Below are positions 1 through 64,000 of a stretch of DNA of 64,000 nt, one piece after another. The notes under the pieces were generated by a model. The model searched no databases. It was not told the DNA's origin and saw only the letters and a program-made list of their open reading frames with translations. Numbering within the stretch: position 1 is the stretch's first letter; each line of letters starts with the position of its first letter. This DNA comes from Acidobacteriota bacterium (GTDB lineage: Bacteria > Acidobacteriota > Vicinamibacteria > Vicinamibacterales > UBA8438): positions 790,346 to 854,345 of the forward strand of contig VXRJ01000018.1 of the NCBI GenBank assembly GCA_009838525.1. Reading direction: 5' to 3'. The position numbers and the translations under genes are program-made.

Positions 1-94
1 CGGTCCGGAACGCCGATGGAACAACACTCTCCGGCGGGGCCGCCCCGCACGCGGTCATCCCCGCGACGAGCAACGCTGTCGGGACGAACCGCAT
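1..94 (-). CDS. Putative lipoprotein, 5' end only (cut by window edge)
   Basis: An open frame starts with ATG at 94 and runs off the left edge, giving 31 residues. The translation has a short positive start (MRF), a hydrophobic stretch (VPTALLVAGM) and then TACGA, which reads as a lipobox-like cysteine at residue 15, followed by a Pro/Ala-rich linker. This is the layout of a lipoprotein signal peptide, so the product is probably anchored in an envelope membrane. A TAAAAT hexamer lies exactly six bases upstream of the ATG. The function cannot be read because the mature protein lies outside the window. It is divergent from the P1 peptidase gene at 196. Confidence 0.5.
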   Translation of the reverse strand, partial: MRFVPTALLVAGMTACGAAPPESVVPSAFRT

Positions 95-100
95 CCGCTA

Positions 101-106
101 ATTTTA
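101..106 (-). promoter_or_regulatory. -10-like hexamer for the gene starting at 94
   Basis: TAAAAT on the minus strand is followed by six bases and then the ATG at 94. A transcript starting at the usual distance from a -10 box would begin at or next to the start codon, so the mRNA would be leaderless. No convincing -35 box is visible. Confidence 0.35.
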
Positions 107-195
107 CCTTCCCGTGATGCGGGTTACCGTTCCACCCCCCGTGCTCGCGCGAAGGGCGCATCCGTGGACGGTTTTCAGGTAGCATTGACCGCCCG

Positions 196-1293
196 ATGAG
201 TGGAGTGACAGTACGCCTCGGGTGCGCCGTTGTCTGTGCCGCGGTGGCCGGCGCCGCACCGGAAGACGCCGCCGTGGCGGCGGGATCGATGACGACACGC
301 GGCCTGACCGCCATTGACGGCCTCGTTGTAGGCCACCACACGCTCGAATCCCGGCCGACCGGCTGCACGGTCATTTTGGCCGAGGGAGGTGCGACGGCGG
401 CCGTCGATGTCCGGGGCGCCTCCCCGGGTACTCGCGAAACCGCGCTGCTGGATCCCACCAACCGGGTGCAACAGGTGCATGCCATTGTCCTCTCCGGCGG
501 CAGTGCGTTCGGACTCGCCGCTGCGGACGGCGTCATGCGCTATCTCGACGAGCGCGGTGTGGGGTTTCCGACGCGCGGCGGCCCCGTACCGATCGTGCCC
601 GCCGCCATTCTGTTCGATCTGACGTTGGGTGACGGTACCATCCGTCCCGACGCGGAATGCGGTTACCGCGCGGCCCAGACGGCCACGGGCGACGGCGTTG
701 CCGAAGGCAGCGTCGGAGCCGGCGCCGGCGCCACCGTCGGCAAGCTCGGAGGGCCGGGGCGCGCGATGAAGGGTGGAATCGGCACCGCGTTAATCGAGTT
801 GCCGGACGGTGTCCGCGTAGCAGCGCTGATGGCGGTCAACGCCGTGGGAGACATCCACGATCCGGAAACCGGCGCACTGATTGCCGGGGTCCGGACTCGG
901 GATGGTCGCACCCTGGAAGGAGCGGGCAGCCTGCTCCGCCAGACTCCCTCCGCGGCGCCCCGCGGCGAGAACACGACGATCGGCGTCGTGGCTACCAACG
1001 TGCCCCTCACGCAGGCCCAACTGGGCGTCGTCGCCCGAATGGCCCACGACGGTCTGGCGCGGGTCGTCCGTCCGGCGCACACGCCGGTCGACGGCGACAC
1101 GATCTTCGCGCTCTCCACCGACTCCATCGATTCCGGTGACTGGACAACCGACATTGGACGGCTTCGGATCGGCGCGCTGGCCGCCGAGGTTACGGCCGAG
1201 GCAATCGTCCGCGCAGTGCGCGAGGCGACAGGAGTGCCGGGCTATCCGGCGGCGCGTGATTTGATCGACGACGCGAAGGAGGACGGACGATGA
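196..1293 (+). CDS. P1 family (S58, DmpA-like) peptidase
   Basis: A 365-residue Ntn-fold peptidase of the DmpA/L-aminopeptidase family, which cleaves itself into two chains and removes N-terminal residues from peptides. Family features visible are GLVVGHHT near the start, LSGGSAFGLAAADGVM, the Gly-rich GAGAGATVGK and RAMKGGIGTA. The residue after Gly196 at the likely self-cleavage site is Thr197; many relatives have Ser, so an alignment is needed to fix the nucleophile. Residues 5-30 are hydrophobic and Ala-rich and may be a signal peptide. The alternative ATG at 289 would give a cytosolic protein starting MTTRGLT. The stop overlaps the start of the CstA gene by four bases (ATGA), suggesting coupling of peptide cleavage and uptake. 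Confidence 0.85.
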   Translation: MSGVTVRLGCAVVCAAVAGAAPEDAAVAAGSMTTRGLTAIDGLVVGHHTLESRPTGCTVILAEGGATAAVDVRGASPGTRETALLDPTNRVQQVHAIVLSGGSAFGLAAADGVMRYLDERGVGFPTRGGPVPIVPAAILFDLTLGDGTIRPDAECGYRAAQTATGDGVAEGSVGAGAGATVGKLGGPGRAMKGGIGTALIELPDGVRVAALMAVNAVGDIHDPETGALIAGVRTRDGRTLEGAGSLLRQTPSAAPRGENTTIGVVATNVPLTQAQLGVVARMAHDGLARVVRPAHTPVDGDTIFALSTDSIDSGDWTTDIGRLRIGALAAEVTAEAIVRAVREATGVPGYPAARDLIDDAKEDGR

Positions 1294-2975
1294 ACGCTGT
1301 CGTGCTTGCCGCGATCGGCCTCGTGGCGATCTTCTCGGGCTACCGCTTCTACTCGAAGTTCATGGCCGAGAAGATCTACCAGCTTGACCCGGACTTCGAG
1401 ACGCCGTCGCACGCGATGCGCGACGACATCGACTACGTCCCCACCAACCGGTTCGTGCTCTGGGGCCACCACTTCACCGCGGTGGCTGGTGCGGCGCCGA
1501 TCATCGGGCCGAGCATCGCCGTCGTCTGGGGCTGGCTGCCCGCCTTTCTCTGGGTGGTGCTCGGAACCATGTTCTTCGCGGGCGTGCATGACTTCGGCGC
1601 AATCTGGGCGAGCGTGCGGAACAAGGCGCTCTCGGTCGGCTCGCTGACCGGCGAAGTCGTGAGCCATCGAGCCCGCAACCTCTTCATGATCGTCGTCTTC
1701 TTCCTTTTGCTGATGGTGAACGCGGTTTTCGCGGTGGCCATCGCGGGCGAGTTCATCAATACCCCAGCGAGTGTCATTCCCGCGTGGACCGCCGTCGTGG
1801 TGGCGGTCGCCATCGGCATTCTCCTCTACAAGGTGGGGGTCGGCATAACCTGGCCGACGGTTCTCGGAACCATCATCCTGTATGCCGTCATTTATCTGGG
1901 CGAGCTCTTCCCCATCGCACTCGCCCCGATGGGCGGCATCGCCCCCGCGGCCCAGTGGATCCTGATCCTGTTCGCGTATGCCGCAGTTGCCTCGATGCTG
2001 CCAGTCTGGCTGCTGCTGCAGCCGCGCGACTATATCAACGGCATTCAACTCTTCGTCGGACTCGGCATCCTGTACGGCGCGGTCCTCCTCGCCGCCCCGA
2101 GCGTTGTTGCGCCGGCGATCAACCCGAACGTGCCGCCGGCGACGCCGCCGCTGATGCCGCTGCTGTTCGTCACGATCGCCTGTGGCGCAATCTCCGGGTT
2201 CCACGGCCTGGTCAGTTCCGGCACCACATCGAAACAGCTCAACAAAGAGACTGACGCGCGTTTCGTCGGCTACCTAGGGTCGTTGGGCGAAGGCGCCCTT
2301 GCCATCGTTGCCATCATCGCGGTTACCGCCGGCTTCAGCATGGCGGAGTGGCAGTCCTCGTACGCCAATGCCGAGAGCTTCGGCGCGGTGGGCGGCATCA
2401 GCGCGTTTGTGGAAGGCGGGTCGCGCATCGCGGCCAATGGGCTCGGCATGCCGCTTGGGTTCGCCCAGACGCTGCTTGCCGTCATGGCCGTGCTGTTTGC
2501 CGGCACGACGATGGATGCCGGGGTCCGCCTGCAGCGCTACATCGTGCAGGAGTGGGGCGCAATCTACAGCATTCCACCGCTTCAGAACGGCTACGTCGCG
2601 ACCGCAATCGCGGTGGGGGCGTGCCTCGTGCTGGCGTTCGGCGCGGGCGGCGCCGACGGCAGCGGCGGCATGATCATCTGGCCGCTCTTCGGTACCACGA
2701 ACCAGCTGCTCGCGGGGCTGACGCTGCTCGTAATCAGTGTGATGCTGGTGCAGCGCCGCCGCCCCGCACGCTACACCCTGATCCCGATGGTGTTCGTCAC
2801 GACGATGGCTCTGCTGAGTGCGCTCTACCAGCTCAGCAGCCTGTACACCGAGGGCAACTACCTGCTGGTGGCGATCGATGTCATCATCATCATCACGGCG
2901 ATCTTCGTCATGCTCGAAGCCGCATCCGCCCTGATGCGCGAACGACGGGCGGCGGCGGGCATGGCGGCTTCATAG
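1290..2975 (+). CDS. cstA: Carbon starvation protein CstA family transporter (copy 1)
   Basis: A 561-residue polytopic inner-membrane protein of the CstA/BtsT family, whose members import peptides or pyruvate. It shows the family start (GYRFYSKFMAEKIYQLD), DYVPTNRFVLWGHHFTAVAGAAPIIGP, a VWLLLQPRDYIN segment and the signature ISGFHGLVSSGTTSKQL. It is shorter than the roughly 700-residue E. coli members, lacking much of their extra C-terminal sequence. The start ATG overlaps the peptidase stop codon. It is followed by a cory-CC-star gene, an ArsA-type ATPase and a second CstA copy, all on the same strand. The substrate cannot be read from the sequence. Confidence 0.93.
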   Translation: MNAVVLAAIGLVAIFSGYRFYSKFMAEKIYQLDPDFETPSHAMRDDIDYVPTNRFVLWGHHFTAVAGAAPIIGPSIAVVWGWLPAFLWVVLGTMFFAGVHDFGAIWASVRNKALSVGSLTGEVVSHRARNLFMIVVFFLLLMVNAVFAVAIAGEFINTPASVIPAWTAVVVAVAIGILLYKVGVGITWPTVLGTIILYAVIYLGELFPIALAPMGGIAPAAQWILILFAYAAVASMLPVWLLLQPRDYINGIQLFVGLGILYGAVLLAAPSVVAPAINPNVPPATPPLMPLLFVTIACGAISGFHGLVSSGTTSKQLNKETDARFVGYLGSLGEGALAIVAIIAVTAGFSMAEWQSSYANAESFGAVGGISAFVEGGSRIAANGLGMPLGFAQTLLAVMAVLFAGTTMDAGVRLQRYIVQEWGAIYSIPPLQNGYVATAIAVGACLVLAFGAGGADGSGGMIIWPLFGTTNQLLAGLTLLVISVMLVQRRRPARYTLIPMVFVTTMALLSALYQLSSLYTEGNYLLVAIDVIIIITAIFVMLEAASALMRERRAAAGMAAS

Positions 2976-3015
2976 CTGCCGCCTCGCTTCGGCTGCGCCC
3001 GGTACCGGTGTAAGA

Positions 3016-3276
3016 ATGAGCGCCCAACGTCGCGACACGATCCGGTCGCTGCTTCGGGAGTTCTACGTGGCGCCTTACCGAGGCGCCGTGGCGCGGGCGC
3101 GCCGTGACGAAGACGACCTCTTCATGCTGTTCGTCTTCGCCGAGCTGATGGGCGTGCCGAACCCGGCGACTTACTACACGCTGGAGTTGCAGCCGCTCCT
3201 GCTCGAGCGGTTCCACGAGTGGCATCAACGCATGGGCATGGAACACTCGCCGCTCGACCATTTCCGCTGCTGCTGA
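3016..3276 (+). CDS. Cory-CC-star family small protein
   Basis: An 86-residue soluble protein ending in Cys-Cys immediately before the stop codon, the feature that gives the cory-CC-star family its name. It also has the family-like segments LLREFYVAPYRG and ELMGVPNPATYYTLELQP. From memory, this family is defined by its association with CstA transporters and ArsA-like ATPases, which is exactly the context here: CstA lies upstream and the ATPase downstream. The biochemical role is unknown. The terminal cysteine pair could bind a metal or form a redox centre, but nothing in the sequence proves this. ATG at 3016 is the only good start. Confidence 0.8.
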   Translation: MSAQRRDTIRSLLREFYVAPYRGAVARARRDEDDLFMLFVFAELMGVPNPATYYTLELQPLLLERFHEWHQRMGMEHSPLDHFRCC

Positions 3277-3343
3277 CATAGGCACCTTGACGCCTCCTCC
3301 GGCCTCCGCTGGACCAATCCGCTCGCATGACAGAACCGCGCTG

Positions 3344-4348
3344 ATGCCGTACGACCCGCTGGCGCACCAGCTTCTCTTCGTCGGCGGCAAGGGTGGCGTC
3401 GGCAAGACGACGACGGCGGCAGCCATCGCGCTGGCTGCAGCGGAGCGTGGCCGGCGCTGCCTGGTTGTATCGACCGACCCCGCGCATTCGCTCGGTGACA
3501 TCTTCGAACGGGCGATCGGGGATAGTGAAACGGCGCTCGCGCCCAATCTGACCGGCCTCGAGGTCGATCCGGACGCCGCCGCCACGGCGCACATCCAGAC
3601 GGTGTCGACGCAGATGAAGCGGCTGGTCCACCCGCGCCTCTACGACGAAATAGACCGCCAGATGGCGCTCGCCCGGGAAGCACCGGGGGCCGTCGAGGCC
3701 GCTCTGCTGGAACGCGTGGCCTCGCTGATGGGTGAAGCGGGCGCGCGTTTCGACATGGTGGTGTTCGACACCGCTCCGAGCGGCCACACGGTGCGGTTGC
3801 TGACGCTGCCGGACGTGATGGCGGCCTGGATGGACGGCCTGCTTCGACAACGCGATCGTGCGTCGCGCCTCGGCAAGATGCTGGGGCACCTCGGTGGGGG
3901 CCGGGTGCAGGGAGACGACCTCTCGCTGATCGACGAGGCCGCGGATCATCCCCCCGACAGTCCGGAGGCGCGCGTGACGGCACTGCTGCACGCGCGCCGG
4001 CGCACGTTCGTGCGAGCACGTGAGCGACTGCTCGACACCGAACGGACCGCGTTCCTGCTGGTCGTCAACCCGGACCGTCTCTCGATACTGGAGAGCCGCC
4101 GAATCGTCGATACGCTGGGGCGATTCGACCTGCCGGTCGCGGCGCTGGTCGTCAACCGCGTCCTCCCCGAAACGGCCGACGCGTCCGGGTCGTTCTTCGA
4201 GGACCGGAGAAACCAGGAGCAGGCCTACGTGCGGGAAATCGCCGGCGCGTTCGCGCCACTCCCGCGCATCGTCGTCCCGCTCGGGCCGCGTGACGTGCAC
4301 GGTATCGACGCGCTGCGCGATCTGGGCGCGCACCTTTGCGCCACATGA
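3344..4348 (+). CDS. ArsA/Get3 family ATPase
   Basis: A 334-residue deviant-Walker ATPase of the ArsA/Get3 family. Residues 14-23 form the P-loop GGKGGVGKTT with the signature lysine (K16). The switch I motif DPAHSLGD and the switch II motif FDTAPSGHTVRLL follow. ATG at 3344 is chosen because it places the P-loop near residue 15, as in the family; a TTG at 3287 would add a 19-residue extension with no similarity to relatives. The arsenite-binding cysteine set of true ArsA is not evident, and there is no ArsB, ArsC or ArsR nearby. A role with CstA and the cory-CC-star protein is therefore more likely than arsenic export. The second CstA gene starts ten bases after the stop. Confidence 0.9.
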   Translation: MPYDPLAHQLLFVGGKGGVGKTTTAAAIALAAAERGRRCLVVSTDPAHSLGDIFERAIGDSETALAPNLTGLEVDPDAAATAHIQTVSTQMKRLVHPRLYDEIDRQMALAREAPGAVEAALLERVASLMGEAGARFDMVVFDTAPSGHTVRLLTLPDVMAAWMDGLLRQRDRASRLGKMLGHLGGGRVQGDDLSLIDEAADHPPDSPEARVTALLHARRRTFVRARERLLDTERTAFLLVVNPDRLSILESRRIVDTLGRFDLPVAALVVNRVLPETADASGSFFEDRRNQEQAYVREIAGAFAPLPRIVVPLGPRDVHGIDALRDLGAHLCAT

Positions 4349-4358
4349 CGAAGGCGTG

Positions 4359-6053
<1,695 letters not shown>

Positions 6054-6089
6054 GTCGACGGCGCCGGGAGACCCGCACGGCGAGAGATC

Positions 6090-6848
6090 TCAGAAACGAA
6101 TCCGGAGGCCGGCGGTTGCCTGCAGGCCCCCCGTATCCACTTCGACGATGCCACCGTCGGCGGAGCTGAGGGCAATCCATGCACGGTTTAACTGCACGGT
6201 CCCGCCCACCCCGGCAACACGGGAGAAGTAGTACGCGACGTCGGCGCCCGCAACGAAACCGACCGCCGATTCCGATCGCAGTGAGTGCGCCGCGCCCGTG
6301 TACGAAGCCACCAGGTACGGATAGGCATGGTCGTACTCGACCCTGTCGACAAGGTCCTGCTTCAGACTGACGAACGTTGGCCCGCCAAAGAGCGTGACAT
6401 CGGCCGATGCCGCGAGTGGCACGATCCAGGCGGCATGGACGTTGACGGTCAGTTCCTGCCGCTGCAACGCAGCCGACCTTCCCTCCACCACACGGTGGCG
6501 GCTGAACCGAAAGGGATACGGCAGGCGGGCCGTGAGATGGGCGTTCCCGCGCTGGGACGCCATCGAGACGCCCGTACCCACAGCGAGGTTACCCACGAGC
6601 CGAACTCGGCCGGTCACGTCGAACAGCGGGCCGTTCGCATCGGGATAGCTCGAGTCGAAGTCCCCCTGCTCGGCGAACTCCGTGAAGACGACGTTGTCCG
6701 TGATCCCGACGGACTGCATCTGCTGACCGCCGTTGATGGCAATCGAAATGCGTGACGGCTGGGCGGCGGCCGGCGCATGGGCCAACATCAACAACGCGCC
6801 GAGCGTCGCCGACAGCCCTTTGCCGATCGCGGATCGTGCGCTCTCCAT
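6090..6848 (-). CDS. Outer-membrane beta-barrel-like protein of unknown function
   Basis: A 252-residue exported protein. The N-terminus has a signal peptide (positive start, hydrophobic core to about residue 29, then AQPSR). The mature part is rich in short alternating polar/hydrophobic strands separated by turns and ends in LRIRF, a C-terminal Phe typical of outer-membrane barrels inserted by BamA. The size fits an 8-12 strand barrel of the OmpA/OmpX or DUF type. I do not recognise the subfamily. It is downstream of and codirectional with the M4 protease gene (17 bases apart) and may be co-transcribed with it. Confidence 0.65.
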   Translation of the reverse strand: MESARSAIGKGLSATLGALLMLAHAPAAAQPSRISIAINGGQQMQSVGITDNVVFTEFAEQGDFDSSYPDANGPLFDVTGRVRLVGNLAVGTGVSMASQRGNAHLTARLPYPFRFSRHRVVEGRSAALQRQELTVNVHAAWIVPLAASADVTLFGGPTFVSLKQDLVDRVEYDHAYPYLVASYTGAAHSLRSESAVGFVAGADVAYYFSRVAGVGGTVQLNRAWIALSSADGGIVEVDTGGLQATAGLRIRF

Positions 6849-6865
6849 AGGTTCACTCGAATCTG

Positions 6866-8770
6866 CTAGTCCAGGTCTACTGCCGTCAATGCCTCATCGA
6901 TTGCCCGATAGACATCGCTGTCGCGTCCAAACAGGTCGTCGGCCGACTGGCGAATAACGTCGGCCGCCGTGAAGAAGCTGACGCTCGGAGGCATAAGGTC
7001 GGTCATGGCGCGCACGAAGGCCCGTTCCACCTGCTCGCGGTTGGCGGCTCCCACGCCCGTCACCGACAAGCCGGTCGTCCGGTTCTCTCCCCCCTCGATC
7101 GCCAGATAGAACGCGTGGCTCAGGATCGTGGAGTTCCAGTGGACGCCGTCGTAGTCAAAGCTCGGGAGGCGCACGATGGTCTCACCCAGATCGTCGGAGC
7201 CGTACTCGTGGAAGAAGGCGGTTTCTCCATCAGTGAGGAGCATGAAGAGAATCACGTTGCGCAGGGCCTCCGGGTACTGGATGCGAACATCCACACCCGG
7301 ACGCGCAAGTATTGGTACCGACCGCGGGTCTTCCAGGGACCGGCCAAACGGCCGGTAGTCCTCGAACATCACGTAGTCGGCCCGAAGCGGACCCATGGGC
7401 GGCTCGTGGACCATGAACTCGACGGACGTGCCGACGATGTCCGAGAACGCCTCGTTGATGGCGCCACCCGCGTTCAGGAACAGCCGGATCTTCCCGTCCC
7501 TGCACAGCAGGCGAAACACCCGGTTCTCAACGCCCTCGCCGCTCACCCTCCACGTTGTGTCGCAGTCCGCTCGCCGACCGTCCTCCAAAGTGAAATCGGC
7601 CGGACCCGCGACCGAGAAGTAGCTATCGAGGAAGGGGCGGCCCGTTCGCCGCCGCACCGAATGAAAGGTGACCGCATGCATCAACTCGTGCGCCACCACG
7701 TCCAGGGATGCCCTCGCCCCGCCGCCGGGCGCAATTCCGAACCCCACCGTACCGGTCTTCTCGGGGCCGAACGGCGGAGGCGTAAAGAACCCATAGAAGA
7801 TGTCGCCGATGTTGACCATCGCCATGATGCGTCCGTCGGCGCCGTCGACGCCATCCCACTCATGCCGGGCAGCGAGATAGTCGTAGGTGAATCCGGCATG
7901 CGCATGGACGTCGACCACGCCCGGGTCGTTCCAGTTGTTGTCCGAATCCGTCGCCACGTCACTCGGCGCCCACTTCGGTCCCCTCGGATCCAACAACGCG
8001 TCGACACGCGGTTCGTTGTCCCGCAGGTCGAGCGTGACGATCTCGGCTGGCCGCAGGCGGTCGTAGGCCTCGAACATGCCGCCGCTTCGGGACGCGCTTA
8101 CCTTCTTGCGCTGGCCTCGAATTCCGGCGCCCACCCCGACGCTGCTCAGCACGTGCGTGTTCCTGCTCTGCTCGTTGAACGCCTGCTCCCTCCAGACCAC
8201 CGCACCGGTGTGGGCGTTCACGAAGTACGTCGTGCGGTCGCGCATCACCCCGCGGTAGGCAAGAACGTAGCGAGCGCCTGGCAAGGACATGACTACCAGT
8301 TCCGGCGGGTCGTCCGTCGCCGGACCGGCGCCGGACCACGCTTCCATTCGTGCCATCGCGTCGGCCGGAGCAACGGACGGAATCGTGCTGACGCCGATGG
8401 CCTCGTGCAGCGTGCCGAAGATCGACTCGGTGACGCCGCGCCGCAGTTGCCGGGAGACACCGCCGCCGTATACCGGCACCCCTCGGTAGTACTCCCGAAA
8501 GTACTCGTGCGCTCGTCCCGAGACCTGCCGATCCGCCCGGCGTGAAACCAGTTCGAGCTCGCCGGCACGGGACATCGCGTCCACCCGAGCATCGAGCCGA
8601 CGCAGCTCCGGGAGATCAGCCGACGCTGCCCTGATCGCGATTTGGCGCTGATTGCGCTCGATCACCCACTCCGGTTCCTGAGCGCTGAGCATGGCGCTTC
8701 CAAACGCCGCCACGAACATGGCGGCAGTTCGCCAGCGCAGGGCTGACGACACGGAATCGAAACGGGGCAT
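6866..8770 (-). CDS. M4 family (thermolysin-like) secreted metalloprotease with an insertion
   Basis: A 634-residue zinc endopeptidase precursor. A signal peptide (to about residue 31, ending MLSAQ) precedes an N-terminal propeptide with FTP-like features such as FREYYRGVPVYGGGV. The catalytic HELMH is at residues 361-365 and the third zinc ligand is in the motif INEAFSD, giving Glu440. The downstream active-site His is in DGVHWNSTILSHAFYL. Thermolysin has 20 residues between its HExxH and the Glu ligand; here there are 74, so about 55 residues are inserted, including two cysteines. ATG at 8770 is chosen; a TTG at 8806 would add 12 residues before the signal peptide. The probable role is extracellular protein degradation. 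Confidence 0.88.
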   Translation of the reverse strand: MPRFDSVSSALRWRTAAMFVAAFGSAMLSAQEPEWVIERNQRQIAIRAASADLPELRRLDARVDAMSRAGELELVSRRADRQVSGRAHEYFREYYRGVPVYGGGVSRQLRRGVTESIFGTLHEAIGVSTIPSVAPADAMARMEAWSGAGPATDDPPELVVMSLPGARYVLAYRGVMRDRTTYFVNAHTGAVVWREQAFNEQSRNTHVLSSVGVGAGIRGQRKKVSASRSGGMFEAYDRLRPAEIVTLDLRDNEPRVDALLDPRGPKWAPSDVATDSDNNWNDPGVVDVHAHAGFTYDYLAARHEWDGVDGADGRIMAMVNIGDIFYGFFTPPPFGPEKTGTVGFGIAPGGGARASLDVVAHELMHAVTFHSVRRRTGRPFLDSYFSVAGPADFTLEDGRRADCDTTWRVSGEGVENRVFRLLCRDGKIRLFLNAGGAINEAFSDIVGTSVEFMVHEPPMGPLRADYVMFEDYRPFGRSLEDPRSVPILARPGVDVRIQYPEALRNVILFMLLTDGETAFFHEYGSDDLGETIVRLPSFDYDGVHWNSTILSHAFYLAIEGGENRTTGLSVTGVGAANREQVERAFVRAMTDLMPPSVSFFTAADVIRQSADDLFGRDSDVYRAIDEALTAVDLD

Positions 8771-8830
8771 GACCGAACGTGTCTTCAACGCGCCGTGAAC
8801 CGGCAACAGGCAGGTAATCCCAGCATACCG

Positions 8831-9838
8831 TTACCGCCGCTCGAGGATCAGCACGTGGCGATCCTCCCCCTCGCGCTCGCTGTCACCAACGACAACCAGC
8901 ACCAGACCGTCGTGAGCGGCGACGTCACGGGCGGGGCGGGGCGTGCCAAAGGCGCCGGCCGCCACCGGGTTGGCGGGATCCGACAGATCGACCACCTGCA
9001 CGCCCTGCTCGGTGTCTGCGACGTAAGCCAAGTGCCCGTCGAGCGACACGTTGACGGCGCGCCCCGGAGTCTCGAACGACGCCAGCTTGGCGGGAGCCAC
9101 AGGATCGGACACGTCGTACACCTGCAGGTTGCCGCCGCCGGCCCCCACGATCAGCGTGGGTCGTCCACCGGTCCCCACGGATACCTCGATGTCGCGCGGC
9201 GCGGCGGGCGCGTGCACGATGCCTACCGGTTCCGGCATGCCGGGCCGGGCGAGATCGAAGACGTACAGGCCGGACGGGGAGTCGGTCGCATAAGCGATCG
9301 TCCCCGCCGTCACCACGTCGCGCGCGTAGCCGTCCAGAAAGTACGAGCCGATGCCCGCAGGCGCCGTCTCATCCGAGACATCGACCAGGACGAAGCCCTC
9401 CATATGGTCGATAATCCCGACCTTGCCGGAGGCGCTGGCGCCGATCTTGGCCTGCCCGAGCGTCTGGTGCTGACTGAGCAGCGTCGGATTGTCCGGATCA
9501 CTGATATCGACGATGCCGAGTCCGAAGAAATTGGCGCCGACGTAGGCCCGGTCGCCGGCCAGCCGGAAACCCCAGATTTCCTGCGGAAAGGCGTGCGCCC
9601 CTTGCGCCACCGGATTGGCCGGGTCCGACAGGTCGTGAATCGTGAAGTTGTGTCCCCCCGCCACGTACCCAATGCCGTCGCGCACGCGCACGAGGTTCGC
9701 CGGCCCCGGGATCTCCCCGACCTCCACAAGCGTCACGCTCTGCGCGGCGTGCTCCGTCGCCGGCCACGCGGCGGCAAGCAGAAGCGCCGCTACGACCGCC
9801 GCCCCTCTCCGTGCGCGTCGTGCGTAAAGCGACGTCAT
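8831..9838 (-). CDS. Secreted LVIVD-repeat beta-propeller protein
   Basis: A 335-residue exported protein. The N-terminal 33 residues form a signal peptide with an Arg-rich start (TSLYARRARRG) and an Ala/Leu core. The rest consists of repeated units of roughly 45 residues with the pattern LVRVRDGIGYVAGG...IHDLSDPANPVAQG, ending in DLSDPANPVAAG near the C-terminus. These are LVIVD repeats, which fold into a propeller blade arrangement and usually mediate binding rather than catalysis. The ATG overlaps the stop of the upstream PQQ-type propeller gene by four bases (ATGA), so the two are probably translated together and may act as partners outside the cytoplasmic membrane. Confidence 0.8.
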   Translation of the reverse strand: MTSLYARRARRGAAVVAALLLAAAWPATEHAAQSVTLVEVGEIPGPANLVRVRDGIGYVAGGHNFTIHDLSDPANPVAQGAHAFPQEIWGFRLAGDRAYVGANFFGLGIVDISDPDNPTLLSQHQTLGQAKIGASASGKVGIIDHMEGFVLVDVSDETAPAGIGSYFLDGYARDVVTAGTIAYATDSPSGLYVFDLARPGMPEPVGIVHAPAAPRDIEVSVGTGGRPTLIVGAGGGNLQVYDVSDPVAPAKLASFETPGRAVNVSLDGHLAYVADTEQGVQVVDLSDPANPVAAGAFGTPRPARDVAAHDGLVLVVVGDSEREGEDRHVLILERR

Positions 9839-11253
9839 GGCTCGGCTCCGACCGCATCGGCCCCACCATTGGCAATGCGGTACAGCTTCGACTGCGTCCG
9901 GATGAAGAGACTGCCGCGCGCGATGGCGGGTGTCGCGAGGGTCATTTCGTTGAGCGGGTTCTTGTGCAGGATGTTGAATTCCCTGCCCGCCTCGACAACA
10001 TAGGTCTCCCCGTCCTCGCTCAGCAGAAAGAGCTTGCCGTTGTAGGCCCACGGCGAGGCAGTGAACCCGTTGCCGATCTCGAGCCGCTGCCGGCCGTAGA
10101 TCTCCTCGCCGGTGCGCGCATCGTGCGCCACCAGGAAGCCGCGATCGAGCAGCGTGTAGTAGATGTCGCCGTAGACGATCGCGGTAGTGTTGTACGTCCC
10201 GAGCAGCGGATACGACCAGGCGATGTGGTCCGACGCGCTGAGCGGTCCCGGAAACCCGGACGTGATGCCGTTCCGCATCTGCTCCTGCGTGAAGATGGAG
10301 ATGTCGCCCGACGCGCCGGGCCTGACGGCATAGACGGGACGCAGTCCGCCGCCCGGATAACCGGAGCTGATGTAGACGAGGCCGTGCGCCGTGAACGGCG
10401 TCGGGATCGTAAGACCCGACATGCCGTGGAGCTCCCACAGCAGGTCGCCATCAAGCGTGTACGAGCGGACTCCCTGCGTACCCGCCGTCACCAGCTCGGT
10501 CCGCAAGTCATGTTCCCAGACGAACGGCGTCGACCAGTTCTGGCCCCGCTCGTCCCGGTCGACGCGCCAGGCCTCCTCGCCGCTGTCCTTCTCGAAGGCC
10601 GCGACGAACGAGTGCGTGGTGTTGTCGTTGACGATGTACAGCCGATCGTCGTGCAGGATGGGCGAGGCTCCGGTCCCCATCTCGAGTGTCGTGTTGTAAG
10701 CCTCCAACTCGCGCGTCCATACCATTTCGCCGCTCATGTTGAAGGCGGCAAGCTGGCCGATGGCGCCGAAATAGACGTAGACCCGGCGCCCGTCGGTCAC
10801 CGGCGTCTCCGACGCGAAACTGTTCTTCAAGTGGCGCTTGCCAGGAGGTGTCGCAGCGTACAGCTCTCGCTGCCACCGGACCGCGCCGGTGTGGAAGTCG
10901 AACGCGTAGAGCACCCAGCGGTGCTCGTTCTCCGACGCTTCCGATCCGTTCTCCATCCCCGGGTCGTAGAGCCCCTTGATCGGCTCCGGCTCGTCTCCCG
11001 CGCTGATGGCGGAAGTGACGAAGACCAGGTCGCCCGCCACGACCGGCGAACTCCAGGCAAGCCCCGGGATGTCGGCCTTCCAGACGACGTTTTCCGTCTC
11101 GGTCCAGTGCTCCGGCAACTCCGGATCGTCCGGCACGACGCCAGCCGCCGGCCCCCGGAACTGAAGCCAGTCCTCCTGCGCGGCGGCGGACGCCGGAATC
11201 AGCAGCAGGCCAGCCAGCAGCGGCGTGATCAGGGTGGCTGCGGTACGGCGCAT
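9835..11253 (-). CDS. Secreted PQQ-type beta-propeller repeat protein
   Basis: A 472-residue protein with a signal peptide (MRRTAATLITPLLAGLLLIP, ending ASAAAQ), then WLQFRGPAAGVVPDD and several PQQ-like tryptophan-containing blades, for example VVWKADIPGLAWSSPVVAG and GAVRWQRELYA. The family includes quinoproteins and the non-enzymatic BamB-like fold. No full set of PQQ-binding residues is obvious, so cofactor binding is uncertain. The start at 11253 is supported by a purine-rich AGGGAGGGAGA just upstream. A paralogue with the same order of motifs lies at 21829-23193. It is coupled to the LVIVD gene by a 4-base overlap. Confidence 0.82.
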   Translation of the reverse strand: MRRTAATLITPLLAGLLLIPASAAAQEDWLQFRGPAAGVVPDDPELPEHWTETENVVWKADIPGLAWSSPVVAGDLVFVTSAISAGDEPEPIKGLYDPGMENGSEASENEHRWVLYAFDFHTGAVRWQRELYAATPPGKRHLKNSFASETPVTDGRRVYVYFGAIGQLAAFNMSGEMVWTRELEAYNTTLEMGTGASPILHDDRLYIVNDNTTHSFVAAFEKDSGEEAWRVDRDERGQNWSTPFVWEHDLRTELVTAGTQGVRSYTLDGDLLWELHGMSGLTIPTPFTAHGLVYISSGYPGGGLRPVYAVRPGASGDISIFTQEQMRNGITSGFPGPLSASDHIAWSYPLLGTYNTTAIVYGDIYYTLLDRGFLVAHDARTGEEIYGRQRLEIGNGFTASPWAYNGKLFLLSEDGETYVVEAGREFNILHKNPLNEMTLATPAIARGSLFIRTQSKLYRIANGGADAVGAEP

Positions 11254-11324
11254 CGGTCTCCCTCCCTTGTGCGGAGCGGTTGCGAGACGTTCGTAGTGCC
11301 TAGACTGCACGCCTCCCGATCCGT

Positions 11325-11354
11325 CTGTCAAGAACGAGTGATTCGGGGCATAAT
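11325..11354 (+). promoter_or_regulatory. Candidate sigma-70-type promoter for the gene at 11391
   Basis: CATAAT at 11349-11354 resembles a -10 box (5 of 6). CTGTCA at 11325-11330 matches a -35 box at 4 of 6 positions, with an 18-base spacer. A transcript would start near 11361 and give a leader of about 30 bases containing the AGGAGG at 11380-11385, five bases before the ATG. This is a by-eye match only. Confidence 0.3.
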
Positions 11355-11390
11355 AGGCGGAACTACCGCCCGTTTCACCAGGAGGTTCGG

Positions 11391-12371
11391 ATGCGAAACC
11401 GACCTGCCGTATTGACCATCTTCTTCGTTCTCGCGGCCGCCGGAATGGCAGCGCCGCCGGTGGCCAGCGGCCAATCGCCCGACAACGCCTGGCAGGCGCC
11501 GCGCACGGCGGAGGGACGCCCCGACTTGCAGGGAGTCTGGGATTTCCGGAGCCTGACACCGTTCGAGCGGCCCGAGTCGGTCGCCGATCAGGACACGTTC
11601 ACCGAGGAGGAGGCGGCGCAGTTCACGCAGGAGCGCCTCGCCCTGCTCGACAAGGACCGGCCGGGCGAGGACGGGCGAATCCCCCTCTCGGGCGGCTACA
11701 ACGACTTCTGGTGGGACTACGGGCGGCAGCTCACCGATGACCTGCGGACATCGCTCGTCGTCGATCCTCCGACCGGGCGCGTGCCGGCGCTAACGGATGC
11801 GGGAGAGACCCGCGTCGCGGCGCGGCGCGCGGCACTGGGTCGCGACGCCCACGGCCCGGAGGATCGGGGAGCGTTCGAACGCTGCATCCTCGGCTTCAAC
11901 GCTGGGCCGCCAATGAACCCGAGCGCGTACAACAACAACATGCAGCTCTTCCAGACGGCCGGCTACGTCGTCATCCTGAACGAGATGGTGCACGACGCGC
12001 GGATCATTCCGCTCGACGGTTCCGGTCATCTCCCCGACGGGGTTCGGCAGTGGCGCGGCGACTCCCGCGGCCGGTGGGAGGGCGAGACGCTGGTGATCGA
12101 GACCCGCAACTTCACCGACAGGACATCGTTCCGCGGCAGTGGCCCGAACCTGCACCTGGTCGAGCGCTTTACGCGGGTCGCGGCTGACACGCTGCTCTAC
12201 GAGTACACCGTCACGGATCCCGAATCGTTCGAGCGTGACTGGTCGGTCGCGGTTCCCATGCGGAAGAACGACCTGCCTGTCTTCGAGTACGCCTGCCACG
12301 AGGGCAACTACGGCATGCTGAACCTGATGGTGAGCGCGCGCGCCGAGGATGCGCGGAAGGGGGCAAGGTAG
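11391..12371 (+). CDS. Secreted ACHEGN-family protein (paralogue 1)
   Basis: A 326-residue exported protein of a family that appears eight times in the window and whose function I do not know. It has a signal peptide (to about residue 27, ending ASGQ), then WQAPRTAEGRPDLQGVWDF, ERPESV, LVVDPPTGRVP, the central RCILGFNAGPP with AYNNNMQLFQ, EMVHDARIIPLDG, WRGDSRGRWEGETLVIETRNF, HLVERFTRV and the C-terminal EYACHEGNYGM. One Cys in the central RC and one in ACHEGN are invariant across the paralogues and may form a disulfide or bind a metal. The ribosome binding site AGGAGG is five bases before the ATG. It heads a run of same-strand genes reaching 17615. Confidence 0.8.
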   Translation: MRNRPAVLTIFFVLAAAGMAAPPVASGQSPDNAWQAPRTAEGRPDLQGVWDFRSLTPFERPESVADQDTFTEEEAAQFTQERLALLDKDRPGEDGRIPLSGGYNDFWWDYGRQLTDDLRTSLVVDPPTGRVPALTDAGETRVAARRAALGRDAHGPEDRGAFERCILGFNAGPPMNPSAYNNNMQLFQTAGYVVILNEMVHDARIIPLDGSGHLPDGVRQWRGDSRGRWEGETLVIETRNFTDRTSFRGSGPNLHLVERFTRVAADTLLYEYTVTDPESFERDWSVAVPMRKNDLPVFEYACHEGNYGMLNLMVSARAEDARKGAR

Positions 12372-12453
12372 CACAGCCCGCACGCTCGGCCGCGCCTCGT
12401 GCCGGCCTGTGGCGCCACCAGCGCCCAGACGCAGATTCAAGGAGTTGAAACCG

Positions 12454-13497
12454 ATGCAGATAACCCCCATGCGCCGCTTCCTCGCAGTTGCGCTGATTAC
12501 CGCCGGCTGCGCCCTCGCTATGGCGCCCGCCGTGACGGCACAGGTGGACCGCGTGGTCGATCCCAACTGGACCGTGCCTCGGCTTCCCGACGGTTCGCCC
12601 GACCTCCAGGGCCTCTGGGGCAACAAGACGATTACGCCGATGGAGCGTCCCGAAGGCGTCGCGGCGTTTCTCACCGACGAGCAGATCGCCGAGCGGAACC
12701 GCCAGCGCGCGCTGAGACAACAGCAGCAGGACGAGGCGCCGGCCCAACGCTACGAAGCGGGCGGCAACGTCGGCGGGTACGGCAGCTACTGGCTCGACGC
12801 GGGCGACACCGTGCTCCGGACCGGCCAGACAGCGCTCATCGTCGATCCGCCCGAGGGCCGCGCGCCGATCCGCCAATGGGCGCTCGACGCCAAGGCATAC
12901 AACCTGGCCCACAACGGCGACCACTATCTGCACATGAGCGTGTGGGACCGCTGCCTCTCGCGCGGCGTCCCGGGATCGATGCTCCCGGCCGGCTACAACA
13001 ACGCCTACCGGATCGTGCAGACTCCCGGCTACGTCACGATTCAGCACGAGATGATCCACGACGTGCGCGTCATTCCCGTCGTCGACGGGCCGGCGGACCG
13101 GGTCTTCATCCACGACAACATCCGGCAGTGGATGGGTGACGCCCGCGCCTGGTGGGAGGACGACACGCTGGTGGTCGAGACGAAGAACTTCCACAACCGC
13201 GGCTGGATTGCGTCGAGCAGCGCCGGCGCACGGCTCAAGGGGATTCCGACCAGCGAGGCGCTTCATGTTGTCGAGCGCTACCAGCGCGTGGCCGAGGACA
13301 CGATCCTCTGGACTGTGAGAATTACCGACCAGAACGTCTACACGCGGCCCTGGACCATTCAGATGCCGCTGACGGCGGAGCCGCAATACGAGATCTACGA
13401 GTACGCCTGCCACGAGGGGAACTATGCGGTTCCCAACGCACTGAGCGGCCAGCGCGTCATCGATGCGCGTGCCGATACGTCAACCGAGGAACAGTAG
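12454..13497 (+). CDS. Secreted ACHEGN-family protein (paralogue 2, RGVP subtype)
   Basis: A 347-residue secreted paralogue. ATG at 12454 is chosen because AAGGAG at 12439-12444 precedes it and a clean signal peptide follows (MRRFLAVALITAGCALAMAP, ending VTAQ). It carries PDLQGLWGNKTITPMERPEG, LIVDPPEGRAP, WDRCLSRGVPGSMLPAGYNNAYRIVQ (only part shown in other members), EMIHDVRVIPVVDG, WWEDDTLVVETKNF and YACHEGNYAVP. Instead of the GFNAGPP centre of paralogue 1 it has RGVP, a subtype shared with the gene at 47098. No catalytic motif is recognisable. It lies 82 bases after paralogue 1 and 16 bases before the alpha/beta hydrolase gene. Confidence 0.8.
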   Translation: MQITPMRRFLAVALITAGCALAMAPAVTAQVDRVVDPNWTVPRLPDGSPDLQGLWGNKTITPMERPEGVAAFLTDEQIAERNRQRALRQQQQDEAPAQRYEAGGNVGGYGSYWLDAGDTVLRTGQTALIVDPPEGRAPIRQWALDAKAYNLAHNGDHYLHMSVWDRCLSRGVPGSMLPAGYNNAYRIVQTPGYVTIQHEMIHDVRVIPVVDGPADRVFIHDNIRQWMGDARAWWEDDTLVVETKNFHNRGWIASSSAGARLKGIPTSEALHVVERYQRVAEDTILWTVRITDQNVYTRPWTIQMPLTAEPQYEIYEYACHEGNYAVPNALSGQRVIDARADTSTEEQ

Positions 13498-13513
13498 CCG
13501 CAGGAGGAATCAC

Positions 13514-14392
13514 ATGCCCCGCATTCGACCGACTCGTATCTTCGCGCCCGCCCTCGTCACGCTCGGCGCCATCGTCGCACTCGGCGCTCTCGTCGCGCCC
13601 GCCGGCGCCCTTGACGGCGCCATCTTCAACGTGGTGGAACACCGCAACATCGACTACGTCGCCAGTGAGGATTACGCCGAGAACAAGGACAAGCTCGATC
13701 TGTTCATGCCGGAGGGTCTGACCAACGCGCCGGTAGTCGTCTACTTTCATGGAGGCGGACTGCAGAACGGCACGAAGGCAATCGGCGAGGGTCTGGGCCG
13801 GCAGCTCGCGTCACGCGGCATCGGCCTGGTCAGCGCGAACTACCGACTCTCCCCCAGCGTGATGCATCCCGCGCACATCGAGGACGCGACGGCCGCCTTC
13901 GCCTGGGCGAAGCGGAACATCGCGAGTTACGGCGGTGACGCCGACCGCGTGTTCGTTTCGGGCCACTCGGCCGGGGCCTACCTCGCCGCCCTGATGGCCC
14001 TGGACCCCCGCTACCTCGACGCGCACAACCTGCGGCTTTCCGACGTCCGGGGCGCCATTCCGATTAGTCCCTTCCTTTTCGTCGAGGATCACGATATCGC
14101 GCCCAGCCGTCCGAAGACCGTGTGGGGAACCGACGAGGCGGTCTGGCTCGACGCATCGGTCACTCCCTACATCGGGGCCGACAAGCCGCCGATGCTGTTC
14201 ATCTACGCCGACGGCGACGACGACTGGCGCCGCGAGCAGAATCAGCGGCTCGCGGCGGAGTTGAGCGACGCCGGCAACGACGCCGCGGTGATCGAGATCG
14301 CGGACCGGACCCACGGCAGCGTCAACTCGAACATGGGTGACGACCTCGACACCGGCATGATGAAGGTCGTGTCGTTTGTCGAAGCGCACTGA
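13514..14392 (+). CDS. Secreted alpha/beta hydrolase (esterase/lipase-like)
   Basis: A 292-residue hydrolase with a signal peptide (to about residue 32, ending APAGA). The oxyanion-hole motif YFHGGG follows, then the nucleophile elbow GHSAGAYL, and a late Asp and His (YADGDDDW, DRTHGSV) fitting a Ser-Asp-His triad. This matches the HSL/BD-FAE-like esterases that act on small esters. AGGAGG starts nine bases or so before the ATG at 13514. It is embedded among ACHEGN-family genes on the same strand, so it may be co-expressed with them. The substrate is unknown. Confidence 0.85.
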   Translation: MPRIRPTRIFAPALVTLGAIVALGALVAPAGALDGAIFNVVEHRNIDYVASEDYAENKDKLDLFMPEGLTNAPVVVYFHGGGLQNGTKAIGEGLGRQLASRGIGLVSANYRLSPSVMHPAHIEDATAAFAWAKRNIASYGGDADRVFVSGHSAGAYLAALMALDPRYLDAHNLRLSDVRGAIPISPFLFVEDHDIAPSRPKTVWGTDEAVWLDASVTPYIGADKPPMLFIYADGDDDWRREQNQRLAAELSDAGNDAAVIEIADRTHGSVNSNMGDDLDTGMMKVVSFVEAH

Positions 14393-14429
14393 CCGCGGCC
14401 CTTGTCACGGTTCCAGAGGAGGTGACGTA

Positions 14430-15437
14430 ATGAGACGCACCCTGACCATCGCGTCGGCGCTCATGGCCATCACCGGGCTCGCCACGGGAACGGCGTTCGC
14501 ACAGGACGGGGACGGCTCATGGGCGGCGCCGAAGACCTCGTTCGGCCACCCCGACCTGCAAGGGGTCTGGGCGAATAACAACGCGACGCCATTACAACGG
14601 CCGGAAGTGCTCGGCGACCGCGAGTTTCTCACCGAGGAGGAGTTGGCCGCGCTGCAATCGCGAGCCGAAGAACTGTTCGCCCTCGACGGCGGCGACGCCG
14701 CGTTCGGCGACAGCGTGTTCACCGCGGCGCTGAACGAAGTGCAGAACTTCACGTCGCGCGACCGCGCCACCGGGAACTACAACCAGTTCTGGATGGTGGA
14801 ACGCGACTGGGACAACCGCACGTCGCTCGTAGTTGACCCGCCGAACGGCCGCCTCCCGGAGACGACGCAGGCCGCCAAGATGCGCGCCGCCGACCGCAGC
14901 ATGCGGCGGGGGCGGAACGCTCGGTGGACGGATGACCGAAGCCTGGGCGAGCGCTGCGTCAGCTTCGGGGCGCCGCGCCTCGGGGCCGGTTACAACAGCT
15001 ACTACCAGATCTTCCAGACACCGGACCACGTGGTCATCCTGGTGGAGATGGCGCACGACGCGCGCATCATTCCGCTCGACGGACGCCCACACGTCGACGA
15101 TGACGTCCGGCAGTGGCTGGGCGACTCCAGAGGCTACTGGGACGGCGACACGCTGGTAGTCGAGACGCGCAACTACTCGCCCTTCGCCAACTTCATGGGC
15201 GCCGCCGAGCACCTGGAGATCACCGAACGGTTCACCCGGGTGACCGAAGACGTGCTGCAGTACGAGATCACGGCGAACGACCCGACCACCTGGGTACGCC
15301 CGTGGACCGCCATGATCCCGCTCCGCAGCAGCCCCGACGCGCTCTACGAGTACGCGTGTCATGAAGGCAACATCGGCATGGAGGGGATTCTGGCCGGCGC
15401 GCGCGTCCAGGAAGCGGAGGAAGCGGCGGCCCGCTAG
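14430..15437 (+). CDS. Secreted ACHEGN-family protein (paralogue 3)
   Basis: A 335-residue exported paralogue. The signal peptide is MRRTLTIASALMAITGLATG with cleavage likely after FAQ. Family blocks are FGHPDLQGVWANNNATPLQRPEV, YNQFWMVERDW, LVVDPPNGRLP, GERCVSFGAPRLGAGYNSYYQIFQ-type centre, EMAHDARIIPLDG, WLGDSRGYWDGDTLVVETRNY and YACHEGNIGMEGILAGAR. Its centre reads FGAP rather than GFNAGPP or RGVP. GAGGAGGTGA lies just before the ATG at 14430. The unusually Gln/Asn-rich region at about 100-120 (NEVQNFTSRDR) is not shared with neighbours. Function unknown. Confidence 0.8.
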   Translation: MRRTLTIASALMAITGLATGTAFAQDGDGSWAAPKTSFGHPDLQGVWANNNATPLQRPEVLGDREFLTEEELAALQSRAEELFALDGGDAAFGDSVFTAALNEVQNFTSRDRATGNYNQFWMVERDWDNRTSLVVDPPNGRLPETTQAAKMRAADRSMRRGRNARWTDDRSLGERCVSFGAPRLGAGYNSYYQIFQTPDHVVILVEMAHDARIIPLDGRPHVDDDVRQWLGDSRGYWDGDTLVVETRNYSPFANFMGAAEHLEITERFTRVTEDVLQYEITANDPTTWVRPWTAMIPLRSSPDALYEYACHEGNIGMEGILAGARVQEAEEAAAR

Positions 15438-15490
15438 CCAGCCAACCACTTGCTGGACGGCTCCATTTGGTCGAGGAGAGCAGCGAGGCC

Positions 15491-15517
15491 GCGCGCTAGC
15501 GCGCCCTGACCGGCGCG
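15491..15517. repeat. Palindromic element with stem-loop (CTAGCGCGCC type)
   Basis: GCGCGCTAGCGCGC at 15491-15504 is a perfect 14-base palindrome. It overlaps a stem CGCGCC (15500-15505), loop CTGACC, GGCGCG (15512-15517). A related CTAGCGCGCC plus 6-base loop plus GGCGCGC lies at 42239-42260. It occupies the 129-base gap between two ACHEGN-family genes, where I see nothing else apart from the downstream ribosome binding site. There is no T-tract, so it is not a standard terminator. Confidence 0.35.
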
Positions 15518-15566
15518 TCGGGCGCGAGCCTCTGCGCACCCAGAGTCCTACGGGGAAGGAGAACCC

Positions 15567-16565
15567 ATGGTGCACCACAAGGCGCGTCTACTTCATCTGT
15601 TGACATTCGCGGCAGCGATGGTCGCACTGCTGCTCGTGACGGCGACGCTCGGTGCGCAGTCGAGTGGTGGCTACACGGCGCCCCGCACCGCGTGGGACGT
15701 CCCCGACCTGCAGGGCATCTGGACGAACGCGACGCTGACGCCGGTCGAGCGACCGGAGTCGATGGCCGGCCAAGTGCTTACCGCAGAGGAAGCGGCCGCG
15801 TTCGAGACACGTTCCGCCGAGGCGCGTGCCGCGTCCGATACCTTCATCCCGGGCAATGTCGGCGCCTACAACCAGTTCTGGATGGACGGCGGCAAGGTGG
15901 TGACCGGCGACCGCCGGACATCGCTCATCATCGATCCACCCGACGGGCGGATCCCCTGGACCCGGGAGGGCCGCGAGCGGTTCGAGAGCGACTCCGCGCG
16001 GTACGGCGTCGGGCCGTTCGATTCGTGGGTCGACGCCGACACGGGCGAGCGCTGCCTTACCGACGGCCTGCCCTTCGTCCCGCTGCAGGGCTACAACATG
16101 AACTACCACATCCTGCAGGGACCCGGCTGGGTGGCGATGCTGAACGAAATGTTCCACGAGTACCGGTTGATCCCGACCGACGGACGGCCTCACGTCCCGG
16201 GCCATGTGGGACAAGTCCTGGGCGATGCGCGCGGGCGGTGGGAGGGTGACACCCTGGTGGTCGAAACGACCAGCTTTGCCGACAAGAGCCACTGGCTCTG
16301 GCGTGCCACCTGGCGCGCGGCGCGGCCTTCGCTCCGCCTGGTCGAGCGATTCACCCGCGTGGACGAGACGACGATCGACTACGAGTTCACGATGACCGAC
16401 CCCGAGATGTTCACCCGTCCCTGGACGGCGCTGGTTCCGATGACGACCGATCATGCCTCGCGCGGCGTAACCTCCGGCCCGATGTTCGAGTACGCCTGCC
16501 ACGAAGGGAACTACGGCCTGCTCAACATCATGCGGGGCGCCCGGGCAGAGGACGCCGAACAATAG
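15567..16565 (+). CDS. Secreted ACHEGN-family protein (paralogue 4)
   Basis: A 332-residue exported paralogue, with a signal peptide ending around TLGAQ at residue 31. It shows YTAPRTAWDVPDLQGIWTN, ERPESMAGQ, YNQFWMDGGKVV, LIIDPPDGRIPW, GERCLTDGLPFVPLQGYN, EMFHEYRLIPTDG, LGDARGRWEGDTLVVETTSF, LRLVERFTRVDETTIDYEF and YACHEGNYGLLNIM. The central block DGLP differs from the other subtypes, and RLIPTDG replaces RIIPLDG. AAGGAG precedes the ATG by about six bases. The invariant central Cys and the ACHEGN Cys are both kept. Function unknown. Confidence 0.8.
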   Translation: MVHHKARLLHLLTFAAAMVALLLVTATLGAQSSGGYTAPRTAWDVPDLQGIWTNATLTPVERPESMAGQVLTAEEAAAFETRSAEARAASDTFIPGNVGAYNQFWMDGGKVVTGDRRTSLIIDPPDGRIPWTREGRERFESDSARYGVGPFDSWVDADTGERCLTDGLPFVPLQGYNMNYHILQGPGWVAMLNEMFHEYRLIPTDGRPHVPGHVGQVLGDARGRWEGDTLVVETTSFADKSHWLWRATWRAARPSLRLVERFTRVDETTIDYEFTMTDPEMFTRPWTALVPMTTDHASRGVTSGPMFEYACHEGNYGLLNIMRGARAEDAEQ

Positions 16566-16613
16566 CGCGTGGTAGGATCTGACCGCTCCCAGAGGAACCC
16601 AGGAGGCACTTTG

Positions 16614-17615
16614 ATGAGGAACCGATTCGCGCTTGCGGCCATCGCGGTGACCGCAACACTCACGCTGGCCCCATTGACGGCCGGCGCCCAGCAAGCCGAG
16701 ACGATGCGCACTCCGGACGGCCAGCCGGACATCTCCGGTATCTTTACCTTCCGGACGCTGACGCCGCTGCAACGACCCTCGGCGCTCGAGGGGCAGGAAA
16801 CGCTTGATCCCGAATCGGCCGCCCAGTTCGAAGCATCGGAGCGGATCCGGTTGAACCGCGACCTTTTCGATCCCGAGAGCGGAGCGCCCAGCGCCGGCTA
16901 CCAGTCGCGCGCCGAGGGTGGCGTACTTTCGTACAACGAGTTCTGGTACGAGCGGGGCGTCGAGCTGACCGCCGACAAGCGCACGTCGCTCGTGGTCGAT
17001 CCGCCGAATGGACGCATCCCGTACAACCCGGAATACCAGCAGGCGGCTCGCATCCGCGGACTCAACCTCCGGAACGGATTCGCCGACCACTACACAGACC
17101 GGAGCCTCGCGGACCGCTGCATCATGGGCTTCAATGCGGGACCGCCCATGGTGTCGAGCGCGTACAACAACAACGTGCACATCCTGCAGATCCCCGGCTA
17201 CGTCGTTATCGTCAACGAGATGGTGCACAACGCGCGCGTCATCCCGTTCGGTGACGAGAACAGCGAGCGCCACGGCCTGCGGCAGTGGTCGGGCGACTCG
17301 CGAGGCCGCTGGGAAGGCGAGACGTTCGTCGTAGAGACGAAGAACTTCCTCCGTGAGACCAGCCTGGGAGGCTCGTCAAAGGACACGATCGTCGTGGAGC
17401 GCTTCCGCCGTGCGGATCCCGACACGGTCATGTACGAGTTCACGGTCGAGGATCCGAACAACTTCACGCGGCCCTGGACGGCACTGATGCCGCTCCGGCG
17501 CACCGACGGAACGCTGTTCGAGTACGCCTGCCACGAGGGCAACATCGGCATGCACGGCATCATGGCGGGCGCCCGGCTGAAGAACACGCAGAAGGTAACG
17601 TCGCTCCCGCAGTAG
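16614..17615 (+). CDS. Secreted ACHEGN-family protein (paralogue 5)
   Basis: A 333-residue exported paralogue (signal peptide to about residue 24, ending TAGAQ). It lacks the WxxPRT lead of the others and begins ETMRTPDGQPDISGIFTFRTLTPLQRP. Later blocks are YNEFWYERGVELTADKRTSL, VVDPPNGRIPY, DRCIMGFNAGPPM, EMVHNARVIPFGD, WSGDSRGRWEGETFVVETKNF and YACHEGNIGMHGIMAGARL. It is much closer to the gene at 20757-21755 than to any other copy; the two face opposite ways. AGGAGG lies eight bases before the ATG. A rho-independent terminator follows the stop codon, so this gene ends the transcription unit that starts near 11391. Confidence 0.82.
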   Translation: MRNRFALAAIAVTATLTLAPLTAGAQQAETMRTPDGQPDISGIFTFRTLTPLQRPSALEGQETLDPESAAQFEASERIRLNRDLFDPESGAPSAGYQSRAEGGVLSYNEFWYERGVELTADKRTSLVVDPPNGRIPYNPEYQQAARIRGLNLRNGFADHYTDRSLADRCIMGFNAGPPMVSSAYNNNVHILQIPGYVVIVNEMVHNARVIPFGDENSERHGLRQWSGDSRGRWEGETFVVETKNFLRETSLGGSSKDTIVVERFRRADPDTVMYEFTVEDPNNFTRPWTALMPLRRTDGTLFEYACHEGNIGMHGIMAGARLKNTQKVTSLPQ

Positions 17616-17644
17616 CTAGCGGGCGCGGCAGGGATTTCAGAAAG

Positions 17645-17680
17645 AACGGCCCGTCTCAGCGCGCTGGGGCGGGCCGTTTT
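17645..17680 (+). terminator. Rho-independent terminator
   Basis: AACGGCCCG (17645-17653) pairs perfectly with CGGGCCGTT (17670-17678) across a 16-base loop, and the right arm runs into TTTT. It sits 29 bases after the stop codon of the ACHEGN gene ending at 17615 and 59 bases before the next start at 17740. It is the clearest terminator in the window. Confidence 0.8.
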
Positions 17681-17739
17681 CTATGCCTCGGACTGAGCGG
17701 CGTCGACGCCCGACATCGCCGACGGAAGGAAGACGAACG

Positions 17740-18192
17740 ATGCGTAGCTGGTTGCCATTCGTGATCATGACGGTACTGAGCTGGGGCACCTATATCCCGA
17801 CGCTCCACCGCGGCACGACGGCGCTGGGCGGGAGCGGGATACACGCCTTCCTGCTGGTTGGCGTCGCGTACCTCCTGGTCGCCATTGCGGTGCCTGGCGT
17901 CATGGTGTTGCGCGCCGGCTCCTGGAGCACCTTCACACCAAACGGCATGGCATTCACGTTGGCCGCCGGCGTCCTGGGCGCTCTCGGCGCTCTCGGCATC
18001 GTCCTGGCGCTGGTCAACGGCGGCCGGCCCAGCGTCGTGCCGCCGCTGGTGTTCGCCGGCGCGCCAATCGTGAGCGTCTTCGTGGCCATGCTCTACAACC
18101 CGCCGCAGCAGAGCCCTTCCCCGCTCTTCTTCCTCGGCATTCTCATGGCGGCAGCAGGCGCCTTTCTGGTGCTCACCTACCGTCCGCATTAG
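17740..18192 (+). CDS. Small EamA/DMT-like membrane protein
   Basis: A 150-residue, very hydrophobic protein with about four to five transmembrane helices: SWLPFVIMTVLSWGTYIPTL, IHAFLLVGVAYLLVAIAVPG, MAFTLAAGVLGALGALGIVLAL, VPPLVFAGAPIVSVFVAML and the final LFFLGILMAAAGAFLVL. The pattern, including VVPPLVFAGAPIVS and the small size, fits half of a drug/metabolite (EamA) transporter, which would dimerise. ATG at 17740 with GGAAGGAAGA upstream is preferred over 17683, which would add an Arg-rich tail. No partner half gene is adjacent. The substrate is unknown. Confidence 0.65.
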   Translation: MRSWLPFVIMTVLSWGTYIPTLHRGTTALGGSGIHAFLLVGVAYLLVAIAVPGVMVLRAGSWSTFTPNGMAFTLAAGVLGALGALGIVLALVNGGRPSVVPPLVFAGAPIVSVFVAMLYNPPQQSPSPLFFLGILMAAAGAFLVLTYRPH

Positions 18193-18255
18193 CGCACCCC
18201 GGCGGGCCGCGTCCGTCGCAAGCCACGGAAGGTTGCGACGCCGCGGAACTGAGCC

Positions 18256-19662
18256 ATGCAACGACTGTCCCGGCGCGCCGTGCTGCGCTCTCTCGCCGCC
18301 CCGGTGCTGCTCCCCTCGGTGGCGCTCGCGCAACCGGCGGGGGCCATCGTTCACGGCCAGCCGCGCCCACTCGCGGACGACGCCGTCACGCACGACTGGC
18401 CATCGTTCCTCGGACCGACCCACAACAGCGTCTCAAGTGAGACGCGCCTCAGCCGCGAGCTCCCACCGCCACTCGTCTGGGAACTTCCGACGGGCACCGG
18501 TTACGCCTCTCCCGCCATCGTCGGAGACCGTCTCGTCTATCTCCACCGGATCGGCGACGAAGAGGTCGTCGAATGCCTCCACCCCGAGACCGGCGCGATC
18601 CACTGGCGGCTTCGGTACCCGACCGCGTACCGCGATCGCTACGGTTACAACAACGGGCCGCGCGCCAGCCCGGTGGTCGACGCGGCGACCGGCCTCGTCT
18701 GCACGGTTGGCGCCGAAGGCCAGATGCACGCGATCGACCTCGCGAGCGGCCGCGTCGTCTGGCGGCGCGACCTGCGCGTCGACTACGACGTTTCGCAGGA
18801 CTTCTTCGGCACCTCTTCGACGCCCCTGCTCGACGCGGGCCGGCTGATCGTCAACGTGGGCGCGCCAGGCGGACCCACCGTGGCGGCGTTCGATCTGGCG
18901 TCCGGGGACGAGACATGGCGCGCCGGCTCCGAGTGGGGCGCCAGCTACGCTTCACCGATTCCGGCGACGGTCCACGGCGAGCGGCGCGTTTTCGTTTTCG
19001 CCGGCGGTGAGTCTCAGCCGCCGTCGGGCGGCCTCCTCTCGATCGATCCGGCGACCGGCGCCATCGACTTCGCGTTCCCCTGGCGAAGCCGGACGTATGA
19101 ATCGGTCAACGCCGCGTGTCCCGTCATCTTCGACAACCAGGCGTTCATCACGGCCAGCTACCGGGCCGGCGGCGCGCTGATCACCATCAACCGGGACTTC
19201 ACGCACGACGTCGCCTGGACGACCCAGGAGTTCGCCCTCCACTACAACACGCCGATTCACCGGGACGGCTACCTGTACGGCTTCGACGGACGCAACATGG
19301 GAGACGCCTCGCTCGCCTGCGTGGACACGGCAACGGGCGAGATCGTCTGGCGTGAAGTGCCGGAATGGCAGGAAACGGTGGTGCAGGGCGGCCGTGAGCG
19401 ACAGCTCCTGATGGGGACCGCGCGGGGCTCGCTGCTTGCGGCGGACGGACAGTTCCTCTGCCTAGGCGAACTGGGCCACCTCCTCTGGATGGATCTGACG
19501 CCGAAGGGGTACCGCGAGGTGTCGCGGGCCTGGCTGTTCGCGGCGCGCGAGTCCTGGAATCTGCCGGTTCTCTCGCGGGGCCTGCTCTACCTCACGCAGA
19601 ACACGCGTGATCTGGTGACCGGTGATCTGCCCCGCCTCTGCTGCTACGACCTGCGGGCGTAG
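18256..19662 (+). CDS. Tat-exported PQQ-type beta-propeller protein
   Basis: A 468-residue protein whose N-terminus SRRAVLRSLAAPVLLPSVAL is a probable twin-arginine signal peptide. The body has PQQ-like blades: DWPSFLGPTHNSVSSETRLS, ASPAIVGDRLVYLHR, GAIHWRLRYPT, SGRVVWRRDLR and TGEIVWREVPEW. Tat export suggests folding or cofactor loading before export, in contrast to the Sec-type signals of the two other propellers (9835 and 21829). No complete quinoprotein active site is visible. It is convergent with the SMP-30 gene, with 42 bases between the stops and no obvious terminator there. Confidence 0.8.
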   Translation: MQRLSRRAVLRSLAAPVLLPSVALAQPAGAIVHGQPRPLADDAVTHDWPSFLGPTHNSVSSETRLSRELPPPLVWELPTGTGYASPAIVGDRLVYLHRIGDEEVVECLHPETGAIHWRLRYPTAYRDRYGYNNGPRASPVVDAATGLVCTVGAEGQMHAIDLASGRVVWRRDLRVDYDVSQDFFGTSSTPLLDAGRLIVNVGAPGGPTVAAFDLASGDETWRAGSEWGASYASPIPATVHGERRVFVFAGGESQPPSGGLLSIDPATGAIDFAFPWRSRTYESVNAACPVIFDNQAFITASYRAGGALITINRDFTHDVAWTTQEFALHYNTPIHRDGYLYGFDGRNMGDASLACVDTATGEIVWREVPEWQETVVQGGRERQLLMGTARGSLLAADGQFLCLGELGHLLWMDLTPKGYREVSRAWLFAARESWNLPVLSRGLLYLTQNTRDLVTGDLPRLCCYDLRA

Positions 19663-19704
19663 CGACCGCGCCGTCGCGCGTGTTGGGCCGCCAAGCCGTA
19701 ACCG

Positions 19705-20751
19705 TTAGGCGATTCCGGCTCCCTGGGTTCCGACGTAGACGGAGTACAGGGACTGGCTCGCCGTCATGAACAAGCGATTCCGGCGCGTCCCCCCGAAGCA
19801 AACGTTCGCGCACCGCTCGGGCAAACGAATCACGCCGATCACGTCCCCGTCGGGCGCTATTACCTGAACGCCGTCACCAGCTCCCGCCCAGACGTTGCCG
19901 TCCACGTCGCACCGCATGCCGTCCGCGACCACGCGGGCCTCGGGGCGGCCGGGAGCCGAGAGCTGCACGAGGCTGCGGCCGTTGACGAGCCGCTCGCCGT
20001 CGACGTCCCAAACCTTCATCTCGCGTCCCGAGCCGGTGTCGGCGACGTACAACCGGTCGTAGTTCGGTGAGAAACAGAGGCCGTTCGGCGCACCGATCTC
20101 GTCGGTCACTCTCGCGATCGCACCGGTTGCACCATCCACGCGGTAGACGGACAAGGGCAGTTCCGTCTCGGCCGGCAGTCCCTCATAGTTCCCCCGGATC
20201 CCGTACGGTGGATCCGTGAACCAGATGCTCCGATCCGGATGGACCACCACGTCGTTCGGCGAGTTCAGGCGGGTCCCCTCGAACGTGTCGGCAATCACCG
20301 TAACCTCGCCGGAATGTTCGTACCGCGCCACGCGCCGCCCGCTGTGCTCGCACGAAAGCTGACGGCCCTCGTGGTCGAACGTGTTGCCGTTGCTGTGATT
20401 CGAAGGGCTCCGGAAGACGCTGACGTGGCTGTCCTCCTCCAGCCAGCGCATCTGCCGGTTATTGGGGATGTCGCTCCAGACGAGGTAGCGGCCGCTGCCG
20501 TTCCAGGCCGGACCTTCCGCCCAGAGGGTCCCGACGTAATGCCGCCGGATCGGCGTGTTGAACAGGATGTAACGCCGGAACCGGTCATCCAGGGCGATGA
20601 TGTCCGGGTCGGGATACGCCAGTGGCGTGTTCCCCGACCAATCCCGCGGCTCGTAGGGCGGAATGTCCTGCTGCCACGCCATCAGGGCCGGCGCCCATGC
20701 CGCGGATCCGGCCGCCGCGCCAAGAAATGCCCGCCGGGTGACGCTCCCCAT
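19705..20751 (-). CDS. Tat-exported SMP-30/gluconolactonase/LRE-like protein
   Basis: A 348-residue protein starting TRRAFLGAAAGSAAWAPALM, a typical twin-arginine signal. The mature part has the SMP-30 six-blade propeller pattern: WAEGPAWNGSGRYLVWSDIPNNRQMRW, SPSNHSNGNTFDHEGRQL-type turn, RLNSPNDVVVHPDRSIWFTDPPYG and GAPNGLCFSPNYDRLYVADTG. Glu of AEGPAW, the Asn of SPNDV and the Asp of ADTG are the usual divalent-metal ligands and are all present. The family hydrolyses lactones; the substrate here is unknown. It lies five bases downstream of the stop of the ACHEGN gene at 20757 and is probably co-transcribed with it. Confidence 0.85.
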   Translation of the reverse strand: MGSVTRRAFLGAAAGSAAWAPALMAWQQDIPPYEPRDWSGNTPLAYPDPDIIALDDRFRRYILFNTPIRRHYVGTLWAEGPAWNGSGRYLVWSDIPNNRQMRWLEEDSHVSVFRSPSNHSNGNTFDHEGRQLSCEHSGRRVARYEHSGEVTVIADTFEGTRLNSPNDVVVHPDRSIWFTDPPYGIRGNYEGLPAETELPLSVYRVDGATGAIARVTDEIGAPNGLCFSPNYDRLYVADTGSGREMKVWDVDGERLVNGRSLVQLSAPGRPEARVVADGMRCDVDGNVWAGAGDGVQVIAPDGDVIGVIRLPERCANVCFGGTRRNRLFMTASQSLYSVYVGTQGAGIA

Positions 20752-20756
20752 CGGCG

Positions 20757-21755
20757 TCAGCGCTCGACGCGCTGCGTGTTCTTCAGCCGGGCGCCTGCCA
20801 TGATGCCGTGCATGCCGATGTTGCCTTCATGGCAGGCGTACTCGAAGAGCGGGCCGTCCGTCCTGCGGAGCGGCATCATCGCCGTCCACGGGCCGGTGAG
20901 GTTGTTCGGATCCTCGACGGTGAACTCGTATACGACCGTGTCGGGATCCAGGCGGCGGAACCGCTCGATGACGTGCGTGTCCTTCGACGAACCGCGCAGG
21001 CTGGTTTCGGTAATGAAGTTGTACGTCTCGACCACCAGCGTCTCGCCGTCCCAGTGCCCGCGCGACTCGCCCGACCACTGCCGCAGGCCGTGGCGCGGCG
21101 TATCGTCGATCGGGATGATCCGCGCGTTGTGGACCATCTCGTTGACAATGATGACGTAGCCTGGGATCTGCATGATGTGGACGTTGTTGTTGTACGAGGC
21201 GGCCGTCATCGGCGGACCCGCATTGAACCCCAGGATGCACCGATCCGACAGGCTCCGGTCCGTGTAGTGGTCGGCGAAACCGTTCCGGAGGTTGAGCCGG
21301 CGGACGCGCCGCGCCTCGCGGTGCTCGTCGGTGTACGGAATCCGGCCGCTCGGCGGATCGACGATGAGCGCGGTGCGCTTGTCGGCCGTCAGCTCCACGC
21401 CGCGCTCGTACCAGAACTCGTTGTAGGAGAGGACGCCGCCCTCGGCGCGCGACTGGTAGCCGGCGCTCGGTGCTCCGGTCTCCGGATCGAACAGGTCACG
21501 GTTCAGCCGGATGCGCTCGGACGCCTCGAACTGCGCCGCCGCCTCGGGATCGAGGGTCTCCTGCCCCTCCAGCGCCGCCGGCCGCTCAAGCGGCGTCAGG
21601 GTCCGGAAGGTGAACACGCCGGAGATATGCGGCTGCCCGTCAGGCGTCCGCATTGCGGCGCCGTCGCCATTCCCGTTCGTCTGGGCCAGCCCGGGCGCGG
21701 GCGCCAGCGCAAACAGCGCCAAGGCCACGAAAAGCACAGCGAATCGCTTTGTCAT
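20757..21755 (-). CDS. Secreted ACHEGN-family protein (paralogue 6)
   Basis: A 332-residue exported protein (signal peptide to about residue 25, ending PGLAQ). It is the close relative of the gene at 16614: both share MRTPDGQP, ALEGQETLDPE, ASERIRLNRDLFDPE, GVLSYNEFWYERGVELTADK and the ending ACHEGNIGMHGIMAGARLKNTQ. The central block is DRCILGFNAGPPM. GGGGGAGG lies eight bases before the ATG at 21755, and a TAGCAT -10-like hexamer lies about 30 bases further upstream. It leads a two-gene unit with the SMP-30 gene. Function unknown. Confidence 0.82.
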   Translation of the reverse strand: MTKRFAVLFVALALFALAPAPGLAQTNGNGDGAAMRTPDGQPHISGVFTFRTLTPLERPAALEGQETLDPEAAAQFEASERIRLNRDLFDPETGAPSAGYQSRAEGGVLSYNEFWYERGVELTADKRTALIVDPPSGRIPYTDEHREARRVRRLNLRNGFADHYTDRSLSDRCILGFNAGPPMTAASYNNNVHIMQIPGYVIIVNEMVHNARIIPIDDTPRHGLRQWSGESRGHWDGETLVVETYNFITETSLRGSSKDTHVIERFRRLDPDTVVYEFTVEDPNNLTGPWTAMMPLRRTDGPLFEYACHEGNIGMHGIMAGARLKNTQRVER

Positions 21756-21828
21756 CGGATCTGCCTCCCCCGGGATGAACCCGGAACGGACCATGCTACC
21801 ACGCCCCGCGACGTCCGATCCCCGGCCG

Positions 21829-23193
21829 TCAGTTCGCCTGCGAAGCGATGCGGTAGAGCTTCGAGGCGGTGCGGATAATGAGACTCCCGCGGGCGATGGC
21901 GGGCGTCGCCATTGTCCACTCCTCGAGCGAGTTCTTGCCCAGAATCTCGAATTCGGGACCCGCCTGAATGACGAACGTGTCGCCATCCTCGCTCAGGGCG
22001 AAGATCTTGCCGTTGTAGGCCCAGGGAGACGCCGTGAAGAGCGTGCCGGCGGTGACTCGGCGCCGCGGGTAGACCGGCTGTCCGTTGCGCGCGTCGTAGG
22101 CCATCATGACCCCGCGGTCGAGCAGCGTGTAGTGGGTGTCGCCATAGACCAGCGACGAGGGGTTGTAGGAGCCGAGCTGCTGGTTCGACCAGACGACGTA
22201 GTCGTTGCTCGCGCTCCCTTCACCGAGGGTGATGTCACCGCTCGCGCCGGCCCGGATGGCGTATACCGGCCGGGTCTGATCGGCGATGTAGCCGGAGTTT
22301 ATGAACAGGAGATCGTGACTCTCGAACGGGGTCGGGATGACGAGCGAGGACATACCGTGCAGTTCCCAGAGCAACTCGCCGTCCTCGACGGCGTAGGAAC
22401 GGACCCCGCCCGTGCCGGTCGTGACGAGCTCCGTTCGGACGTCGTTCTCCCAGACGAACGGCGTCGACCAATTGGTCGCCTCCTCGCGATCGGTCCGCCA
22501 GATCAGGTCCCCCGTTCGCGCGTCGTACGCCGCGACCCAGGACTGCGCCTCGCTGTCGTTCACCATGTAGAGGCGCCCGGCATGCAGCACGGGCGAGCCG
22601 GCCGCACCCCAGGAGCGGCGCGGCACCCATTCGAACGGAACCGTCCACGCCTCGTTCCCGTCGAAGTCGAGCGCGAACAGTCCGATGTCGCCGAGGTAGA
22701 CGTACACCCGCTCGCCGTCGGTGACCGGTGTCTCGGAAGCGAACGTACTCTTCTGATGCGTCGGAAGCGACGGTACCGCCTCGTGCAGCGCGCGCTCCCA
22801 GCGGATCTCGCCCGTCTCGAAGTCGATGTCGTAGAGGACCCACCGAAGCGACTCCGTCTCCTGGTTCAGGAAGCCACCGGTCATCGTCCCGCCCAGGGAC
22901 CGCGCCCGGTAGTGCTCGGTCGGCATCGGCGCTTCGTCGTTGCCGCCCGCGCGGGATGCCGTCAGAACGAAGACGTGCTCGCCCCAGACAATCGGAGAGC
23001 TCCAGGCGCGTCCGGGGATGTCAATCCGCCACGCGACGTTCTCGTCAACTCCCCACCGCTCCGGCAGCGCCGGGTCGTCGGGCACGACACCCGCCACCCC
23101 GCCGCGAAACTGCGGCCAGTGTTCCTGGGCCATTGCCGCGGTTGCGCTGAACGCCAGCAGCAGGCAAGCCATCCAGATTGTGCGTCGTTCCAT
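21829..23193 (-). CDS. Secreted PQQ-type beta-propeller repeat protein (paralogue)
   Basis: A 454-residue exported protein starting MERRTIWMACLLLAFSATAA with cleavage likely after MAQ. It continues HWPQFRGGVAGVVPDDPALPERWGVDENVAWRIDIPGRAWSSPIV, parallel to the protein at 9835-11253, and the two share the order of most blades, including NWSTPFVWENDVRTELVTTGT and the C-terminal LATPAIARGSL-type ending. It is therefore a diverged paralogue. The start at 23193 has GAGGGGAG upstream, while an upstream ATG at 23226 would put 11 charged residues before the signal peptide. A TAGAAT hexamer at 23225-23230 on this strand is a likely -10 box. Confidence 0.82.
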   Translation of the reverse strand: MERRTIWMACLLLAFSATAAMAQEHWPQFRGGVAGVVPDDPALPERWGVDENVAWRIDIPGRAWSSPIVWGEHVFVLTASRAGGNDEAPMPTEHYRARSLGGTMTGGFLNQETESLRWVLYDIDFETGEIRWERALHEAVPSLPTHQKSTFASETPVTDGERVYVYLGDIGLFALDFDGNEAWTVPFEWVPRRSWGAAGSPVLHAGRLYMVNDSEAQSWVAAYDARTGDLIWRTDREEATNWSTPFVWENDVRTELVTTGTGGVRSYAVEDGELLWELHGMSSLVIPTPFESHDLLFINSGYIADQTRPVYAIRAGASGDITLGEGSASNDYVVWSNQQLGSYNPSSLVYGDTHYTLLDRGVMMAYDARNGQPVYPRRRVTAGTLFTASPWAYNGKIFALSEDGDTFVIQAGPEFEILGKNSLEEWTMATPAIARGSLIIRTASKLYRIASQAN

Positions 23194-23224
23194 CGTTGCG
23201 GTCTCCCCTCGCGGTTTGCGCACC

Positions 23225-23230
23225 ATTCTA
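23225..23230 (-). promoter_or_regulatory. -10-like hexamer for the gene starting at 23193
   Basis: TAGAAT on the minus strand lies 31 bases upstream of the ATG, leaving room for a short leader with the GAGGGGAG ribosome binding site. No good -35 box is seen. Confidence 0.3.
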
Positions 23231-23242
23231 TGACGGGGCGCG

Positions 23243-23248
23243 TAGACT
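23243..23248 (+). promoter_or_regulatory. -10-like hexamer for the ABC transporter gene
   Basis: TAGACT is followed by seven bases and then the GTG at 23256. The distance suggests transcription starting at the start codon. There is no Shine-Dalgarno sequence in the seven bases between. Confidence 0.3.
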
Positions 23249-23255
23249 GTGCCTC

Positions 23256-25070
23256 GTGACGCTGGCTCGATGGACCGCGTCCTGGTTGCGGCCGTACCGT
23301 GGACGGGTCGGGCTGATCCTGATCCTGTCGGCCGGGGAGATCGGTCTGACGGCGCTGGCGCCGTGGGCCCTCAAGTTGATTGTCGACTCGGTGCTCGGCG
23401 GGGAGCCGCTGCCGCAGCAACTCGCCGCCCTCCTGCCGGGCCTGGCGGCTACCGGGACCGTTACCCTGCTCGTAGTCTTCGCCGCATCCGGCCTGCTGCT
23501 GCAGGTGGCGGCCGAGGTGGTCCGCCTGACCCATACGCAACTGGAAGTGGAGATGGGCCAGCGCGTCGTGCACGACCTGAGAACGCGGCTCCTCGACCAC
23601 CTTCAGGCGCTGCCGCTCGGCCATCATCTGAAGCACCGGACGGCGGACGCCGTCTACCGGCTCGACGCCGATACGTACTGCATCAACGACCTGGCGACGG
23701 GCGGCCTCTTTCCGATTGCGCTGGCCGGGCTGCATCTGGCGGTCATGTTCGGCATCCTGATCGCGATCGACCCGACCCTTGCGCTGCTGTCGCTCGGCGT
23801 CGCGCCGTTCCTCTACCTGTCGCTCCGTTACCACGCGACGACACTCGTCGAACGGGCCGAGCAGGTCAAGACGCAGGAATCCGGCCTCGTGGAACGGGCC
23901 TACGAGACGCTCCGCTCCATCGCCGCCGTTAAGGCCTTCGCCCGCGAGCGGCACGAGCTGCGCCGCTACGCCGACGCCGGCCGGGAGACCATGCGGGCCC
24001 GCGTGCGCCTCACCTGGCAGGAATCGCTCTTCTCGCTGGCGGTGACCGCGATCACGCTGGCGGGAACGGCGGTCATTCTGGTGGTGGGTGGACTGCACGT
24101 GCTCGACGGCACCCTGACGGTCGGGACGCTGCTGGTGGTCATCGCCTACCTGGCCGCGGTGTACGACCCGGTCAGCGCCATAGCCCACACCGTCGGCACG
24201 CTGCAGGAGGCAGTCGTGAGCGCACGGCGCGTGCGCGACCTGTTCGCCCTGCGCCCGGAAGTGCCGGAGGCACCCGGCGCCGTCGACGCGTCGGCGGTTT
24301 CCGGGGCCATCCGCTTCGAGGGCGTCGGTTTCTCGTACGACGGCGACCGGCAGGTCCTCGACGACGTGACCTTCGCGGCCCACCCCGGCGATCTCGTCGC
24401 GATAGTCGGGCCGACCGGCGCCGGCAAGACGACGCTCGTGCATCTGATTCCCCGGCTGTTCGACCCGACGGCGGGCCGCGTTCTCATCGACGAACGGAAC
24501 GTGGCGGACTACCGGCTGCGGTCGCTGCGCGAACGGATCGCGCTCGCGCCGCAGGATCCGGTGCTGTTCGCCGGCACCATCGGCGACAACATCCGGTACG
24601 GCCGCCTGGGCGCTTCCGATGCCGACGTGGAGGCGGCAGCGCACGCCGCCCAGATCCACGACTTCATCTCCAGCCTCCCGTCGGGTTATCGGACACCGGT
24701 CGACGAGGCCGGAGCCACGCTCTCCGGCGGCGAGCGGCAACGCCTCGGGATCGCACGCGCGCTGGTAAAGCAGGCCCCGATCCTGATCCTGGACGAGCCA
24801 GCCTCCTCACTCGACGCCATCGCGGAAGCAGCCCTCTTCAACGCAATCCGTAAGGGCCGGAAGGGCCGCACGACGCTGGTGATCGCCCACCGGCTCGCCA
24901 CCGTGCGCGACGCGACACGCATCCTGGTTCTCGACGGCGGCCGGGTCGCGGCGGCCGGAACCCACGACCACCTAGTCGCAACCAGCCCGCTCTACCGGCG
25001 GATGTGGGAGCGATTCTCGTCACCCGGGGGCCTGCGCAGCGGTCTCGCGACGGGCGCACCTGCACGATGA
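23256..25070 (+). CDS. ABC exporter, fused membrane and ATPase domains (MsbA-like)
   Basis: A 604-residue half-transporter that would work as a homodimer in the inner membrane. The N-terminal 320 residues hold six transmembrane helices of the type I exporter fold, with the coupling-like segment GLVERAYETLRSIAAVKAFARE. The nucleotide-binding domain has Walker A GPTGAGKTT (residues 385-393), Q-loop APQDPVLFAGTIGDNIRYG, signature LSGGERQRLGIARAL, Walker B ILILDEPASSLD and the H-loop IAHRLATV. The start is GTG at 23256. It overlaps the downstream glycosyltransferase gene by four bases (ATGA), which suggests export of a glycan or glycolipid made by that enzyme. Confidence 0.92.
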   Translation: MTLARWTASWLRPYRGRVGLILILSAGEIGLTALAPWALKLIVDSVLGGEPLPQQLAALLPGLAATGTVTLLVVFAASGLLLQVAAEVVRLTHTQLEVEMGQRVVHDLRTRLLDHLQALPLGHHLKHRTADAVYRLDADTYCINDLATGGLFPIALAGLHLAVMFGILIAIDPTLALLSLGVAPFLYLSLRYHATTLVERAEQVKTQESGLVERAYETLRSIAAVKAFARERHELRRYADAGRETMRARVRLTWQESLFSLAVTAITLAGTAVILVVGGLHVLDGTLTVGTLLVVIAYLAAVYDPVSAIAHTVGTLQEAVVSARRVRDLFALRPEVPEAPGAVDASAVSGAIRFEGVGFSYDGDRQVLDDVTFAAHPGDLVAIVGPTGAGKTTLVHLIPRLFDPTAGRVLIDERNVADYRLRSLRERIALAPQDPVLFAGTIGDNIRYGRLGASDADVEAAAHAAQIHDFISSLPSGYRTPVDEAGATLSGGERQRLGIARALVKQAPILILDEPASSLDAIAEAALFNAIRKGRKGRTTLVIAHRLATVRDATRILVLDGGRVAAAGTHDHLVATSPLYRRMWERFSSPGGLRSGLATGAPAR

Positions 25071-26194
25071 AGATCGTCCTTGCCGGCATCATTGGCAGGT
25101 ATCCATTCGGGGGCGTCACCTGGTGTTCCCTCATGTACCTGCTCGGCCTTCGCGCGCTGGGTCACGAAGTCTGCTACCTGGAAGACACCGGCGAGTGCGT
25201 CTACGACGCCGACGCCGACGCCATCGCCCTGGATCCGGGTTACGGCACCCGTTACATCCAGGACGCGCTCGCGCCATTCGGCCTCGACGACCGCTGGTGC
25301 TTCGTCAACTACGACGAGACGTACCACGGCTGGACACGCCCGCAGCTCCGCGCCTTCTGCCGAGACGCGGATCTCTTCCTCAATCTCTCGGGCGGATCCT
25401 GGTTCTGGCGCGACGAATACCGCGCGATTCCGCATCGCGCCTTCATCGATTCGGACCCCGTCTTCACGCAGCTCGCGATTACCAAGGGCGTGCCGTGGTA
25501 TGTCGATTTCTTCCGCGAATTCGATCACCTCTTCACCTTCGGCGCAAACATCGCGAAGCCGGGCGCGGCGGTCGATGTCCCGTCCGGCCCGTTCAAGTGG
25601 GAGCACACCTGGCAGCCGGTCACAACCGGACTCTGGCAGACCGATGAGCCGCCCTCACGTGACCGCTTCACGACGGTGATGACCTGGAAGACCGAGAGTT
25701 TCGCCGACGTCGACGGCAACAAGGACCGCGAGTTCGTTCGCTTCATCGATCTCCCGGCGCGAACCGCGGCGCGGTTCGAGATCGCCGTGAACGGCCCGCG
25801 CGACCTCCTTCGCCGGCATGGCTGGTCCCCCCTCGACGCGATGCAGGTATCGCGGACGGCGCCCGCCTACCAGTCGTTCATCCAGGGATCGAAGGCGGAG
25901 TTCGGCGTTGCGAAGCACGCCTATGTTGCTCATCGATCCGGCTGGTTCAGCGACCGGACCGCCTGCTATCTGGCTGCGGGACGCCCCGCCGTGGCGCAAG
26001 ATACGGGCTGGTCAGATCATCTGCCGGCCGGCAAGGGGCTTCTTCCCTTTTCCACGCTGGAGGAGGCCGTCGACAGCGTCGAGCGCGTCGAGCGCGACTA
26101 CGCGGCGCACTCGGCCAGAGCCCGTGAAATCGCAGTCGAATGCTTCGACGCGGACCGAATTCTGCCGCCGTTGATCGACCGGGCATGCGCATGA
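25067..26194 (+). CDS. Glycosyltransferase-like protein (GT-B fold)
   Basis: A 375-residue protein that starts MKIVLAGIIGRYPFGGVTWCSLMYLLGL, typical of the first Rossmann domain of GT-B glycosyltransferases. The C-terminal half contains KAEFGVAKHAYVAHRSGWFSDR followed by ACYLAAGRPAVAQDTGW, the sugar-nucleotide-binding region that resembles CgeB-like transferases, and a final helix pair (AHSARAREIAVECFDADRIL). The ATG overlaps the ABC exporter stop codon by four bases. No signal peptide is present, so it acts in the cytoplasm. Donor and acceptor sugars are unknown. The alternative that it is only a glycosyltransferase-fold binding protein cannot be excluded. Confidence 0.72.
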   Translation: MKIVLAGIIGRYPFGGVTWCSLMYLLGLRALGHEVCYLEDTGECVYDADADAIALDPGYGTRYIQDALAPFGLDDRWCFVNYDETYHGWTRPQLRAFCRDADLFLNLSGGSWFWRDEYRAIPHRAFIDSDPVFTQLAITKGVPWYVDFFREFDHLFTFGANIAKPGAAVDVPSGPFKWEHTWQPVTTGLWQTDEPPSRDRFTTVMTWKTESFADVDGNKDREFVRFIDLPARTAARFEIAVNGPRDLLRRHGWSPLDAMQVSRTAPAYQSFIQGSKAEFGVAKHAYVAHRSGWFSDRTACYLAAGRPAVAQDTGWSDHLPAGKGLLPFSTLEEAVDSVERVERDYAAHSARAREIAVECFDADRILPPLIDRACA

Positions 26195-26208
26195 ACCTGG
26201 AGTACGAT

Positions 26209-26238
26209 GCGCCGAGCGAGCGCGCCGTGCTCGGCGCG
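26209..26238. other. Two mutually exclusive hairpins upstream of the amidohydrolase
   Basis: GCGCCGAGC (26209-26217) pairs perfectly with GCTCGGCGC (26229-26237) over an 11-base loop. Within the same span CGCGCCG (26221-26227) pairs with CGGCGCG (26232-26238) over a TGCT loop. Both cannot form together. There is no T-tract after either. The site lies in the 76-base gap between the glycosyltransferase stop and the amidohydrolase start. Confidence 0.35.
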
Positions 26239-26270
26239 TTGGAATACGGCGCAAGATCCGAGGGACGACC

Positions 26271-27863
26271 ATGCAAGCGCGACGGTTCCTGATTCTCCTC
26301 GGCTTGGTCCTGCTGGCCGCGCCGCTTGCGGGCCAGGGGCAGGAACGCTTCGATCTACTCATCCGCGGCGGCCGGGTCGTCGACGGTTCCGGCAATCCCT
26401 GGGTGCGCGCCGACGTGGCGATCCGCGGCGACCAGATCGCGCGCATCGGTCACCTGCCGGAAGCCACCGCGGATCGCATCGTCGACGCCGAGGGGCTGGT
26501 GGTGGCGCCCGGTTTCATCGATCCGCACACCCATGCGGTGCGCGGCATCTTCGACGTGCCGACGGCCGACAACTACCTGCTCCAGGGCGTCACGACCCTG
26601 ACCGAAGGCAACGACGGTAGCTCGCCGTGGCCGATCGGCGACCACCTGGAGCGAATCGCCGAGCTCGGCATCAGTCCGAACTGGGGAATCTTCGCCGGCC
26701 AGGGAACGATCCGGCGCGAGGTCATCGGCGCCGAGGACCGCGACCCGACGCGAGACGAGCTGGATCGGATGCGGGCGCTCGTCGCCCAGGCGATGCGGCA
26801 GGGAGCCTTCGGCCTGTCCACCGGATTGTTCTACGTCCCCGGCAGCTTCACATCGACCGAAGAGGTCATCGAACTATCGAAGATCGCGGCTTCCCACGGC
26901 GGAATCTACATCTCGCACATGCGCGACGAAGCACTGCGGTTGCTCGACTCGGTGCGGGAGACGATCCGTATCGGCGAGGAAGCGGGCATCCCGGTGCAGA
27001 TGACCCATCACAAGGCGATCAGCCGCGACATGTGGGGCCGGAGCGCGGACAGTCTCGCGCTGGTGGACGCGGCGCGGGCACGGGGGGTCGACATCACCAT
27101 CGATCAGTACCCCTACACCGCCTCCCAGACCGGAATCACCGCCATCGTGCCGCAGTGGGCCCAGGCGGGCGGAACCGAAGAGCTGATCGAACGGTTGCGG
27201 GATCCGGAAACGCGGCGTCGCATACGCGAGGAGATCGTCTATCGCATCGAGCACGATCGGGGCGGCGGCGATCCCGCGAACATCGTCATCGGCCTGTGCG
27301 AGTGGGACCGATCACTCGAAGGCAAGAGTCTCGCGGACATCCTGGACGAGCGCGGCATCGAGGTCACGACCGCGAACGCCGCCGACCTGGCCATGGAGAT
27401 CATCGAGAGCGGCGGCGCCCGGGCCATCTACCACGCGATGGACGAACGGGATGTCGAGCGGATCATGCAACATCCGGCCACCGCCATCGGCTCCGACGGC
27501 GGCATCTCGGTTTTCGGGGCCAGCGTGCCCCACCCGCGTGAGTACGGCACGTTCGCCCGGGTTCTCGGCCGCTACGTGCGGGAACGGGGCGTCCTGACGA
27601 TCGAGGAGGCGATCCGCAAGATGAGCGGCGCCACCGCCCATCGCCTGGGCCTGCAGGACCGGGGACTCCTGCGGGAGGGCTTCTTTGCCGACATCGCGGT
27701 CTTCGACCCCGACCGCGTCATCGACCGGGCGACATTTCCCGAACCGCACCAGTACAGCGAAGGCTTCGTGTACGTCCTGGTCAACGGCGTGCTCGTCGTC
27801 GAGGGCGGCAAGCATACGGGCGCGCGCCCGGGACGCGTGCTCTACGGCCCAGGGCGGCGCTAG
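26271..27863 (+). CDS. Exported D-aminoacylase/N-acyl-D-amino-acid deacylase-like amidohydrolase
   Basis: A 530-residue amidohydrolase with an N-terminal signal peptide (to about residue 23, ending AGQGQ). The metal site starts with PGFIDPHTH (His86, His88); GLSTGLFYVPGSFTSTEEVI, SHMRDE, QMTHHKA and IGSDGGIS follow, the last supplying the catalytic Asp. In characterised D-aminoacylases a metal-binding Cys occurs in a GNCG motif; here the same position reads GNDG with Asp115. Enzymes of this group release D-amino acids from N-acyl derivatives. Export would place it in the periplasm, where cell-wall-derived D-amino acids are found. It is convergent with the M20 amidohydrolase gene. Confidence 0.85.
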   Translation: MQARRFLILLGLVLLAAPLAGQGQERFDLLIRGGRVVDGSGNPWVRADVAIRGDQIARIGHLPEATADRIVDAEGLVVAPGFIDPHTHAVRGIFDVPTADNYLLQGVTTLTEGNDGSSPWPIGDHLERIAELGISPNWGIFAGQGTIRREVIGAEDRDPTRDELDRMRALVAQAMRQGAFGLSTGLFYVPGSFTSTEEVIELSKIAASHGGIYISHMRDEALRLLDSVRETIRIGEEAGIPVQMTHHKAISRDMWGRSADSLALVDAARARGVDITIDQYPYTASQTGITAIVPQWAQAGGTEELIERLRDPETRRRIREEIVYRIEHDRGGGDPANIVIGLCEWDRSLEGKSLADILDERGIEVTTANAADLAMEIIESGGARAIYHAMDERDVERIMQHPATAIGSDGGISVFGASVPHPREYGTFARVLGRYVRERGVLTIEEAIRKMSGATAHRLGLQDRGLLREGFFADIAVFDPDRVIDRATFPEPHQYSEGFVYVLVNGVLVVEGGKHTGARPGRVLYGPGRR

Positions 27864-27883
27864 CGCGCAGACTCAGGTCGCGG

Positions 27884-29527
27884 CTACTGCCGGGGCTCGA
27901 ACTGCGGGTAGTCGACGCCGACCTGCTCCAGGTAAGTGTCGTAGCGCTCCTCGTCGTAGTAGAACTCCTCGAGCTGCGGCTTGAAGCGCTCCATGATGTC
28001 CCGGTTCAGCCAGATCGCCGGTTCGTCCTCCGGGCGCAGGAACGTCGTGTACTGCCGGTCCTTGGTCTGGATTTCCTCGAAATAGTCCCGCGCCGACTGC
28101 ACGAGCTCCGGCTGAAGCAGGAAGTCGAGCAGGGTCAGCGCCTGCACCTTCGCCGCGGCCGTCGCACCCTGGTGGGCGATCGGCGTGGCCATGGCAATGG
28201 TCTTGTTCCAGTTGTGACCCGCTCCGCCGGGAATGTTCGAGGGAAACCGCAGCGTGGCGGTCGGCACCACCCAGGAAACATCACCGATGTCGTCGGAGCC
28301 ACCGCCACGCCGCTGGTTGTCGGGAATGCGCTCGGCGCCGTCCAGCTCTTCCTGCACTTCCGTCAGCAGGCCCTGCTCCTCCACATCGAGCATCTTCTGC
28401 ACGGCGCGGGCGAAGCGCTGATCGTCCTCCGACCAGTCAGGCATCCCGACCCGTTGGATGTTGGTGAACATCGTCTCGGCAATCACCCGGTTATGGTGCT
28501 GCGGCCAGGCCGCGCCGAGAACCCGCGAAGTGACGGTGGTGTCGGTCATCTTCGCCGCACCCTCCGCCATGGCGTCCCCAATTCGCCACATCCGCATGAT
28601 GTTGTCGTAGTCGGTCTCGCGGAAGAAGTACCAGACGCTGGCGGTCGGCGGCACCACGTTGGGCTGGTCGCCTCCATCGGAGATGACGTAGTGCGAACGC
28701 TGCTGGATGCGCAGGTGCTCGCGCCGGAAGTTCCAGCCGATGTTCATCAGCTCGACCGCATCGAGCGCGCTCCGGCCGTTCCACGGATCGCCCGCGCCGT
28801 GCGCCGATTCGCCCTCGAACGTGTACTCCACCGAGACCATCCCGTTGCCGCGGCTGTCGCCCCAGGCGGTGGTCATGGCGCTGCTCACATGGCTGTAGAG
28901 AACCAGGTCGACGTCGTCGAAGACGCCGGCCCGGACGAAGAAGGCCTTGCCGCCAAGCTGCTCCTCGGCGATACCGGGCCAGATCAGCAGGGTGCCGGGA
29001 ATCTCCTCCCGTTCCATGATCTCCTTTACCGCCAGCGCGGCGGCGATGTTCACGGCCTGGCCGGAGTTGTGCCCTTCGCCATGCCCCGGCGCCCCCTCGA
29101 TCATCGGCTCGCGGTACGCCACCCCGGGCACCTGCGACGACCTCGGGATGCCGTCGACATCACTGCCGAGCGCAATCACCGGGCGTCCGGAACCCCATCG
29201 GGCCAGCCAGCCGCTCGGCATGCCCGCCGTGCCCAGCTCGATCTCGAATCCCTCCGCCTCGAGGAGCTCCGTGATGTAGCGCTGGGTCTCGAACTCCTGA
29301 AATCCGAGCTCGGCGAAGCTGAATAAGCTATCGACCATGCGTTGGACGAAGGCGCGGCGGCTGTCGACGCCCTCCAGCACCTCCGACTTGAGCCGCTCCA
29401 GGCGGTCGTCCGTCCCCGACTGCGACGCGGCGGCGGGAGGTGGTTCGGCCGCCGCAAGATCTGCACTTCCTGTAACGGGAATGACAACGGCGGCGACAAC
29501 GACGGCGGCGGTCGACTTCAGGAACAT
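27884..29527 (-). CDS. Exported M20 family amidohydrolase (AbgB-like)
   Basis: A 547-residue metallo-amidohydrolase with a signal peptide (to about residue 28). It resembles the p-aminobenzoyl-glutamate hydrolase B-subunit/carboxypeptidase group: SFAELGFQEFET, ALGSDVDGIPRSSQ, GHGEGHNSGQ (metal-binding His), GIAEEQLGGK (metal-binding Glu), VEYTFEGESAHGAGDPWNGRSALDAV (dimerisation domain) and GAGHNWNKT. It is longer than the usual 480 residues because of an extended C-terminus with many Tyr and Glu. The start at 29527 is the ATG that precedes a proper signal peptide. It probably cleaves N-acyl amino acids or folate breakdown products outside the cytoplasm. It is divergent from the asparaginase gene. 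Confidence 0.87.
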   Translation of the reverse strand: MFLKSTAAVVVAAVVIPVTGSADLAAAEPPPAAASQSGTDDRLERLKSEVLEGVDSRRAFVQRMVDSLFSFAELGFQEFETQRYITELLEAEGFEIELGTAGMPSGWLARWGSGRPVIALGSDVDGIPRSSQVPGVAYREPMIEGAPGHGEGHNSGQAVNIAAALAVKEIMEREEIPGTLLIWPGIAEEQLGGKAFFVRAGVFDDVDLVLYSHVSSAMTTAWGDSRGNGMVSVEYTFEGESAHGAGDPWNGRSALDAVELMNIGWNFRREHLRIQQRSHYVISDGGDQPNVVPPTASVWYFFRETDYDNIMRMWRIGDAMAEGAAKMTDTTVTSRVLGAAWPQHHNRVIAETMFTNIQRVGMPDWSEDDQRFARAVQKMLDVEEQGLLTEVQEELDGAERIPDNQRRGGGSDDIGDVSWVVPTATLRFPSNIPGGAGHNWNKTIAMATPIAHQGATAAAKVQALTLLDFLLQPELVQSARDYFEEIQTKDRQYTTFLRPEDEPAIWLNRDIMERFKPQLEEFYYDEERYDTYLEQVGVDYPQFEPRQ

Positions 29528-29654
29528 GGAGCGCACGATAGTCCTCCCCGACGCCCTGCCCGCGATGGCGTCCTGTTGCAGCGGCACCTGCCCATGCGCA
29601 CGAAGGGTCCGATAGCCAATCATAGACAATCGGAGTCCGGAACCGCCACGCGGG

Positions 29655-29660
29655 TAGAAT
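29655..29660 (+). promoter_or_regulatory. -10-like hexamer for the asparaginase gene
   Basis: TAGAAT is followed by exactly six bases (CGGGCC) and then the ATG at 29667. This spacing predicts a leaderless transcript. No Shine-Dalgarno sequence lies between. Confidence 0.35.
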
Positions 29661-29666
29661 CGGGCC

Positions 29667-30758
29667 ATGAGCCGACCCGTTTCCGCGGGGCTGCCGTTTC
29701 TGCTTGCCGCCGGCGTGGCCCTTGCCGGGACGGCGTTCGCGCAGGATGGGCCGGCCGAACCGCCAGTCGTCTGGATCCTCGCGACCGGCGGGACGATCTC
29801 CGGCGGCGGGACATCCTCCACCAGTCTGACGGAATACCAGGCGGGAGCGTTCTCCGGCGAAGAGCTGGTCGCGGCGGTGCCGGCCCTCGCCGACCACGCC
29901 ACCATCCGGGTGGAGCAGATCGCAAACGTCGGCAGTCCGAACATCACCTTCAACGATTGGCTGACCCTCGCCAACCGCATCAACACGATCTTCCGCGACG
30001 ACCCGGACGTGGCGGGAGTGGTGATTACTCACGGCACCAACACGCTCGAGGAGACGGCCTACTTTCTGAACCTGACGGTCCGCCACGGCCGGCCGGTGGT
30101 GCTGGTCGGGTCGCAGCGGCCGGCGACGGCCATCAGCTCCGACGGCCCGCTCAATCTGCTGAACGCCGTCCGTACGGCAGCCGCCCCGGAGGCCCGTGGC
30201 AAGGGCGTGCTGGTCGTTCTGAACGACGAGATCAACGCCGCGCGCGACGTGACGAAGACCAGCACGTACCGTGTCGAGACCTTCCGGTCCCGCGAACTCG
30301 GTTTTCTCGGCTACGTCGACGGCGACCAGGTAACCTTCTACCGTCAGCCGACCCGGCGTCATACGTTCGAGTCCGAGTTCGACGTCAGCCGCGTTACCCG
30401 CTTCCCGCGAGTCGACATCGTCTATTCCTACGTGGAGCCGAATCCGCTGCTGATCAACGCGCTGATCGACGACGGGGTCGACGGGATCGTTCTCGCCGGG
30501 ACCGGCGCCGGGCTCGTTTCCGGCCGCGAGCGGGAAGCGCTGGCACGCGTCGTCGACCTACCTCCGGAATCGAGACCGGTCATCGTACGGTCCAGCCGGA
30601 CCGGCAGCGGCCGCGTGGTCCCGTTACCTTCCTACGACGAGGCAGGAATGGTCGCAGGAGACACCCTCAGTCCGCAGAAAGCGCGCATCCTGCTGATGCT
30701 GGCCCTCGCGAAGACCCGCGACCAGGAAGAAATCCGCCGGATCTTCCGCGAGTACTGA
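29667..30758 (+). CDS. Exported type II L-asparaginase
   Basis: A 363-residue periplasmic amidase with a signal peptide ending AFAQ at residue 26. It hydrolyses L-asparagine to aspartate and ammonia. The first active-site motif ILATGGTISGGG places the nucleophilic Thr at residue 43. The second motif THGTNTLEETAYFL begins at residue 121 with the catalytic Thr-Asp-equivalent region. SSDGPLNLLNAV and GIVLAGTGAG are further family blocks. The length is typical once the signal is removed. Its neighbours are also exported nitrogen-releasing hydrolases. It ends 15 bases before the glycosyltransferase gene. Confidence 0.93.
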   Translation: MSRPVSAGLPFLLAAGVALAGTAFAQDGPAEPPVVWILATGGTISGGGTSSTSLTEYQAGAFSGEELVAAVPALADHATIRVEQIANVGSPNITFNDWLTLANRINTIFRDDPDVAGVVITHGTNTLEETAYFLNLTVRHGRPVVLVGSQRPATAISSDGPLNLLNAVRTAAAPEARGKGVLVVLNDEINAARDVTKTSTYRVETFRSRELGFLGYVDGDQVTFYRQPTRRHTFESEFDVSRVTRFPRVDIVYSYVEPNPLLINALIDDGVDGIVLAGTGAGLVSGREREALARVVDLPPESRPVIVRSSRTGSGRVVPLPSYDEAGMVAGDTLSPQKARILLMLALAKTRDQEEIRRIFREY

Positions 30759-30773
30759 CGGGTCGCGTGCAAC

Positions 30774-31832
30774 ATGAGCGGTACGGAGCGCCCCCTGCGC
30801 ATCGCGCTGGTCGCGCCAGTGGCCCAGCGGATTCCGCCGGAACGTTCCGGCTCCATCGAATCGGTCACTGCCCTGCTGGCGGCGGGGCTGGTGGCGCGCG
30901 GCCACGACGTGACGCTCTACGCCGCCGGCTCGTCCAATACCCCGGCTGCGCTGCACGCCACCTTTCTCCGTGGCTACCACGAGGACGACGCGCTCTGGCC
31001 ATGGGAGCTGTGCGAGCTGTTCAACATAGCCGCGGCGGTCGAACCGGCGAAATCCGGGGACCGCTTCGATCTTATTCACGCCCAGGCGGAGTACGCGCCG
31101 ATCGCCCTCGCGTTCACCCGCCTCGCGCCCGTCCCGATCATCCAGACCGTCCACCACTGGCCGACCGACCCCGAGGTGGCTCTCTGGTCCCGGTACCCCG
31201 AGGCGCCGTTCATCGCCGTCTCGCAGGCACAGGCGCGGCGGCTGCGGGGCCTGAATGTCGCCGGAGTCATCCACCATGCGGTCGACGTCGACGCGCTGCC
31301 GTTCCGCGCAACCCCCGACGACTACGTGCTGTTCCTCGGACGGTTCACGGAAGGCAAGGGCGTGCTCGACGCGATCGCGATCGCCCGGCAGGCCGGCCAG
31401 CGGCTGATCCTGGCCGCCGCGGAGAACGACTACTACCGCGATCAGGTTGCGCCTCACGTCGACGGCGAGCATGTCCTCTATCGGGGCGAAGTCGATCGCG
31501 CCGGCGCCGCGGCCCTGCTCGGTGGCGCGCGCGCCCTGCTCTACCCCGTCACCTCGGACGAGCCCTTCGGCCTCGTCGTCGCCGAGGCGATGGCCTGCGG
31601 CACGCCGGTCGCCGCTCTCCACCGTGGCGCCGTACCGGAACTGATAGACAGCGGCGTGACCGGCATCATCGCGCGGACGCCAGCGCAGCTTGCCGACGCG
31701 CTCCCTGCCATCCTGGTGTTCGATCGCGGGCGCGTGCGCGAGCGTGCCATCGAGCGGTTTCATCCCGACAGGATGGTGGACCGCTACCTCGGGCACTACA
31801 CCAGGCTCGCGTTCGACGGGGTGCGGCAATGA
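30774..31832 (+). CDS. GT4 family glycosyltransferase
   Basis: A 352-residue cytosolic glycosyltransferase of the GT-B fold. The N-terminal domain reads LRIALVAPVAQRIPPERSGSIESV, the usual acceptor-side loop of GT4 enzymes, and IQTVHHWPTDPE. The C-terminal donor-binding domain has VLFLGRFTEGKGVLDAI, LLGGARALLYPVTSDEPFGLVVAEAMACGTPV (only the E-x7-E part is diagnostic) and AVPELIDSGVTGII. Its stop overlaps the start of a PIG-L deacetylase by four bases (ATGA), so the two likely act on the same substrate: glycosyl transfer of an N-acetyl sugar, then deacetylation. Sugar and acceptor are unknown. Confidence 0.9.
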   Translation: MSGTERPLRIALVAPVAQRIPPERSGSIESVTALLAAGLVARGHDVTLYAAGSSNTPAALHATFLRGYHEDDALWPWELCELFNIAAAVEPAKSGDRFDLIHAQAEYAPIALAFTRLAPVPIIQTVHHWPTDPEVALWSRYPEAPFIAVSQAQARRLRGLNVAGVIHHAVDVDALPFRATPDDYVLFLGRFTEGKGVLDAIAIARQAGQRLILAAAENDYYRDQVAPHVDGEHVLYRGEVDRAGAAALLGGARALLYPVTSDEPFGLVVAEAMACGTPVAALHRGAVPELIDSGVTGIIARTPAQLADALPAILVFDRGRVRERAIERFHPDRMVDRYLGHYTRLAFDGVRQ

Positions 31833-32575
31833 CGGCGCATGAACTCAGTGGCCGATCACTGATGACGTTCTTTGCGCACCCGGACGACGAATCTCTCGCG
31901 GCAGGCGGACTGATCGCGTCGTGCGCCGCGGCGGGTTCGACGGTGACTCTGGTCGTGGCAACCCGGGGTGAGGCGGGACCGGGCCGGGAGGGCGCGAAGC
32001 TCGCCGCGGTGCGAACCCGCGAGATGGAAGCGGCGGCGCGCGTTCTCGGCGCATCCGAGCTGGTCTGGCTCGACTACCCGGATGGCCTGCTACCGTCCGC
32101 GGACGCGGGACAGCTGGAAGGCGACATCGCTCGGACGGTGGCGGCGCGCCGGCCGGAGCAATTGGTGACTTTCGATCGCGACGGGCTCTACTGGCATCCG
32201 GATCATGTGGCCCTCCACGAGCGGGTCACCGCGGCAATCGAGGAGCTGGGCGACGATGCGCCGGGCCTTTGGTACGTGACCATGCCGCACGGAGCGATGC
32301 GAGCCGTGGCCGATCATGCGGCGGCAAGGGGAAGGTCCCGCGCACCGATTCTCGGCGTCGACGATCCGGACGCGTTCGGCGCGGAGGCGCCGGCGGCAAC
32401 CATCACGCTCGACGTCAGGCGGCATGCGGCACGGAAGCTCGCCGCGCTTGCCTGCCACGCCACGCAGTTCCACGGCTCCGCGCTTGCCGCGATCGCACCG
32501 GCCGAGGCGGTGTCCCTGCTCGGCCGTGAACAGTACCGGTGTGCCCACGCCGTACGATCCCAGGCATGCACCTGA
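31829..32575 (+). CDS. PIG-L family N-deacetylase
   Basis: A 248-residue zinc-dependent deacetylase of the LmbE/PIG-L family. The metal motif FFAHPDDE is at residues 14-21 and the second motif HPDH is in GLYWHPDHVALHE. Related enzymes deacetylate GlcNAc-inositol in mycothiol synthesis, GlcNAc-malate in bacillithiol synthesis, or lipid-linked GlcNAc. Start and stop are both embedded in neighbouring genes: the ATG overlaps the GT4 stop by four bases and the end overlaps the next methyltransferase by ten bases. This makes a strict three-gene unit. No MshC- or BshC-type ligase is present nearby. Confidence 0.92.
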   Translation: MTAHELSGRSLMTFFAHPDDESLAAGGLIASCAAAGSTVTLVVATRGEAGPGREGAKLAAVRTREMEAAARVLGASELVWLDYPDGLLPSADAGQLEGDIARTVAARRPEQLVTFDRDGLYWHPDHVALHERVTAAIEELGDDAPGLWYVTMPHGAMRAVADHAAARGRSRAPILGVDDPDAFGAEAPAATITLDVRRHAARKLAALACHATQFHGSALAAIAPAEAVSLLGREQYRCAHAVRSQACT

Positions 32576-33813
32576 AGGCGCTTCGGCAACTTCGCTGTCC
32601 GTTCTGCGGGACGCGGTTCACGGTCGTCTCGAACCGCGCCCTCCTGGTGGAGGCGGAGAGCATCGTGGAGGGCGTCATCTGGTGCGAATGCAGCGCATTT
32701 CCGGTGGTTGCCGGCATACCCGTGGTGATCGCGGACGATGCGACCCGAGACGCCATGCACGCGCTGGAGGCAGGGCACCGCACCCGGGCGCTATGGATGC
32801 TGCTCGGCCTTTCGGACGACGCGGCGCGGACGGAAGCGTTCCGCCGCCTGACGGACCCCGAACGGGCGCCGACCTACCGCGAACTGCTCCCGATCCTGTC
32901 GCGCGATGCGGAAGCGGACTGTTTTCTTTATCGTTTTTCCGACCCGACATTCCTGACCGCCGAAGCCCTCCTGGACGCCATCGCGCACGACCGCCCATCG
33001 CGCGGCCGGGCCCTCGACATCTGCGGCGGATCCGGTCATCTGACACGGGTTCTGATGCGGCAGCCGGGCAACGAAGGCGTTGTCCTAGCGGATCTCGTCT
33101 TCTGGAAACTCTGGCTCGCTTCCCGGATCACGACGCCCGGATGCGTGGCTGTCTGCTGCGACGCAAACAGCCCCCTGCCGTTCGACGACGCACAGTTCGA
33201 TACCGTCCTCCTGAGCGACGCGTTCCCCTACATCTGGCAGAAACGGATGCTGGCGCGCGAGATGCAGCGAGTGGCGTCGCCCGACGGGGTTATCGTCCTG
33301 CCCCACCTCCACAACGCGCTGGGCGAGAACTACACTGCTGGTGACGGCCTGACGCCCGCGGCGTATCGCGACCTCTTCCTGCCGTTCAAACCACGATTGT
33401 TCGACGACCGGCCGATGGTGGACAGCGTCGTCGACCGTCGAATTGTCGATCTGACCGCCGATGTGGAGCCCGGCGAGCTGGCCGAGACGCCGTCGGTCAC
33501 GCTGGTCGCCAGCCGCACCGCTGGCGTTTTCCGCCGCCGTAGCGTGCCCGATCAGCTTGACGTATGCGGCACATTGAGAATCAACCCGCTCTACCGGGCG
33601 GAACCGGCCGGTGACAACCGCCTGCGCTTGACGCTCCGGTTCCCGACGCCCGAGTACGAGGACGAGTTCAGACTCTTGAAGCGCTACCTGCCGCTGGAGA
33701 CTACCGTGGACGCCAACCTCGGCGGACGCATCGGCCCGAAGACATTCGGCGACGACTACGCCCGTCTCCGTCGAAGCCGCGTGCTGCTCGACGTTCCCCA
33801 GAACTACTGCTAG
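32566..33813 (+). CDS. Class I methyltransferase with N-terminal Trm112-like zinc ribbon
   Basis: A 415-residue protein. Residues 10-50 hold CPFCGTRF and WCECSAFPVV (Cys11, Cys14, Cys40, Cys42), a Trm112-like zinc ribbon often found before SAM-dependent methyltransferases. The Rossmann part has ALDICGGSGHLTRVL as SAM motif I at about residue 149 and PFDDAQFDTVLLSDAFPYI as later motifs. The C-terminal 130 residues are not recognised. ATG at 32566 lies inside the end of the PIG-L gene. The partner genes suggest methylation of a glycoconjugate or small thiol-like product, but this is inference. Confidence 0.75.
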   Translation: MHLKALRQLRCPFCGTRFTVVSNRALLVEAESIVEGVIWCECSAFPVVAGIPVVIADDATRDAMHALEAGHRTRALWMLLGLSDDAARTEAFRRLTDPERAPTYRELLPILSRDAEADCFLYRFSDPTFLTAEALLDAIAHDRPSRGRALDICGGSGHLTRVLMRQPGNEGVVLADLVFWKLWLASRITTPGCVAVCCDANSPLPFDDAQFDTVLLSDAFPYIWQKRMLAREMQRVASPDGVIVLPHLHNALGENYTAGDGLTPAAYRDLFLPFKPRLFDDRPMVDSVVDRRIVDLTADVEPGELAETPSVTLVASRTAGVFRRRSVPDQLDVCGTLRINPLYRAEPAGDNRLRLTLRFPTPEYEDEFRLLKRYLPLETTVDANLGGRIGPKTFGDDYARLRRSRVLLDVPQNYC

Positions 33814-33842
33814 TCTCGCCCAGGCGTCGAAGGCGCGCCGGA

Positions 33843-34274
33843 TCAAGGCGCCGTGACGACGATTCCGCGCGGCTGACACCGCTCGAAATCCCCCAGGTTG
33901 TACGTGAGGATGCGATCTGCTGACGTTCTCTCGGCGCAACAGACGTGCAGTGCGTCGTAGACCGCGCCGCTCGCCAGGCCCGGCTCCGCTGCACGGCGGA
34001 GAGCTGCGCTGTAGTCATCCGCGGTGAGCGGTACCGCCGTCACTCTTACGCAGATCGTCTCCTCAATGAGCATGCGGGCCTCATTGGGCAGAACGCGGCG
34101 GGCCAGCGGTAGCGCAGTCAGTGTCGCATAGCATTCGGCCAGCGCATGCGTCGAGCAGAATCCCCTGTGGGGCGGCGCCGTGTAGCGCAGCAGAGCCTCG
34201 AGCGCCGCTTCGTGGTTGGCGAGCTGGTCGACGACCGCCGGCACCAGCACCGACGTGTCGAAGAGCACGCGCAC
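33843..34274 (-). CDS. vapC: VapC-type PIN-domain ribonuclease toxin
   Basis: A 143-residue PIN-domain protein. The conserved acidic residues of the metal-dependent RNase site are Asp6 (VLFDTSVLVP), Glu47 (ALAECYATL), Asp107 (AVYDALH) and Asp129 (LGDFER). VapC toxins cleave tRNA or rRNA when their antitoxin is lost. The start is GTG at 34274, placed directly after the TAG of the antitoxin gene with no gap, so translation is coupled. The pair sits between two operons of opposite direction. Confidence 0.92.
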   Translation of the reverse strand: MRVLFDTSVLVPAVVDQLANHEAALEALLRYTAPPHRGFCSTHALAECYATLTALPLARRVLPNEARMLIEETICVRVTAVPLTADDYSAALRRAAEPGLASGAVYDALHVCCAERTSADRILTYNLGDFERCQPRGIVVTAP

Positions 34275-34544
34275 CTACCGGCGGCCTTCCCTTATGGTCC
34301 GCCGGCTCCGCGCGTCTCTCTCCGCGCGAATGAATGCCGCGACGTCGACAGTCGCGCGCGTCCCACCATGATGGACCAGAACCCCTTTCTTGGTCACAAG
34401 CGCCGGCGCGGAGTCGACCTTGCGCAACTGCAGGCATTCTCCGTCCAGATCGATCTCCAGCGCGGTGCCGGCCAACAGGTTCAACTGCTCGCGGAATGGC
34501 TTTGGGACGACGACGCGCCCGGCGGAGTCAATGGTAATTACCAT
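34275..34544 (-). CDS. vapB: AbrB/MazE-type antitoxin of the VapBC pair
   Basis: An 89-residue protein. The N-terminal 45 residues (MVITIDSAGRVVVPKPFREQL) match the swapped-hairpin AbrB/MazE DNA-binding fold, and the charged C-terminal half (VDVAAFIRAERDARSRR) would wrap the toxin. The start at 34544 gives the usual short N-terminus; an ATG at 34571 would add nine residues. Antitoxins of this type repress their own promoter, so the 87-base gap upstream to 34632 should hold the operator. The AT-rich stretch ATACCATCATGCCATGG around 34540-34556 is a candidate. Confidence 0.9.
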   Translation of the reverse strand: MVITIDSAGRVVVPKPFREQLNLLAGTALEIDLDGECLQLRKVDSAPALVTKKGVLVHHGGTRATVDVAAFIRAERDARSRRTIREGRR

Positions 34545-34631
34545 GGCATGATGGTATTGCAGATGGTCCAAACCGTCAACGTGGTAGGAATGACGCGCGT
34601 TGACGCGGGGCGGGAGCCACGGGGGCCGCCG

Positions 34632-36218
34632 TCATCCTTCGCCGAAGGCGTCGAGCAGGATGGGCAGCAGGCCGTGCATGGTCGCGACGGTCGCCGCGCC
34701 CGGGTCGAGGCCGGCACGGAAGCGGCGGCTCTCAAGACGCTGAAGCAGCGCGCTCCGTCCGGCAATCACGTGGACCGGGACGTTCCACGACGCGCCGGCC
34801 CCGCTCACCAGCGACGGAGGCTGGTGGTCCCCCACCAGGATCAGGACCAGGTCGCGATCGGCGCGCAACTTGAGGTAACCGCCGATCGTGGCGTAGGCGT
34901 ATCGGAGCGCCTGCACGTAGCTCGGTCCCAGGTTCATCCAGTCGGGCTGCTCCGACCACGCGCGGTCGAGCACGTCGGCGTCGTACGGCCGCGGTGTCAA
35001 CACACGCTTCCAGTCCGCCTGATAGGGCGGGGCCGGCGTGAACGGAGCGTGGGTGCTTATGGTCGAAAAGAAAACAAAACGTGGCGTGCGCGTGGCAGGC
35101 GCGATCTCGTGGCGATCGAGCATGGCGAGCGCGTACTGGTCCGTGACCGACCACCACCCGAACGGGGGCCCCTTGTAGCCAAGACGGTCGTAGTCGTACA
35201 CGTCGTCGTAACCGTAAAACGCCCCCTCCGGCCAGGCGACGAGCATCCCGGGGACCAGCGCTACCGCGTGATAGCCGCCGCGCTGAAAGAGCGTCACGAG
35301 CGTATCGCGCTCCTGGGCAAGCAGCCGTGCGTTCGTCCGGTTGTCGCGCACCTCGGTGCCGGAGAGCAGGCTGAGGTGCGCGAGCCACGACTCCCCGCCG
35401 AACGTCGGCGACTCGACCAAGGCCGAAACGACCCGGCGGCCGGTCGCCTCGATGTTCTCGGCCAACTGGCTGCGGCCGGCGGCGAGTGGCTCCACCAGCG
35501 TCGGGACTTCCCAACTGACCGCACCGTACGATTCCATGAAGATCACGAAAACGTCCGCGCCGGCTACCCGCGTGAGGTCGGACTCGATTGACGGCGGCGG
35601 ACCGAGCGCCTCGAGACCCGCGCCACTCGCTTCGTAAGCCACTTCGTATGCCTCGCGGGCATACGCCGGGGCCACGGGATCGGCGAAGTGGAGCCGGTCC
35701 GCCACGCGCCAGCCGATCGCCTGCTCCGCCCCCCAGAGCGTCAGGGCCAAGCCAGCCGCGGCACCGAGCCAGCGCCGCATCGACGGATCGCCGGCGGCGC
35801 GCGCCAGACGTCCCAGGCACACGCGCGACGCCAGGTACAGCACCAGCGGCGCTCCGATCACCACCGCGACTCCGGCCGCGACCGCCCACGACTCCGCCAC
35901 TCGCGTGAACATCGCACCGACGCTCGGCATGTGTTGGACGTCCCAGTAGAGGTTGACGTCCCGCCCGTACAGCCCCTCGGTCGTGACGCCGACGTAACGG
36001 CCTGCGATGAGCAGCATCCAGACGGCCGCCAGCGTTCGCAGCAGGCGCCGGGATGCTGTTCGTCCCCGCCATTGCCACCCGATCAGGCCAAGCGCGACGA
36101 TCGCCAGCTCGACCGACAGCGTGGCGGCCGGACGGACCGACAGCGTCGGCCAGACATGCTCGAACGTCACGGAGAGATTGAGCAGGACGAGCGAGACGAC
36201 CAGCGCGATCCAGGCCAC
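34632..36218 (-). CDS. Membrane sulfatase-like phospho/sulfo-transferase (LTA-synthase-like)
   Basis: A 528-residue protein with four to five N-terminal transmembrane helices (to about residue 180) and an extracytoplasmic alkaline-phosphatase-fold domain. Metal and nucleophile motifs are FVIFMESYG, SPTFGGESWLAHLSLLSG (probable nucleophile Ser in GGESW) and LVGDHQPPS. The Cys of formylglycine sulfatases is absent, so it is more like lipoteichoic-acid-synthase or phosphoethanolamine-transferase enzymes, which move phospho-alcohol groups between lipids and glycans. The start is GTG at 36218, eleven bases after the DoxX stop. It and DoxX form one minus-strand unit at the edge of the pyrimidine-type cluster. 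Confidence 0.75.
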   Translation of the reverse strand: MAWIALVVSLVLLNLSVTFEHVWPTLSVRPAATLSVELAIVALGLIGWQWRGRTASRRLLRTLAAVWMLLIAGRYVGVTTEGLYGRDVNLYWDVQHMPSVGAMFTRVAESWAVAAGVAVVIGAPLVLYLASRVCLGRLARAAGDPSMRRWLGAAAGLALTLWGAEQAIGWRVADRLHFADPVAPAYAREAYEVAYEASGAGLEALGPPPSIESDLTRVAGADVFVIFMESYGAVSWEVPTLVEPLAAGRSQLAENIEATGRRVVSALVESPTFGGESWLAHLSLLSGTEVRDNRTNARLLAQERDTLVTLFQRGGYHAVALVPGMLVAWPEGAFYGYDDVYDYDRLGYKGPPFGWWSVTDQYALAMLDRHEIAPATRTPRFVFFSTISTHAPFTPAPPYQADWKRVLTPRPYDADVLDRAWSEQPDWMNLGPSYVQALRYAYATIGGYLKLRADRDLVLILVGDHQPPSLVSGAGASWNVPVHVIAGRSALLQRLESRRFRAGLDPGAATVATMHGLLPILLDAFGEG

Positions 36219-36229
36219 CCGGCGCCCTT

Positions 36230-36709
36230 CTACCGCGTCACGCTGTACGGCAGGCCCCGGCCACCGACGGCCAGGGCAAGCAGACTGCCGATCACCGGGG
36301 GTCCGTAGCCGTTCGTGAGATAGCCGGCGGTGAAGATCAGACCGCTCGCGAAATGAAAATTGAGGATCATGGCCAAGGCCAGCAAGGCGGTCAGACGAAC
36401 CCGGAACCCGACCATGAGGGCAGCACCGGCCAGCATCTCGGCGATCGGCACGACGCGGGAAAAAACGGGGGCGCCGGGAATGGCGACGGTCTCCAGGTAC
36501 CACAGACTGGCGCCGGACGTGAGCTCCCGCCAGAAGGACAGCTCCTGCAGCAGCGGGCCCGTGTCGCTCAACCACGGCACCTTGTCGTTGCCCATCAGCA
36601 CCAGAAAAAGGCCGATGATCAACGACAGCGTCCGCAAGCCGAACGCGCCAGCCTGGCTGCTCTCGCGCCTGCCTCCAAGGCGGTAGAGTCCCTGTGGCAC
36701 TACGCCCAT
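36230..36709 (-). CDS. DoxX family membrane protein
   Basis: A 159-residue protein with four predicted transmembrane helices (LRTLSLIIGLFLVLMGNDKV, VVPIAEMLAGAALMVGF, LTALLALAMILNFHFASG and GPPVIGSLLALAVGG). This matches the DoxX/DoxD-like family, small membrane proteins linked in some bacteria to redox balance or quinone-dependent reactions. ATG at 36709 is chosen because the longer frame to 36784 would run into the divergent FkbM gene and adds an uninformative Arg-rich segment. It is followed by the sulfatase-like gene. Confidence 0.75.
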   Translation of the reverse strand: MGVVPQGLYRLGGRRESSQAGAFGLRTLSLIIGLFLVLMGNDKVPWLSDTGPLLQELSFWRELTSGASLWYLETVAIPGAPVFSRVVPIAEMLAGAALMVGFRVRLTALLALAMILNFHFASGLIFTAGYLTNGYGPPVIGSLLALAVGGRGLPYSVTR

Positions 36710-36731
36710 TGTAACCGTCAGGACTTTCGCC

Positions 36732-36737
36732 CAGAAT
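36732..36737 (+). promoter_or_regulatory. -10-like hexamer for the FkbM gene
   Basis: CAGAAT is followed by six bases and then the ATG at 36744. It lies in the 34-base gap between divergent genes. The spacing is that of a leaderless transcript. Confidence 0.3.
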
Positions 36738-36743
36738 CGACAT

Positions 36744-37550
36744 ATGGCCTCTCTCGCCAGCCGCCTCCACCGGACGTGGGGCATGGGACGCTCGCTGGTC
36801 GTCTACCACGGAATTCCGGGACGCCAGCGGCGGTTGCGCCGGCTCTACCGATGTTTCGTCAAACCCGGCCAACTGGCGTTCGACCTCGGCGCCCATGTCG
36901 GCAATCGGACCCGTGCTCTGCGCGCCCTCGGGTGCCGCGTGGTTGCCGTCGAACCGCAGCCCGACTGCGCCCGGCTGCTCCGGTCGTGCTTCGACGATTC
37001 GGATCGGCGCAAGCGCGGCCGAAGAGTGCACACGCATCCCGCGATCGGCCATGTCGCAGTCCTCGAGATGGCGGTCGGCGCCTCCTCGGGGCCGGTGTCG
37101 CTGGCGATCAGCGAACGTCATCCCACCCTCACGACCACGTCGGCGGCCTGGCTGGAGACTCGGGGAGCCGATCCGCTGTTTGCGCGAATCCGCTGGAACA
37201 GACACACCACGGTAGAAGCGACGACACTCGATCTCCTGATTCAGAGGTTCGGCCTCCCCTCCTTCGTGAAGATCGACGTGGAGGGATCGGAATCGGAAGT
37301 CCTGGCGGGGCTCACGCAGCCGGTCCCCGGCCTCTCGTTCGAGTTTCTTCCCTCCGCGCTGGCCGACGTCCGGCTCTGCGTCAAGCGCCTGGAAGCGCTC
37401 GGACGCTATGGCTACAACTGGTCGTCCGGCGAGTCGTACAAGCTGGCGTCGGCCGACTGGCTGACCGGCAAGGAACTGATGGACGCGCTCGAGAGCGCCG
37501 ACGCCCAGCGCCGCTCGGGCGACGTCTACGCCGTCCTGGGAGATCGGTGA
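36744..37550 (+). CDS. FkbM family methyltransferase
   Basis: A 268-residue SAM-dependent methyltransferase. SAM motif I is AFDLGAHVGNRTRALRALG, followed by VVAVEPQPDCARLL, and the FkbM signature FVKIDVEGSESEVLAGL is near residue 175. FkbM enzymes O-methylate hydroxyls of sugars, polyketides and other small molecules. Its stop overlaps the next methyltransferase start by four bases (GTGA), making it the first gene of a plus-strand unit that continues through a second methyltransferase and the creatininase-family gene. Confidence 0.9.
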   Translation: MASLASRLHRTWGMGRSLVVYHGIPGRQRRLRRLYRCFVKPGQLAFDLGAHVGNRTRALRALGCRVVAVEPQPDCARLLRSCFDDSDRRKRGRRVHTHPAIGHVAVLEMAVGASSGPVSLAISERHPTLTTTSAAWLETRGADPLFARIRWNRHTTVEATTLDLLIQRFGLPSFVKIDVEGSESEVLAGLTQPVPGLSFEFLPSALADVRLCVKRLEALGRYGYNWSSGESYKLASADWLTGKELMDALESADAQRRSGDVYAVLGDR

Positions 37551-38434
37551 CACCCGTCCCGCGCTTCGACACCGGCGCCGTCCGCCGGTACTACGACCGT
37601 CACACGGCCCGCTTTCTCTCCTGGGGCCAGGGGGGAAGCGTCGGCGCCATCCACCGCGCTGTCTGGGGACCGGGAGTCGCGACGCGCGAGCAGGCGTTCC
37701 GGTACGTCGAAGACCGGATCGCCGACCAGTTGCCGGCATTGGCGTCACCTGACGGCAGCGTCACCGTGATCGACCTCGGGTGCGGCGTCGGCGCAACCCT
37801 CTGCTCGCTGGCGGAACGCCTGCCGGCGCTCCGCGGACTTGGCGTGACCCTCAGTCCGGTGCAGGCGCAGGAGGCCCAGGCGCGAGTTGAACGGCAGGGC
37901 CTCGTGGATCGGGTCCGGTGTATCGAGGGTGACTTCTGTGATCTCTCACTCGACCTGTCAGTGCCGGCGCCGGACCGACACCCGCGCGTAGATCTCATCT
38001 ACGCCATCGAGTCGTTCGTCCACGGGACGAATCCCGCCTTCTTCTTCATCCAGTGCGCCCGGCGACTCCGCCCCGGCGGGCGCGTCATCATTTGCGACGA
38101 CATGCTCCGGCCGGACGGGCATGCTCCCGGCGCGAGGCGAGCGATCGAGCGTTTCCAGCGCGGTTGGCGGATCAACACGCTGATCGACCGTGAGGAACTG
38201 CGGAAGCTGGCGGGCGGCGGCGGCTTCGCGCACGAGTCGACAATCGACCTCACGCCGCACCTGGAGCTGCGCCGCCCCCGCGACCGGGGTATCACCTTCA
38301 TGGCCAACGTGGTCCGATGGCTGCCGCTCGACGGCCCACTCGGCCACCTGACCGGCGGCGCCGCGCTTGGCCGTTGCCTGCAACGCGGCTGGATCGCCTA
38401 CGATCTCGCCCACTTCCGACGTCGCGATGACTGA
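37547..38434 (+). CDS. Class I SAM-dependent methyltransferase
   Basis: A 295-residue protein. The glycine-rich SAM motif VIDLGCGVGATLCSLAE is at about residue 75, with GVTLSPVQAQEAQAR and RLRPGGRVIICDDML further on; this layout is close to small-molecule C- or O-methyltransferases of the cyclopropane-synthase/UbiE type. The start is GTG at 37547, which overlaps the FkbM stop. The end overlaps the creatininase-family start by eight bases. The substrate is unknown, but strict coupling suggests the same pathway as the flanking genes. Confidence 0.85.
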   Translation: MTPVPRFDTGAVRRYYDRHTARFLSWGQGGSVGAIHRAVWGPGVATREQAFRYVEDRIADQLPALASPDGSVTVIDLGCGVGATLCSLAERLPALRGLGVTLSPVQAQEAQARVERQGLVDRVRCIEGDFCDLSLDLSVPAPDRHPRVDLIYAIESFVHGTNPAFFFIQCARRLRPGGRVIICDDMLRPDGHAPGARRAIERFQRGWRINTLIDREELRKLAGGGGFAHESTIDLTPHLELRRPRDRGITFMANVVRWLPLDGPLGHLTGGAALGRCLQRGWIAYDLAHFRRRDD

Positions 38435-39248
38435 TTCACCCTCGAGATCGTGGGCACGGATGCCACCACGTGACCGGCGCGCCCTGGCCAGGCGCGATCC
38501 GGTGGCCATCCTGCCGCTCGGCGCCACGGAACAGCATGGTCCACACCTGCCGCTTACGACTGACAACGACATCAACCGCGGCCTCCTGGAACGCGCCCTC
38601 GCCAGGATTCCGCCCGACCTGCCGATCACCGTCTGCGAACCGGTCGACATCGGCGCCAGCGACGAGCATCTCGACGACCCGAACGCAGGGAGTTCCGGTC
38701 AGGGGACGGTGTCGATCGGCGCCGATGGCATGAAGTCCCGGATCCTGCGGGAAGGAAGGAAGCTCGCCCGCGCCGGCGTCCGGCGACTCGTTCTTCACAA
38801 CAGCCACGGCGGAAACCGCCACGCCATGGAAATCGCGGCGCTTGACCTCCGTCGCCGCCAGCGGATGCTGGTGGTCTCGGCGAGCTGGTTCCGTTTCGGC
38901 CGGCCGCACGACGTCGATCTCCCGGAGTCCGAGTGGCGCCACGGGCTGCACGGAGGCGCCGTCGAGACCGCCATGATGCTGCATCTCCACCCCGACCGCG
39001 TCCGGACCCGGTGGATTCGGCGCTTCGCGTCTATCGGTGAGGAACTCGCGCAGGCGGGTTCGACGATCGGCCCCGAGGCGGCGGCGCCGTTCGCGTGGAT
39101 GGCTTGGGACCTGAACCCGAACGGCGTCGTCGGCGACGCGACGCTCGCCACTCCCGTGCTGGGGCGGCGGCTCGTCGAGTACTACGGGGGCACGCTGGCC
39201 GCGGTCATTCGCGACGCCAGGGCGTTTCCGCTCGACCGTCTGGTGTAA
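38427..39248 (+). CDS. Creatininase-family amidohydrolase
   Basis: A 273-residue metal-dependent amidohydrolase. The first metal motif LGATEQHGPHLPLTTD gives Glu35, His37 and Asp46; the second is HNSHGGNRHAMEIA, and the C-terminal VVGDATLATPVLGRRL matches the family ending. Members include creatininase, MftE of mycofactocin synthesis, and archaeal ArfB, which removes formate from the formamidopyrimidine made in the first step of archaeal riboflavin and F420 synthesis. The ArfB role would fit a location next to a GTP cyclohydrolase and a RibD-type reductase, but cannot be fixed from sequence. The 3' end overlaps the convergent GTP cyclohydrolase gene by 44 bases. Confidence 0.88.
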   Translation: MTDSPSRSWARMPPRDRRALARRDPVAILPLGATEQHGPHLPLTTDNDINRGLLERALARIPPDLPITVCEPVDIGASDEHLDDPNAGSSGQGTVSIGADGMKSRILREGRKLARAGVRRLVLHNSHGGNRHAMEIAALDLRRRQRMLVVSASWFRFGRPHDVDLPESEWRHGLHGGAVETAMMLHLHPDRVRTRWIRRFASIGEELAQAGSTIGPEAAAPFAWMAWDLNPNGVVGDATLATPVLGRRLVEYYGGTLAAVIRDARAFPLDRLV

Positions 39249-40446
39249 CCGGCGGCACCGATGCCCTGTGGGCCGGTGTTGACCGTTTCGGCGGAATGGC
39301 GGCGTCGGCGCCCGCCAGCATGTCGTGCAGCCAGTGGCCGGCCCGTTCCACCTTCGCCTTGACGTAGGGCTCGTTGTGAGGGTTGAGCGTGCCGTAGAGC
39401 GGCATCCGGCCCGCCACGTCGATGCCCGCCTCGCCCAGCGCAGTTACCTTGCCGGGGTTGTTTGTCAGCAGTTGAACCCGTTTCACACCCAGCACGCGAA
39501 GCATGTCGATTGCCGCGGAGTACTGCCGCTCGTCGGCGCCGAAGCCGAGCGTGCCGTCGGCGTCGATCGTATCGAGCCCTTCCTCCTGTAGCCGATACGC
39601 GCGCAGCTTGTTCGCCAGGCCGATGCCGCGCCCCTCCTGCGACATGTACAGAAGCACGCCGCCGCCCTGCTGGGCAAAGTAGCGGAGCGCTCCCCGCAGC
39701 TGCTCGCCGCAATCGCACCTGAGACTGCCGAACAAATCGCCCGTCAGGCAGGCGGAATGGATCCGCACCGGTGTTGGATCGGGCCACGACTCAGGTGCTC
39801 CGAAGAGAATCGCGACATGGTCGAGCAGGCCGTGCGACTCGCGGAAGATGACGAAGCGGGCATCCTCCGCCTCCGCGAGGGGGACCGGTCCGTCGCTGAC
39901 ACGCGTCACGTGGACGCTCCCGGCGGACGTGAGCACGTCGATCTGATCAGTCGTCACGGAGAGGGCCACGCCTCGATCAATCGCCTGCCGCAGCGGCTCC
40001 GAAGTGCCGGGGTCGGCCGTCACGCTCACCACGGCGGGCAGCAGGCGACCGACACGCACCAGGCGCAGGGCGCCCGTCTCGATGGACGATGCGGCACGAC
40101 AGTCGAATTCGTCCTGACCGAACACGCCTCGCGAAGTCGCCAGGTGGACAATCTGATCCGCGTTCTCGCCGTTGAGGGCCAGACTGATCGGCGCCGCCCC
40201 CGTCGCCCTGACCTGCCGCTCCCCGTCCAGCGGGGCTGTCGACAGGCCCATCGAGGCCGCCCGCTCCCCGGTGACGGCGAGACGAACCGGTCCCTGGCGC
40301 CGCAGCGCTTTCAGCGCCGAGCCCGCCAGACCGTCGACGGCGGCGATCAGCGCGCCCGGTTCCGGCGCGGCCACACCGTTGGACGGGCCGACGTAGATCG
40401 GACGTCCCTGCCGGAGGTCGAACAGACCACGTTCAGCTTCGTACAT
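39205..40446 (-). CDS. GTP cyclohydrolase II-like protein with long N-terminal domain
   Basis: A 413-residue protein. Residues 225-375 are a complete GTP cyclohydrolase II domain: zinc cysteines Cys233, Cys244 and Cys246 in HSACLTGDLFGSLRCDCG, QEGRGIGLANKLRAYRLQ with Tyr284, GFGADERQY with Arg307, and LLTNNPGKV. The enzyme opens GTP to a 2,5-diaminopyrimidine ribotide, formate and pyrophosphate. The first 200 residues are not a recognisable RibB; the usual DHBP-synthase acidic motifs are absent. E. coli RibA is only 196 residues long. A Ser/Thr/Pro-rich tail of about 40 residues overlaps the convergent creatininase gene. It is divergent from the RibD-like gene, 38 bases apart. Confidence 0.85.
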   Translation of the reverse strand: MYEAERGLFDLRQGRPIYVGPSNGVAAPEPGALIAAVDGLAGSALKALRRQGPVRLAVTGERAASMGLSTAPLDGERQVRATGAAPISLALNGENADQIVHLATSRGVFGQDEFDCRAASSIETGALRLVRVGRLLPAVVSVTADPGTSEPLRQAIDRGVALSVTTDQIDVLTSAGSVHVTRVSDGPVPLAEAEDARFVIFRESHGLLDHVAILFGAPESWPDPTPVRIHSACLTGDLFGSLRCDCGEQLRGALRYFAQQGGGVLLYMSQEGRGIGLANKLRAYRLQEEGLDTIDADGTLGFGADERQYSAAIDMLRVLGVKRVQLLTNNPGKVTALGEAGIDVAGRMPLYGTLNPHNEPYVKAKVERAGHWLHDMLAGADAAIPPKRSTPAHRASVPPVTPDGRAETPWRRE

Positions 40447-40484
40447 GACGAACGTTCGCTACTGTACCCTCAGTCGGAGCCATC

Positions 40485-41351
40485 GTGCGTACCCCACAAG
40501 AGCCTACACCGCCTCTCGACCGCACGCTGGCCTGGCGCCTTGTTCGAACCGCCGGCCCGGGCGCAGGCGCCGCTAGACGTATCTATCATGATTCGGCGCC
40601 CTCGGTGTGGCTGCAAACCCTTCCCAGCGGCGGATGGAAAACGTCACATCCGCCAACCGACGAAGCGCGGCTGATACTGGACCTGTTCCTGCCGCTGCAA
40701 CTCCGGCCGGATCTGATCGTGGTCCAGGCCGGCCAAAGTCTGGACGGTCGGATCGCCACCGAAGCGGGGCACTCTCACTACATCACCGGGCCGGAGGACA
40801 TCCGACGGCTCCACCGGCTTCGGTCGCTGGTCGACGCGGTCGTCGTGGGCGCCGGTACGGTCGCCAGCGACAACCCTCGCCTGACGGTCCGGGAAGTGGA
40901 TGGAGACAATCCCGCGCGGGTCGCCATCGACCCGGACGGGCGACTCGATCCGGCCTGTCATCTCTTGGCCGACGGCGCCGCGCCCACTCTGGTCGTCCGC
41001 CGTGACGGCGCCGCCGGGAGCGCCCTCCCCGGCGTCGAGACCATCACCCTGCCCGCCGATGCCAACAACCGCATCGATCCCCGGGCAATAGCGCAGGCGC
41101 TTCGCGCACGGGGCTTCCGGCGGCTGTTGATCGAAGGAGGCGGACTGACCGTGTCCCGTTTTCTGGACGCCGGCATCGTCGACCGGCTCCATGTCACCGT
41201 CGCCCCGCTGCTGATCGGCTCCGGACGTCCGGCCTTCACCCTTGCGCCGATTGCGACGCTGGATGAGGCTCTGCGGCCCCCATCCCGTACCTTCCGGCTC
41301 GGAAACGACGTTCTGTTCGATCTGGATCTGGGCTCCGGCGGCACGCCCTGA
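40485..41351 (+). CDS. RibD C-terminal-type reductase, no deaminase domain
   Basis: A 288-residue protein. From about residue 75 it matches the dihydrofolate-reductase-like reductase domain of RibD: LIVVQAGQSLDGRIATEAGHSHYITG, LRSLVDAVVVGAGTVASDNPRLTVR, LLIEGGGLTVSRFLDAG and VAPLLIGSG. Such enzymes reduce the ribosyl chain of the pyrimidine intermediate to ribityl with NADPH. The zinc deaminase domain of bacterial RibD is missing; the first 75 residues are unrelated and Trp/Pro-rich. Reductase-only forms occur in archaea and fungi, where reduction precedes deamination. The start is GTG at 40485. A single-gene unit facing the methyltransferase gene. Confidence 0.85.
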   Translation: MRTPQEPTPPLDRTLAWRLVRTAGPGAGAARRIYHDSAPSVWLQTLPSGGWKTSHPPTDEARLILDLFLPLQLRPDLIVVQAGQSLDGRIATEAGHSHYITGPEDIRRLHRLRSLVDAVVVGAGTVASDNPRLTVREVDGDNPARVAIDPDGRLDPACHLLADGAAPTLVVRRDGAAGSALPGVETITLPADANNRIDPRAIAQALRARGFRRLLIEGGGLTVSRFLDAGIVDRLHVTVAPLLIGSGRPAFTLAPIATLDEALRPPSRTFRLGNDVLFDLDLGSGGTP

Positions 41352-41401
41352 CCGGCGCGGCTCACCGCTCTCGACGCTACGCGAGGTTTCACCACGGCTC
41401 C

Positions 41402-42223
41402 TCAATCCGGGGGAAGAGCGAGAAAGTCCGTGTGACCGACAATCAGCCGGAACTGGCCGCGGGCGATTGTGCGCGAACGGCGCGCGGCCCAGGCTCGAAC
41501 CCGCTCCTCCTCGCCCGTCTGTTCGATAGCCGCCTCGACCCAGCCATCGAACAGCAGGCGGACGACCGCCATGTCGTCGGGGCCAAGCTGCCACGGACTC
41601 CGGAACAGCCAGGCGCGGTAGCCGGATCCCCGGAAGAGCATCTCGGCGTGCAATCCCGCCATGGGACCGAGCGCGCGGCCGAACCCCTTGTCACGCCGCT
41701 GGTGTTCGTTCACCGCGCGCCGGATCCAGCCATCGTCGACGTCGTCCGATTCGTCGTGGACCACCCACTCCAGGATGCCGTCGTAGTTGAGCGCAAACAG
41801 CACCGCGGCGCTTGTCGCGCGGCACGTGTCGACAACCGCGGCAAGCCAGTCCTTCGACACGAGATCGAGCAGCGCCGACGCCGTCACCAGGTGGGCGCCC
41901 GTCGCACGGGCCACCTCCAGTCCTGCGCTCGCCAGGTTCCCGGTCAACGTGGCCAGGCGCAGGTCGGGCACCCCCTCGGGCGGCCTCGCGCGCGCCAGCA
42001 ACTCATGATCGTGATCGAACAGTGTCCATTGCTGCGGCCCGGGCAATCGGGGCGCGAGGTATCGCAGATTCGATCCGGTGCCGCTGCCGAGATCGATGAT
42101 GTTCGACCAGCCATGCTTCGCCCAGGCCGGCGCCAGCAGTTGCATGACCGCCTTCGCCCTCGACTGGTGATCGAGCGGCTCTCGCATGGCCAGCCAGTCG
42201 GCCTCGAACCGTTCCTTCGTCAA
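41402..42223 (-). CDS. SAM-dependent methyltransferase-like protein
   Basis: A 273-residue protein. SAM motif I is NIIDLGSGTGSNLRYLAPRL, and WTLFDHDHELLARA supplies the acidic residue after strand 2. Later segments (HLVTASALLDLVS, VLFALNYDGILEWV) fit a small-molecule methyltransferase, with a divergent C-terminal half containing AGLHAEMLFRGSGYRAW. The start is taken as TTG at 42223, preceded by GGAGAGGA; the longer frame to 42310 would overlap the glycosyltransferase gene with an Arg-rich leader. It is the last gene of the minus-strand unit ADH - PTPS-like - GT4 - methyltransferase. Confidence 0.78.
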   Translation of the reverse strand: MTKERFEADWLAMREPLDHQSRAKAVMQLLAPAWAKHGWSNIIDLGSGTGSNLRYLAPRLPGPQQWTLFDHDHELLARARPPEGVPDLRLATLTGNLASAGLEVARATGAHLVTASALLDLVSKDWLAAVVDTCRATSAAVLFALNYDGILEWVVHDESDDVDDGWIRRAVNEHQRRDKGFGRALGPMAGLHAEMLFRGSGYRAWLFRSPWQLGPDDMAVVRLLFDGWVEAAIEQTGEEERVRAWAARRSRTIARGQFRLIVGHTDFLALPPD

Positions 42224-42237
42224 TCCTCTCCTCCGTG

Positions 42238-43401
42238 CTAGCGCGCCTTTGCGGGCGCGCGGGCGCCAAGCTCCTGGACCGCCGTTTGCGGCGCCAGCTC
42301 CAGCAGACATCGTTCGAAAACGGCGACCGCCGCGTCCCAGTCCGGCAGCGCGGCGGCATGACGTCGCGCCGCCGCCGCGAGCGTGGCACGCCGTCCGTCG
42401 TCACTCAGCAACGTCTCCAGCGCAACCGCCAGGGCCTGTTCGTCCCCCGGCGTGACCAGCAGTGCTGCATCGGCCGGCGCTGTGTGGGGAATCGCGCCGC
42501 CCGTCGTGCTGACGATCGGCAATCCGCGCGCCAGCGCTTCCGCCAGCACCATGCCGTACCCTTCGTAGTGCGATGGCAGGACGAAGATCGAACTGCGGCC
42601 GTACAAAGCGTCGAGTGCCGCGTCGTCGCACTCCCCCACGAATCGGATCCTCTCGTCCAGACCCGTCTGGACAACCGCCGCCATCACTTTCCGGACGAAC
42701 GCCGTCTTCCGGTCGAGTGCCCCGGCGCAGATGCAGGTCCACGGGCGATGCCGCAGGCGTGCGAGGGACTGCACGAGGATGTCATGCCCTTTTCGCGGAG
42801 TCACCGAGGCGACTACCAGCAACATGGGCGGATAGCCGGCAACCGGTCCCCTGGCTGGCGCCGACGGATCCGTTCCCGGACGGACAACCCGCAGATGGGC
42901 CGGATCGACGCGATACCTCTCTGTCAGCGTCCGTGCAGTAAACGCGCTGGTCACGATCACGCCCCGCACGGCGGCCAGCCCACGCATTTCCAGCGTCGCC
43001 AGCCGCGCGCTGACCGCGGGGTCGAGTCCCGTCTCCTCGGCGACCGGATGGTGCACGAGCGCGACGATGCGCAACCGTTCCCCATGCTCGGCGACCGGCT
43101 CCGGCAGTCCCGCCATCGCGAGTCCGTCGATGACGACAAGCGCCTCGTCAGGCTGCGCGCAGAGCGCCGCGGCCAGGCTGTCTCGGGCGCTATCGTCCGG
43201 ATCCGGAAACCTCCCCCGCAGACCCACGCGATCGATCCGCCAGCCGCGCAGCTCGAGGCCATCCAGCATGCGGTTGTCGTAGCGGTAGCCACCCGTCCGT
43301 TGTCGAAGCGGGGACGGCGCCAGCAGGCACAATCGCCGGCCGGTCGGTCTGGCGCGACCGGCCTCGCCTCCGACGCATGCCGCAGCACGCGGTCCGCTCA
43401 C
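42238..43401 (-). CDS. GT4 family glycosyltransferase
   Basis: A 387-residue GT-B glycosyltransferase. The N-terminal domain ([23 protein letters not shown]) has the Gly-rich acceptor loop, and [15 protein letters not shown] precedes the donor domain with [21 protein letters not shown], and [28 protein letters not shown], which holds the E-x7-E motif. The start is GTG at 43401, overlapping the stop of the PTPS-like gene by four bases (GTGA). The last codons run into a CTAGCGCGCC-type stem-loop, so the Ala/Arg-rich C-terminus may be shaped by that element. The glycosyl acceptor may be the product of the surrounding pyrimidine-type pathway. Confidence 0.88.
42239..42260. repeat. CTAGCGCGCC-type stem-loop
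   Basis: GCGCGCC (42241-42247) pairs with GGCGCGC (42254-42260) across TTTGCG, directly preceded by GCTA. It resembles the element at 15491-15517 and overlaps the 3' end of the glycosyltransferase gene. It could act as a structured spacer or a REP-like element. Confidence 0.3.
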
Positions 43402-43796
43402 ACAGTCCCCTCGTAACTGCCCCAGGCGACGTGCGACTCGTGCAGCGTCACCTTGATCCTGGTGGCTCCCTCGCCGGCCTCCCCCAGATCGCCCGCCCGG
43501 GCGGCCTTCGCCAGCCGGTCGAAGATCGTCTTTGCCAGCACCTCCGTCGATGTGTTGCCGCCCGAGAACGCGACCTCCTCGTCCAGGTTGCGATAGTTGA
43601 ACTCCGCGAGAATCGCGCGCAGTACGTCCGCGGCGCGGCCGATGTCGACAACGATGCCGTCCGGGTCGAGATCCGGACGGGCGAACGTCGCGTCGACAAC
43701 GTAGGTAGCGCCATGCAGTCGCTGCGCGGGGCCGAACTGCTCACCCCGGAAGCTGTGCGCAATCATGAAGTGGTCGCGGACGTTCAGGCTGTACAT
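43398..43796 (-). CDS. 6-pyruvoyl-tetrahydropterin synthase/QueD-like protein with altered active site
   Basis: A 132-residue T-fold protein. Family hallmarks are the leading DHFMIAHSF (zinc His14), [13 protein letters not shown] (zinc His28), [17 protein letters not shown] and [18 protein letters not shown], plus a C-terminal Glu120. Aligned by eye with QueD, the catalytic Cys is Ala24, the third zinc ligand His is Ala30, and the Asp-His pair is Asn67-Tyr68. The normal triphosphate-eliminating chemistry is thus unlikely; a different reaction or a binding role is possible. ATG at 43796 gives the standard short N-terminus. It is 19 bases after the dehydrogenase gene and overlaps the glycosyltransferase gene by four bases. 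Confidence 0.82.
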
Positions 43797-43815
43797 CGGT
43801 CTAACCCCCAGGATT

Positions 43816-44805
43816 TCAGGCGCCGTTGCCGTAGCGGATGCGGTGGCAGAGCGTATCATCCGGCGCGGCGCTCAGCCTCGCCATGACGCGCGGCACTTCC
43901 TCGAAGGGACTCTCGTGGGTGATGAGCGCATCGAATCGACCGTCGGCAAGGAGCGAGAGGGCGAATCGCAGGCGCCGTTCGCGCGTCCACTCGGCGGCGC
44001 GACGCGGCGGGACGCGTCCCACCTGGCTGCTCCGGATCGTCAGACGCCGCACGTGAAACGCCTCGCCGAGCGGAAGCGTCACCTCGCGCGCCCCGTACCA
44101 GCTTGCCTCGACAATGGTCCCTTCCATCGCCGCCACGTCGAGCGCCGCCCGTAGGCCCCCCGGTGCGCCGCTTGCGTGGATCACGAGATCCGCCGTCGCC
44201 GCCGGCGGCGGATCCGGACGCCACTGCAGACCCAGCGCATCGGCGACCGACTCGCGGGACCGGTTCGGATCGACCACCGTCACCGACGTCGCCGCGACGT
44301 CCCGGCAGCGCGCGGCGGCAAGCAGGCCGACCACGCCGCCGCCAATCACGACGATCCGGCTGCCCACCACCGGAGCCGCGTCCCAGGCGATGTTGACCGC
44401 CGTCTCCATGTTGGCGGCGAGCACGGCGCGCTCGGCCGGCACGTCATCCGGCACCGGATGGACGGCGGCCGCCGGCACGAGGTAGCGATCCTGGTGCGGA
44501 TACAGGGAGAACACCGTGCGCCCCGCCAGCGTCTCCGGCCCCTCCTCCACGACGCCGACACTGCTGTAGCCGGACGTCACCGGCCCCGGATAGTCCCCCT
44601 GCTGAAACGGCGCGCGCATGGCCTCGTACTGCGACGGCGGCACGGCGCCCCGAAAGACCAGCGTCTCCGTGCCGCGGCTGATCCCGCTGTAGCGCGCGCG
44701 GACCAGCACCGCGTCTTCTTGCCTCGGCGGCAGATCGACGCGCACAATCTTCCCATGGCCCGGGTGGCTGACCACGAACTGCCGGGCGGTGCCGGTGACG
44801 GCCAT
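43816..44805 (-). CDS. BchC-like medium-chain dehydrogenase
   Basis: A 329-residue MDR-superfamily oxidoreductase. The segments [20 protein letters not shown] and [27 protein letters not shown] resemble the BchC type (bacteriochlorophyllide hydroxyethyl dehydrogenase), where the usual Cys/GHE catalytic zinc ligands are absent. The NAD(P) fold is [20 protein letters not shown] followed by TVVDPN. BchC oxidises a hydroxyethyl side chain on a tetrapyrrole; here no chlorophyll genes are near, so an alcohol on another ring is likely. The start ATG at 44805 lies only nine bases from the divergent CDP-alcohol phosphatidyltransferase start. It heads the unit with the PTPS-like, GT4 and methyltransferase genes. 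Confidence 0.82.
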
Positions 44806-44814
44806 CCGCGCAGT

Positions 44815-45915
44815 ATGGAGCCGAGGCCGCGCGTAGTCCAGAAGGCGCCCCGTCAGTCCAGCAGCCTCCGCCGGGCCGGCGAAGACCTCCTGACCGGGCT
44901 GGCGCCGCTCCTGGCGGGCGCCCTTGGCGTCTGGTACGCGTTCGGGCTCCCGCTGATCTACTTCGCCGACGTCCTGGGACTGTACGGGCTGCTGGCGGGC
45001 CTGCTGGTCTATACGCTGCCGACCCGCCTGCCGCTCCCGGGCATTGGCCCCGCCAACCGCGTCACCCTGTTCCGCGCAACCCTGCTTCTGCCGGTCTGCG
45101 CCCTGGCGCTCCACTCATCGTTAGCGGAGGCCAACGTCCGCTGGTGGATCATCGTCGTCGGCACCATCGTCATGGTGCTGGACGCGGTCGACGGCCAGGT
45201 GGCTCGCCGGAGCGGCGGGAGCACCCGGTTCGGCGCCCGCTTCGACATGGAGCTGGACGCCTTCCTACTGCTGGCGCTTTCCGTACTGGTCTGGCGGTCC
45301 GGCCAGACAGGTCCCTGGGTGATCCTGATCGGTCTGCTCCGGTACCTCTTCGTCGCGGCCGGCTGGATCTGGCGCGACCTGACAGGGGAGCTCCCCGAAA
45401 GCTACCGGCGCAAAACGGTATGCGTAGTGCAGGGTGTGGTCCTCCTGACCTGTCTGGGCCCGATCATCCCGGCCACCATGGCCGCAACGATTGCCGCCCT
45501 CGCGCTCGCCCTGTTGATCTGGTCGTTCGGCGTCGATGTCCGTTGGCTCCGGACGGCTTCTCGTCGCCTGGCCGTCATTGCCGCCGTCTTCGTCGCCACC
45601 GGCTGCGGCCCCGCATGGCTCTCGAACGAGACGCGGCTGACCGTCGACGAACTGACGGAGCGCGCCGAACAAGGCGACAACGGTGCGCTGTTCGATCTCG
45701 GGACGCGTTTTCACGCCGCGGACGGCGTGCAGCGCGACAACATCACGGCCTACATGTGGTACGCGCTCGCCGAGGAATTCCTGACGACGGAGGAGCGCTA
45801 CGAGGCGGCACGCATGCAGCTTGTGCTTGACCCCGACATGTTCCGGCACGAGATCGACGAGGCGCACCGGCTCGCCCGGCTGTGGAAGGCGGAGTATCGG
45901 CCAGCGGCGCGCTGA
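44815..45915 (+). CDS. CDP-alcohol phosphatidyltransferase fused to a Sel1-like tail
   Basis: A 366-residue membrane enzyme. The catalytic motif is complete: Asp123, Asp126-Gly127, Ala130-Arg131, Gly140, Asp144 and Asp148. It would join a CDP-linked alcohol or CDP-diacylglycerol to a hydroxyl. About seven transmembrane helices reach to residue 255. Then comes LAVIAAVFVATGCGP, which reads like a lipoprotein lipobox at Cys264, followed by about 100 residues with a Sel1/TPR-like repeat (ALFDLGTRFHAADGVQRDN). There is no stop between the two parts, and no good internal start codon. Either a true fusion or two genes joined by loss of a stop. The start lies nine bases from the divergent dehydrogenase start. 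Confidence 0.83.
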   Translation: MEPRPRVVQKAPRQSSSLRRAGEDLLTGLAPLLAGALGVWYAFGLPLIYFADVLGLYGLLAGLLVYTLPTRLPLPGIGPANRVTLFRATLLLPVCALALHSSLAEANVRWWIIVVGTIVMVLDAVDGQVARRSGGSTRFGARFDMELDAFLLLALSVLVWRSGQTGPWVILIGLLRYLFVAAGWIWRDLTGELPESYRRKTVCVVQGVVLLTCLGPIIPATMAATIAALALALLIWSFGVDVRWLRTASRRLAVIAAVFVATGCGPAWLSNETRLTVDELTERAEQGDNGALFDLGTRFHAADGVQRDNITAYMWYALAEEFLTTEERYEAARMQLVLDPDMFRHEIDEAHRLARLWKAEYRPAAR

Positions 45916-46076
45916 CCACGGGTCATGCGCGCACCACGTGCACGATTCGACCGAGGAAACGGGAATGCTCGCGGACCTGGCGCGTCCGCCAGGTCATCAC
46001 GCCGCACGCTCTTGCGCGGAACCTCCGTCCGGGTCCATGATGGCGGAGTCCGTACGAGAGCAACGAGGAGGCTGAA

Positions 46077-47066
46077 ATGCGCTGTCGACATCCATTCACG
46101 GCGTTGCTGGCAATCGTCGTGCTGGCCCCGGTCGCCGCGGAAGCCCAGACGCTCCGGACCGCGTGGGGCGACCCGGACCTCCAGGGCATCTGGGACTTTC
46201 GCACCATCACCCCGCTGGAGCGCCCCGAGGATCTCGGGGACAAGGCGTTCCTGACCGTCGAAGAGGCGGCTGCCGCCGAACAGGAAGCGATCCAGCGGGA
46301 TATCGACCTCTGGGAGGCGGAGGCTCGCCGCACCGAGGCGGGTGGCAACGTCGGCGCCTACAACAACTTCTGGATGGACCGCGGGACGACGCCAATCGAG
46401 ACGCGGCGCACATCGCTGATCGTCTATCCTCCCAACGGCCGGTTCCCGGAACTCTCCGCGATTGGGGCGGAGAGAGCTGCCGCACGGCGCGCCCACATGG
46501 AAGCGCATCCGGCCGACTCCTACACCGACCGCAACACGTCGGACCGGTGCATCGTCGGCTTCAACGCAGGCCCGCCCATCACGCCGCTCGCCTACAACCA
46601 GAACATGCAGCTCTTCCAGACCCCGGACCACGCGGTGATCTACACCGAGATGGTCCACACGCCACGGATCGTGCCGCTCGATGGCCGAACGCCCCTCGAT
46701 CCGGCTATCCGGCTCTGGTCGGGCGACTCGCGGGGACGCTGGGAAGGCGACACGCTGGTCATCGAGACGGCCAACTTCAAGGCCGAGCGGGCCTGGATCC
46801 CCCTGACTTCGGGAGGGTCGGGAATGGCCTCGTCGGAAAACATGACTCTGGTGGAGCGGTTTACGCGCGTCGACGAGGGCACGCTGCATTACACGTTCAC
46901 GGTGACCGATCCCGATACGTGGGTGACCGACTGGACGGCTTCGATGCCGATGAAGCGCACGGACGCACCGCTGTTCGAGTACGCCTGCCACGAAGGCAAC
47001 TATTCGATGGAGGGCATCCTGTCGGGCCATCGGGCCGACGAGCGGGCGGCGGCCGAGGGGCAGTAG
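46077..47066 (+). CDS. Secreted ACHEGN-family protein (paralogue 7)
   Basis: A 329-residue exported paralogue of the family at 11391. The signal peptide ends AEAQ at residue 24. It has RTAWGDPDLQGIWDFRTITPLERPED, YNNFWMDRGTTP, LIVYPPNGRFP (Tyr replaces the usual Asp of DPP), DRCIVGFNAGPPITPLAYN, EMVHTPRIVPLDG, WSGDSRGRWEGDTLVIETANF, LVERFTRVDEGTLHY and EYACHEGNYSMEGILSG. It belongs to the GFNAGPP subtype with paralogues 1, 5 and 6. GAGGAGG lies before the ATG. The 161-base gap upstream holds a CATGAT -10-like hexamer near 46035 and nothing else that I recognise. Convergent with paralogue 8. Function unknown. Confidence 0.8.
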   Translation: MRCRHPFTALLAIVVLAPVAAEAQTLRTAWGDPDLQGIWDFRTITPLERPEDLGDKAFLTVEEAAAAEQEAIQRDIDLWEAEARRTEAGGNVGAYNNFWMDRGTTPIETRRTSLIVYPPNGRFPELSAIGAERAAARRAHMEAHPADSYTDRNTSDRCIVGFNAGPPITPLAYNQNMQLFQTPDHAVIYTEMVHTPRIVPLDGRTPLDPAIRLWSGDSRGRWEGDTLVIETANFKAERAWIPLTSGGSGMASSENMTLVERFTRVDEGTLHYTFTVTDPDTWVTDWTASMPMKRTDAPLFEYACHEGNYSMEGILSGHRADERAAAEGQ

Positions 47067-47097
47067 AGCGGGACGAGTTGGTCGGCGTCCGGGCGCG

Positions 47098-48072
47098 TCA
47101 GCGCTCCTCGGCCCGCGCGCCTCCCAGCATGTTGACCATCGCCGTCCCGTTCCCCTCGTGGCACGCGTACTCGTACATCACGTAGTTGTCGTCCCGCGAC
47201 AGCGTGATGCCCGCCTTCCAGGGCGTTACCCAGGTCTCGGGATCGTTGACGAACGCCTCGTACTCGAGCGTGTCGGCGTCGTGAAGCGTGAACCGTTCGG
47301 TGACCCGTAGCGCGTCGGTGTGGGCGTGGCCCCGGATGGCGCTCTTGTCGGTGAAGTTGGACGTCTCCACGACCAGTGCGTTTCCTTCCCACCGTCCGTA
47401 GGATCTTCCCATCCAGAGCCGGATGCCCGGATCGTCCGGCGGCTCCGCGTCCAGCGGGATGACGCGCACGTCGTGGATCATCTCGTACCGGATAATCACG
47501 TATCCCGGAACCTGCAGGATCTGGTAGGCGTTGTTGTAGAGGGACGGGAACGTCGAGGCCGGAACCCCGCGCGTGATGCACCGCACCCAGGGGTCCAGGT
47601 AGACGTAGGAATCGAACGTCCTCCGGCAGACCTCGTCGATGCGCCGACTGCCCCCCTCCGTCAGGGGTGGCAGCCGACCGTTCACCGGCTCGGCAATCAG
47701 GCTCGGCCGGACCGACGGCCTGCCCGTGGCCGTCTCAAACCAGTGCTCGGGAGGTCCGATCCCCGCGCCGTCCGGTTCCGGCAGCGGCTCGTCGGAGGGG
47801 ATGCAGGTGCCGGTTCCGCCCAACAGCCGGGCCGGCCGCGTGCCGGGAGGAGGCGGCGCCTCCAGCGAGAACCCCTCGCCGAGGTCGAAGTTCGTCCAGA
47901 TGCCCTGCAGGTCCAGGTCGCCCCAGGGGGTCCGCGGCGCCGTCCAGGCGCCACCCGAGCCCGCCGACTGCGCCCACGCCTCCGGCTTGCCACCGATAGC
48001 CGCGGCGGCGCCCACCACGCCGGCCGCCGCCAACGCCAGAACGCCGCCGAACGCAAAGAGTCGTTTCGACAT
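47098..48072 (-). CDS. Secreted ACHEGN-family protein (paralogue 8, RGVP subtype)
   Basis: A 324-residue exported paralogue with an unusually long Ala/Gly-rich signal peptide (SKRLFAFGGVLALAAAGVVG, ending AWAQ). Blocks are WTAPRTPWGDLDLQGIWTN, a Pro-rich loop (LEAPPPPGTRPARLLGG) not found in the others, LIAEPVNGRLPPL in place of LVVDPP, WVRCITRGVPASTFPSLYNN, EMIHDVRVIPLDA, LWMGRSYGRWEGNALVVETSNF and YACHEGNGTAMVNM. With the gene at 12454 it forms the RGVP subtype. TGGAGG precedes the ATG at 48072. It is divergent from a LysR regulator 79 bases away, the classic arrangement for a LysR target. Function unknown. Confidence 0.8.
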   Translation of the reverse strand: MSKRLFAFGGVLALAAAGVVGAAAAIGGKPEAWAQSAGSGGAWTAPRTPWGDLDLQGIWTNFDLGEGFSLEAPPPPGTRPARLLGGTGTCIPSDEPLPEPDGAGIGPPEHWFETATGRPSVRPSLIAEPVNGRLPPLTEGGSRRIDEVCRRTFDSYVYLDPWVRCITRGVPASTFPSLYNNAYQILQVPGYVIIRYEMIHDVRVIPLDAEPPDDPGIRLWMGRSYGRWEGNALVVETSNFTDKSAIRGHAHTDALRVTERFTLHDADTLEYEAFVNDPETWVTPWKAGITLSRDDNYVMYEYACHEGNGTAMVNMLGGARAEER

Positions 48073-48102
48073 CAGAACCTCCACAGGTTTAGCATGCCGA
48101 GG

Positions 48103-48119
48103 TTGGCGCCCGCTTGCAA
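48103..48119. promoter_or_regulatory. Candidate LysR operator (TTG-N11-CAA dyad)
   Basis: TTG at 48103-48105 and CAA at 48117-48119 form an inverted repeat with 11 bases between. It lies in the middle of the 79-base region between the ACHEGN gene at 47098 and the LysR gene at 48152. LysR boxes are short interrupted dyads, but this is not an exact T-N11-A, so it is only a candidate. Confidence 0.3.
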
Positions 48120-48134
48120 CCACCGATCGGGCGT

Positions 48135-48140
48135 TATGAT
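48135..48140 (+). promoter_or_regulatory. -10-like hexamer for the LysR gene
   Basis: TATGAT lies 11 bases before the ATG at 48152, which would give a leader of only a few bases. No Shine-Dalgarno sequence is evident. Confidence 0.3.
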
Positions 48141-48151
48141 GTCCTTAGGCC

Positions 48152-49066
48152 ATGAAGACGAACGGCCCCTACAGAATCCCTCCCGCAAACGCGCTGATGG
48201 CCTTCGACAGCGCTGCGCGTCACGCCAATTTCACCTTGGCGGCGCGCGAGCTCGGCACCTCGCAGGCCGCCGTGAGCCGCCAGATTGCCAAGCTGGAGAC
48301 CTGGCTGTCGGCGCGCCTGTTTGAGCGCTCGCGCGCCGGGGCGACCTTGACCGACGCCGGAAAACGCTTCCACAGCGGCGTGGCAGCCGGTCTGGCGGCC
48401 ATTCACGACGGCGCCACCGAGGCGGCCGAGCTGTCCCAGACCCAACAGGTCGTCATTGCCTGCTCGCACGACGCATCCCACTTCTTCCTCATGCCGCACT
48501 ACGACACCCTTCGGCGGTTACTCGGGAAAGACGTGCGAATCCGCATCCTCACGTACCATCCATCCGTTGGGAGGCTCGTGTCCGACCCTTCAGTCGACAT
48601 CGTGCTGACCTGGAATGCGGCGGACGCAGACCCCGCGCACGACGCGATTGGAATCAGGGAAGCAGTCCGACCCGTCTGCTCGCGCACCTACGCCTCCACC
48701 CACGCGCAGATCCTCGCCGGGCCCGTTGCCGGCTGGAGTGGGCTGACGTTCCTCGACCTGGTGGGATTCAACGAGGGCTGGGCGACCTGGGAGGACTGGT
48801 TCGCGGTCGCCGGGAACCCGAACGGGACGCCGCGCCGCGTAGAATTCGACTACTACACCTACGTGCTCGAAGCGGCCGCCGCGGGACATGGCATCGCGCT
48901 GGCCTGGCGGCATCAGATAAGGCGGTCAATCCAGAGCGGCTCATTGGTCGCGCTCGGCAAGGGGTTCGTCGAAACCGGGAACCGTTTCTTCGGGGCACTC
49001 ACGGAGAAGGGTCGCCGCAAGCCAATCGCGCGCACCTGCCTCGCGCTCCTGAACCGGCCGGAATAG
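48152..49066 (+). CDS. LysR family transcriptional regulator (GcvA-like)
   Basis: A 304-residue regulator. The N-terminal winged helix-turn-helix is ALMAFDSAARHANFTLAARELGTSQAAVSRQIAKLE, followed by LSARLFERSRAGATLTDAGKRF. The C-terminal periplasmic-binding-like domain (about 95-300) would bind a small effector; HGIALAWRHQIRRSIQSGSLV is the usual hinge end. The start pattern (RIPPANALMAFD) is that of the GcvA subgroup. It is divergent from paralogue 8 of the ACHEGN family and probably controls it and itself. The effector is unknown. The small gene at 49085 begins 18 bases after its stop. Confidence 0.92.
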   Translation: MKTNGPYRIPPANALMAFDSAARHANFTLAARELGTSQAAVSRQIAKLETWLSARLFERSRAGATLTDAGKRFHSGVAAGLAAIHDGATEAAELSQTQQVVIACSHDASHFFLMPHYDTLRRLLGKDVRIRILTYHPSVGRLVSDPSVDIVLTWNAADADPAHDAIGIREAVRPVCSRTYASTHAQILAGPVAGWSGLTFLDLVGFNEGWATWEDWFAVAGNPNGTPRRVEFDYYTYVLEAAAAGHGIALAWRHQIRRSIQSGSLVALGKGFVETGNRFFGALTEKGRRKPIARTCLALLNRPE

Positions 49067-49069
49067 AAT
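49064..49069 (+). promoter_or_regulatory. -10-like hexamer for the small gene at 49085
   Basis: TAGAAT overlaps the stop codon of the LysR gene and lies 15 bases before the ATG at 49085. It would allow separate transcription of the small gene with a very short leader. Confidence 0.25.
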
Positions 49070-49084
49070 CTCCAATACAGGCGC

Positions 49085-49363
49085 ATGGTTCCGTCGAGGT
49101 GGATCGTGGCAATCGCTGCAGCACTGCTCATGGTGCTGGCGCCGGTTGGCCTCGCCCTCCACGAGCACGACGCCGGCTCGGAGCACGACGGTCACGCGGA
49201 CTGTGATGCGTGTCACTTCCGCGTTCTGTCTGTGATCGCCGCGGACGGCGCGCCCGCGCCGATCGCACCGGAGCTCGTTGCGCACACCGTCGTGCCCGCC
49301 CCTGCGGCCGGCAGGTTGCACCTCGCTCTCGGGCTCCGTCCCACGCGCGGCCCACCAGCGTAG
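49085..49363 (+). CDS. Small exported His/Cys-rich protein ending RGPPA
   Basis: A 92-residue protein with a signal peptide or single membrane helix (SRWIVAIAAALLMVLAPVGLA). Directly after it comes LHEHDAGSEHDGHADCDACHF, a cluster of six His and two Cys that could bind a transition metal. The C-terminus RPTRGPPA resembles the R-x-PPA ending of small DUF2946-like exported proteins found near copper or other metal genes. No metal transporter is adjacent here. The 150 bases after it up to the permease start at 49514 contain a GAGGGA ribosome binding site and nothing else that I recognise. Confidence 0.55.
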   Translation: MVPSRWIVAIAAALLMVLAPVGLALHEHDAGSEHDGHADCDACHFRVLSVIAADGAPAPIAPELVAHTVVPAPAAGRLHLALGLRPTRGPPA

Positions 49364-49513
49364 CCCCCTCGTCGCGCTCGCCCGCGACGTCCTGGTTTCG
49401 CATTCGCATCGGGCGAGCACGCTCCGTTTCGCCCCGACCGTCCAATGGCCGTGTTCGGCAAGGAAGAACCTAGTGCCTGCGCCAAGAGCGCAGGCGGATG
49501 CGAGGGAAGCGTG

Positions 49514-52000
49514 ATGTCAACGCAAACGACGTATCGGCTCGCGCCGGGTGCCTCACGAGGTTGGCTCAAGCACTTTGAGCTGTCGTGGCGAGCATTGTGG
49601 CGCACGCCCTCGTTCACCGTTCCCGCCGTGGTGACGATCGCCCTGGGGATTGGGGCTGCGACGGCGGTGTTCAGCCTGGTCTACGCGATACTCCTCCGTC
49701 CATTTCCTTATCCGGACGCGGACCGCCTGGTGCGAGTGTTCACCGTAGCGGAGAGCGAGCAGGGGGCGGAGAGGAACTCCTCGCTGCTCGATATCGAAGA
49801 GTACAACCGACGTTCGAGTCTTCTGGAGAACATCGGCGGGTACACCGTTTTCGATTCGCAGATCGAGGGCGACGGTTCGGCGGAGGCCGTCGTCATCGCG
49901 CAGTTGAACCAGGAGGCCATGCACGCGGTGGGAGTGCAACCCGTACTGGGGCGGCTCTTCACCGCGGAGGAAGACCGCAAGGGCGGACCGGTGAACAAGG
50001 CGCTGCTCGGCTTTGGGCTGTGGCAACGTCGTTACGGCGGTGCGCCCGACGCGCTGGGGAAGATGATCCGGCTGCCCCTGGGCGAGTTCGAAGTGGTCGG
50101 GGTGATGCCCGCGGGATACGGGTACCCGGACCGGGCGACGCTGTGGCTCACGATGGAGAGCTGGTACGCGCTGGGGCTGGAGAGCTATCGCGAGAAGCAA
50201 CGCGATCAGCGTTGGTACCCGACCGTGGCGCGCCTCGCGCAAGGAGCATCCCTCCAGCAGGCGCAGGACGAGATGGGCGCTGTGGCCCGGCAGCTCGCGA
50301 CGGAATTTCCCACCACCAACCAGGACGTCGGTGTTCGTCTTGTGCCTCTGCGCGACGCCGAGGTGGGCGAGGTGCGCCCTTACCTGATGTTGTTGATCGG
50401 CGGCGTGTCGTTGGTTCTGCTGATCTGCCTCGTCAACGTTGCGAATCTGCTGCTCGCACGAGCCCTCACGCAGCGCAAGCAGTACGTGCTGCAAGCGGCG
50501 CTGGGGGCGGGGCGGTTCGAGCTGACGAAGGGACTCCTGGCCGAGAGCCTGCTGCTCGCCTCGGTCGGCGGGGTCGGCGGGGCTGTCATTGCGTGGGTGG
50601 CCGTCCGCGCGTTCCAGACCCTGCTTCCCGACTCGCTGCCCATGTGGATGCGCATCGCGGTTGACCCGCAGGTGCTGGCATTCTGCTTCGCGGCGACGGT
50701 GATCAGCGGGTTGGCGCTCGGGATCGCGCCTGCGGTAATGGGTTCGCGAGTCAACCTGACCGAGGCGCTGAAGGACGGGACGCGAGGGAGTTCGGGCGGT
50801 TCATGGCGGCGGTCCGCGCTCGTCGTGACGGAAGTGGCCGCCTCGCTGCTGCTGTTGCTGGGGGCGGGACTCTTGATGAAGACGTTCGTGCAAATGCAGA
50901 ACGCGGATCACGGTTTCGAGGCCGAGAATCTCATCGTGGCGAACGTTCGCAACAATCTGTTGACGCAACAGGCGGAGCGCGCGGAACGAGCGGCGACGCT
51001 CGCGGCGTATCACGGGCGTGTGCTGGCGCAACTGCACGCCATACCCGGAGTCGACAGCGTGGCGGTCACCAACTCGCTCCCCTACGCGGGCGGGGAGTTG
51101 CGGCACGGGCGGCTTCGGGTCCAAGGCCGAGCGGAGGAGGAAACGCAGTTTCTGCTGCCAACGGCCGGAGCTGATGTCTCGTGGGACTACTTCGAAGCGA
51201 TGCGGATTCCCCTGGTGGCAGGCCGGTTCTTCGAACGCACCGACGCGAGCGACAATGCTCCGGTGGTCATCGTCAACGAAGTCGGAGCAAGAGCGCTCTT
51301 TGGCGAGCGGAACCCGATCGGGCAGATGGTGCAGTGGGGAGACACGGTGGGGCCGGCGAACCCGTACTGCCGCGTCGTCGGAGTGGTGGGTGACGTCAAA
51401 CATGGGGGCGCGGAGCGTGACGCAATCGAGCTGTACTACCCCTTCACGCAATGGCCGGTGGGCGGCGGCTACTACGTCCTGCGCACGCAACTGGATCAAG
51501 CCGGGATATCAAGGGCCATTCGAGCCGTGGTCTCAAGGGAGGACCAGAACGCGGCCATTGTTTCCATCCGGAGCATGACGGAACGCATCGACGGCGCGCT
51601 GTGGCAGCGCCGGCTATGGGGCGTTCTGTTCTCGGTGTTTGCGGCGTTGGCACTGCTGCTGGCCAGCGTCGGGCTGTACGGATTGCTGAGCTACTCCGTT
51701 TCGGTGCGCGCGCGGGACCTCGGGATCCGGTTGGCGCTCGGGGCAACACCAGCGGGCGTACGGGCCATGGTCGTTCGACGCGGAATGGCGTTGGTCCTGC
51801 TCGGACTCGGCATCGGGCTGGTGCTTTCGGTGGGAGCTCCCCGAACGATCGCGCACTTGCTGGTCGATGTTGCGGTGTTTGACTGGACTATCTACGCCTC
51901 GGTGGCCGGCTGTCTGGCCGCAGCCGGACTCCTGGCATCGCTATGGCCCGCCGTCCGCGCTTCGCGGCTCGACCCCGCACAGTCACTGAGGAGCGAATAG
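49514..52000 (+). CDS. Orphan MacB/FtsX-type ABC permease (acidobacterial ADOP group)
   Basis: An 828-residue permease with the ADOP layout: an N-terminal helix (PAVVTIALGIGAATAVFSLVYAILLRPFPYPD), a MacB periplasmic core domain, an FtsX block (about 300-420), a second core domain and a C-terminal FtsX block with LWGVLFSVFAALALLLASVGLYGLLSYSV and RLALGATPAGVRAMVVRRGM. It ends SRLDPAQSLRSE, like most members. No ATPase gene is adjacent, which is usual for this orphan group; it would borrow one or act alone in envelope export. The start is ATG at 49514, with GAGGGA upstream. Nucleotide GC looks slightly lower and more even than in its neighbours. Confidence 0.9.
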   Translation: MSTQTTYRLAPGASRGWLKHFELSWRALWRTPSFTVPAVVTIALGIGAATAVFSLVYAILLRPFPYPDADRLVRVFTVAESEQGAERNSSLLDIEEYNRRSSLLENIGGYTVFDSQIEGDGSAEAVVIAQLNQEAMHAVGVQPVLGRLFTAEEDRKGGPVNKALLGFGLWQRRYGGAPDALGKMIRLPLGEFEVVGVMPAGYGYPDRATLWLTMESWYALGLESYREKQRDQRWYPTVARLAQGASLQQAQDEMGAVARQLATEFPTTNQDVGVRLVPLRDAEVGEVRPYLMLLIGGVSLVLLICLVNVANLLLARALTQRKQYVLQAALGAGRFELTKGLLAESLLLASVGGVGGAVIAWVAVRAFQTLLPDSLPMWMRIAVDPQVLAFCFAATVISGLALGIAPAVMGSRVNLTEALKDGTRGSSGGSWRRSALVVTEVAASLLLLLGAGLLMKTFVQMQNADHGFEAENLIVANVRNNLLTQQAERAERAATLAAYHGRVLAQLHAIPGVDSVAVTNSLPYAGGELRHGRLRVQGRAEEETQFLLPTAGADVSWDYFEAMRIPLVAGRFFERTDASDNAPVVIVNEVGARALFGERNPIGQMVQWGDTVGPANPYCRVVGVVGDVKHGGAERDAIELYYPFTQWPVGGGYYVLRTQLDQAGISRAIRAVVSREDQNAAIVSIRSMTERIDGALWQRRLWGVLFSVFAALALLLASVGLYGLLSYSVSVRARDLGIRLALGATPAGVRAMVVRRGMALVLLGLGIGLVLSVGAPRTIAHLLVDVAVFDWTIYASVAGCLAAAGLLASLWPAVRASRLDPAQSLRSE

Positions 52001-52010
52001 ACCGAGCGCC

Positions 52011-54020
52011 TCAACGAAGCGCGAACGCGAACCACTCGCTCGGCATGTCGTCCCAGCCGATGGCGACGACGATGTACTGGCGCCCGTCCACCATGTAGCT
52101 CATCGGCGCGCCGCTCGTGCCGCCCGGCAGCTCCATCTCCCAGGCGACTCCGCCGGTCGCCTTGTCGAACGCGCGGAACGCCTTTCCGCCGGGTCCCCCG
52201 TAGTACTGCGGCAGCGACGCGACACCGGTGTTCGTCCCCTCGCCGAGGAAGATCAACTCCGGCGTCACGAGGACCGACGCGCGCCCGTGCGATCCGAGCC
52301 AGGGCAGGTCCAGATCGCGCAGCCGCGGATGGTCGCGCGGCCCCGGGCCGTTGGCCACCTGCCACAGGATCTCCCCCGCGTTCAGGTTGATGGCGGTCAG
52401 CCGGCCGTACGGCGGCTTGAAGAGCGGCAGCCCGTCGATCCGCGGCGTCGGCGTGTAGCGCTCGCGCGTGTACCGGACGTCCGACCGCGGATGCTCCGAC
52501 GGCGTGAGGCCGATGATGTTCTGGCTGTAGGCCGACGGCACGTACATGACGCCGGTGGTCGGGTCGACGCCGGCGCCCTGCCAGTTCGCCCCGCCCGCCG
52601 TGCCGGGATTCAGGACGGTGCCGAGCAGGCCGCCCGGTGACCGGTCGATGATTACCGGCGGCTCGAACAGCGGACCCCAGCGGTAGTTCTCGAGCGCGGC
52701 CAGCGCCTCCGCCCGCATCTCGGGCGTGTAGTCGATCAGGTCCTCCTCGCGCACCCCCTGGAGTTCGAACGGCGGCGGCTTCGTCGGGAAGGGCTGCGTC
52801 TCGGCCAGTCGTTCGCCCGGGACGGGCGACGGCGGAACCGGCCGGTCCTCGATCGGCCAGACCGGCTCGCCGGTCACGCGATCGAACACGTAGGTGAAGC
52901 CCTGCTTGCTCGGGATGGCGACGGCGGCAATCTCGCGCCCGTCCACGGTGATGTCAACGAGGTTGGCGGACGAGGCGAAGTCGTAGTCCCAGACGCCGTG
53001 CCGCACCGCCTGGAAGTACCACTGCAGCTCGCCGGTCGCGACGTCGACGCAGACCAGGCTCTCGGCATACAGGTTGTCGCCGGGACGGTGGCCGCCGTAG
53101 TAGTCGCTGCTCGGCGTCGACAGCGGCAGGTACGCGAGGCCCAGCTCCGGATCCGCGGTCGGATGCGCCCACATGTTGGTGTTGCCGCTGTAGACCCACG
53201 AGGGCTGATCGCTGTCCGGGTCGATTCCCCAGGTCTCGATCCCCGGCTGGCCTTCGAGCGGGATCGTGTGGAACGTCCAGACCTGCTCGCCGGTCCGGAC
53301 GTCGAAGCCGCGGACGTCGCCCCTCGGAGCCTCTTTCGTCGCCGGCATCTGGTTGTCGAGAATGTCGCGGACGAACGAGCCGACGATGATCACGTCGTTC
53401 ACGACGAGCGGGGCCGAGTTCCAGTAGTAGTCCGGGAAATCGCGGATCAGCCCCTTCCGCAGGTCTACCGCGCCGTCCTCCCCGAAGGCGGGATCGCGCA
53501 CTCCCGTTCCTGCGTCGATCGAGATCAGCTTCGGTCCGCGCGCCGCGATCACGCGCGACTCGATTCCATCCGTCCAGTAGGCGACGCCCCGCGTCTGCCG
53601 GGTCCGCTGGGAGAGGCCCGCCTCCTCGAAGACCGGCTCGCTGTCGTTCCAGAGGACGTCCCCGGTGGCCGGGTCGAGCGCCGCGACAGTGCCCAGGCCC
53701 GTGCTCACGTACAGACGCCCCTCGGCCATGAGCGGCGTGTTCTGCGCCGCCACCGGAGCCCGTATCGTGTCGCCGTTCCGGATCGCGTCCGGAATGACCG
53801 ACTGCCGCCAGGCGATCTCGAGCCGATCCACGGTAGTGGCGTCTATCTGATCCAGCCGCGTGTACTTCGTGCCGGCCGCGTCGGCGGCGTAGCTCGGCCA
53901 TTCCACGGTCTGCGCGTCGGCGGGCGCCGGGGCGGCCAGACCAGCCAGCCCTGCGGCAACCGCGATGGCGGCGCCGGCGGGAACCGCCAGGCGGTGTCCG
54001 GACATCCAGAACTGCGGCAT
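52011..54020 (-). CDS. PQQ-dependent dehydrogenase (glucose-dehydrogenase-like)
   Basis: A 669-residue quinoprotein-type protein with a signal peptide (to about residue 36, ending ADAQ). It starts VEWPSYAADAAGTKYTRLDQI and carries LKISWRQ-type lead (LEIAWRQSVIPD), TRGVAYWTDG, GDVRGFDVRTGEQVWTFHTIP, the tryptophan-docking blades, and FDKATGGVAWEMELPGGTSGAPMSYM near the end. This is the soluble-domain pattern of membrane-type PQQ glucose or alcohol dehydrogenases, without their N-terminal membrane helices. It would oxidise sugars or alcohols in the periplasm. PQQ synthesis genes are not in the window. Convergent with the permease gene, ten bases apart. Confidence 0.88.
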   Translation of the reverse strand: MPQFWMSGHRLAVPAGAAIAVAAGLAGLAAPAPADAQTVEWPSYAADAAGTKYTRLDQIDATTVDRLEIAWRQSVIPDAIRNGDTIRAPVAAQNTPLMAEGRLYVSTGLGTVAALDPATGDVLWNDSEPVFEEAGLSQRTRQTRGVAYWTDGIESRVIAARGPKLISIDAGTGVRDPAFGEDGAVDLRKGLIRDFPDYYWNSAPLVVNDVIIVGSFVRDILDNQMPATKEAPRGDVRGFDVRTGEQVWTFHTIPLEGQPGIETWGIDPDSDQPSWVYSGNTNMWAHPTADPELGLAYLPLSTPSSDYYGGHRPGDNLYAESLVCVDVATGELQWYFQAVRHGVWDYDFASSANLVDITVDGREIAAVAIPSKQGFTYVFDRVTGEPVWPIEDRPVPPSPVPGERLAETQPFPTKPPPFELQGVREEDLIDYTPEMRAEALAALENYRWGPLFEPPVIIDRSPGGLLGTVLNPGTAGGANWQGAGVDPTTGVMYVPSAYSQNIIGLTPSEHPRSDVRYTRERYTPTPRIDGLPLFKPPYGRLTAINLNAGEILWQVANGPGPRDHPRLRDLDLPWLGSHGRASVLVTPELIFLGEGTNTGVASLPQYYGGPGGKAFRAFDKATGGVAWEMELPGGTSGAPMSYMVDGRQYIVVAIGWDDMPSEWFAFALR

Positions 54021-54081
54021 GTCTCGTCCCTCCCCCGCGCCAGTCTACTCCGACTGCATCGCGGCCATGCTACGTTGACGC

Positions 54082-56283
54082 GTGCCTCAACCCACCGCTC
54101 CGCGTCCCGCCGACGATGAGGTCATCGCCGGTTCCGTGGAGCGGGTGACCTTTCATAACCCGGACAACGGCTTCTCCGTCCTGCGGGTGCGGGCCCGAGG
54201 CCGGGGCGGCGTAGTCACGGTCGTGGGGCACGCCGCCGCCATTTCCGCCGGCGAGTGGATCAACGCCTCCGGCGCCTGGATCCAGGATCGGAACTACGGC
54301 CCGCAGTTCCGCGCCCGTTTCCTGCAAGCGTCCGAACCCACCTCGAAGGAGGGAATCCGGAGATATCTTGCTTCCGGCCTGATCCACGGGATCGGTCCGG
54401 TCTACGCCGCGAAGCTGGTGGACGCGTTCGGCTCCGCGATCTTCGACGTGATCGACGGCGAACCGGACCGCCTCCGGGAGGTCGAGGGCATCGGCGCGGT
54501 CCGCGCCGCGCGGATATGCGACGCCTGGGCCGAGCAGCGATCGGTCCGCGAGATCATGGTCTTTCTCCACGATCACGGGGTCGGGACGGCACGCGCCGTG
54601 CGCATCTACAAGACCTACGGCAACGACGCGGTCCGCGTGATGTCGGAGAACCCGTACCAGCTCGCGCGCGACATCCACGGCATCGGGTTCCGGACCGCCG
54701 ACTTGCTGGCGATGCGCCTCGGCATCGAGAAGACGGCTCCTATCCGAGTCCGGGCTGGCGTCGGCTTCGCGCTCCTCGAGGCGATGTCGGACGGTCACTG
54801 CGGCCTCCCGGCGGAAGAACTGCTAGCGAAGGCGTCCGACCTGCTCGAAGCGCCGGCGGAGCTCGTCAAGGAGGCGATCGACCACGAGGTGGCGGAAGGA
54901 ACCGTCATAGCCGATACGGTGCGAGGCACCGACTGCCTATTCCTGGCGTCGCTCCACCAGGCGGAGCGGGCAATCGCCCGCCGGATGCGCGCGATTGCGG
55001 CCGGGCCGGTCCCCTGGAGTGAGATCGACACCGCCACGGCGCTCCGCCGGGTCGAAGCGCGGACCGGCCTCCGGCTCGCGCCCCGCCAGGCGGAGGCGAT
55101 TCGCCGCGCCCTCACCTCCAAGGTGCTCGTGATGACCGGCGGCCCCGGCGTCGGCAAAACCACGGTGGTCAAGGCCCTGCTCGCGGTCCTCGCCCCGGGA
55201 GGGCTCGCCGTCACCCTCTGCGCGCCGACCGGCCGCGCCGCGCGCCGCCTCAGCGAGACGACCGGCCTGCCGGCAAAGACGATCCACCGGCTGCTCGAAA
55301 TCGACCCGGCCACCGGACGGTTTCAGCGCGACGACGAGCGTCCCGTCGATGCCGACTTGATCGTCGTCGACGAGGCGTCGATGATCGACGTCCCGCTGAT
55401 GCACGCACTGGTCCGCGCCGTCCCGGGCGAAGCGGCAATGCTGATCGTGGGTGATATCGATCAGCTTCCGTCGGTCGGACCGGGCCAGGTACTGAGCGAC
55501 CTGATTACGTCCGGCGCCCTCCCGATCGTCCGCCTCACGGAAGTGTTCCGGCAGGCGGCCGGGAGCCGGATCATCACGAACGCCCACCGCGTCAACGCGG
55601 GCGAGATTCCCTGGCTGGGCAAGCCGGAGGGCCGGACCGACTTCTACTTCGTTCCCGCCGACGACGCCGACGCCGCCGCCGCGCGCGTGCGCGAGCTGGT
55701 GACCGAACGAATACCGCGCCGCTTCGGATTCGACCCGATCGACGACATTCAGGTGCTCTGCCCCATGAACCGGGGCGGGGCCGGCGCGCGCACGCTGAAC
55801 GCGGACCTCCAGGCGGCGCTCAACCCGTCAGGCGGCCGCCTGACCGTCGAGCGCTTCGGTTGGACCTTCGCGGCCGGCGACAAGGTGATGCAGACGGAGA
55901 ACGACTACGACCGCGACGTCTACAACGGCGACATCGGACGCGTGGAAACGGTCGACCCGGAACTGGGCGAGCTGCGCGTCCGCTTCGACGGCCGGCCCGT
56001 TGCGTACGGCTTCGGCGAGCTGGACGCCCTGGTTCCGGCGTATGCGACGACGATTCACAAGAGCCAGGGCTCGGAGTACCCCGCCGTCGTCCTTCCAATC
56101 CTCTCGCAACACTACGTGATGCTGCAGCGGAACCTGCTCTATACGGGCATCACGCGCGGCCGGCGACTCGTCGTCCTTGTCGGCCAGCCAAAGGCGATCG
56201 CCGTTGCCGTGCGGACCGTCTCCGGCCGCCGCCGGTGGTCCAAGCTGGCCGAGTGGCTGCAGGCGGACCGCCGGCCGGGCTAG
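54082..56283 (+). CDS. recD2: RecD2 SF1B DNA helicase
   Basis: A 733-residue helicase of the RecD2 type, which unwinds DNA 5' to 3' without RecBC. An N-terminal OB-like domain (VTFHNPDNGFSVLRVRA) and tandem helix-hairpin-helix region (LASGLIHGIGPVYAAKLV, EVEGIGAVRAARIC) come first. Walker A TGGPGVGKTT begins at residue 352, Walker B is LIVVDEASMID, and motifs VGDIDQLPSVGPGQVL, LTEVFRQAAGS and YATTIHKSQGSEY follow in order. The start is GTG at 54082. It is a housekeeping repair gene, divergent from the PQQ dehydrogenase and convergent with hflX. Confidence 0.95.
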   Translation: MPQPTAPRPADDEVIAGSVERVTFHNPDNGFSVLRVRARGRGGVVTVVGHAAAISAGEWINASGAWIQDRNYGPQFRARFLQASEPTSKEGIRRYLASGLIHGIGPVYAAKLVDAFGSAIFDVIDGEPDRLREVEGIGAVRAARICDAWAEQRSVREIMVFLHDHGVGTARAVRIYKTYGNDAVRVMSENPYQLARDIHGIGFRTADLLAMRLGIEKTAPIRVRAGVGFALLEAMSDGHCGLPAEELLAKASDLLEAPAELVKEAIDHEVAEGTVIADTVRGTDCLFLASLHQAERAIARRMRAIAAGPVPWSEIDTATALRRVEARTGLRLAPRQAEAIRRALTSKVLVMTGGPGVGKTTVVKALLAVLAPGGLAVTLCAPTGRAARRLSETTGLPAKTIHRLLEIDPATGRFQRDDERPVDADLIVVDEASMIDVPLMHALVRAVPGEAAMLIVGDIDQLPSVGPGQVLSDLITSGALPIVRLTEVFRQAAGSRIITNAHRVNAGEIPWLGKPEGRTDFYFVPADDADAAAARVRELVTERIPRRFGFDPIDDIQVLCPMNRGGAGARTLNADLQAALNPSGGRLTVERFGWTFAAGDKVMQTENDYDRDVYNGDIGRVETVDPELGELRVRFDGRPVAYGFGELDALVPAYATTIHKSQGSEYPAVVLPILSQHYVMLQRNLLYTGITRGRRLVVLVGQPKAIAVAVRTVSGRRRWSKLAEWLQADRRPG

Positions 56284-56359
56284 CGTGCCCGTGCGCCCGC
56301 GCGCCCCGGTGGGGCGGCGTTGTGGGCGCGTTGCGGGCGGGTTGGAAGCCGGGGCCGCG

Positions 56360-57664
56360 TCAGGAACACTGAGGCTCCCGCCCCCAGCCGTCGCGGCGCC
56401 AGCGCTCCACGACGGCCACCGGACCCTCCACCTCCATCGACACGGTCCCTCCCTCCTGTTCGTGGCGGAGAACGCGGCCGAGGCGATAGACGTCGGAGAT
56501 CCGCCGCCGGTCGCGGTCGAGGCGTTCGTCGAAGCGGAGACGGACGCGCCGGGTGTCGAGGCCGAGCGTCGCGGTGACGGCGCGGACCAGGAGGTCCCGC
56601 CCCTCGCCGGTGCGGGCGGACACCAGCAGCGCGTCGGGGTGGAATTCTCGGAGCCGTTGTGCGGTCTCCGCATCGATCAGGTCGCTCTTGTTGAAGACGA
56701 GTTGCCTCGCCCGATCGGCGGCGCCCACCTCGGCCAGGACGCGAGTCACCGCGGCGGCGCGCGCCTCCCGGTCCGGATGGCTCGCATCGATGACATGCAG
56801 AAGGAGATCGGCCTCCGCCACCTCCTCCAGGGTCGCCCGGAACGCCGCCACCAGGGTATGGGGCAGCCGGTCGATGAATCCGACCGTGTCCGCGACGAGA
56901 ACGGTGCGTCGATCCGGCAAGCGCAGGGGCCGCAGCAGGGGATCGAGAGTGACGAACAGCGCGTCCGACGACGGCGCCTCGCCATCCGTCAACCGATTGA
57001 AGAGCGAACTCTTCCCGGCGTTGGTATAGCCGACGAGCGCCACCGTTGGGGTGGAGTGCTTTCGGCGCCGCTCGCGCAAGCGCCCGCGCCGGCCGCGCAC
57101 GCGATCGAGGTCGCGTGTCAGGCGGTCGATGCGCCGCCGGATGCGCCGCCGATCGGTTTCGAGCTTGGTCTCGCCCGGACCGCGGGTCCCGATGCCCGCC
57201 CCGAGACGGGAGAGGGAGGCGCCCACGCCGGCAAGACGCGGCAACAGGTAGCGGAGCTGCGCCAGCTCCACCTGCAGCCGGCCCTCCCGGGTTCGGGCGC
57301 GGGAGGCGAAGATGTCGAGAATGATCTGCGTCCTGTCGATCACGCGTCGACCGAGATCCTGCTCGAGGTTCCGGGACTGACCCGGGCTGAGCTCCGCATC
57401 GACGACCATCAGGTCCACGTCGAGTTCGTCGCACGCCGCGGCGAGCTGGCGCACCTTGCCGCGGCCGAGGAAGCAGGCCGGATCCGGCCTGGAGCGCTCC
57501 TGAAGGGTATGGAGAACCACCTCGGCGCCGGCGGCGGCCACGAGCCCGGCAAGCTCTTCCAGGGAACGCTCGGTGGCGTCGCGGCGACGGGCTCCGAAGC
57601 GGAGACCGACTATCGCCGCGCGGTCGCGCGCTGGCGCGCCCACGGCCCCGCCAAAGCCTCTCAC
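56360..57664 (-). CDS. hflX: GTPase HflX
   Basis: A 434-residue ribosome-associated GTPase that splits stalled ribosomes. The N-terminal domain has PACFLGRGKVRQLA and LSPGQSRNLEQDLGRRVIDRTQIIL; the coiled linker carries RGPGETKLETDRR. The G domain has G1 VGYTNAGKSSLFN, G2 in FVTLDPLLR, G3 ADTVGFIDRLPH and G4 NKSD. The start is not certain: GTG at 57664 is used, while an ATG at 57715 would extend 17 residues. The gap to the carboxyltransferase start at 57741 is small, so the two divergent promoters overlap. The 76 bases after the stop are GC-rich with a CTAGCGTGCCC-like segment but no clear terminator. Confidence 0.93.
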   Translation of the reverse strand: MRGFGGAVGAPARDRAAIVGLRFGARRRDATERSLEELAGLVAAAGAEVVLHTLQERSRPDPACFLGRGKVRQLAAACDELDVDLMVVDAELSPGQSRNLEQDLGRRVIDRTQIILDIFASRARTREGRLQVELAQLRYLLPRLAGVGASLSRLGAGIGTRGPGETKLETDRRRIRRRIDRLTRDLDRVRGRRGRLRERRRKHSTPTVALVGYTNAGKSSLFNRLTDGEAPSSDALFVTLDPLLRPLRLPDRRTVLVADTVGFIDRLPHTLVAAFRATLEEVAEADLLLHVIDASHPDREARAAAVTRVLAEVGAADRARQLVFNKSDLIDAETAQRLREFHPDALLVSARTGEGRDLLVRAVTATLGLDTRRVRLRFDERLDRDRRRISDVYRLGRVLRHEQEGGTVSMEVEGPVAVVERWRRDGWGREPQCS

Positions 57665-57726
57665 CGGGTCGATTCTACGCGAAAGGAAGCACCCCCCAGG
57701 TGCACATCTCCGCAACTCTCAGGTGC

Positions 57727-57732
57727 TACCAT
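57727..57732 (+). promoter_or_regulatory. -10-like hexamer for the decarboxylase operon
   Basis: TACCAT is followed by eight bases and then GTG at 57741. No Shine-Dalgarno sequence lies between, so a leaderless mRNA is plausible. A TTG at 57732 is an alternative start that would conflict with this reading. Confidence 0.3.
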
Positions 57733-57740
57733 TGTCCGAC

Positions 57741-59585
57741 GTGCCGTCCAGCCCGCTGCCCGAAGCAGACCGCTCGGAGACGCCTGACGCGCCCGCCGCG
57801 CCGAAACCGGCGCCGGCGGGCGGCACGGACGGACCGGCCGCCGCGCGCTCCACTTTTCCCTTCGGCTTGAACTGGTCGTCCGAGGCAGGGGCCGTCACCA
57901 CGACGATGGCGGGCGCCGCCGTCCTCGCCTTCCTGCGCGTCTTCCGCCGCTGGCGGCCGGAGCCGGAGCCGGTCGACGTGGAGGCGGATCAGGCCGCGCT
58001 CGACCCGCTTGCCATGCCGCCGAGCGTGCCGGCGGAGTCCAGAGTCGACTCGGTTGACGACCGCCGCGCCGAAGCGCACCTCGGGGGCGGCCAGGAACGA
58101 ATCGACGCGCAACATGCCCGCGGCAAGCTGACCGCGCGCGAGCGGCTCGACGCACTGCTCGACGACGGCACGTTCGAGGAGCTCGCCCCTTATGTCGAGC
58201 ACCGCCACGAAACCTTCGGGCTCGACCGCCAGCGCCACCCCGGCGATGGAGTCGTGACCGGCTTCGGGCAGATCGACGGCCGGCGCGTCGCCCTCTTCTC
58301 CCAGGACTTCACGGTCCTGGGCGGATCGTTCTCCGAGACGCAAGCACTCAAGGTGGGAAGACTGCTCGAAGCGGCAACCGCCAGCGGCCTGCCGATCATT
58401 GCGCTGTTCGATTCGGTCGGTGCACGAATCCAGGAGGGCGTCTGGAGCCTCGCCGGGTTCGGCGACCTCTTCTGGCGCAATACCCAGGCGAGCGGCGTCG
58501 TGCCGCAGATCAGCGTGATGCTCGGCCCGTGCGCGGGTGGCGCGGTCTACTCGCCCGGCCTGACCGACTTCGTGATCATGGCGCGGGGCAGCAGCTACAT
58601 GTTCATCACCGGTCCGGACGTCATCCGTACCGTGACCGGCGAGCAGGTGGACGTCGAAACGCTCGGCGGCGCCGATACTCACGCCGCCACCTCGGGGGTT
58701 GCCCACCTGGTGGCGGACGACGAGGAATCCGCGTTCGTCCTGACGCGGAAGCTGCTCGGCTACCTCCCGTCGAACAACGCGGACGATCCTCCGGCGGCGG
58801 AACCGGACGATTCGATCGAGCCGGATGGCGCGGCGCTCGACGATCTGATCCCCGCATCGGCCGAAGTCGCCTACGACGTGCGGGAAGCCATCGAGCTGAT
58901 CGCCGACCGTGGCTCGTTCCTGGAGGTGCACGCCGACTTCGCCCCGAACGCGGTGGTCGGATTTGCGCGGATCGAGGGACACGTCGTCGCGTTCGTCGCG
59001 AATCAGCCGTCGCACCTTGCCGGCGTGCTCGACATCGATGCCTCCGACAAGATCTCGCGGTTCATCCGCTTCGCCGATGCGTTCAATATCCCGCTCGTGA
59101 CGCTGGTGGACTGCCCCGGCTTCCTGCCCGGTGCCAGCCAGGAACAGCAGGGAATCATCCGGCACGGCGCCAAGATCGTCTACGCCTACTCCGAAGCGAC
59201 CGTGCCGAAGGTGTCGGTCGTGCTGCGCAAGGCCTACGGCGGCGCCTACATCGTGATGAGCAGCAAGATGATCCGGACCGACGTCTGCCTCGCGTGGCCG
59301 ACCGCGGAGGTTGCCGTGATGGGCGCCAAGGGCGCCGTCAGCATCCTGTACGCGCGCCAACTGAAGCAGGCGGCGTCGGACGCCGAGCGCGAAGCGAAGC
59401 GCGCGACGCTCGAGGACGAGTTCCAGCAGCAGTTCAACTCCCCCTTTGTCGCCGCCGCCGCCGGGCACATCGACGACGTCATCCACCCGCGCGAGACCCG
59501 GGCGAGGATAGCCACCGCGCTGGCCTATCTCCGCGACAAGCAGACCCAGTCGCTGCCGAAGAAGCATGGCAACATCCCGCTCTGA
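57741..59585 (+). CDS. Carboxyltransferase (alpha) subunit of a sodium-pumping decarboxylase
   Basis: A 614-residue protein. From about residue 90 it is a complete acyl-CoA carboxyltransferase of the PccB/MmdA type: GGGQERIDAQHARGKLTARERLDALLD, DFTVLGGSFSE, GARIQEGVWSLAG, GPCAGGAVYSPGLTDF, FLPGASQEQQGIIRHGAK and AYGGAYIVMSSK. It moves CO2 from an acyl-CoA to biotin. Before this lie about 90 residues with a Pro/Ala-rich segment and one hydrophobic helix (TTTMAGAAVLAFLRVFRRW), not usual for MmdA. The start is taken as GTG at 57741; ATG at 57906 would keep only the helix. It is first in an operon with gamma-, biotin- and beta-subunit genes. Confidence 0.9.
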   Translation: MPSSPLPEADRSETPDAPAAPKPAPAGGTDGPAAARSTFPFGLNWSSEAGAVTTTMAGAAVLAFLRVFRRWRPEPEPVDVEADQAALDPLAMPPSVPAESRVDSVDDRRAEAHLGGGQERIDAQHARGKLTARERLDALLDDGTFEELAPYVEHRHETFGLDRQRHPGDGVVTGFGQIDGRRVALFSQDFTVLGGSFSETQALKVGRLLEAATASGLPIIALFDSVGARIQEGVWSLAGFGDLFWRNTQASGVVPQISVMLGPCAGGAVYSPGLTDFVIMARGSSYMFITGPDVIRTVTGEQVDVETLGGADTHAATSGVAHLVADDEESAFVLTRKLLGYLPSNNADDPPAAEPDDSIEPDGAALDDLIPASAEVAYDVREAIELIADRGSFLEVHADFAPNAVVGFARIEGHVVAFVANQPSHLAGVLDIDASDKISRFIRFADAFNIPLVTLVDCPGFLPGASQEQQGIIRHGAKIVYAYSEATVPKVSVVLRKAYGGAYIVMSSKMIRTDVCLAWPTAEVAVMGAKGAVSILYARQLKQAASDAEREAKRATLEDEFQQQFNSPFVAAAAGHIDDVIHPRETRARIATALAYLRDKQTQSLPKKHGNIPL

Positions 59586-59624
59586 GGCGCGCCGCGCGCG
59601 CGCCCGGCGGCAGACCGCGACCCG

Positions 59625-60053
59625 ATGACATCCGCGCTCGACACCGTCCTGCCCATCGCTGCCGTTGGATCCGGCCTGCTGTTCCTGGCCCTCGCCGGGC
59701 TGATCGGCCTCATGTACCTCCTCACGTCGTCCTGGTTCTACGGAGAAACCGAGGCAGTGGACGAGACGGAAGAACAGCCGGAGGAACCGCAGGAGGAGAC
59801 CATCGACAAGACGCCCGCGCTTCCGGGGGTGGCGGCGCTCGAGGAAGCGAAAGCAGCAGACGAAGCGGCGGAAGCGGATCGGCGGCGGCGCGCGGTCGGC
59901 CTGGCGGTTGCCGTGGCGGTGGCGCACGCCCGCGCGGGGCGGACCGCCCGCCGGGCGACTGCCGGCGCCAGCGACGCGGCCTCGGAGTGGCGGCGGGCCG
60001 GACGGGCGCGACGCCTGTCGAAGCCGCGGCGCCGGGCGAGGACCGGCCCGTGA
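59625..60053 (+). CDS. OadG/MmdD-like small subunit of the sodium-pumping decarboxylase
   Basis: A 142-residue protein with one N-terminal transmembrane helix (PIAAVGSGLLFLALAGLIGLMYLL), then an acidic stretch (DETEEQPEEPQEE) and an Arg/Ala-rich tail. This is the design of the OadG/MmdD subunit, which anchors and assembles the carboxyltransferase and beta subunits and is always poorly conserved in sequence. The strongly basic C-terminus (RRARRLSKPRRRARTG) is unusual. The stop overlaps the biotin-carrier start by four bases (GTGA). Confidence 0.75.
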   Translation: MTSALDTVLPIAAVGSGLLFLALAGLIGLMYLLTSSWFYGETEAVDETEEQPEEPQEETIDKTPALPGVAALEEAKAADEAAEADRRRRAVGLAVAVAVAHARAGRTARRATAGASDAASEWRRAGRARRLSKPRRRARTGP

Positions 60054-60541
60054 CGCGCTACCGTGTCACCGTCGACGGTCAGACCTACGACGTCGAGGTC
60101 GACGATCCGCGCGCGCGTCCGGTGACCGCCCGCATCTCGGGCGCCACGTACACCGTCGACGTCGATTCGGCGCCGGCCGAAACCGCATCCGGAGACAGCG
60201 CCCGTGCGGACGCCGCGCCGGCCGTGAAAGAGCCGGGCCCCGCCGAGAAAACGCCTTCCGGCTCGGCCCCCGCCGTGGAAACTGCCGGCAAGGCGCCGTC
60301 CGGCGCCGGCGAGGGCGGTTCGCCGCGCACGATGAACGCTCCGATACCCGGGGTCGTTTCAAGAGTATCGACCCGCCGCGGCCAGACGGTGGCGCGCGGC
60401 GACGAGTTGCTTACCATCGAAGCGATGAAGATGTTCAACGTCATGCGCTCTCCCTGGGCGGGCAAGGTGAAGACGATCCATGTCAAGGATGGGGACCAGG
60501 TTGTGCAGGGGCAGCCGCTCGTCACCGTGACGCCCCGCTGA
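60050..60541 (+). CDS. Biotin carrier subunit of the decarboxylase
   Basis: A 163-residue biotin-carrier protein. The N-terminal third (TRYRVTVDGQTYDVEVDDP) is the usual lead domain, a Pro/Ala/Glu-rich flexible linker spans about residues 40-90, and the C-terminal biotinyl domain has APIPGVVSRVSTRRGQTV and the biotin motif EAMKM with Lys127. The biotin group carries CO2 between the carboxyltransferase and the membrane beta subunit. The start GTG overlaps the OadG-like stop, and the beta gene starts 17 bases after this stop. Confidence 0.92.
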   Translation: MTRYRVTVDGQTYDVEVDDPRARPVTARISGATYTVDVDSAPAETASGDSARADAAPAVKEPGPAEKTPSGSAPAVETAGKAPSGAGEGGSPRTMNAPIPGVVSRVSTRRGQTVARGDELLTIEAMKMFNVMRSPWAGKVKTIHVKDGDQVVQGQPLVTVTPR

Positions 60542-60558
60542 GCCGAACCACGCCCGCC

Positions 60559-61659
60559 GTGCCCGAAGTCCTCGCCCTCGACCCCGGCATCCTGCTGATG
60601 TTCGCCGTCGGCGGGACCTTGATCTACCTCGCCATCGCGAAGCAGTACGAGCCTACGCTGCTGCTGCCGATCGGCTTCGGGGTCATCCTGGGCAACCTTC
60701 CGAATTCACCGATGAACGAGCCGGGCGGGATGCTGCACATCCTGAACGAGTTCGGCATCCAGACGGAGCTCTTCCCACTGTTCATCTTCATCGGTATCGG
60801 TGCGATGATGGACTTCCGGCCGCTCCTGTCACAGCCGTACTTCGCCATCCTCGGCGCGGCCGGGCAGCTCGGCATCTTCGCGACGCTCATCCTGGCCACG
60901 CTGCTCGGCTTTCCGCTCAACCAGGCGGCGTCAATCGCCGTGATCGGCGCCATCGACGGGCCGACCAGCATCTATGTCTCGTCGCTGCTCGCGCCGGAAC
61001 TGCTGGCCCCGATCGCGGTGACCGCCTACTCCTACATGAGCCTGGTGCCGATCATTCAGCCGCCCATCATGCGGCTGATGACCACCCGGAAGGAGCGGCG
61101 CATCCGGATGGCGTACGCTCCGCGCCCGGTGCCGCGCCTGGCGGTGATCCTCTTCCCGATCACGGTGACGGTCGTCGTCGGCCTGCTCGTGCCGGAGTCG
61201 GCGCCCCTCGTCGCCACGCTGATGCTGGGCAACCTGCTCAGGGAATCGGGCGTGGTCGCGCAGTTGACCAAGTCCGCGTCGAACGAGCTGGCGAACCTCT
61301 CCACCCTCTTCCTCAGCCTGACCATCGGCAGCCTGATGCAGGCCGAGACGTTCCTGCAGACCCAGACCCTCTACATTCTGCTGCTCGGGCTCGGCGCCTT
61401 CGCGCTCGATACGGTGGCGGGGGTCTTCTTCGGGAAGATCCTGTGCGTCGTGACCGGCGGACGGATGAACCCGCTGGTCGGCGCGGCCGGGATCAGCGCC
61501 TTCCCGATGAGCGGCCGTCTCGTCCAGCGCGTGGCTCAGGAGGAGGACTTCACCAACCACGTCCTCATGCACGCGATGGGCGCGAATACCGCCGGCCAGC
61601 TCGGCTCCGTCATCGCCGGCGGCGTCCTCCTCTCACTGGTCAGCAACGTCCTGGGGTAG
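60559..61659 (+). CDS. Beta subunit (sodium-translocating) of the decarboxylase
   Basis: A 366-residue membrane protein of the OadB/MmdB/GcdB family with about nine transmembrane helices. It decarboxylates carboxy-biotin and pumps Na+ outward. Family blocks are KQYEPTLLLPIGFGVILGNLP, GIGAMMDFRPLL, IGAIDGPTSIYVSS (with the Na+-binding Asp of the IGxxDGPT motif), AYSYMSLVPIIQPPIMRL and GNLLRESGVVAQLTKSASNELANLSTLFL. The start is GTG at 60559. With the three upstream genes it forms a full primary sodium pump; the substrate (methylmalonyl-CoA, glutaconyl-CoA or another acyl-CoA) is set by the alpha subunit and is not decidable here. Confidence 0.93.
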   Translation: MPEVLALDPGILLMFAVGGTLIYLAIAKQYEPTLLLPIGFGVILGNLPNSPMNEPGGMLHILNEFGIQTELFPLFIFIGIGAMMDFRPLLSQPYFAILGAAGQLGIFATLILATLLGFPLNQAASIAVIGAIDGPTSIYVSSLLAPELLAPIAVTAYSYMSLVPIIQPPIMRLMTTRKERRIRMAYAPRPVPRLAVILFPITVTVVVGLLVPESAPLVATLMLGNLLRESGVVAQLTKSASNELANLSTLFLSLTIGSLMQAETFLQTQTLYILLLGLGAFALDTVAGVFFGKILCVVTGGRMNPLVGAAGISAFPMSGRLVQRVAQEEDFTNHVLMHAMGANTAGQLGSVIAGGVLLSLVSNVLG

Positions 61660-61780
61660 GGCGCGGGCAACCTCTCATCGAACCAGTCTTTCGAGCAGCA
61701 GGCTGGCCAGGTCCCGCCGGGCATCCAGAACCGACGAAAGTCAGCCACCCGCCTCCGTAGTCAGGCGTGATCGAATGTCC

Positions 61781-62422
61781 TCAGGCAGGCTCGACCGGTT
61801 CCCCGGTGTAGAAGGCGGTCGTGCGCCGAGTCGAGGCGCTCGCGACATCCGGATCCGCTCCCGCTGCGACGGCAGCCTGTCCCCAGCCGTCGCTGCTGCC
61901 CGTGATGAACGCCCTGCCGTCCCGCGAAGCGGCAAACTCCGCTTCGTCCGGCTTCGGCGCGTCCGGCTTCGCGAGATGGAGGGCGAGGCCGAGAAGGCCC
62001 AGCTCCCAGCCGACACCCACCGCGCCGGGGCCGTACTCGTCCCAGTGCGGGGAGAGACGCGCGGTATGTGTGAGCGTCAGCCGCGCGCGGCCTGCGCCAT
62101 CGTCAACCACCCTCACGTCTACCCAACTGACATCCCCGGCGAACTCCCACGTAATCGTGAATTGAGACGGTCGATCGCAGGCCGTGATGACGCCCCCCGC
62201 GTTGCCTTGCAACTGATAGCGACCACCGAGTTCGAGGCGGCCGCTGACCGGCAGGAACCAGCGGGGGATGCGCTCGGCGCTCGTCACCGCATCCCACAGG
62301 TCCTCGACCGTCGTCGCGTAGCGGCGGGAAAGCGTGACCGAGCCGGCGGACTGTCCGTCCCGCTCCAGCAACGAGACGAAGCGCTCCACGGTGCCAAGCT
62401 GACCGTCAACATCGAATTCCAT
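61781..62422 (-). CDS. SRPBCC/AHSA1 domain protein
   Basis: A 213-residue protein. Residues 30-160 match the AHSA1-like START/Bet v1 fold: SVTLSRRYATTVEDLWDAVTSAERIPRWFLPVSG, LGGRYQLQGNAGGVI, FTITWEFAGDVSWVDVRV and GRARLTLTHTARL. The pocket would bind a small hydrophobic molecule; the biological role of these proteins is usually unknown. The start at 62422 has GGGGGA eleven bases upstream; 62440 is a six-codon longer alternative. The 121 bases between its stop and the decarboxylase beta gene hold only a short relic-like frame and no terminator that I can see. Confidence 0.8.
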   Translation of the reverse strand: MEFDVDGQLGTVERFVSLLERDGQSAGSVTLSRRYATTVEDLWDAVTSAERIPRWFLPVSGRLELGGRYQLQGNAGGVITACDRPSQFTITWEFAGDVSWVDVRVVDDGAGRARLTLTHTARLSPHWDEYGPGAVGVGWELGLLGLALHLAKPDAPKPDEAEFAASRDGRAFITGSSDGWGQAAVAAGADPDVASASTRRTTAFYTGEPVEPA

Positions 62423-62498
62423 AGAAGTTGTATCCCCCATCGGATCGAATCCGGGCGGGATCGTAGCGCTTTGGGGCACGCGCGTCGTTCGCACCTGC

Positions 62499-62504
62499 GA
62501 GAAT
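62499..62504 (+). promoter_or_regulatory. -10-like hexamer for the MutS-like gene
   Basis: GAGAAT is followed by six bases and then the ATG at 62511. Spacing again fits a leaderless transcript. No -35 box is convincing. Confidence 0.25.
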
Positions 62505-62510
62505 GGGCGG

Positions 62511-64000
62511 ATGCCTGCGGCCGAGGCGGCCGGTCTGGATCCCCGCCGCGTCTACGAAGACCGACGCGCCGCGCGCCGAACGGCGCATGCGGCAGCCGAG
62601 CGGAGGCACCACGCCACCGGGATGCTCAGGCTGGCAGTACTGGGCATCGCCGCCGTGCTGGGCATCGGCATCGTCGGGGGCGCCGGATACTCCGGCTGGT
62701 GGCTGCTGGCCCCGCTGGCCGGGGTCTTCGGGCTGGGGGTGCGGCTCGACCGGATCGAGGCGGAACGCGCGCGCCTGGCACGCGCCATCGCGTTCTACGA
62801 CCGCGGCCTGGCGCGACTGGACGACGCCTGGGCGGGAACCGGCGACCGCGGGGACGAGTTCGCGGACCCGAGACACCTCTATGCCGCGGACCTCGACCTC
62901 TTCGGTGAGGGATCGGTATTCCAGCGGCTCTGCGCGGCACGTACACGGCGTGGCATGGGCACACTCGCCGCATGGCTCCTGTCGCCTGCTCCACCCGGCA
63001 GGGTCCGCGACCGGCAGGACGCCGTCGACGAGCTCTCATCGAACCTCGATCTCCGCGAAGACCTGGCGGTGCTGGGCGACGACACGCGAGCCGTGGTCGA
63101 TGCCCAGGCGCTGGCGATCTGGGGTGCGGCCCCGCCGGACTCCTTTTCGCCGGCCCTGCTCGCGGCGGGGCGCATCGCGTCGGTCGCCGGCGGACTGGCT
63201 GTGGCCGCAGGCGTCGCCTACTTGCTGTCAGGAGTGCGTTCGCTGGAGCTGAGCGACGGCGTCCGATCGCTGCTCGGTTGGTACTTCGTCGCCGCCGTGA
63301 TCGGGGTGGTCCTCGTACAAAGGCGCATCCAGCCGATCGCGGCCCGCGTCTTCGAGGGGGTCGCCCCCCCGGCGCGGGACATCGCGTTGCTGGGCGCCGT
63401 GCTCGACCGGCTGGAGACCGAGCGCTTTCGCGCGCCGCGCCTCGCGGAGCTTCGCGCCCGGCTCGACGTTGACGGGGAGCGAGCGTCACGGCAGGTCGCC
63501 CGGCTGACCCGCCTGAGGGAGCAGGTCGACTCGCGCCGCAACGCCATGGCGCGGCTCATCGGCTTCTTCGTTGTCTGGGACCTGCACCTCGCGCATGCCG
63601 TCGAGCGCTGGCGCCTCGCCTCGGGCCCGAAGCTCGGCAAGTGGCTCGGCACGGTCGGGGAACTGGAAGCACTGGCGTCACTGGCTGGCTATCGGTTCGA
63701 GCGGCCGGAGGACGTCTGGCCCGAGTTCGCGGACGGTGCGCCGCAATTCGAAGCGGACGCCCTGGCCCATCCGCTGCTGAACGCGGACGCCGTCGCGAAC
63801 GATGTCCGCCTGGACCATCACCCGCAGGTGCTGGTGCTAAGCGGATCGAACATGTCGGGCAAGAGCACGCTGCTCCGCGCCATCGGCGTCAACGCCGTCC
63901 TTGCCCAGGCGGGCGCGCCGGTGCGGGCGCGACGCCTGCGGATGTCGCCGCTGACGGTCGGCGCGTCGATTCGCATCGTCGACTCGCTGCTGGACGGGAG
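62511..64000 (+). CDS. MutS-family ATPase with membrane helices, 5' part (cut by window edge)
   Basis: An open frame from ATG 62511 to the window end, 496 residues so far. Hydrophobic segments at about residues 40-75 (MLRLAVLGIAAVLGIGIVGG and a following SGWWLLAPLAGVFGL) and 222-265 (IASVAGGLAVAAGVAYLLSG, LGWYFVAAVIGVVLV) are likely transmembrane helices. A coiled-coil-rich core like the MutS lever region follows, and near the end VLVLSGSNMSGKSTLLRAIG contains Walker A (Gly445-Thr453). Missing mismatch-recognition domain and membrane helices separate it from MutS1/MutS2; it fits the MutS-related membrane proteins of unknown role seen in many soil bacteria. Divergent from the SRPBCC gene. Confidence 0.82.
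   Translation, partial: MPAAEAAGLDPRRVYEDRRAARRTAHAAAERRHHATGMLRLAVLGIAAVLGIGIVGGAGYSGWWLLAPLAGVFGLGVRLDRIEAERARLARAIAFYDRGLARLDDAWAGTGDRGDEFADPRHLYAADLDLFGEGSVFQRLCAARTRRGMGTLAAWLLSPAPPGRVRDRQDAVDELSSNLDLREDLAVLGDDTRAVVDAQALAIWGAAPPDSFSPALLAAGRIASVAGGLAVAAGVAYLLSGVRSLELSDGVRSLLGWYFVAAVIGVVLVQRRIQPIAARVFEGVAPPARDIALLGAVLDRLETERFRAPRLAELRARLDVDGERASRQVARLTRLREQVDSRRNAMARLIGFFVVWDLHLAHAVERWRLASGPKLGKWLGTVGELEALASLAGYRFERPEDVWPEFADGAPQFEADALAHPLLNADAVANDVRLDHHPQVLVLSGSNMSGKSTLLRAIGVNAVLAQAGAPVRARRLRMSPLTVGASIRIVDSLLDG

Follow-up and report, generated by a model that had tools for sequence, protein, structure and literature searches.

An in-frame junction between CDP-alcohol phosphatidyltransferase and Sel1-like lipoprotein sequences in an Acidobacteriota genome

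In a stretch of 64,000 nucleotides of an Acidobacteriota contig (hereafter the window), a single reading frame was confirmed to run from a CDP-alcohol phosphatidyltransferase into a lipobox and a Sel1-like tail. Judged from the sequence, an in-frame joining of two adjacent genes has taken place, whether in the genome itself or through a deletion in the assembly. An even chance was given to one particular reading, namely a fusion of formerly separate neighbours whose chain would be lipidated at Cys264 by Lgt and cut by LspA.

The fused frame, its enzyme half and its neighbours

Translation from the ATG at 44815 to the TGA at 45913-45915 yielded 366 amino acids with zero internal stops, which bore out a preliminary description of the frame as open from enzyme to tail. 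The column of the start residue M1 was invariant in an alignment of the window frame with four relatives, and no SD-like 4-mer was seen upstream of this start. The parts of the frame are given below.

44815..45915, forward strand: fused open reading frame, 366 aa plus TGA (translation; start common to four relatives)
45052..45522, forward strand: CDP-alcohol phosphatidyltransferase domain, residues 80-236 (Pfam PF01066, E 7.4e-18, 65.8 bits)
45181..45258, forward strand: complete catalytic motif, D123-D148 (translation; motif residues invariant in the alignment)
45535..45567, forward strand: junction residues 241-251 (DVRWLRTASRR), the enzyme C-terminus (comparison of length, charge and homologues)
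45568..45606, forward strand: hydrophobic stretch and lipobox, residues 252-264, ending in Cys264 (pattern match; Cys invariant with four relatives)
45607..45912, forward strand: Sel1-like tail, residues 265-366, a lipoprotein gene of its own in relatives (identity to four lipoproteins; profile matches to Sel1 proteins in the PDB)

The match to PF01066 (CDP-OH_P_transf) covered 149 of the 152 profile positions, with a bit score well above the cut-off of 22. The pattern D-x2-DG-x2-AR-x8-G-x3-D-x3-D, which we take to be the CDP-alcohol phosphatidyltransferase motif, was complete in the translation, in agreement with the perfect catalytic motif claimed earlier. Every named NCBIfam enzyme scored weakly against the fused protein, the best being pgsA with 32.5 bits against a cut-off of 109.1, and a sequence comparison of the enzyme half alone with solved structures returned no relative at E ≤ 0.01. 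The structure model of the fused protein, based on a 7-row alignment, reached a mean pLDDT of 59.4, with residues 241-273 below 50. With this low-confidence model as the query, Foldseek gave 0 matches in the PDB at E ≤ 0.001, and the first five rows by E-value (0.02-0.13) were Sel1-type or AlgK proteins.

Eight hydrophobic segments were observed up to residue 240 in a hydropathy plot, and homologue comparison placed the end of the conserved enzyme part at about residue 245. The seven-helix core reaching to about residue 255, as originally described, was thus not recovered.

A conserved block lies beside the enzyme (36744-44805), comprising an FkbM methyltransferase, a methyltransferase, a creatininase family protein, GTP cyclohydrolase II, a RibD_C reductase, a weakly matched methyltransferase, a GT4 glycosyltransferase, a PTPS and a zinc-type dehydrogenase. 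The presence of pterin/flavin-precursor genes alongside a glycosyltransferase and the CDP-alcohol transferase suggests an undescribed pathway; a literature search turned up no paper that names this gene set. The starts of the dehydrogenase (reverse strand, ATG 44805) and of the enzyme (forward strand, ATG 44815) are 9 nt apart, and therefore either each promoter is located within the coding region of the other gene or the assigned starts are not the true ones.

Lipoprotein signal, topology and tail

Following the enzyme segments, the hydropathy plot displayed the basic stretch DVRWLRTASRR and then a short ninth hydrophobic segment containing Cys264. A PS00013-like pattern, which we assume to describe a lipobox, fitted at Cys264 and in 4/4 tail-bearing relatives, all from one other genus (g2), and the A-x-G-Cys of the lipobox was identical in the window and all four. 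The lipoprotein-like signal with Cys264 had been correctly recognized in the preliminary description. In the window chain this signal is internal, at about residues 246-264 of 366, not N-terminal. A helix spanning residues 251-262 was modelled in the lipobox stretch, within the low-confidence model.

Topology was derived from a simple hydropathy plot and K/R counts, with 6, 2, 4, 4 and 4 K+R residues in the presumed inside loops and 0, 1, 1 and 0 in the outside loops. From this pattern, the enzyme C-terminus was placed inside and Cys264 on the outer side. A cytoplasmic enzyme C-terminus followed by an RR n-region, a hydrophobic stretch and an outer Cys264 should constitute a complete internal lipoprotein signal. 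Residues 252-264 are accordingly predicted to be an extra ninth segment, a signal-peptide anchor beyond the natural C-terminus of the enzyme and not its last helix. Hydropathy and homologue ends thus contradict the earlier proposal that the last helix doubles as an anchor.

Tat export was considered and rejected: the RR at residues 250-251 appears Tat-like by eye, but the four relatives lack such a motif. For this reason ordinary Sec export was assumed. In the window genome, LspA is matched once and Lgt twice.

When the tail alone was compared with Pfam Sel1 (PF08238), the match remained under the cut-off (E 0.054, 14.5 bits against 30.7). A profile of five tail sequences matched solved Sel1-repeat proteins, the best being 4bwr_A (E 1.9e-28, 6 stretches), with 6ok3_A at E 5e-20. 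The assignment of about 100 residues to a Sel1/TPR-like tail, made earlier, therefore holds by profile comparison with solved Sel1 proteins but not by the single Pfam match. A chance tail was ruled out because the sequence shares 57-64% identity with lipoproteins whose genes occupy the corresponding position in the four relatives (G001, G010, G017 and G023). The tight linkage in g2 suggests that the enzyme and the tail may work together.

The two-gene arrangement in relatives

In all four tail-bearing relatives the tail was encoded by a separate lipoprotein gene, with a stop between it and the enzyme. This answers the question, raised earlier, of whether homologues carry the tail fused or separate, and it agrees with the suggestion that two genes were joined through loss of a stop. 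The enzyme stop was TAG in G001 and G023, followed in both by 8 nt and the lipoprotein ATG; in G010 and G017 it was TGA, with 4 and 20 nt before the ATG, respectively. The tail frame differed from the enzyme frame in 4/4 g2 genomes, and the g2 lipoproteins were 124-127 residues long, with a normal signal peptide ending in A-[SVA]-G-C.

The distance between two fixed motifs was 510 nt in the window compared to 563, 544, 560 and 578 nt in the four g2 genomes. The window junction is thus 34-68 nt shorter, and the enzyme stop, the spacer and the lipoprotein ATG are absent. In 23/23 homologues (L009-L031) the enzyme frame reaches a stop no more than about 25 residues past its conserved end, a count that leaves out L032, whose contig ends inside the gene.

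When the whole protein was searched against 60 relatives, 48 matched some part of it at E ≤ 0.001. Searches with the tail alone gave matches in 5 of the 28 family genomes (E ≤ 1e-12) and in 5 of the 162 from the order (E ≤ 1e-11), the window's own genome being included in both; the carriers were the window genome and the four genomes of g2. At the level of the class, the enzyme was matched at E ≤ 1e-25 in 70 of the 193 genomes searched. At this threshold, enzyme and tail formed one match in a single genome (the window), the tail was a second match beside the enzyme in four (g2), and a tail match was absent in the other 65. When the tail alignment was used to scan GTDB contigs, 6 loci emerged. 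Three belong to g2 genomes already known; the other three (L046, L047 and L048) code for distant Sel1-like proteins that share 33-34% identity with the tail, in MAGs whose titles name Rhodospirillales or Kiloniellales.

Genomes about as close as g2 and yet tail-less were G020 of the same family (57% identity) and three genomes from family f14 (55-58%). In a 24-sequence enzyme tree, the branching among the window, g2 and G020 lacked resolution, and the sister status of g1 and g2 was not settled. Because of this, the direction of change, from two genes to one, was taken from the signal peptide.

Origin and possible processing of the fused chain

Between 45520 and 45637 no stop was found in any forward frame; the first stop past the junction is at 45638 in frame 1, after the Cys264 codon. 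A single-base sequencing error was ruled out, the junction being stop-free in all forward frames, and for the same reason a one- or two-base indel cannot restore two genes. Two-gene homologues had been expected in the preliminary description to indicate a sequencing error, but a small error is insufficient, since a loss of 34-68 nt is needed. A larger artefact, in which the true genome has two genes like g2 and tens of bases including the stop and the ATG were dropped from the consensus, was considered unlikely. It would suit the two-gene state of 4/4 tail-bearing relatives and the fact that the fusion is known from one genome of the genus, in a single assembly. On the other hand, the loss happens to keep the frame, and the conserved flanking genes (GTP cyclohydrolase II, RibD_C, methyltransferase, glycosyltransferase, PTPS and dehydrogenase) each align to g2 in unbroken frames. 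Amino acid identity to g2 was 55-59% for the enzyme and, in this comparison, 58-63% for the tail, and codon positions 1-2 were better conserved than position 3 in 8/8 comparisons covering both halves. The stop-free junction, the unbroken neighbours and the conservation of both halves favour a real fusion. The onset of decay, with the fusion as a loss of function that left tail or enzyme out of use, is very improbable. Restriction to one lineage and the loss of one start and one stop would fit it, but the motif is complete, the frame has no stop, and no sign of decay was seen, as the halves are about equally conserved and constraint follows codon position in both, a measure that covers the whole branch and not just the time since fusion.

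In the reading given an even chance, a short deletion, a few tens of bases long, would have removed the enzyme stop, the spacer and the lipoprotein ATG, and the basic enzyme C-terminus RTASRR would now provide the n-region for the lipoprotein signal LAVIAAVFVATG-Cys264. The change would have run from two genes to one, with the assembly correct at the junction. The whole fused frame would be translated as one chain, which would cross the membrane once more after the end of the enzyme; there, on the outer side, Cys264 would receive its lipid from Lgt, and LspA would cut ahead of it in a polyprotein-like manner. The expected products are an enzyme carrying one short additional helix and the usual lipoprotein, and release by Lgt/LspA processing of the same two proteins as in the g2 relatives is the most likely outcome. 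Slightly less than an even chance was given to the broader proposal that the chain is a naturally occurring polyprotein, from which the lipoprotein maturation pathway frees a multi-spanning enzyme and a lipoprotein by splitting at an internal lipobox, making the intergenic stop and start dispensable. The literature search, which covered titles and opening parts of abstracts, turned up no multi-spanning protein with a lipobox midway along its chain, and cleavage at such a site is, within these sources, therefore without precedent.

The main biological rival is a stable fusion with nine segments, in which the lipobox stretch would remain in the membrane, forming a ninth helix that holds the Sel1-like tail outside in covalent linkage to the enzyme. 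Frame and topology would be equal to those of the processed chain, and internal signals may be poorly recognized. This alternative is nevertheless doubtful, as the stretch is short and typical of a signal peptide (12 residues before Cys264, with the low-confidence helix noted above) and the lipobox A-x-G-Cys is unchanged between the window and each of its four relatives. Far less probable is a second start inside the enzyme frame, from which the tail would also be made as a product of its own. The only internal starts near the junction in the enzyme frame are ATG 45478 (residue 222) and TTG 45514 (residue 234); these are in frame, but both lie just before or inside the last enzyme hydrophobic segment (224-240), and an SD-like 4-mer is absent in 45441-45610.

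If the processed chain is indeed cut at Cys264, Lgt and LspA would accept a lipobox amid a multi-spanning protein, and adjoining genes for a membrane enzyme and a lipoprotein could fuse with both products kept. Annotators would be warned that such a single frame may mean two mature proteins. If the junction is an assembly slip, the true layout is an ordinary two-gene pair as in genus g2.

The fusion brings known parts together in a variant seen in a single lineage. The window protein shares the catalytic motif and the Pfam domain with the CDP-alcohol phosphatidyltransferase family (PF01066), to which it adds two hydrophobic segments ahead of the domain and the fused lipoprotein. With Sel1-like repeat lipoproteins it has in common the lipobox signal and Sel1-type sequence, whereas its tail is short (about 100 residues after the Cys), stays below the Pfam cut-off even in its best single repeat and lacks a start codon of its own. 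A literature search on a further related system, FbcH, yielded no paper on the subject. Bradyrhizobium FbcH, the cytochrome b/c1 precursor, is a single chain in which an internal export signal comes after a multi-spanning protein and which is cut into two proteins. This order of a multi-spanning part and then an internal export signal is common to FbcH and the window. The proteins are unrelated to the window pair, and FbcH is cut by ordinary signal peptidase, whereas the window chain would use lipidation and LspA.
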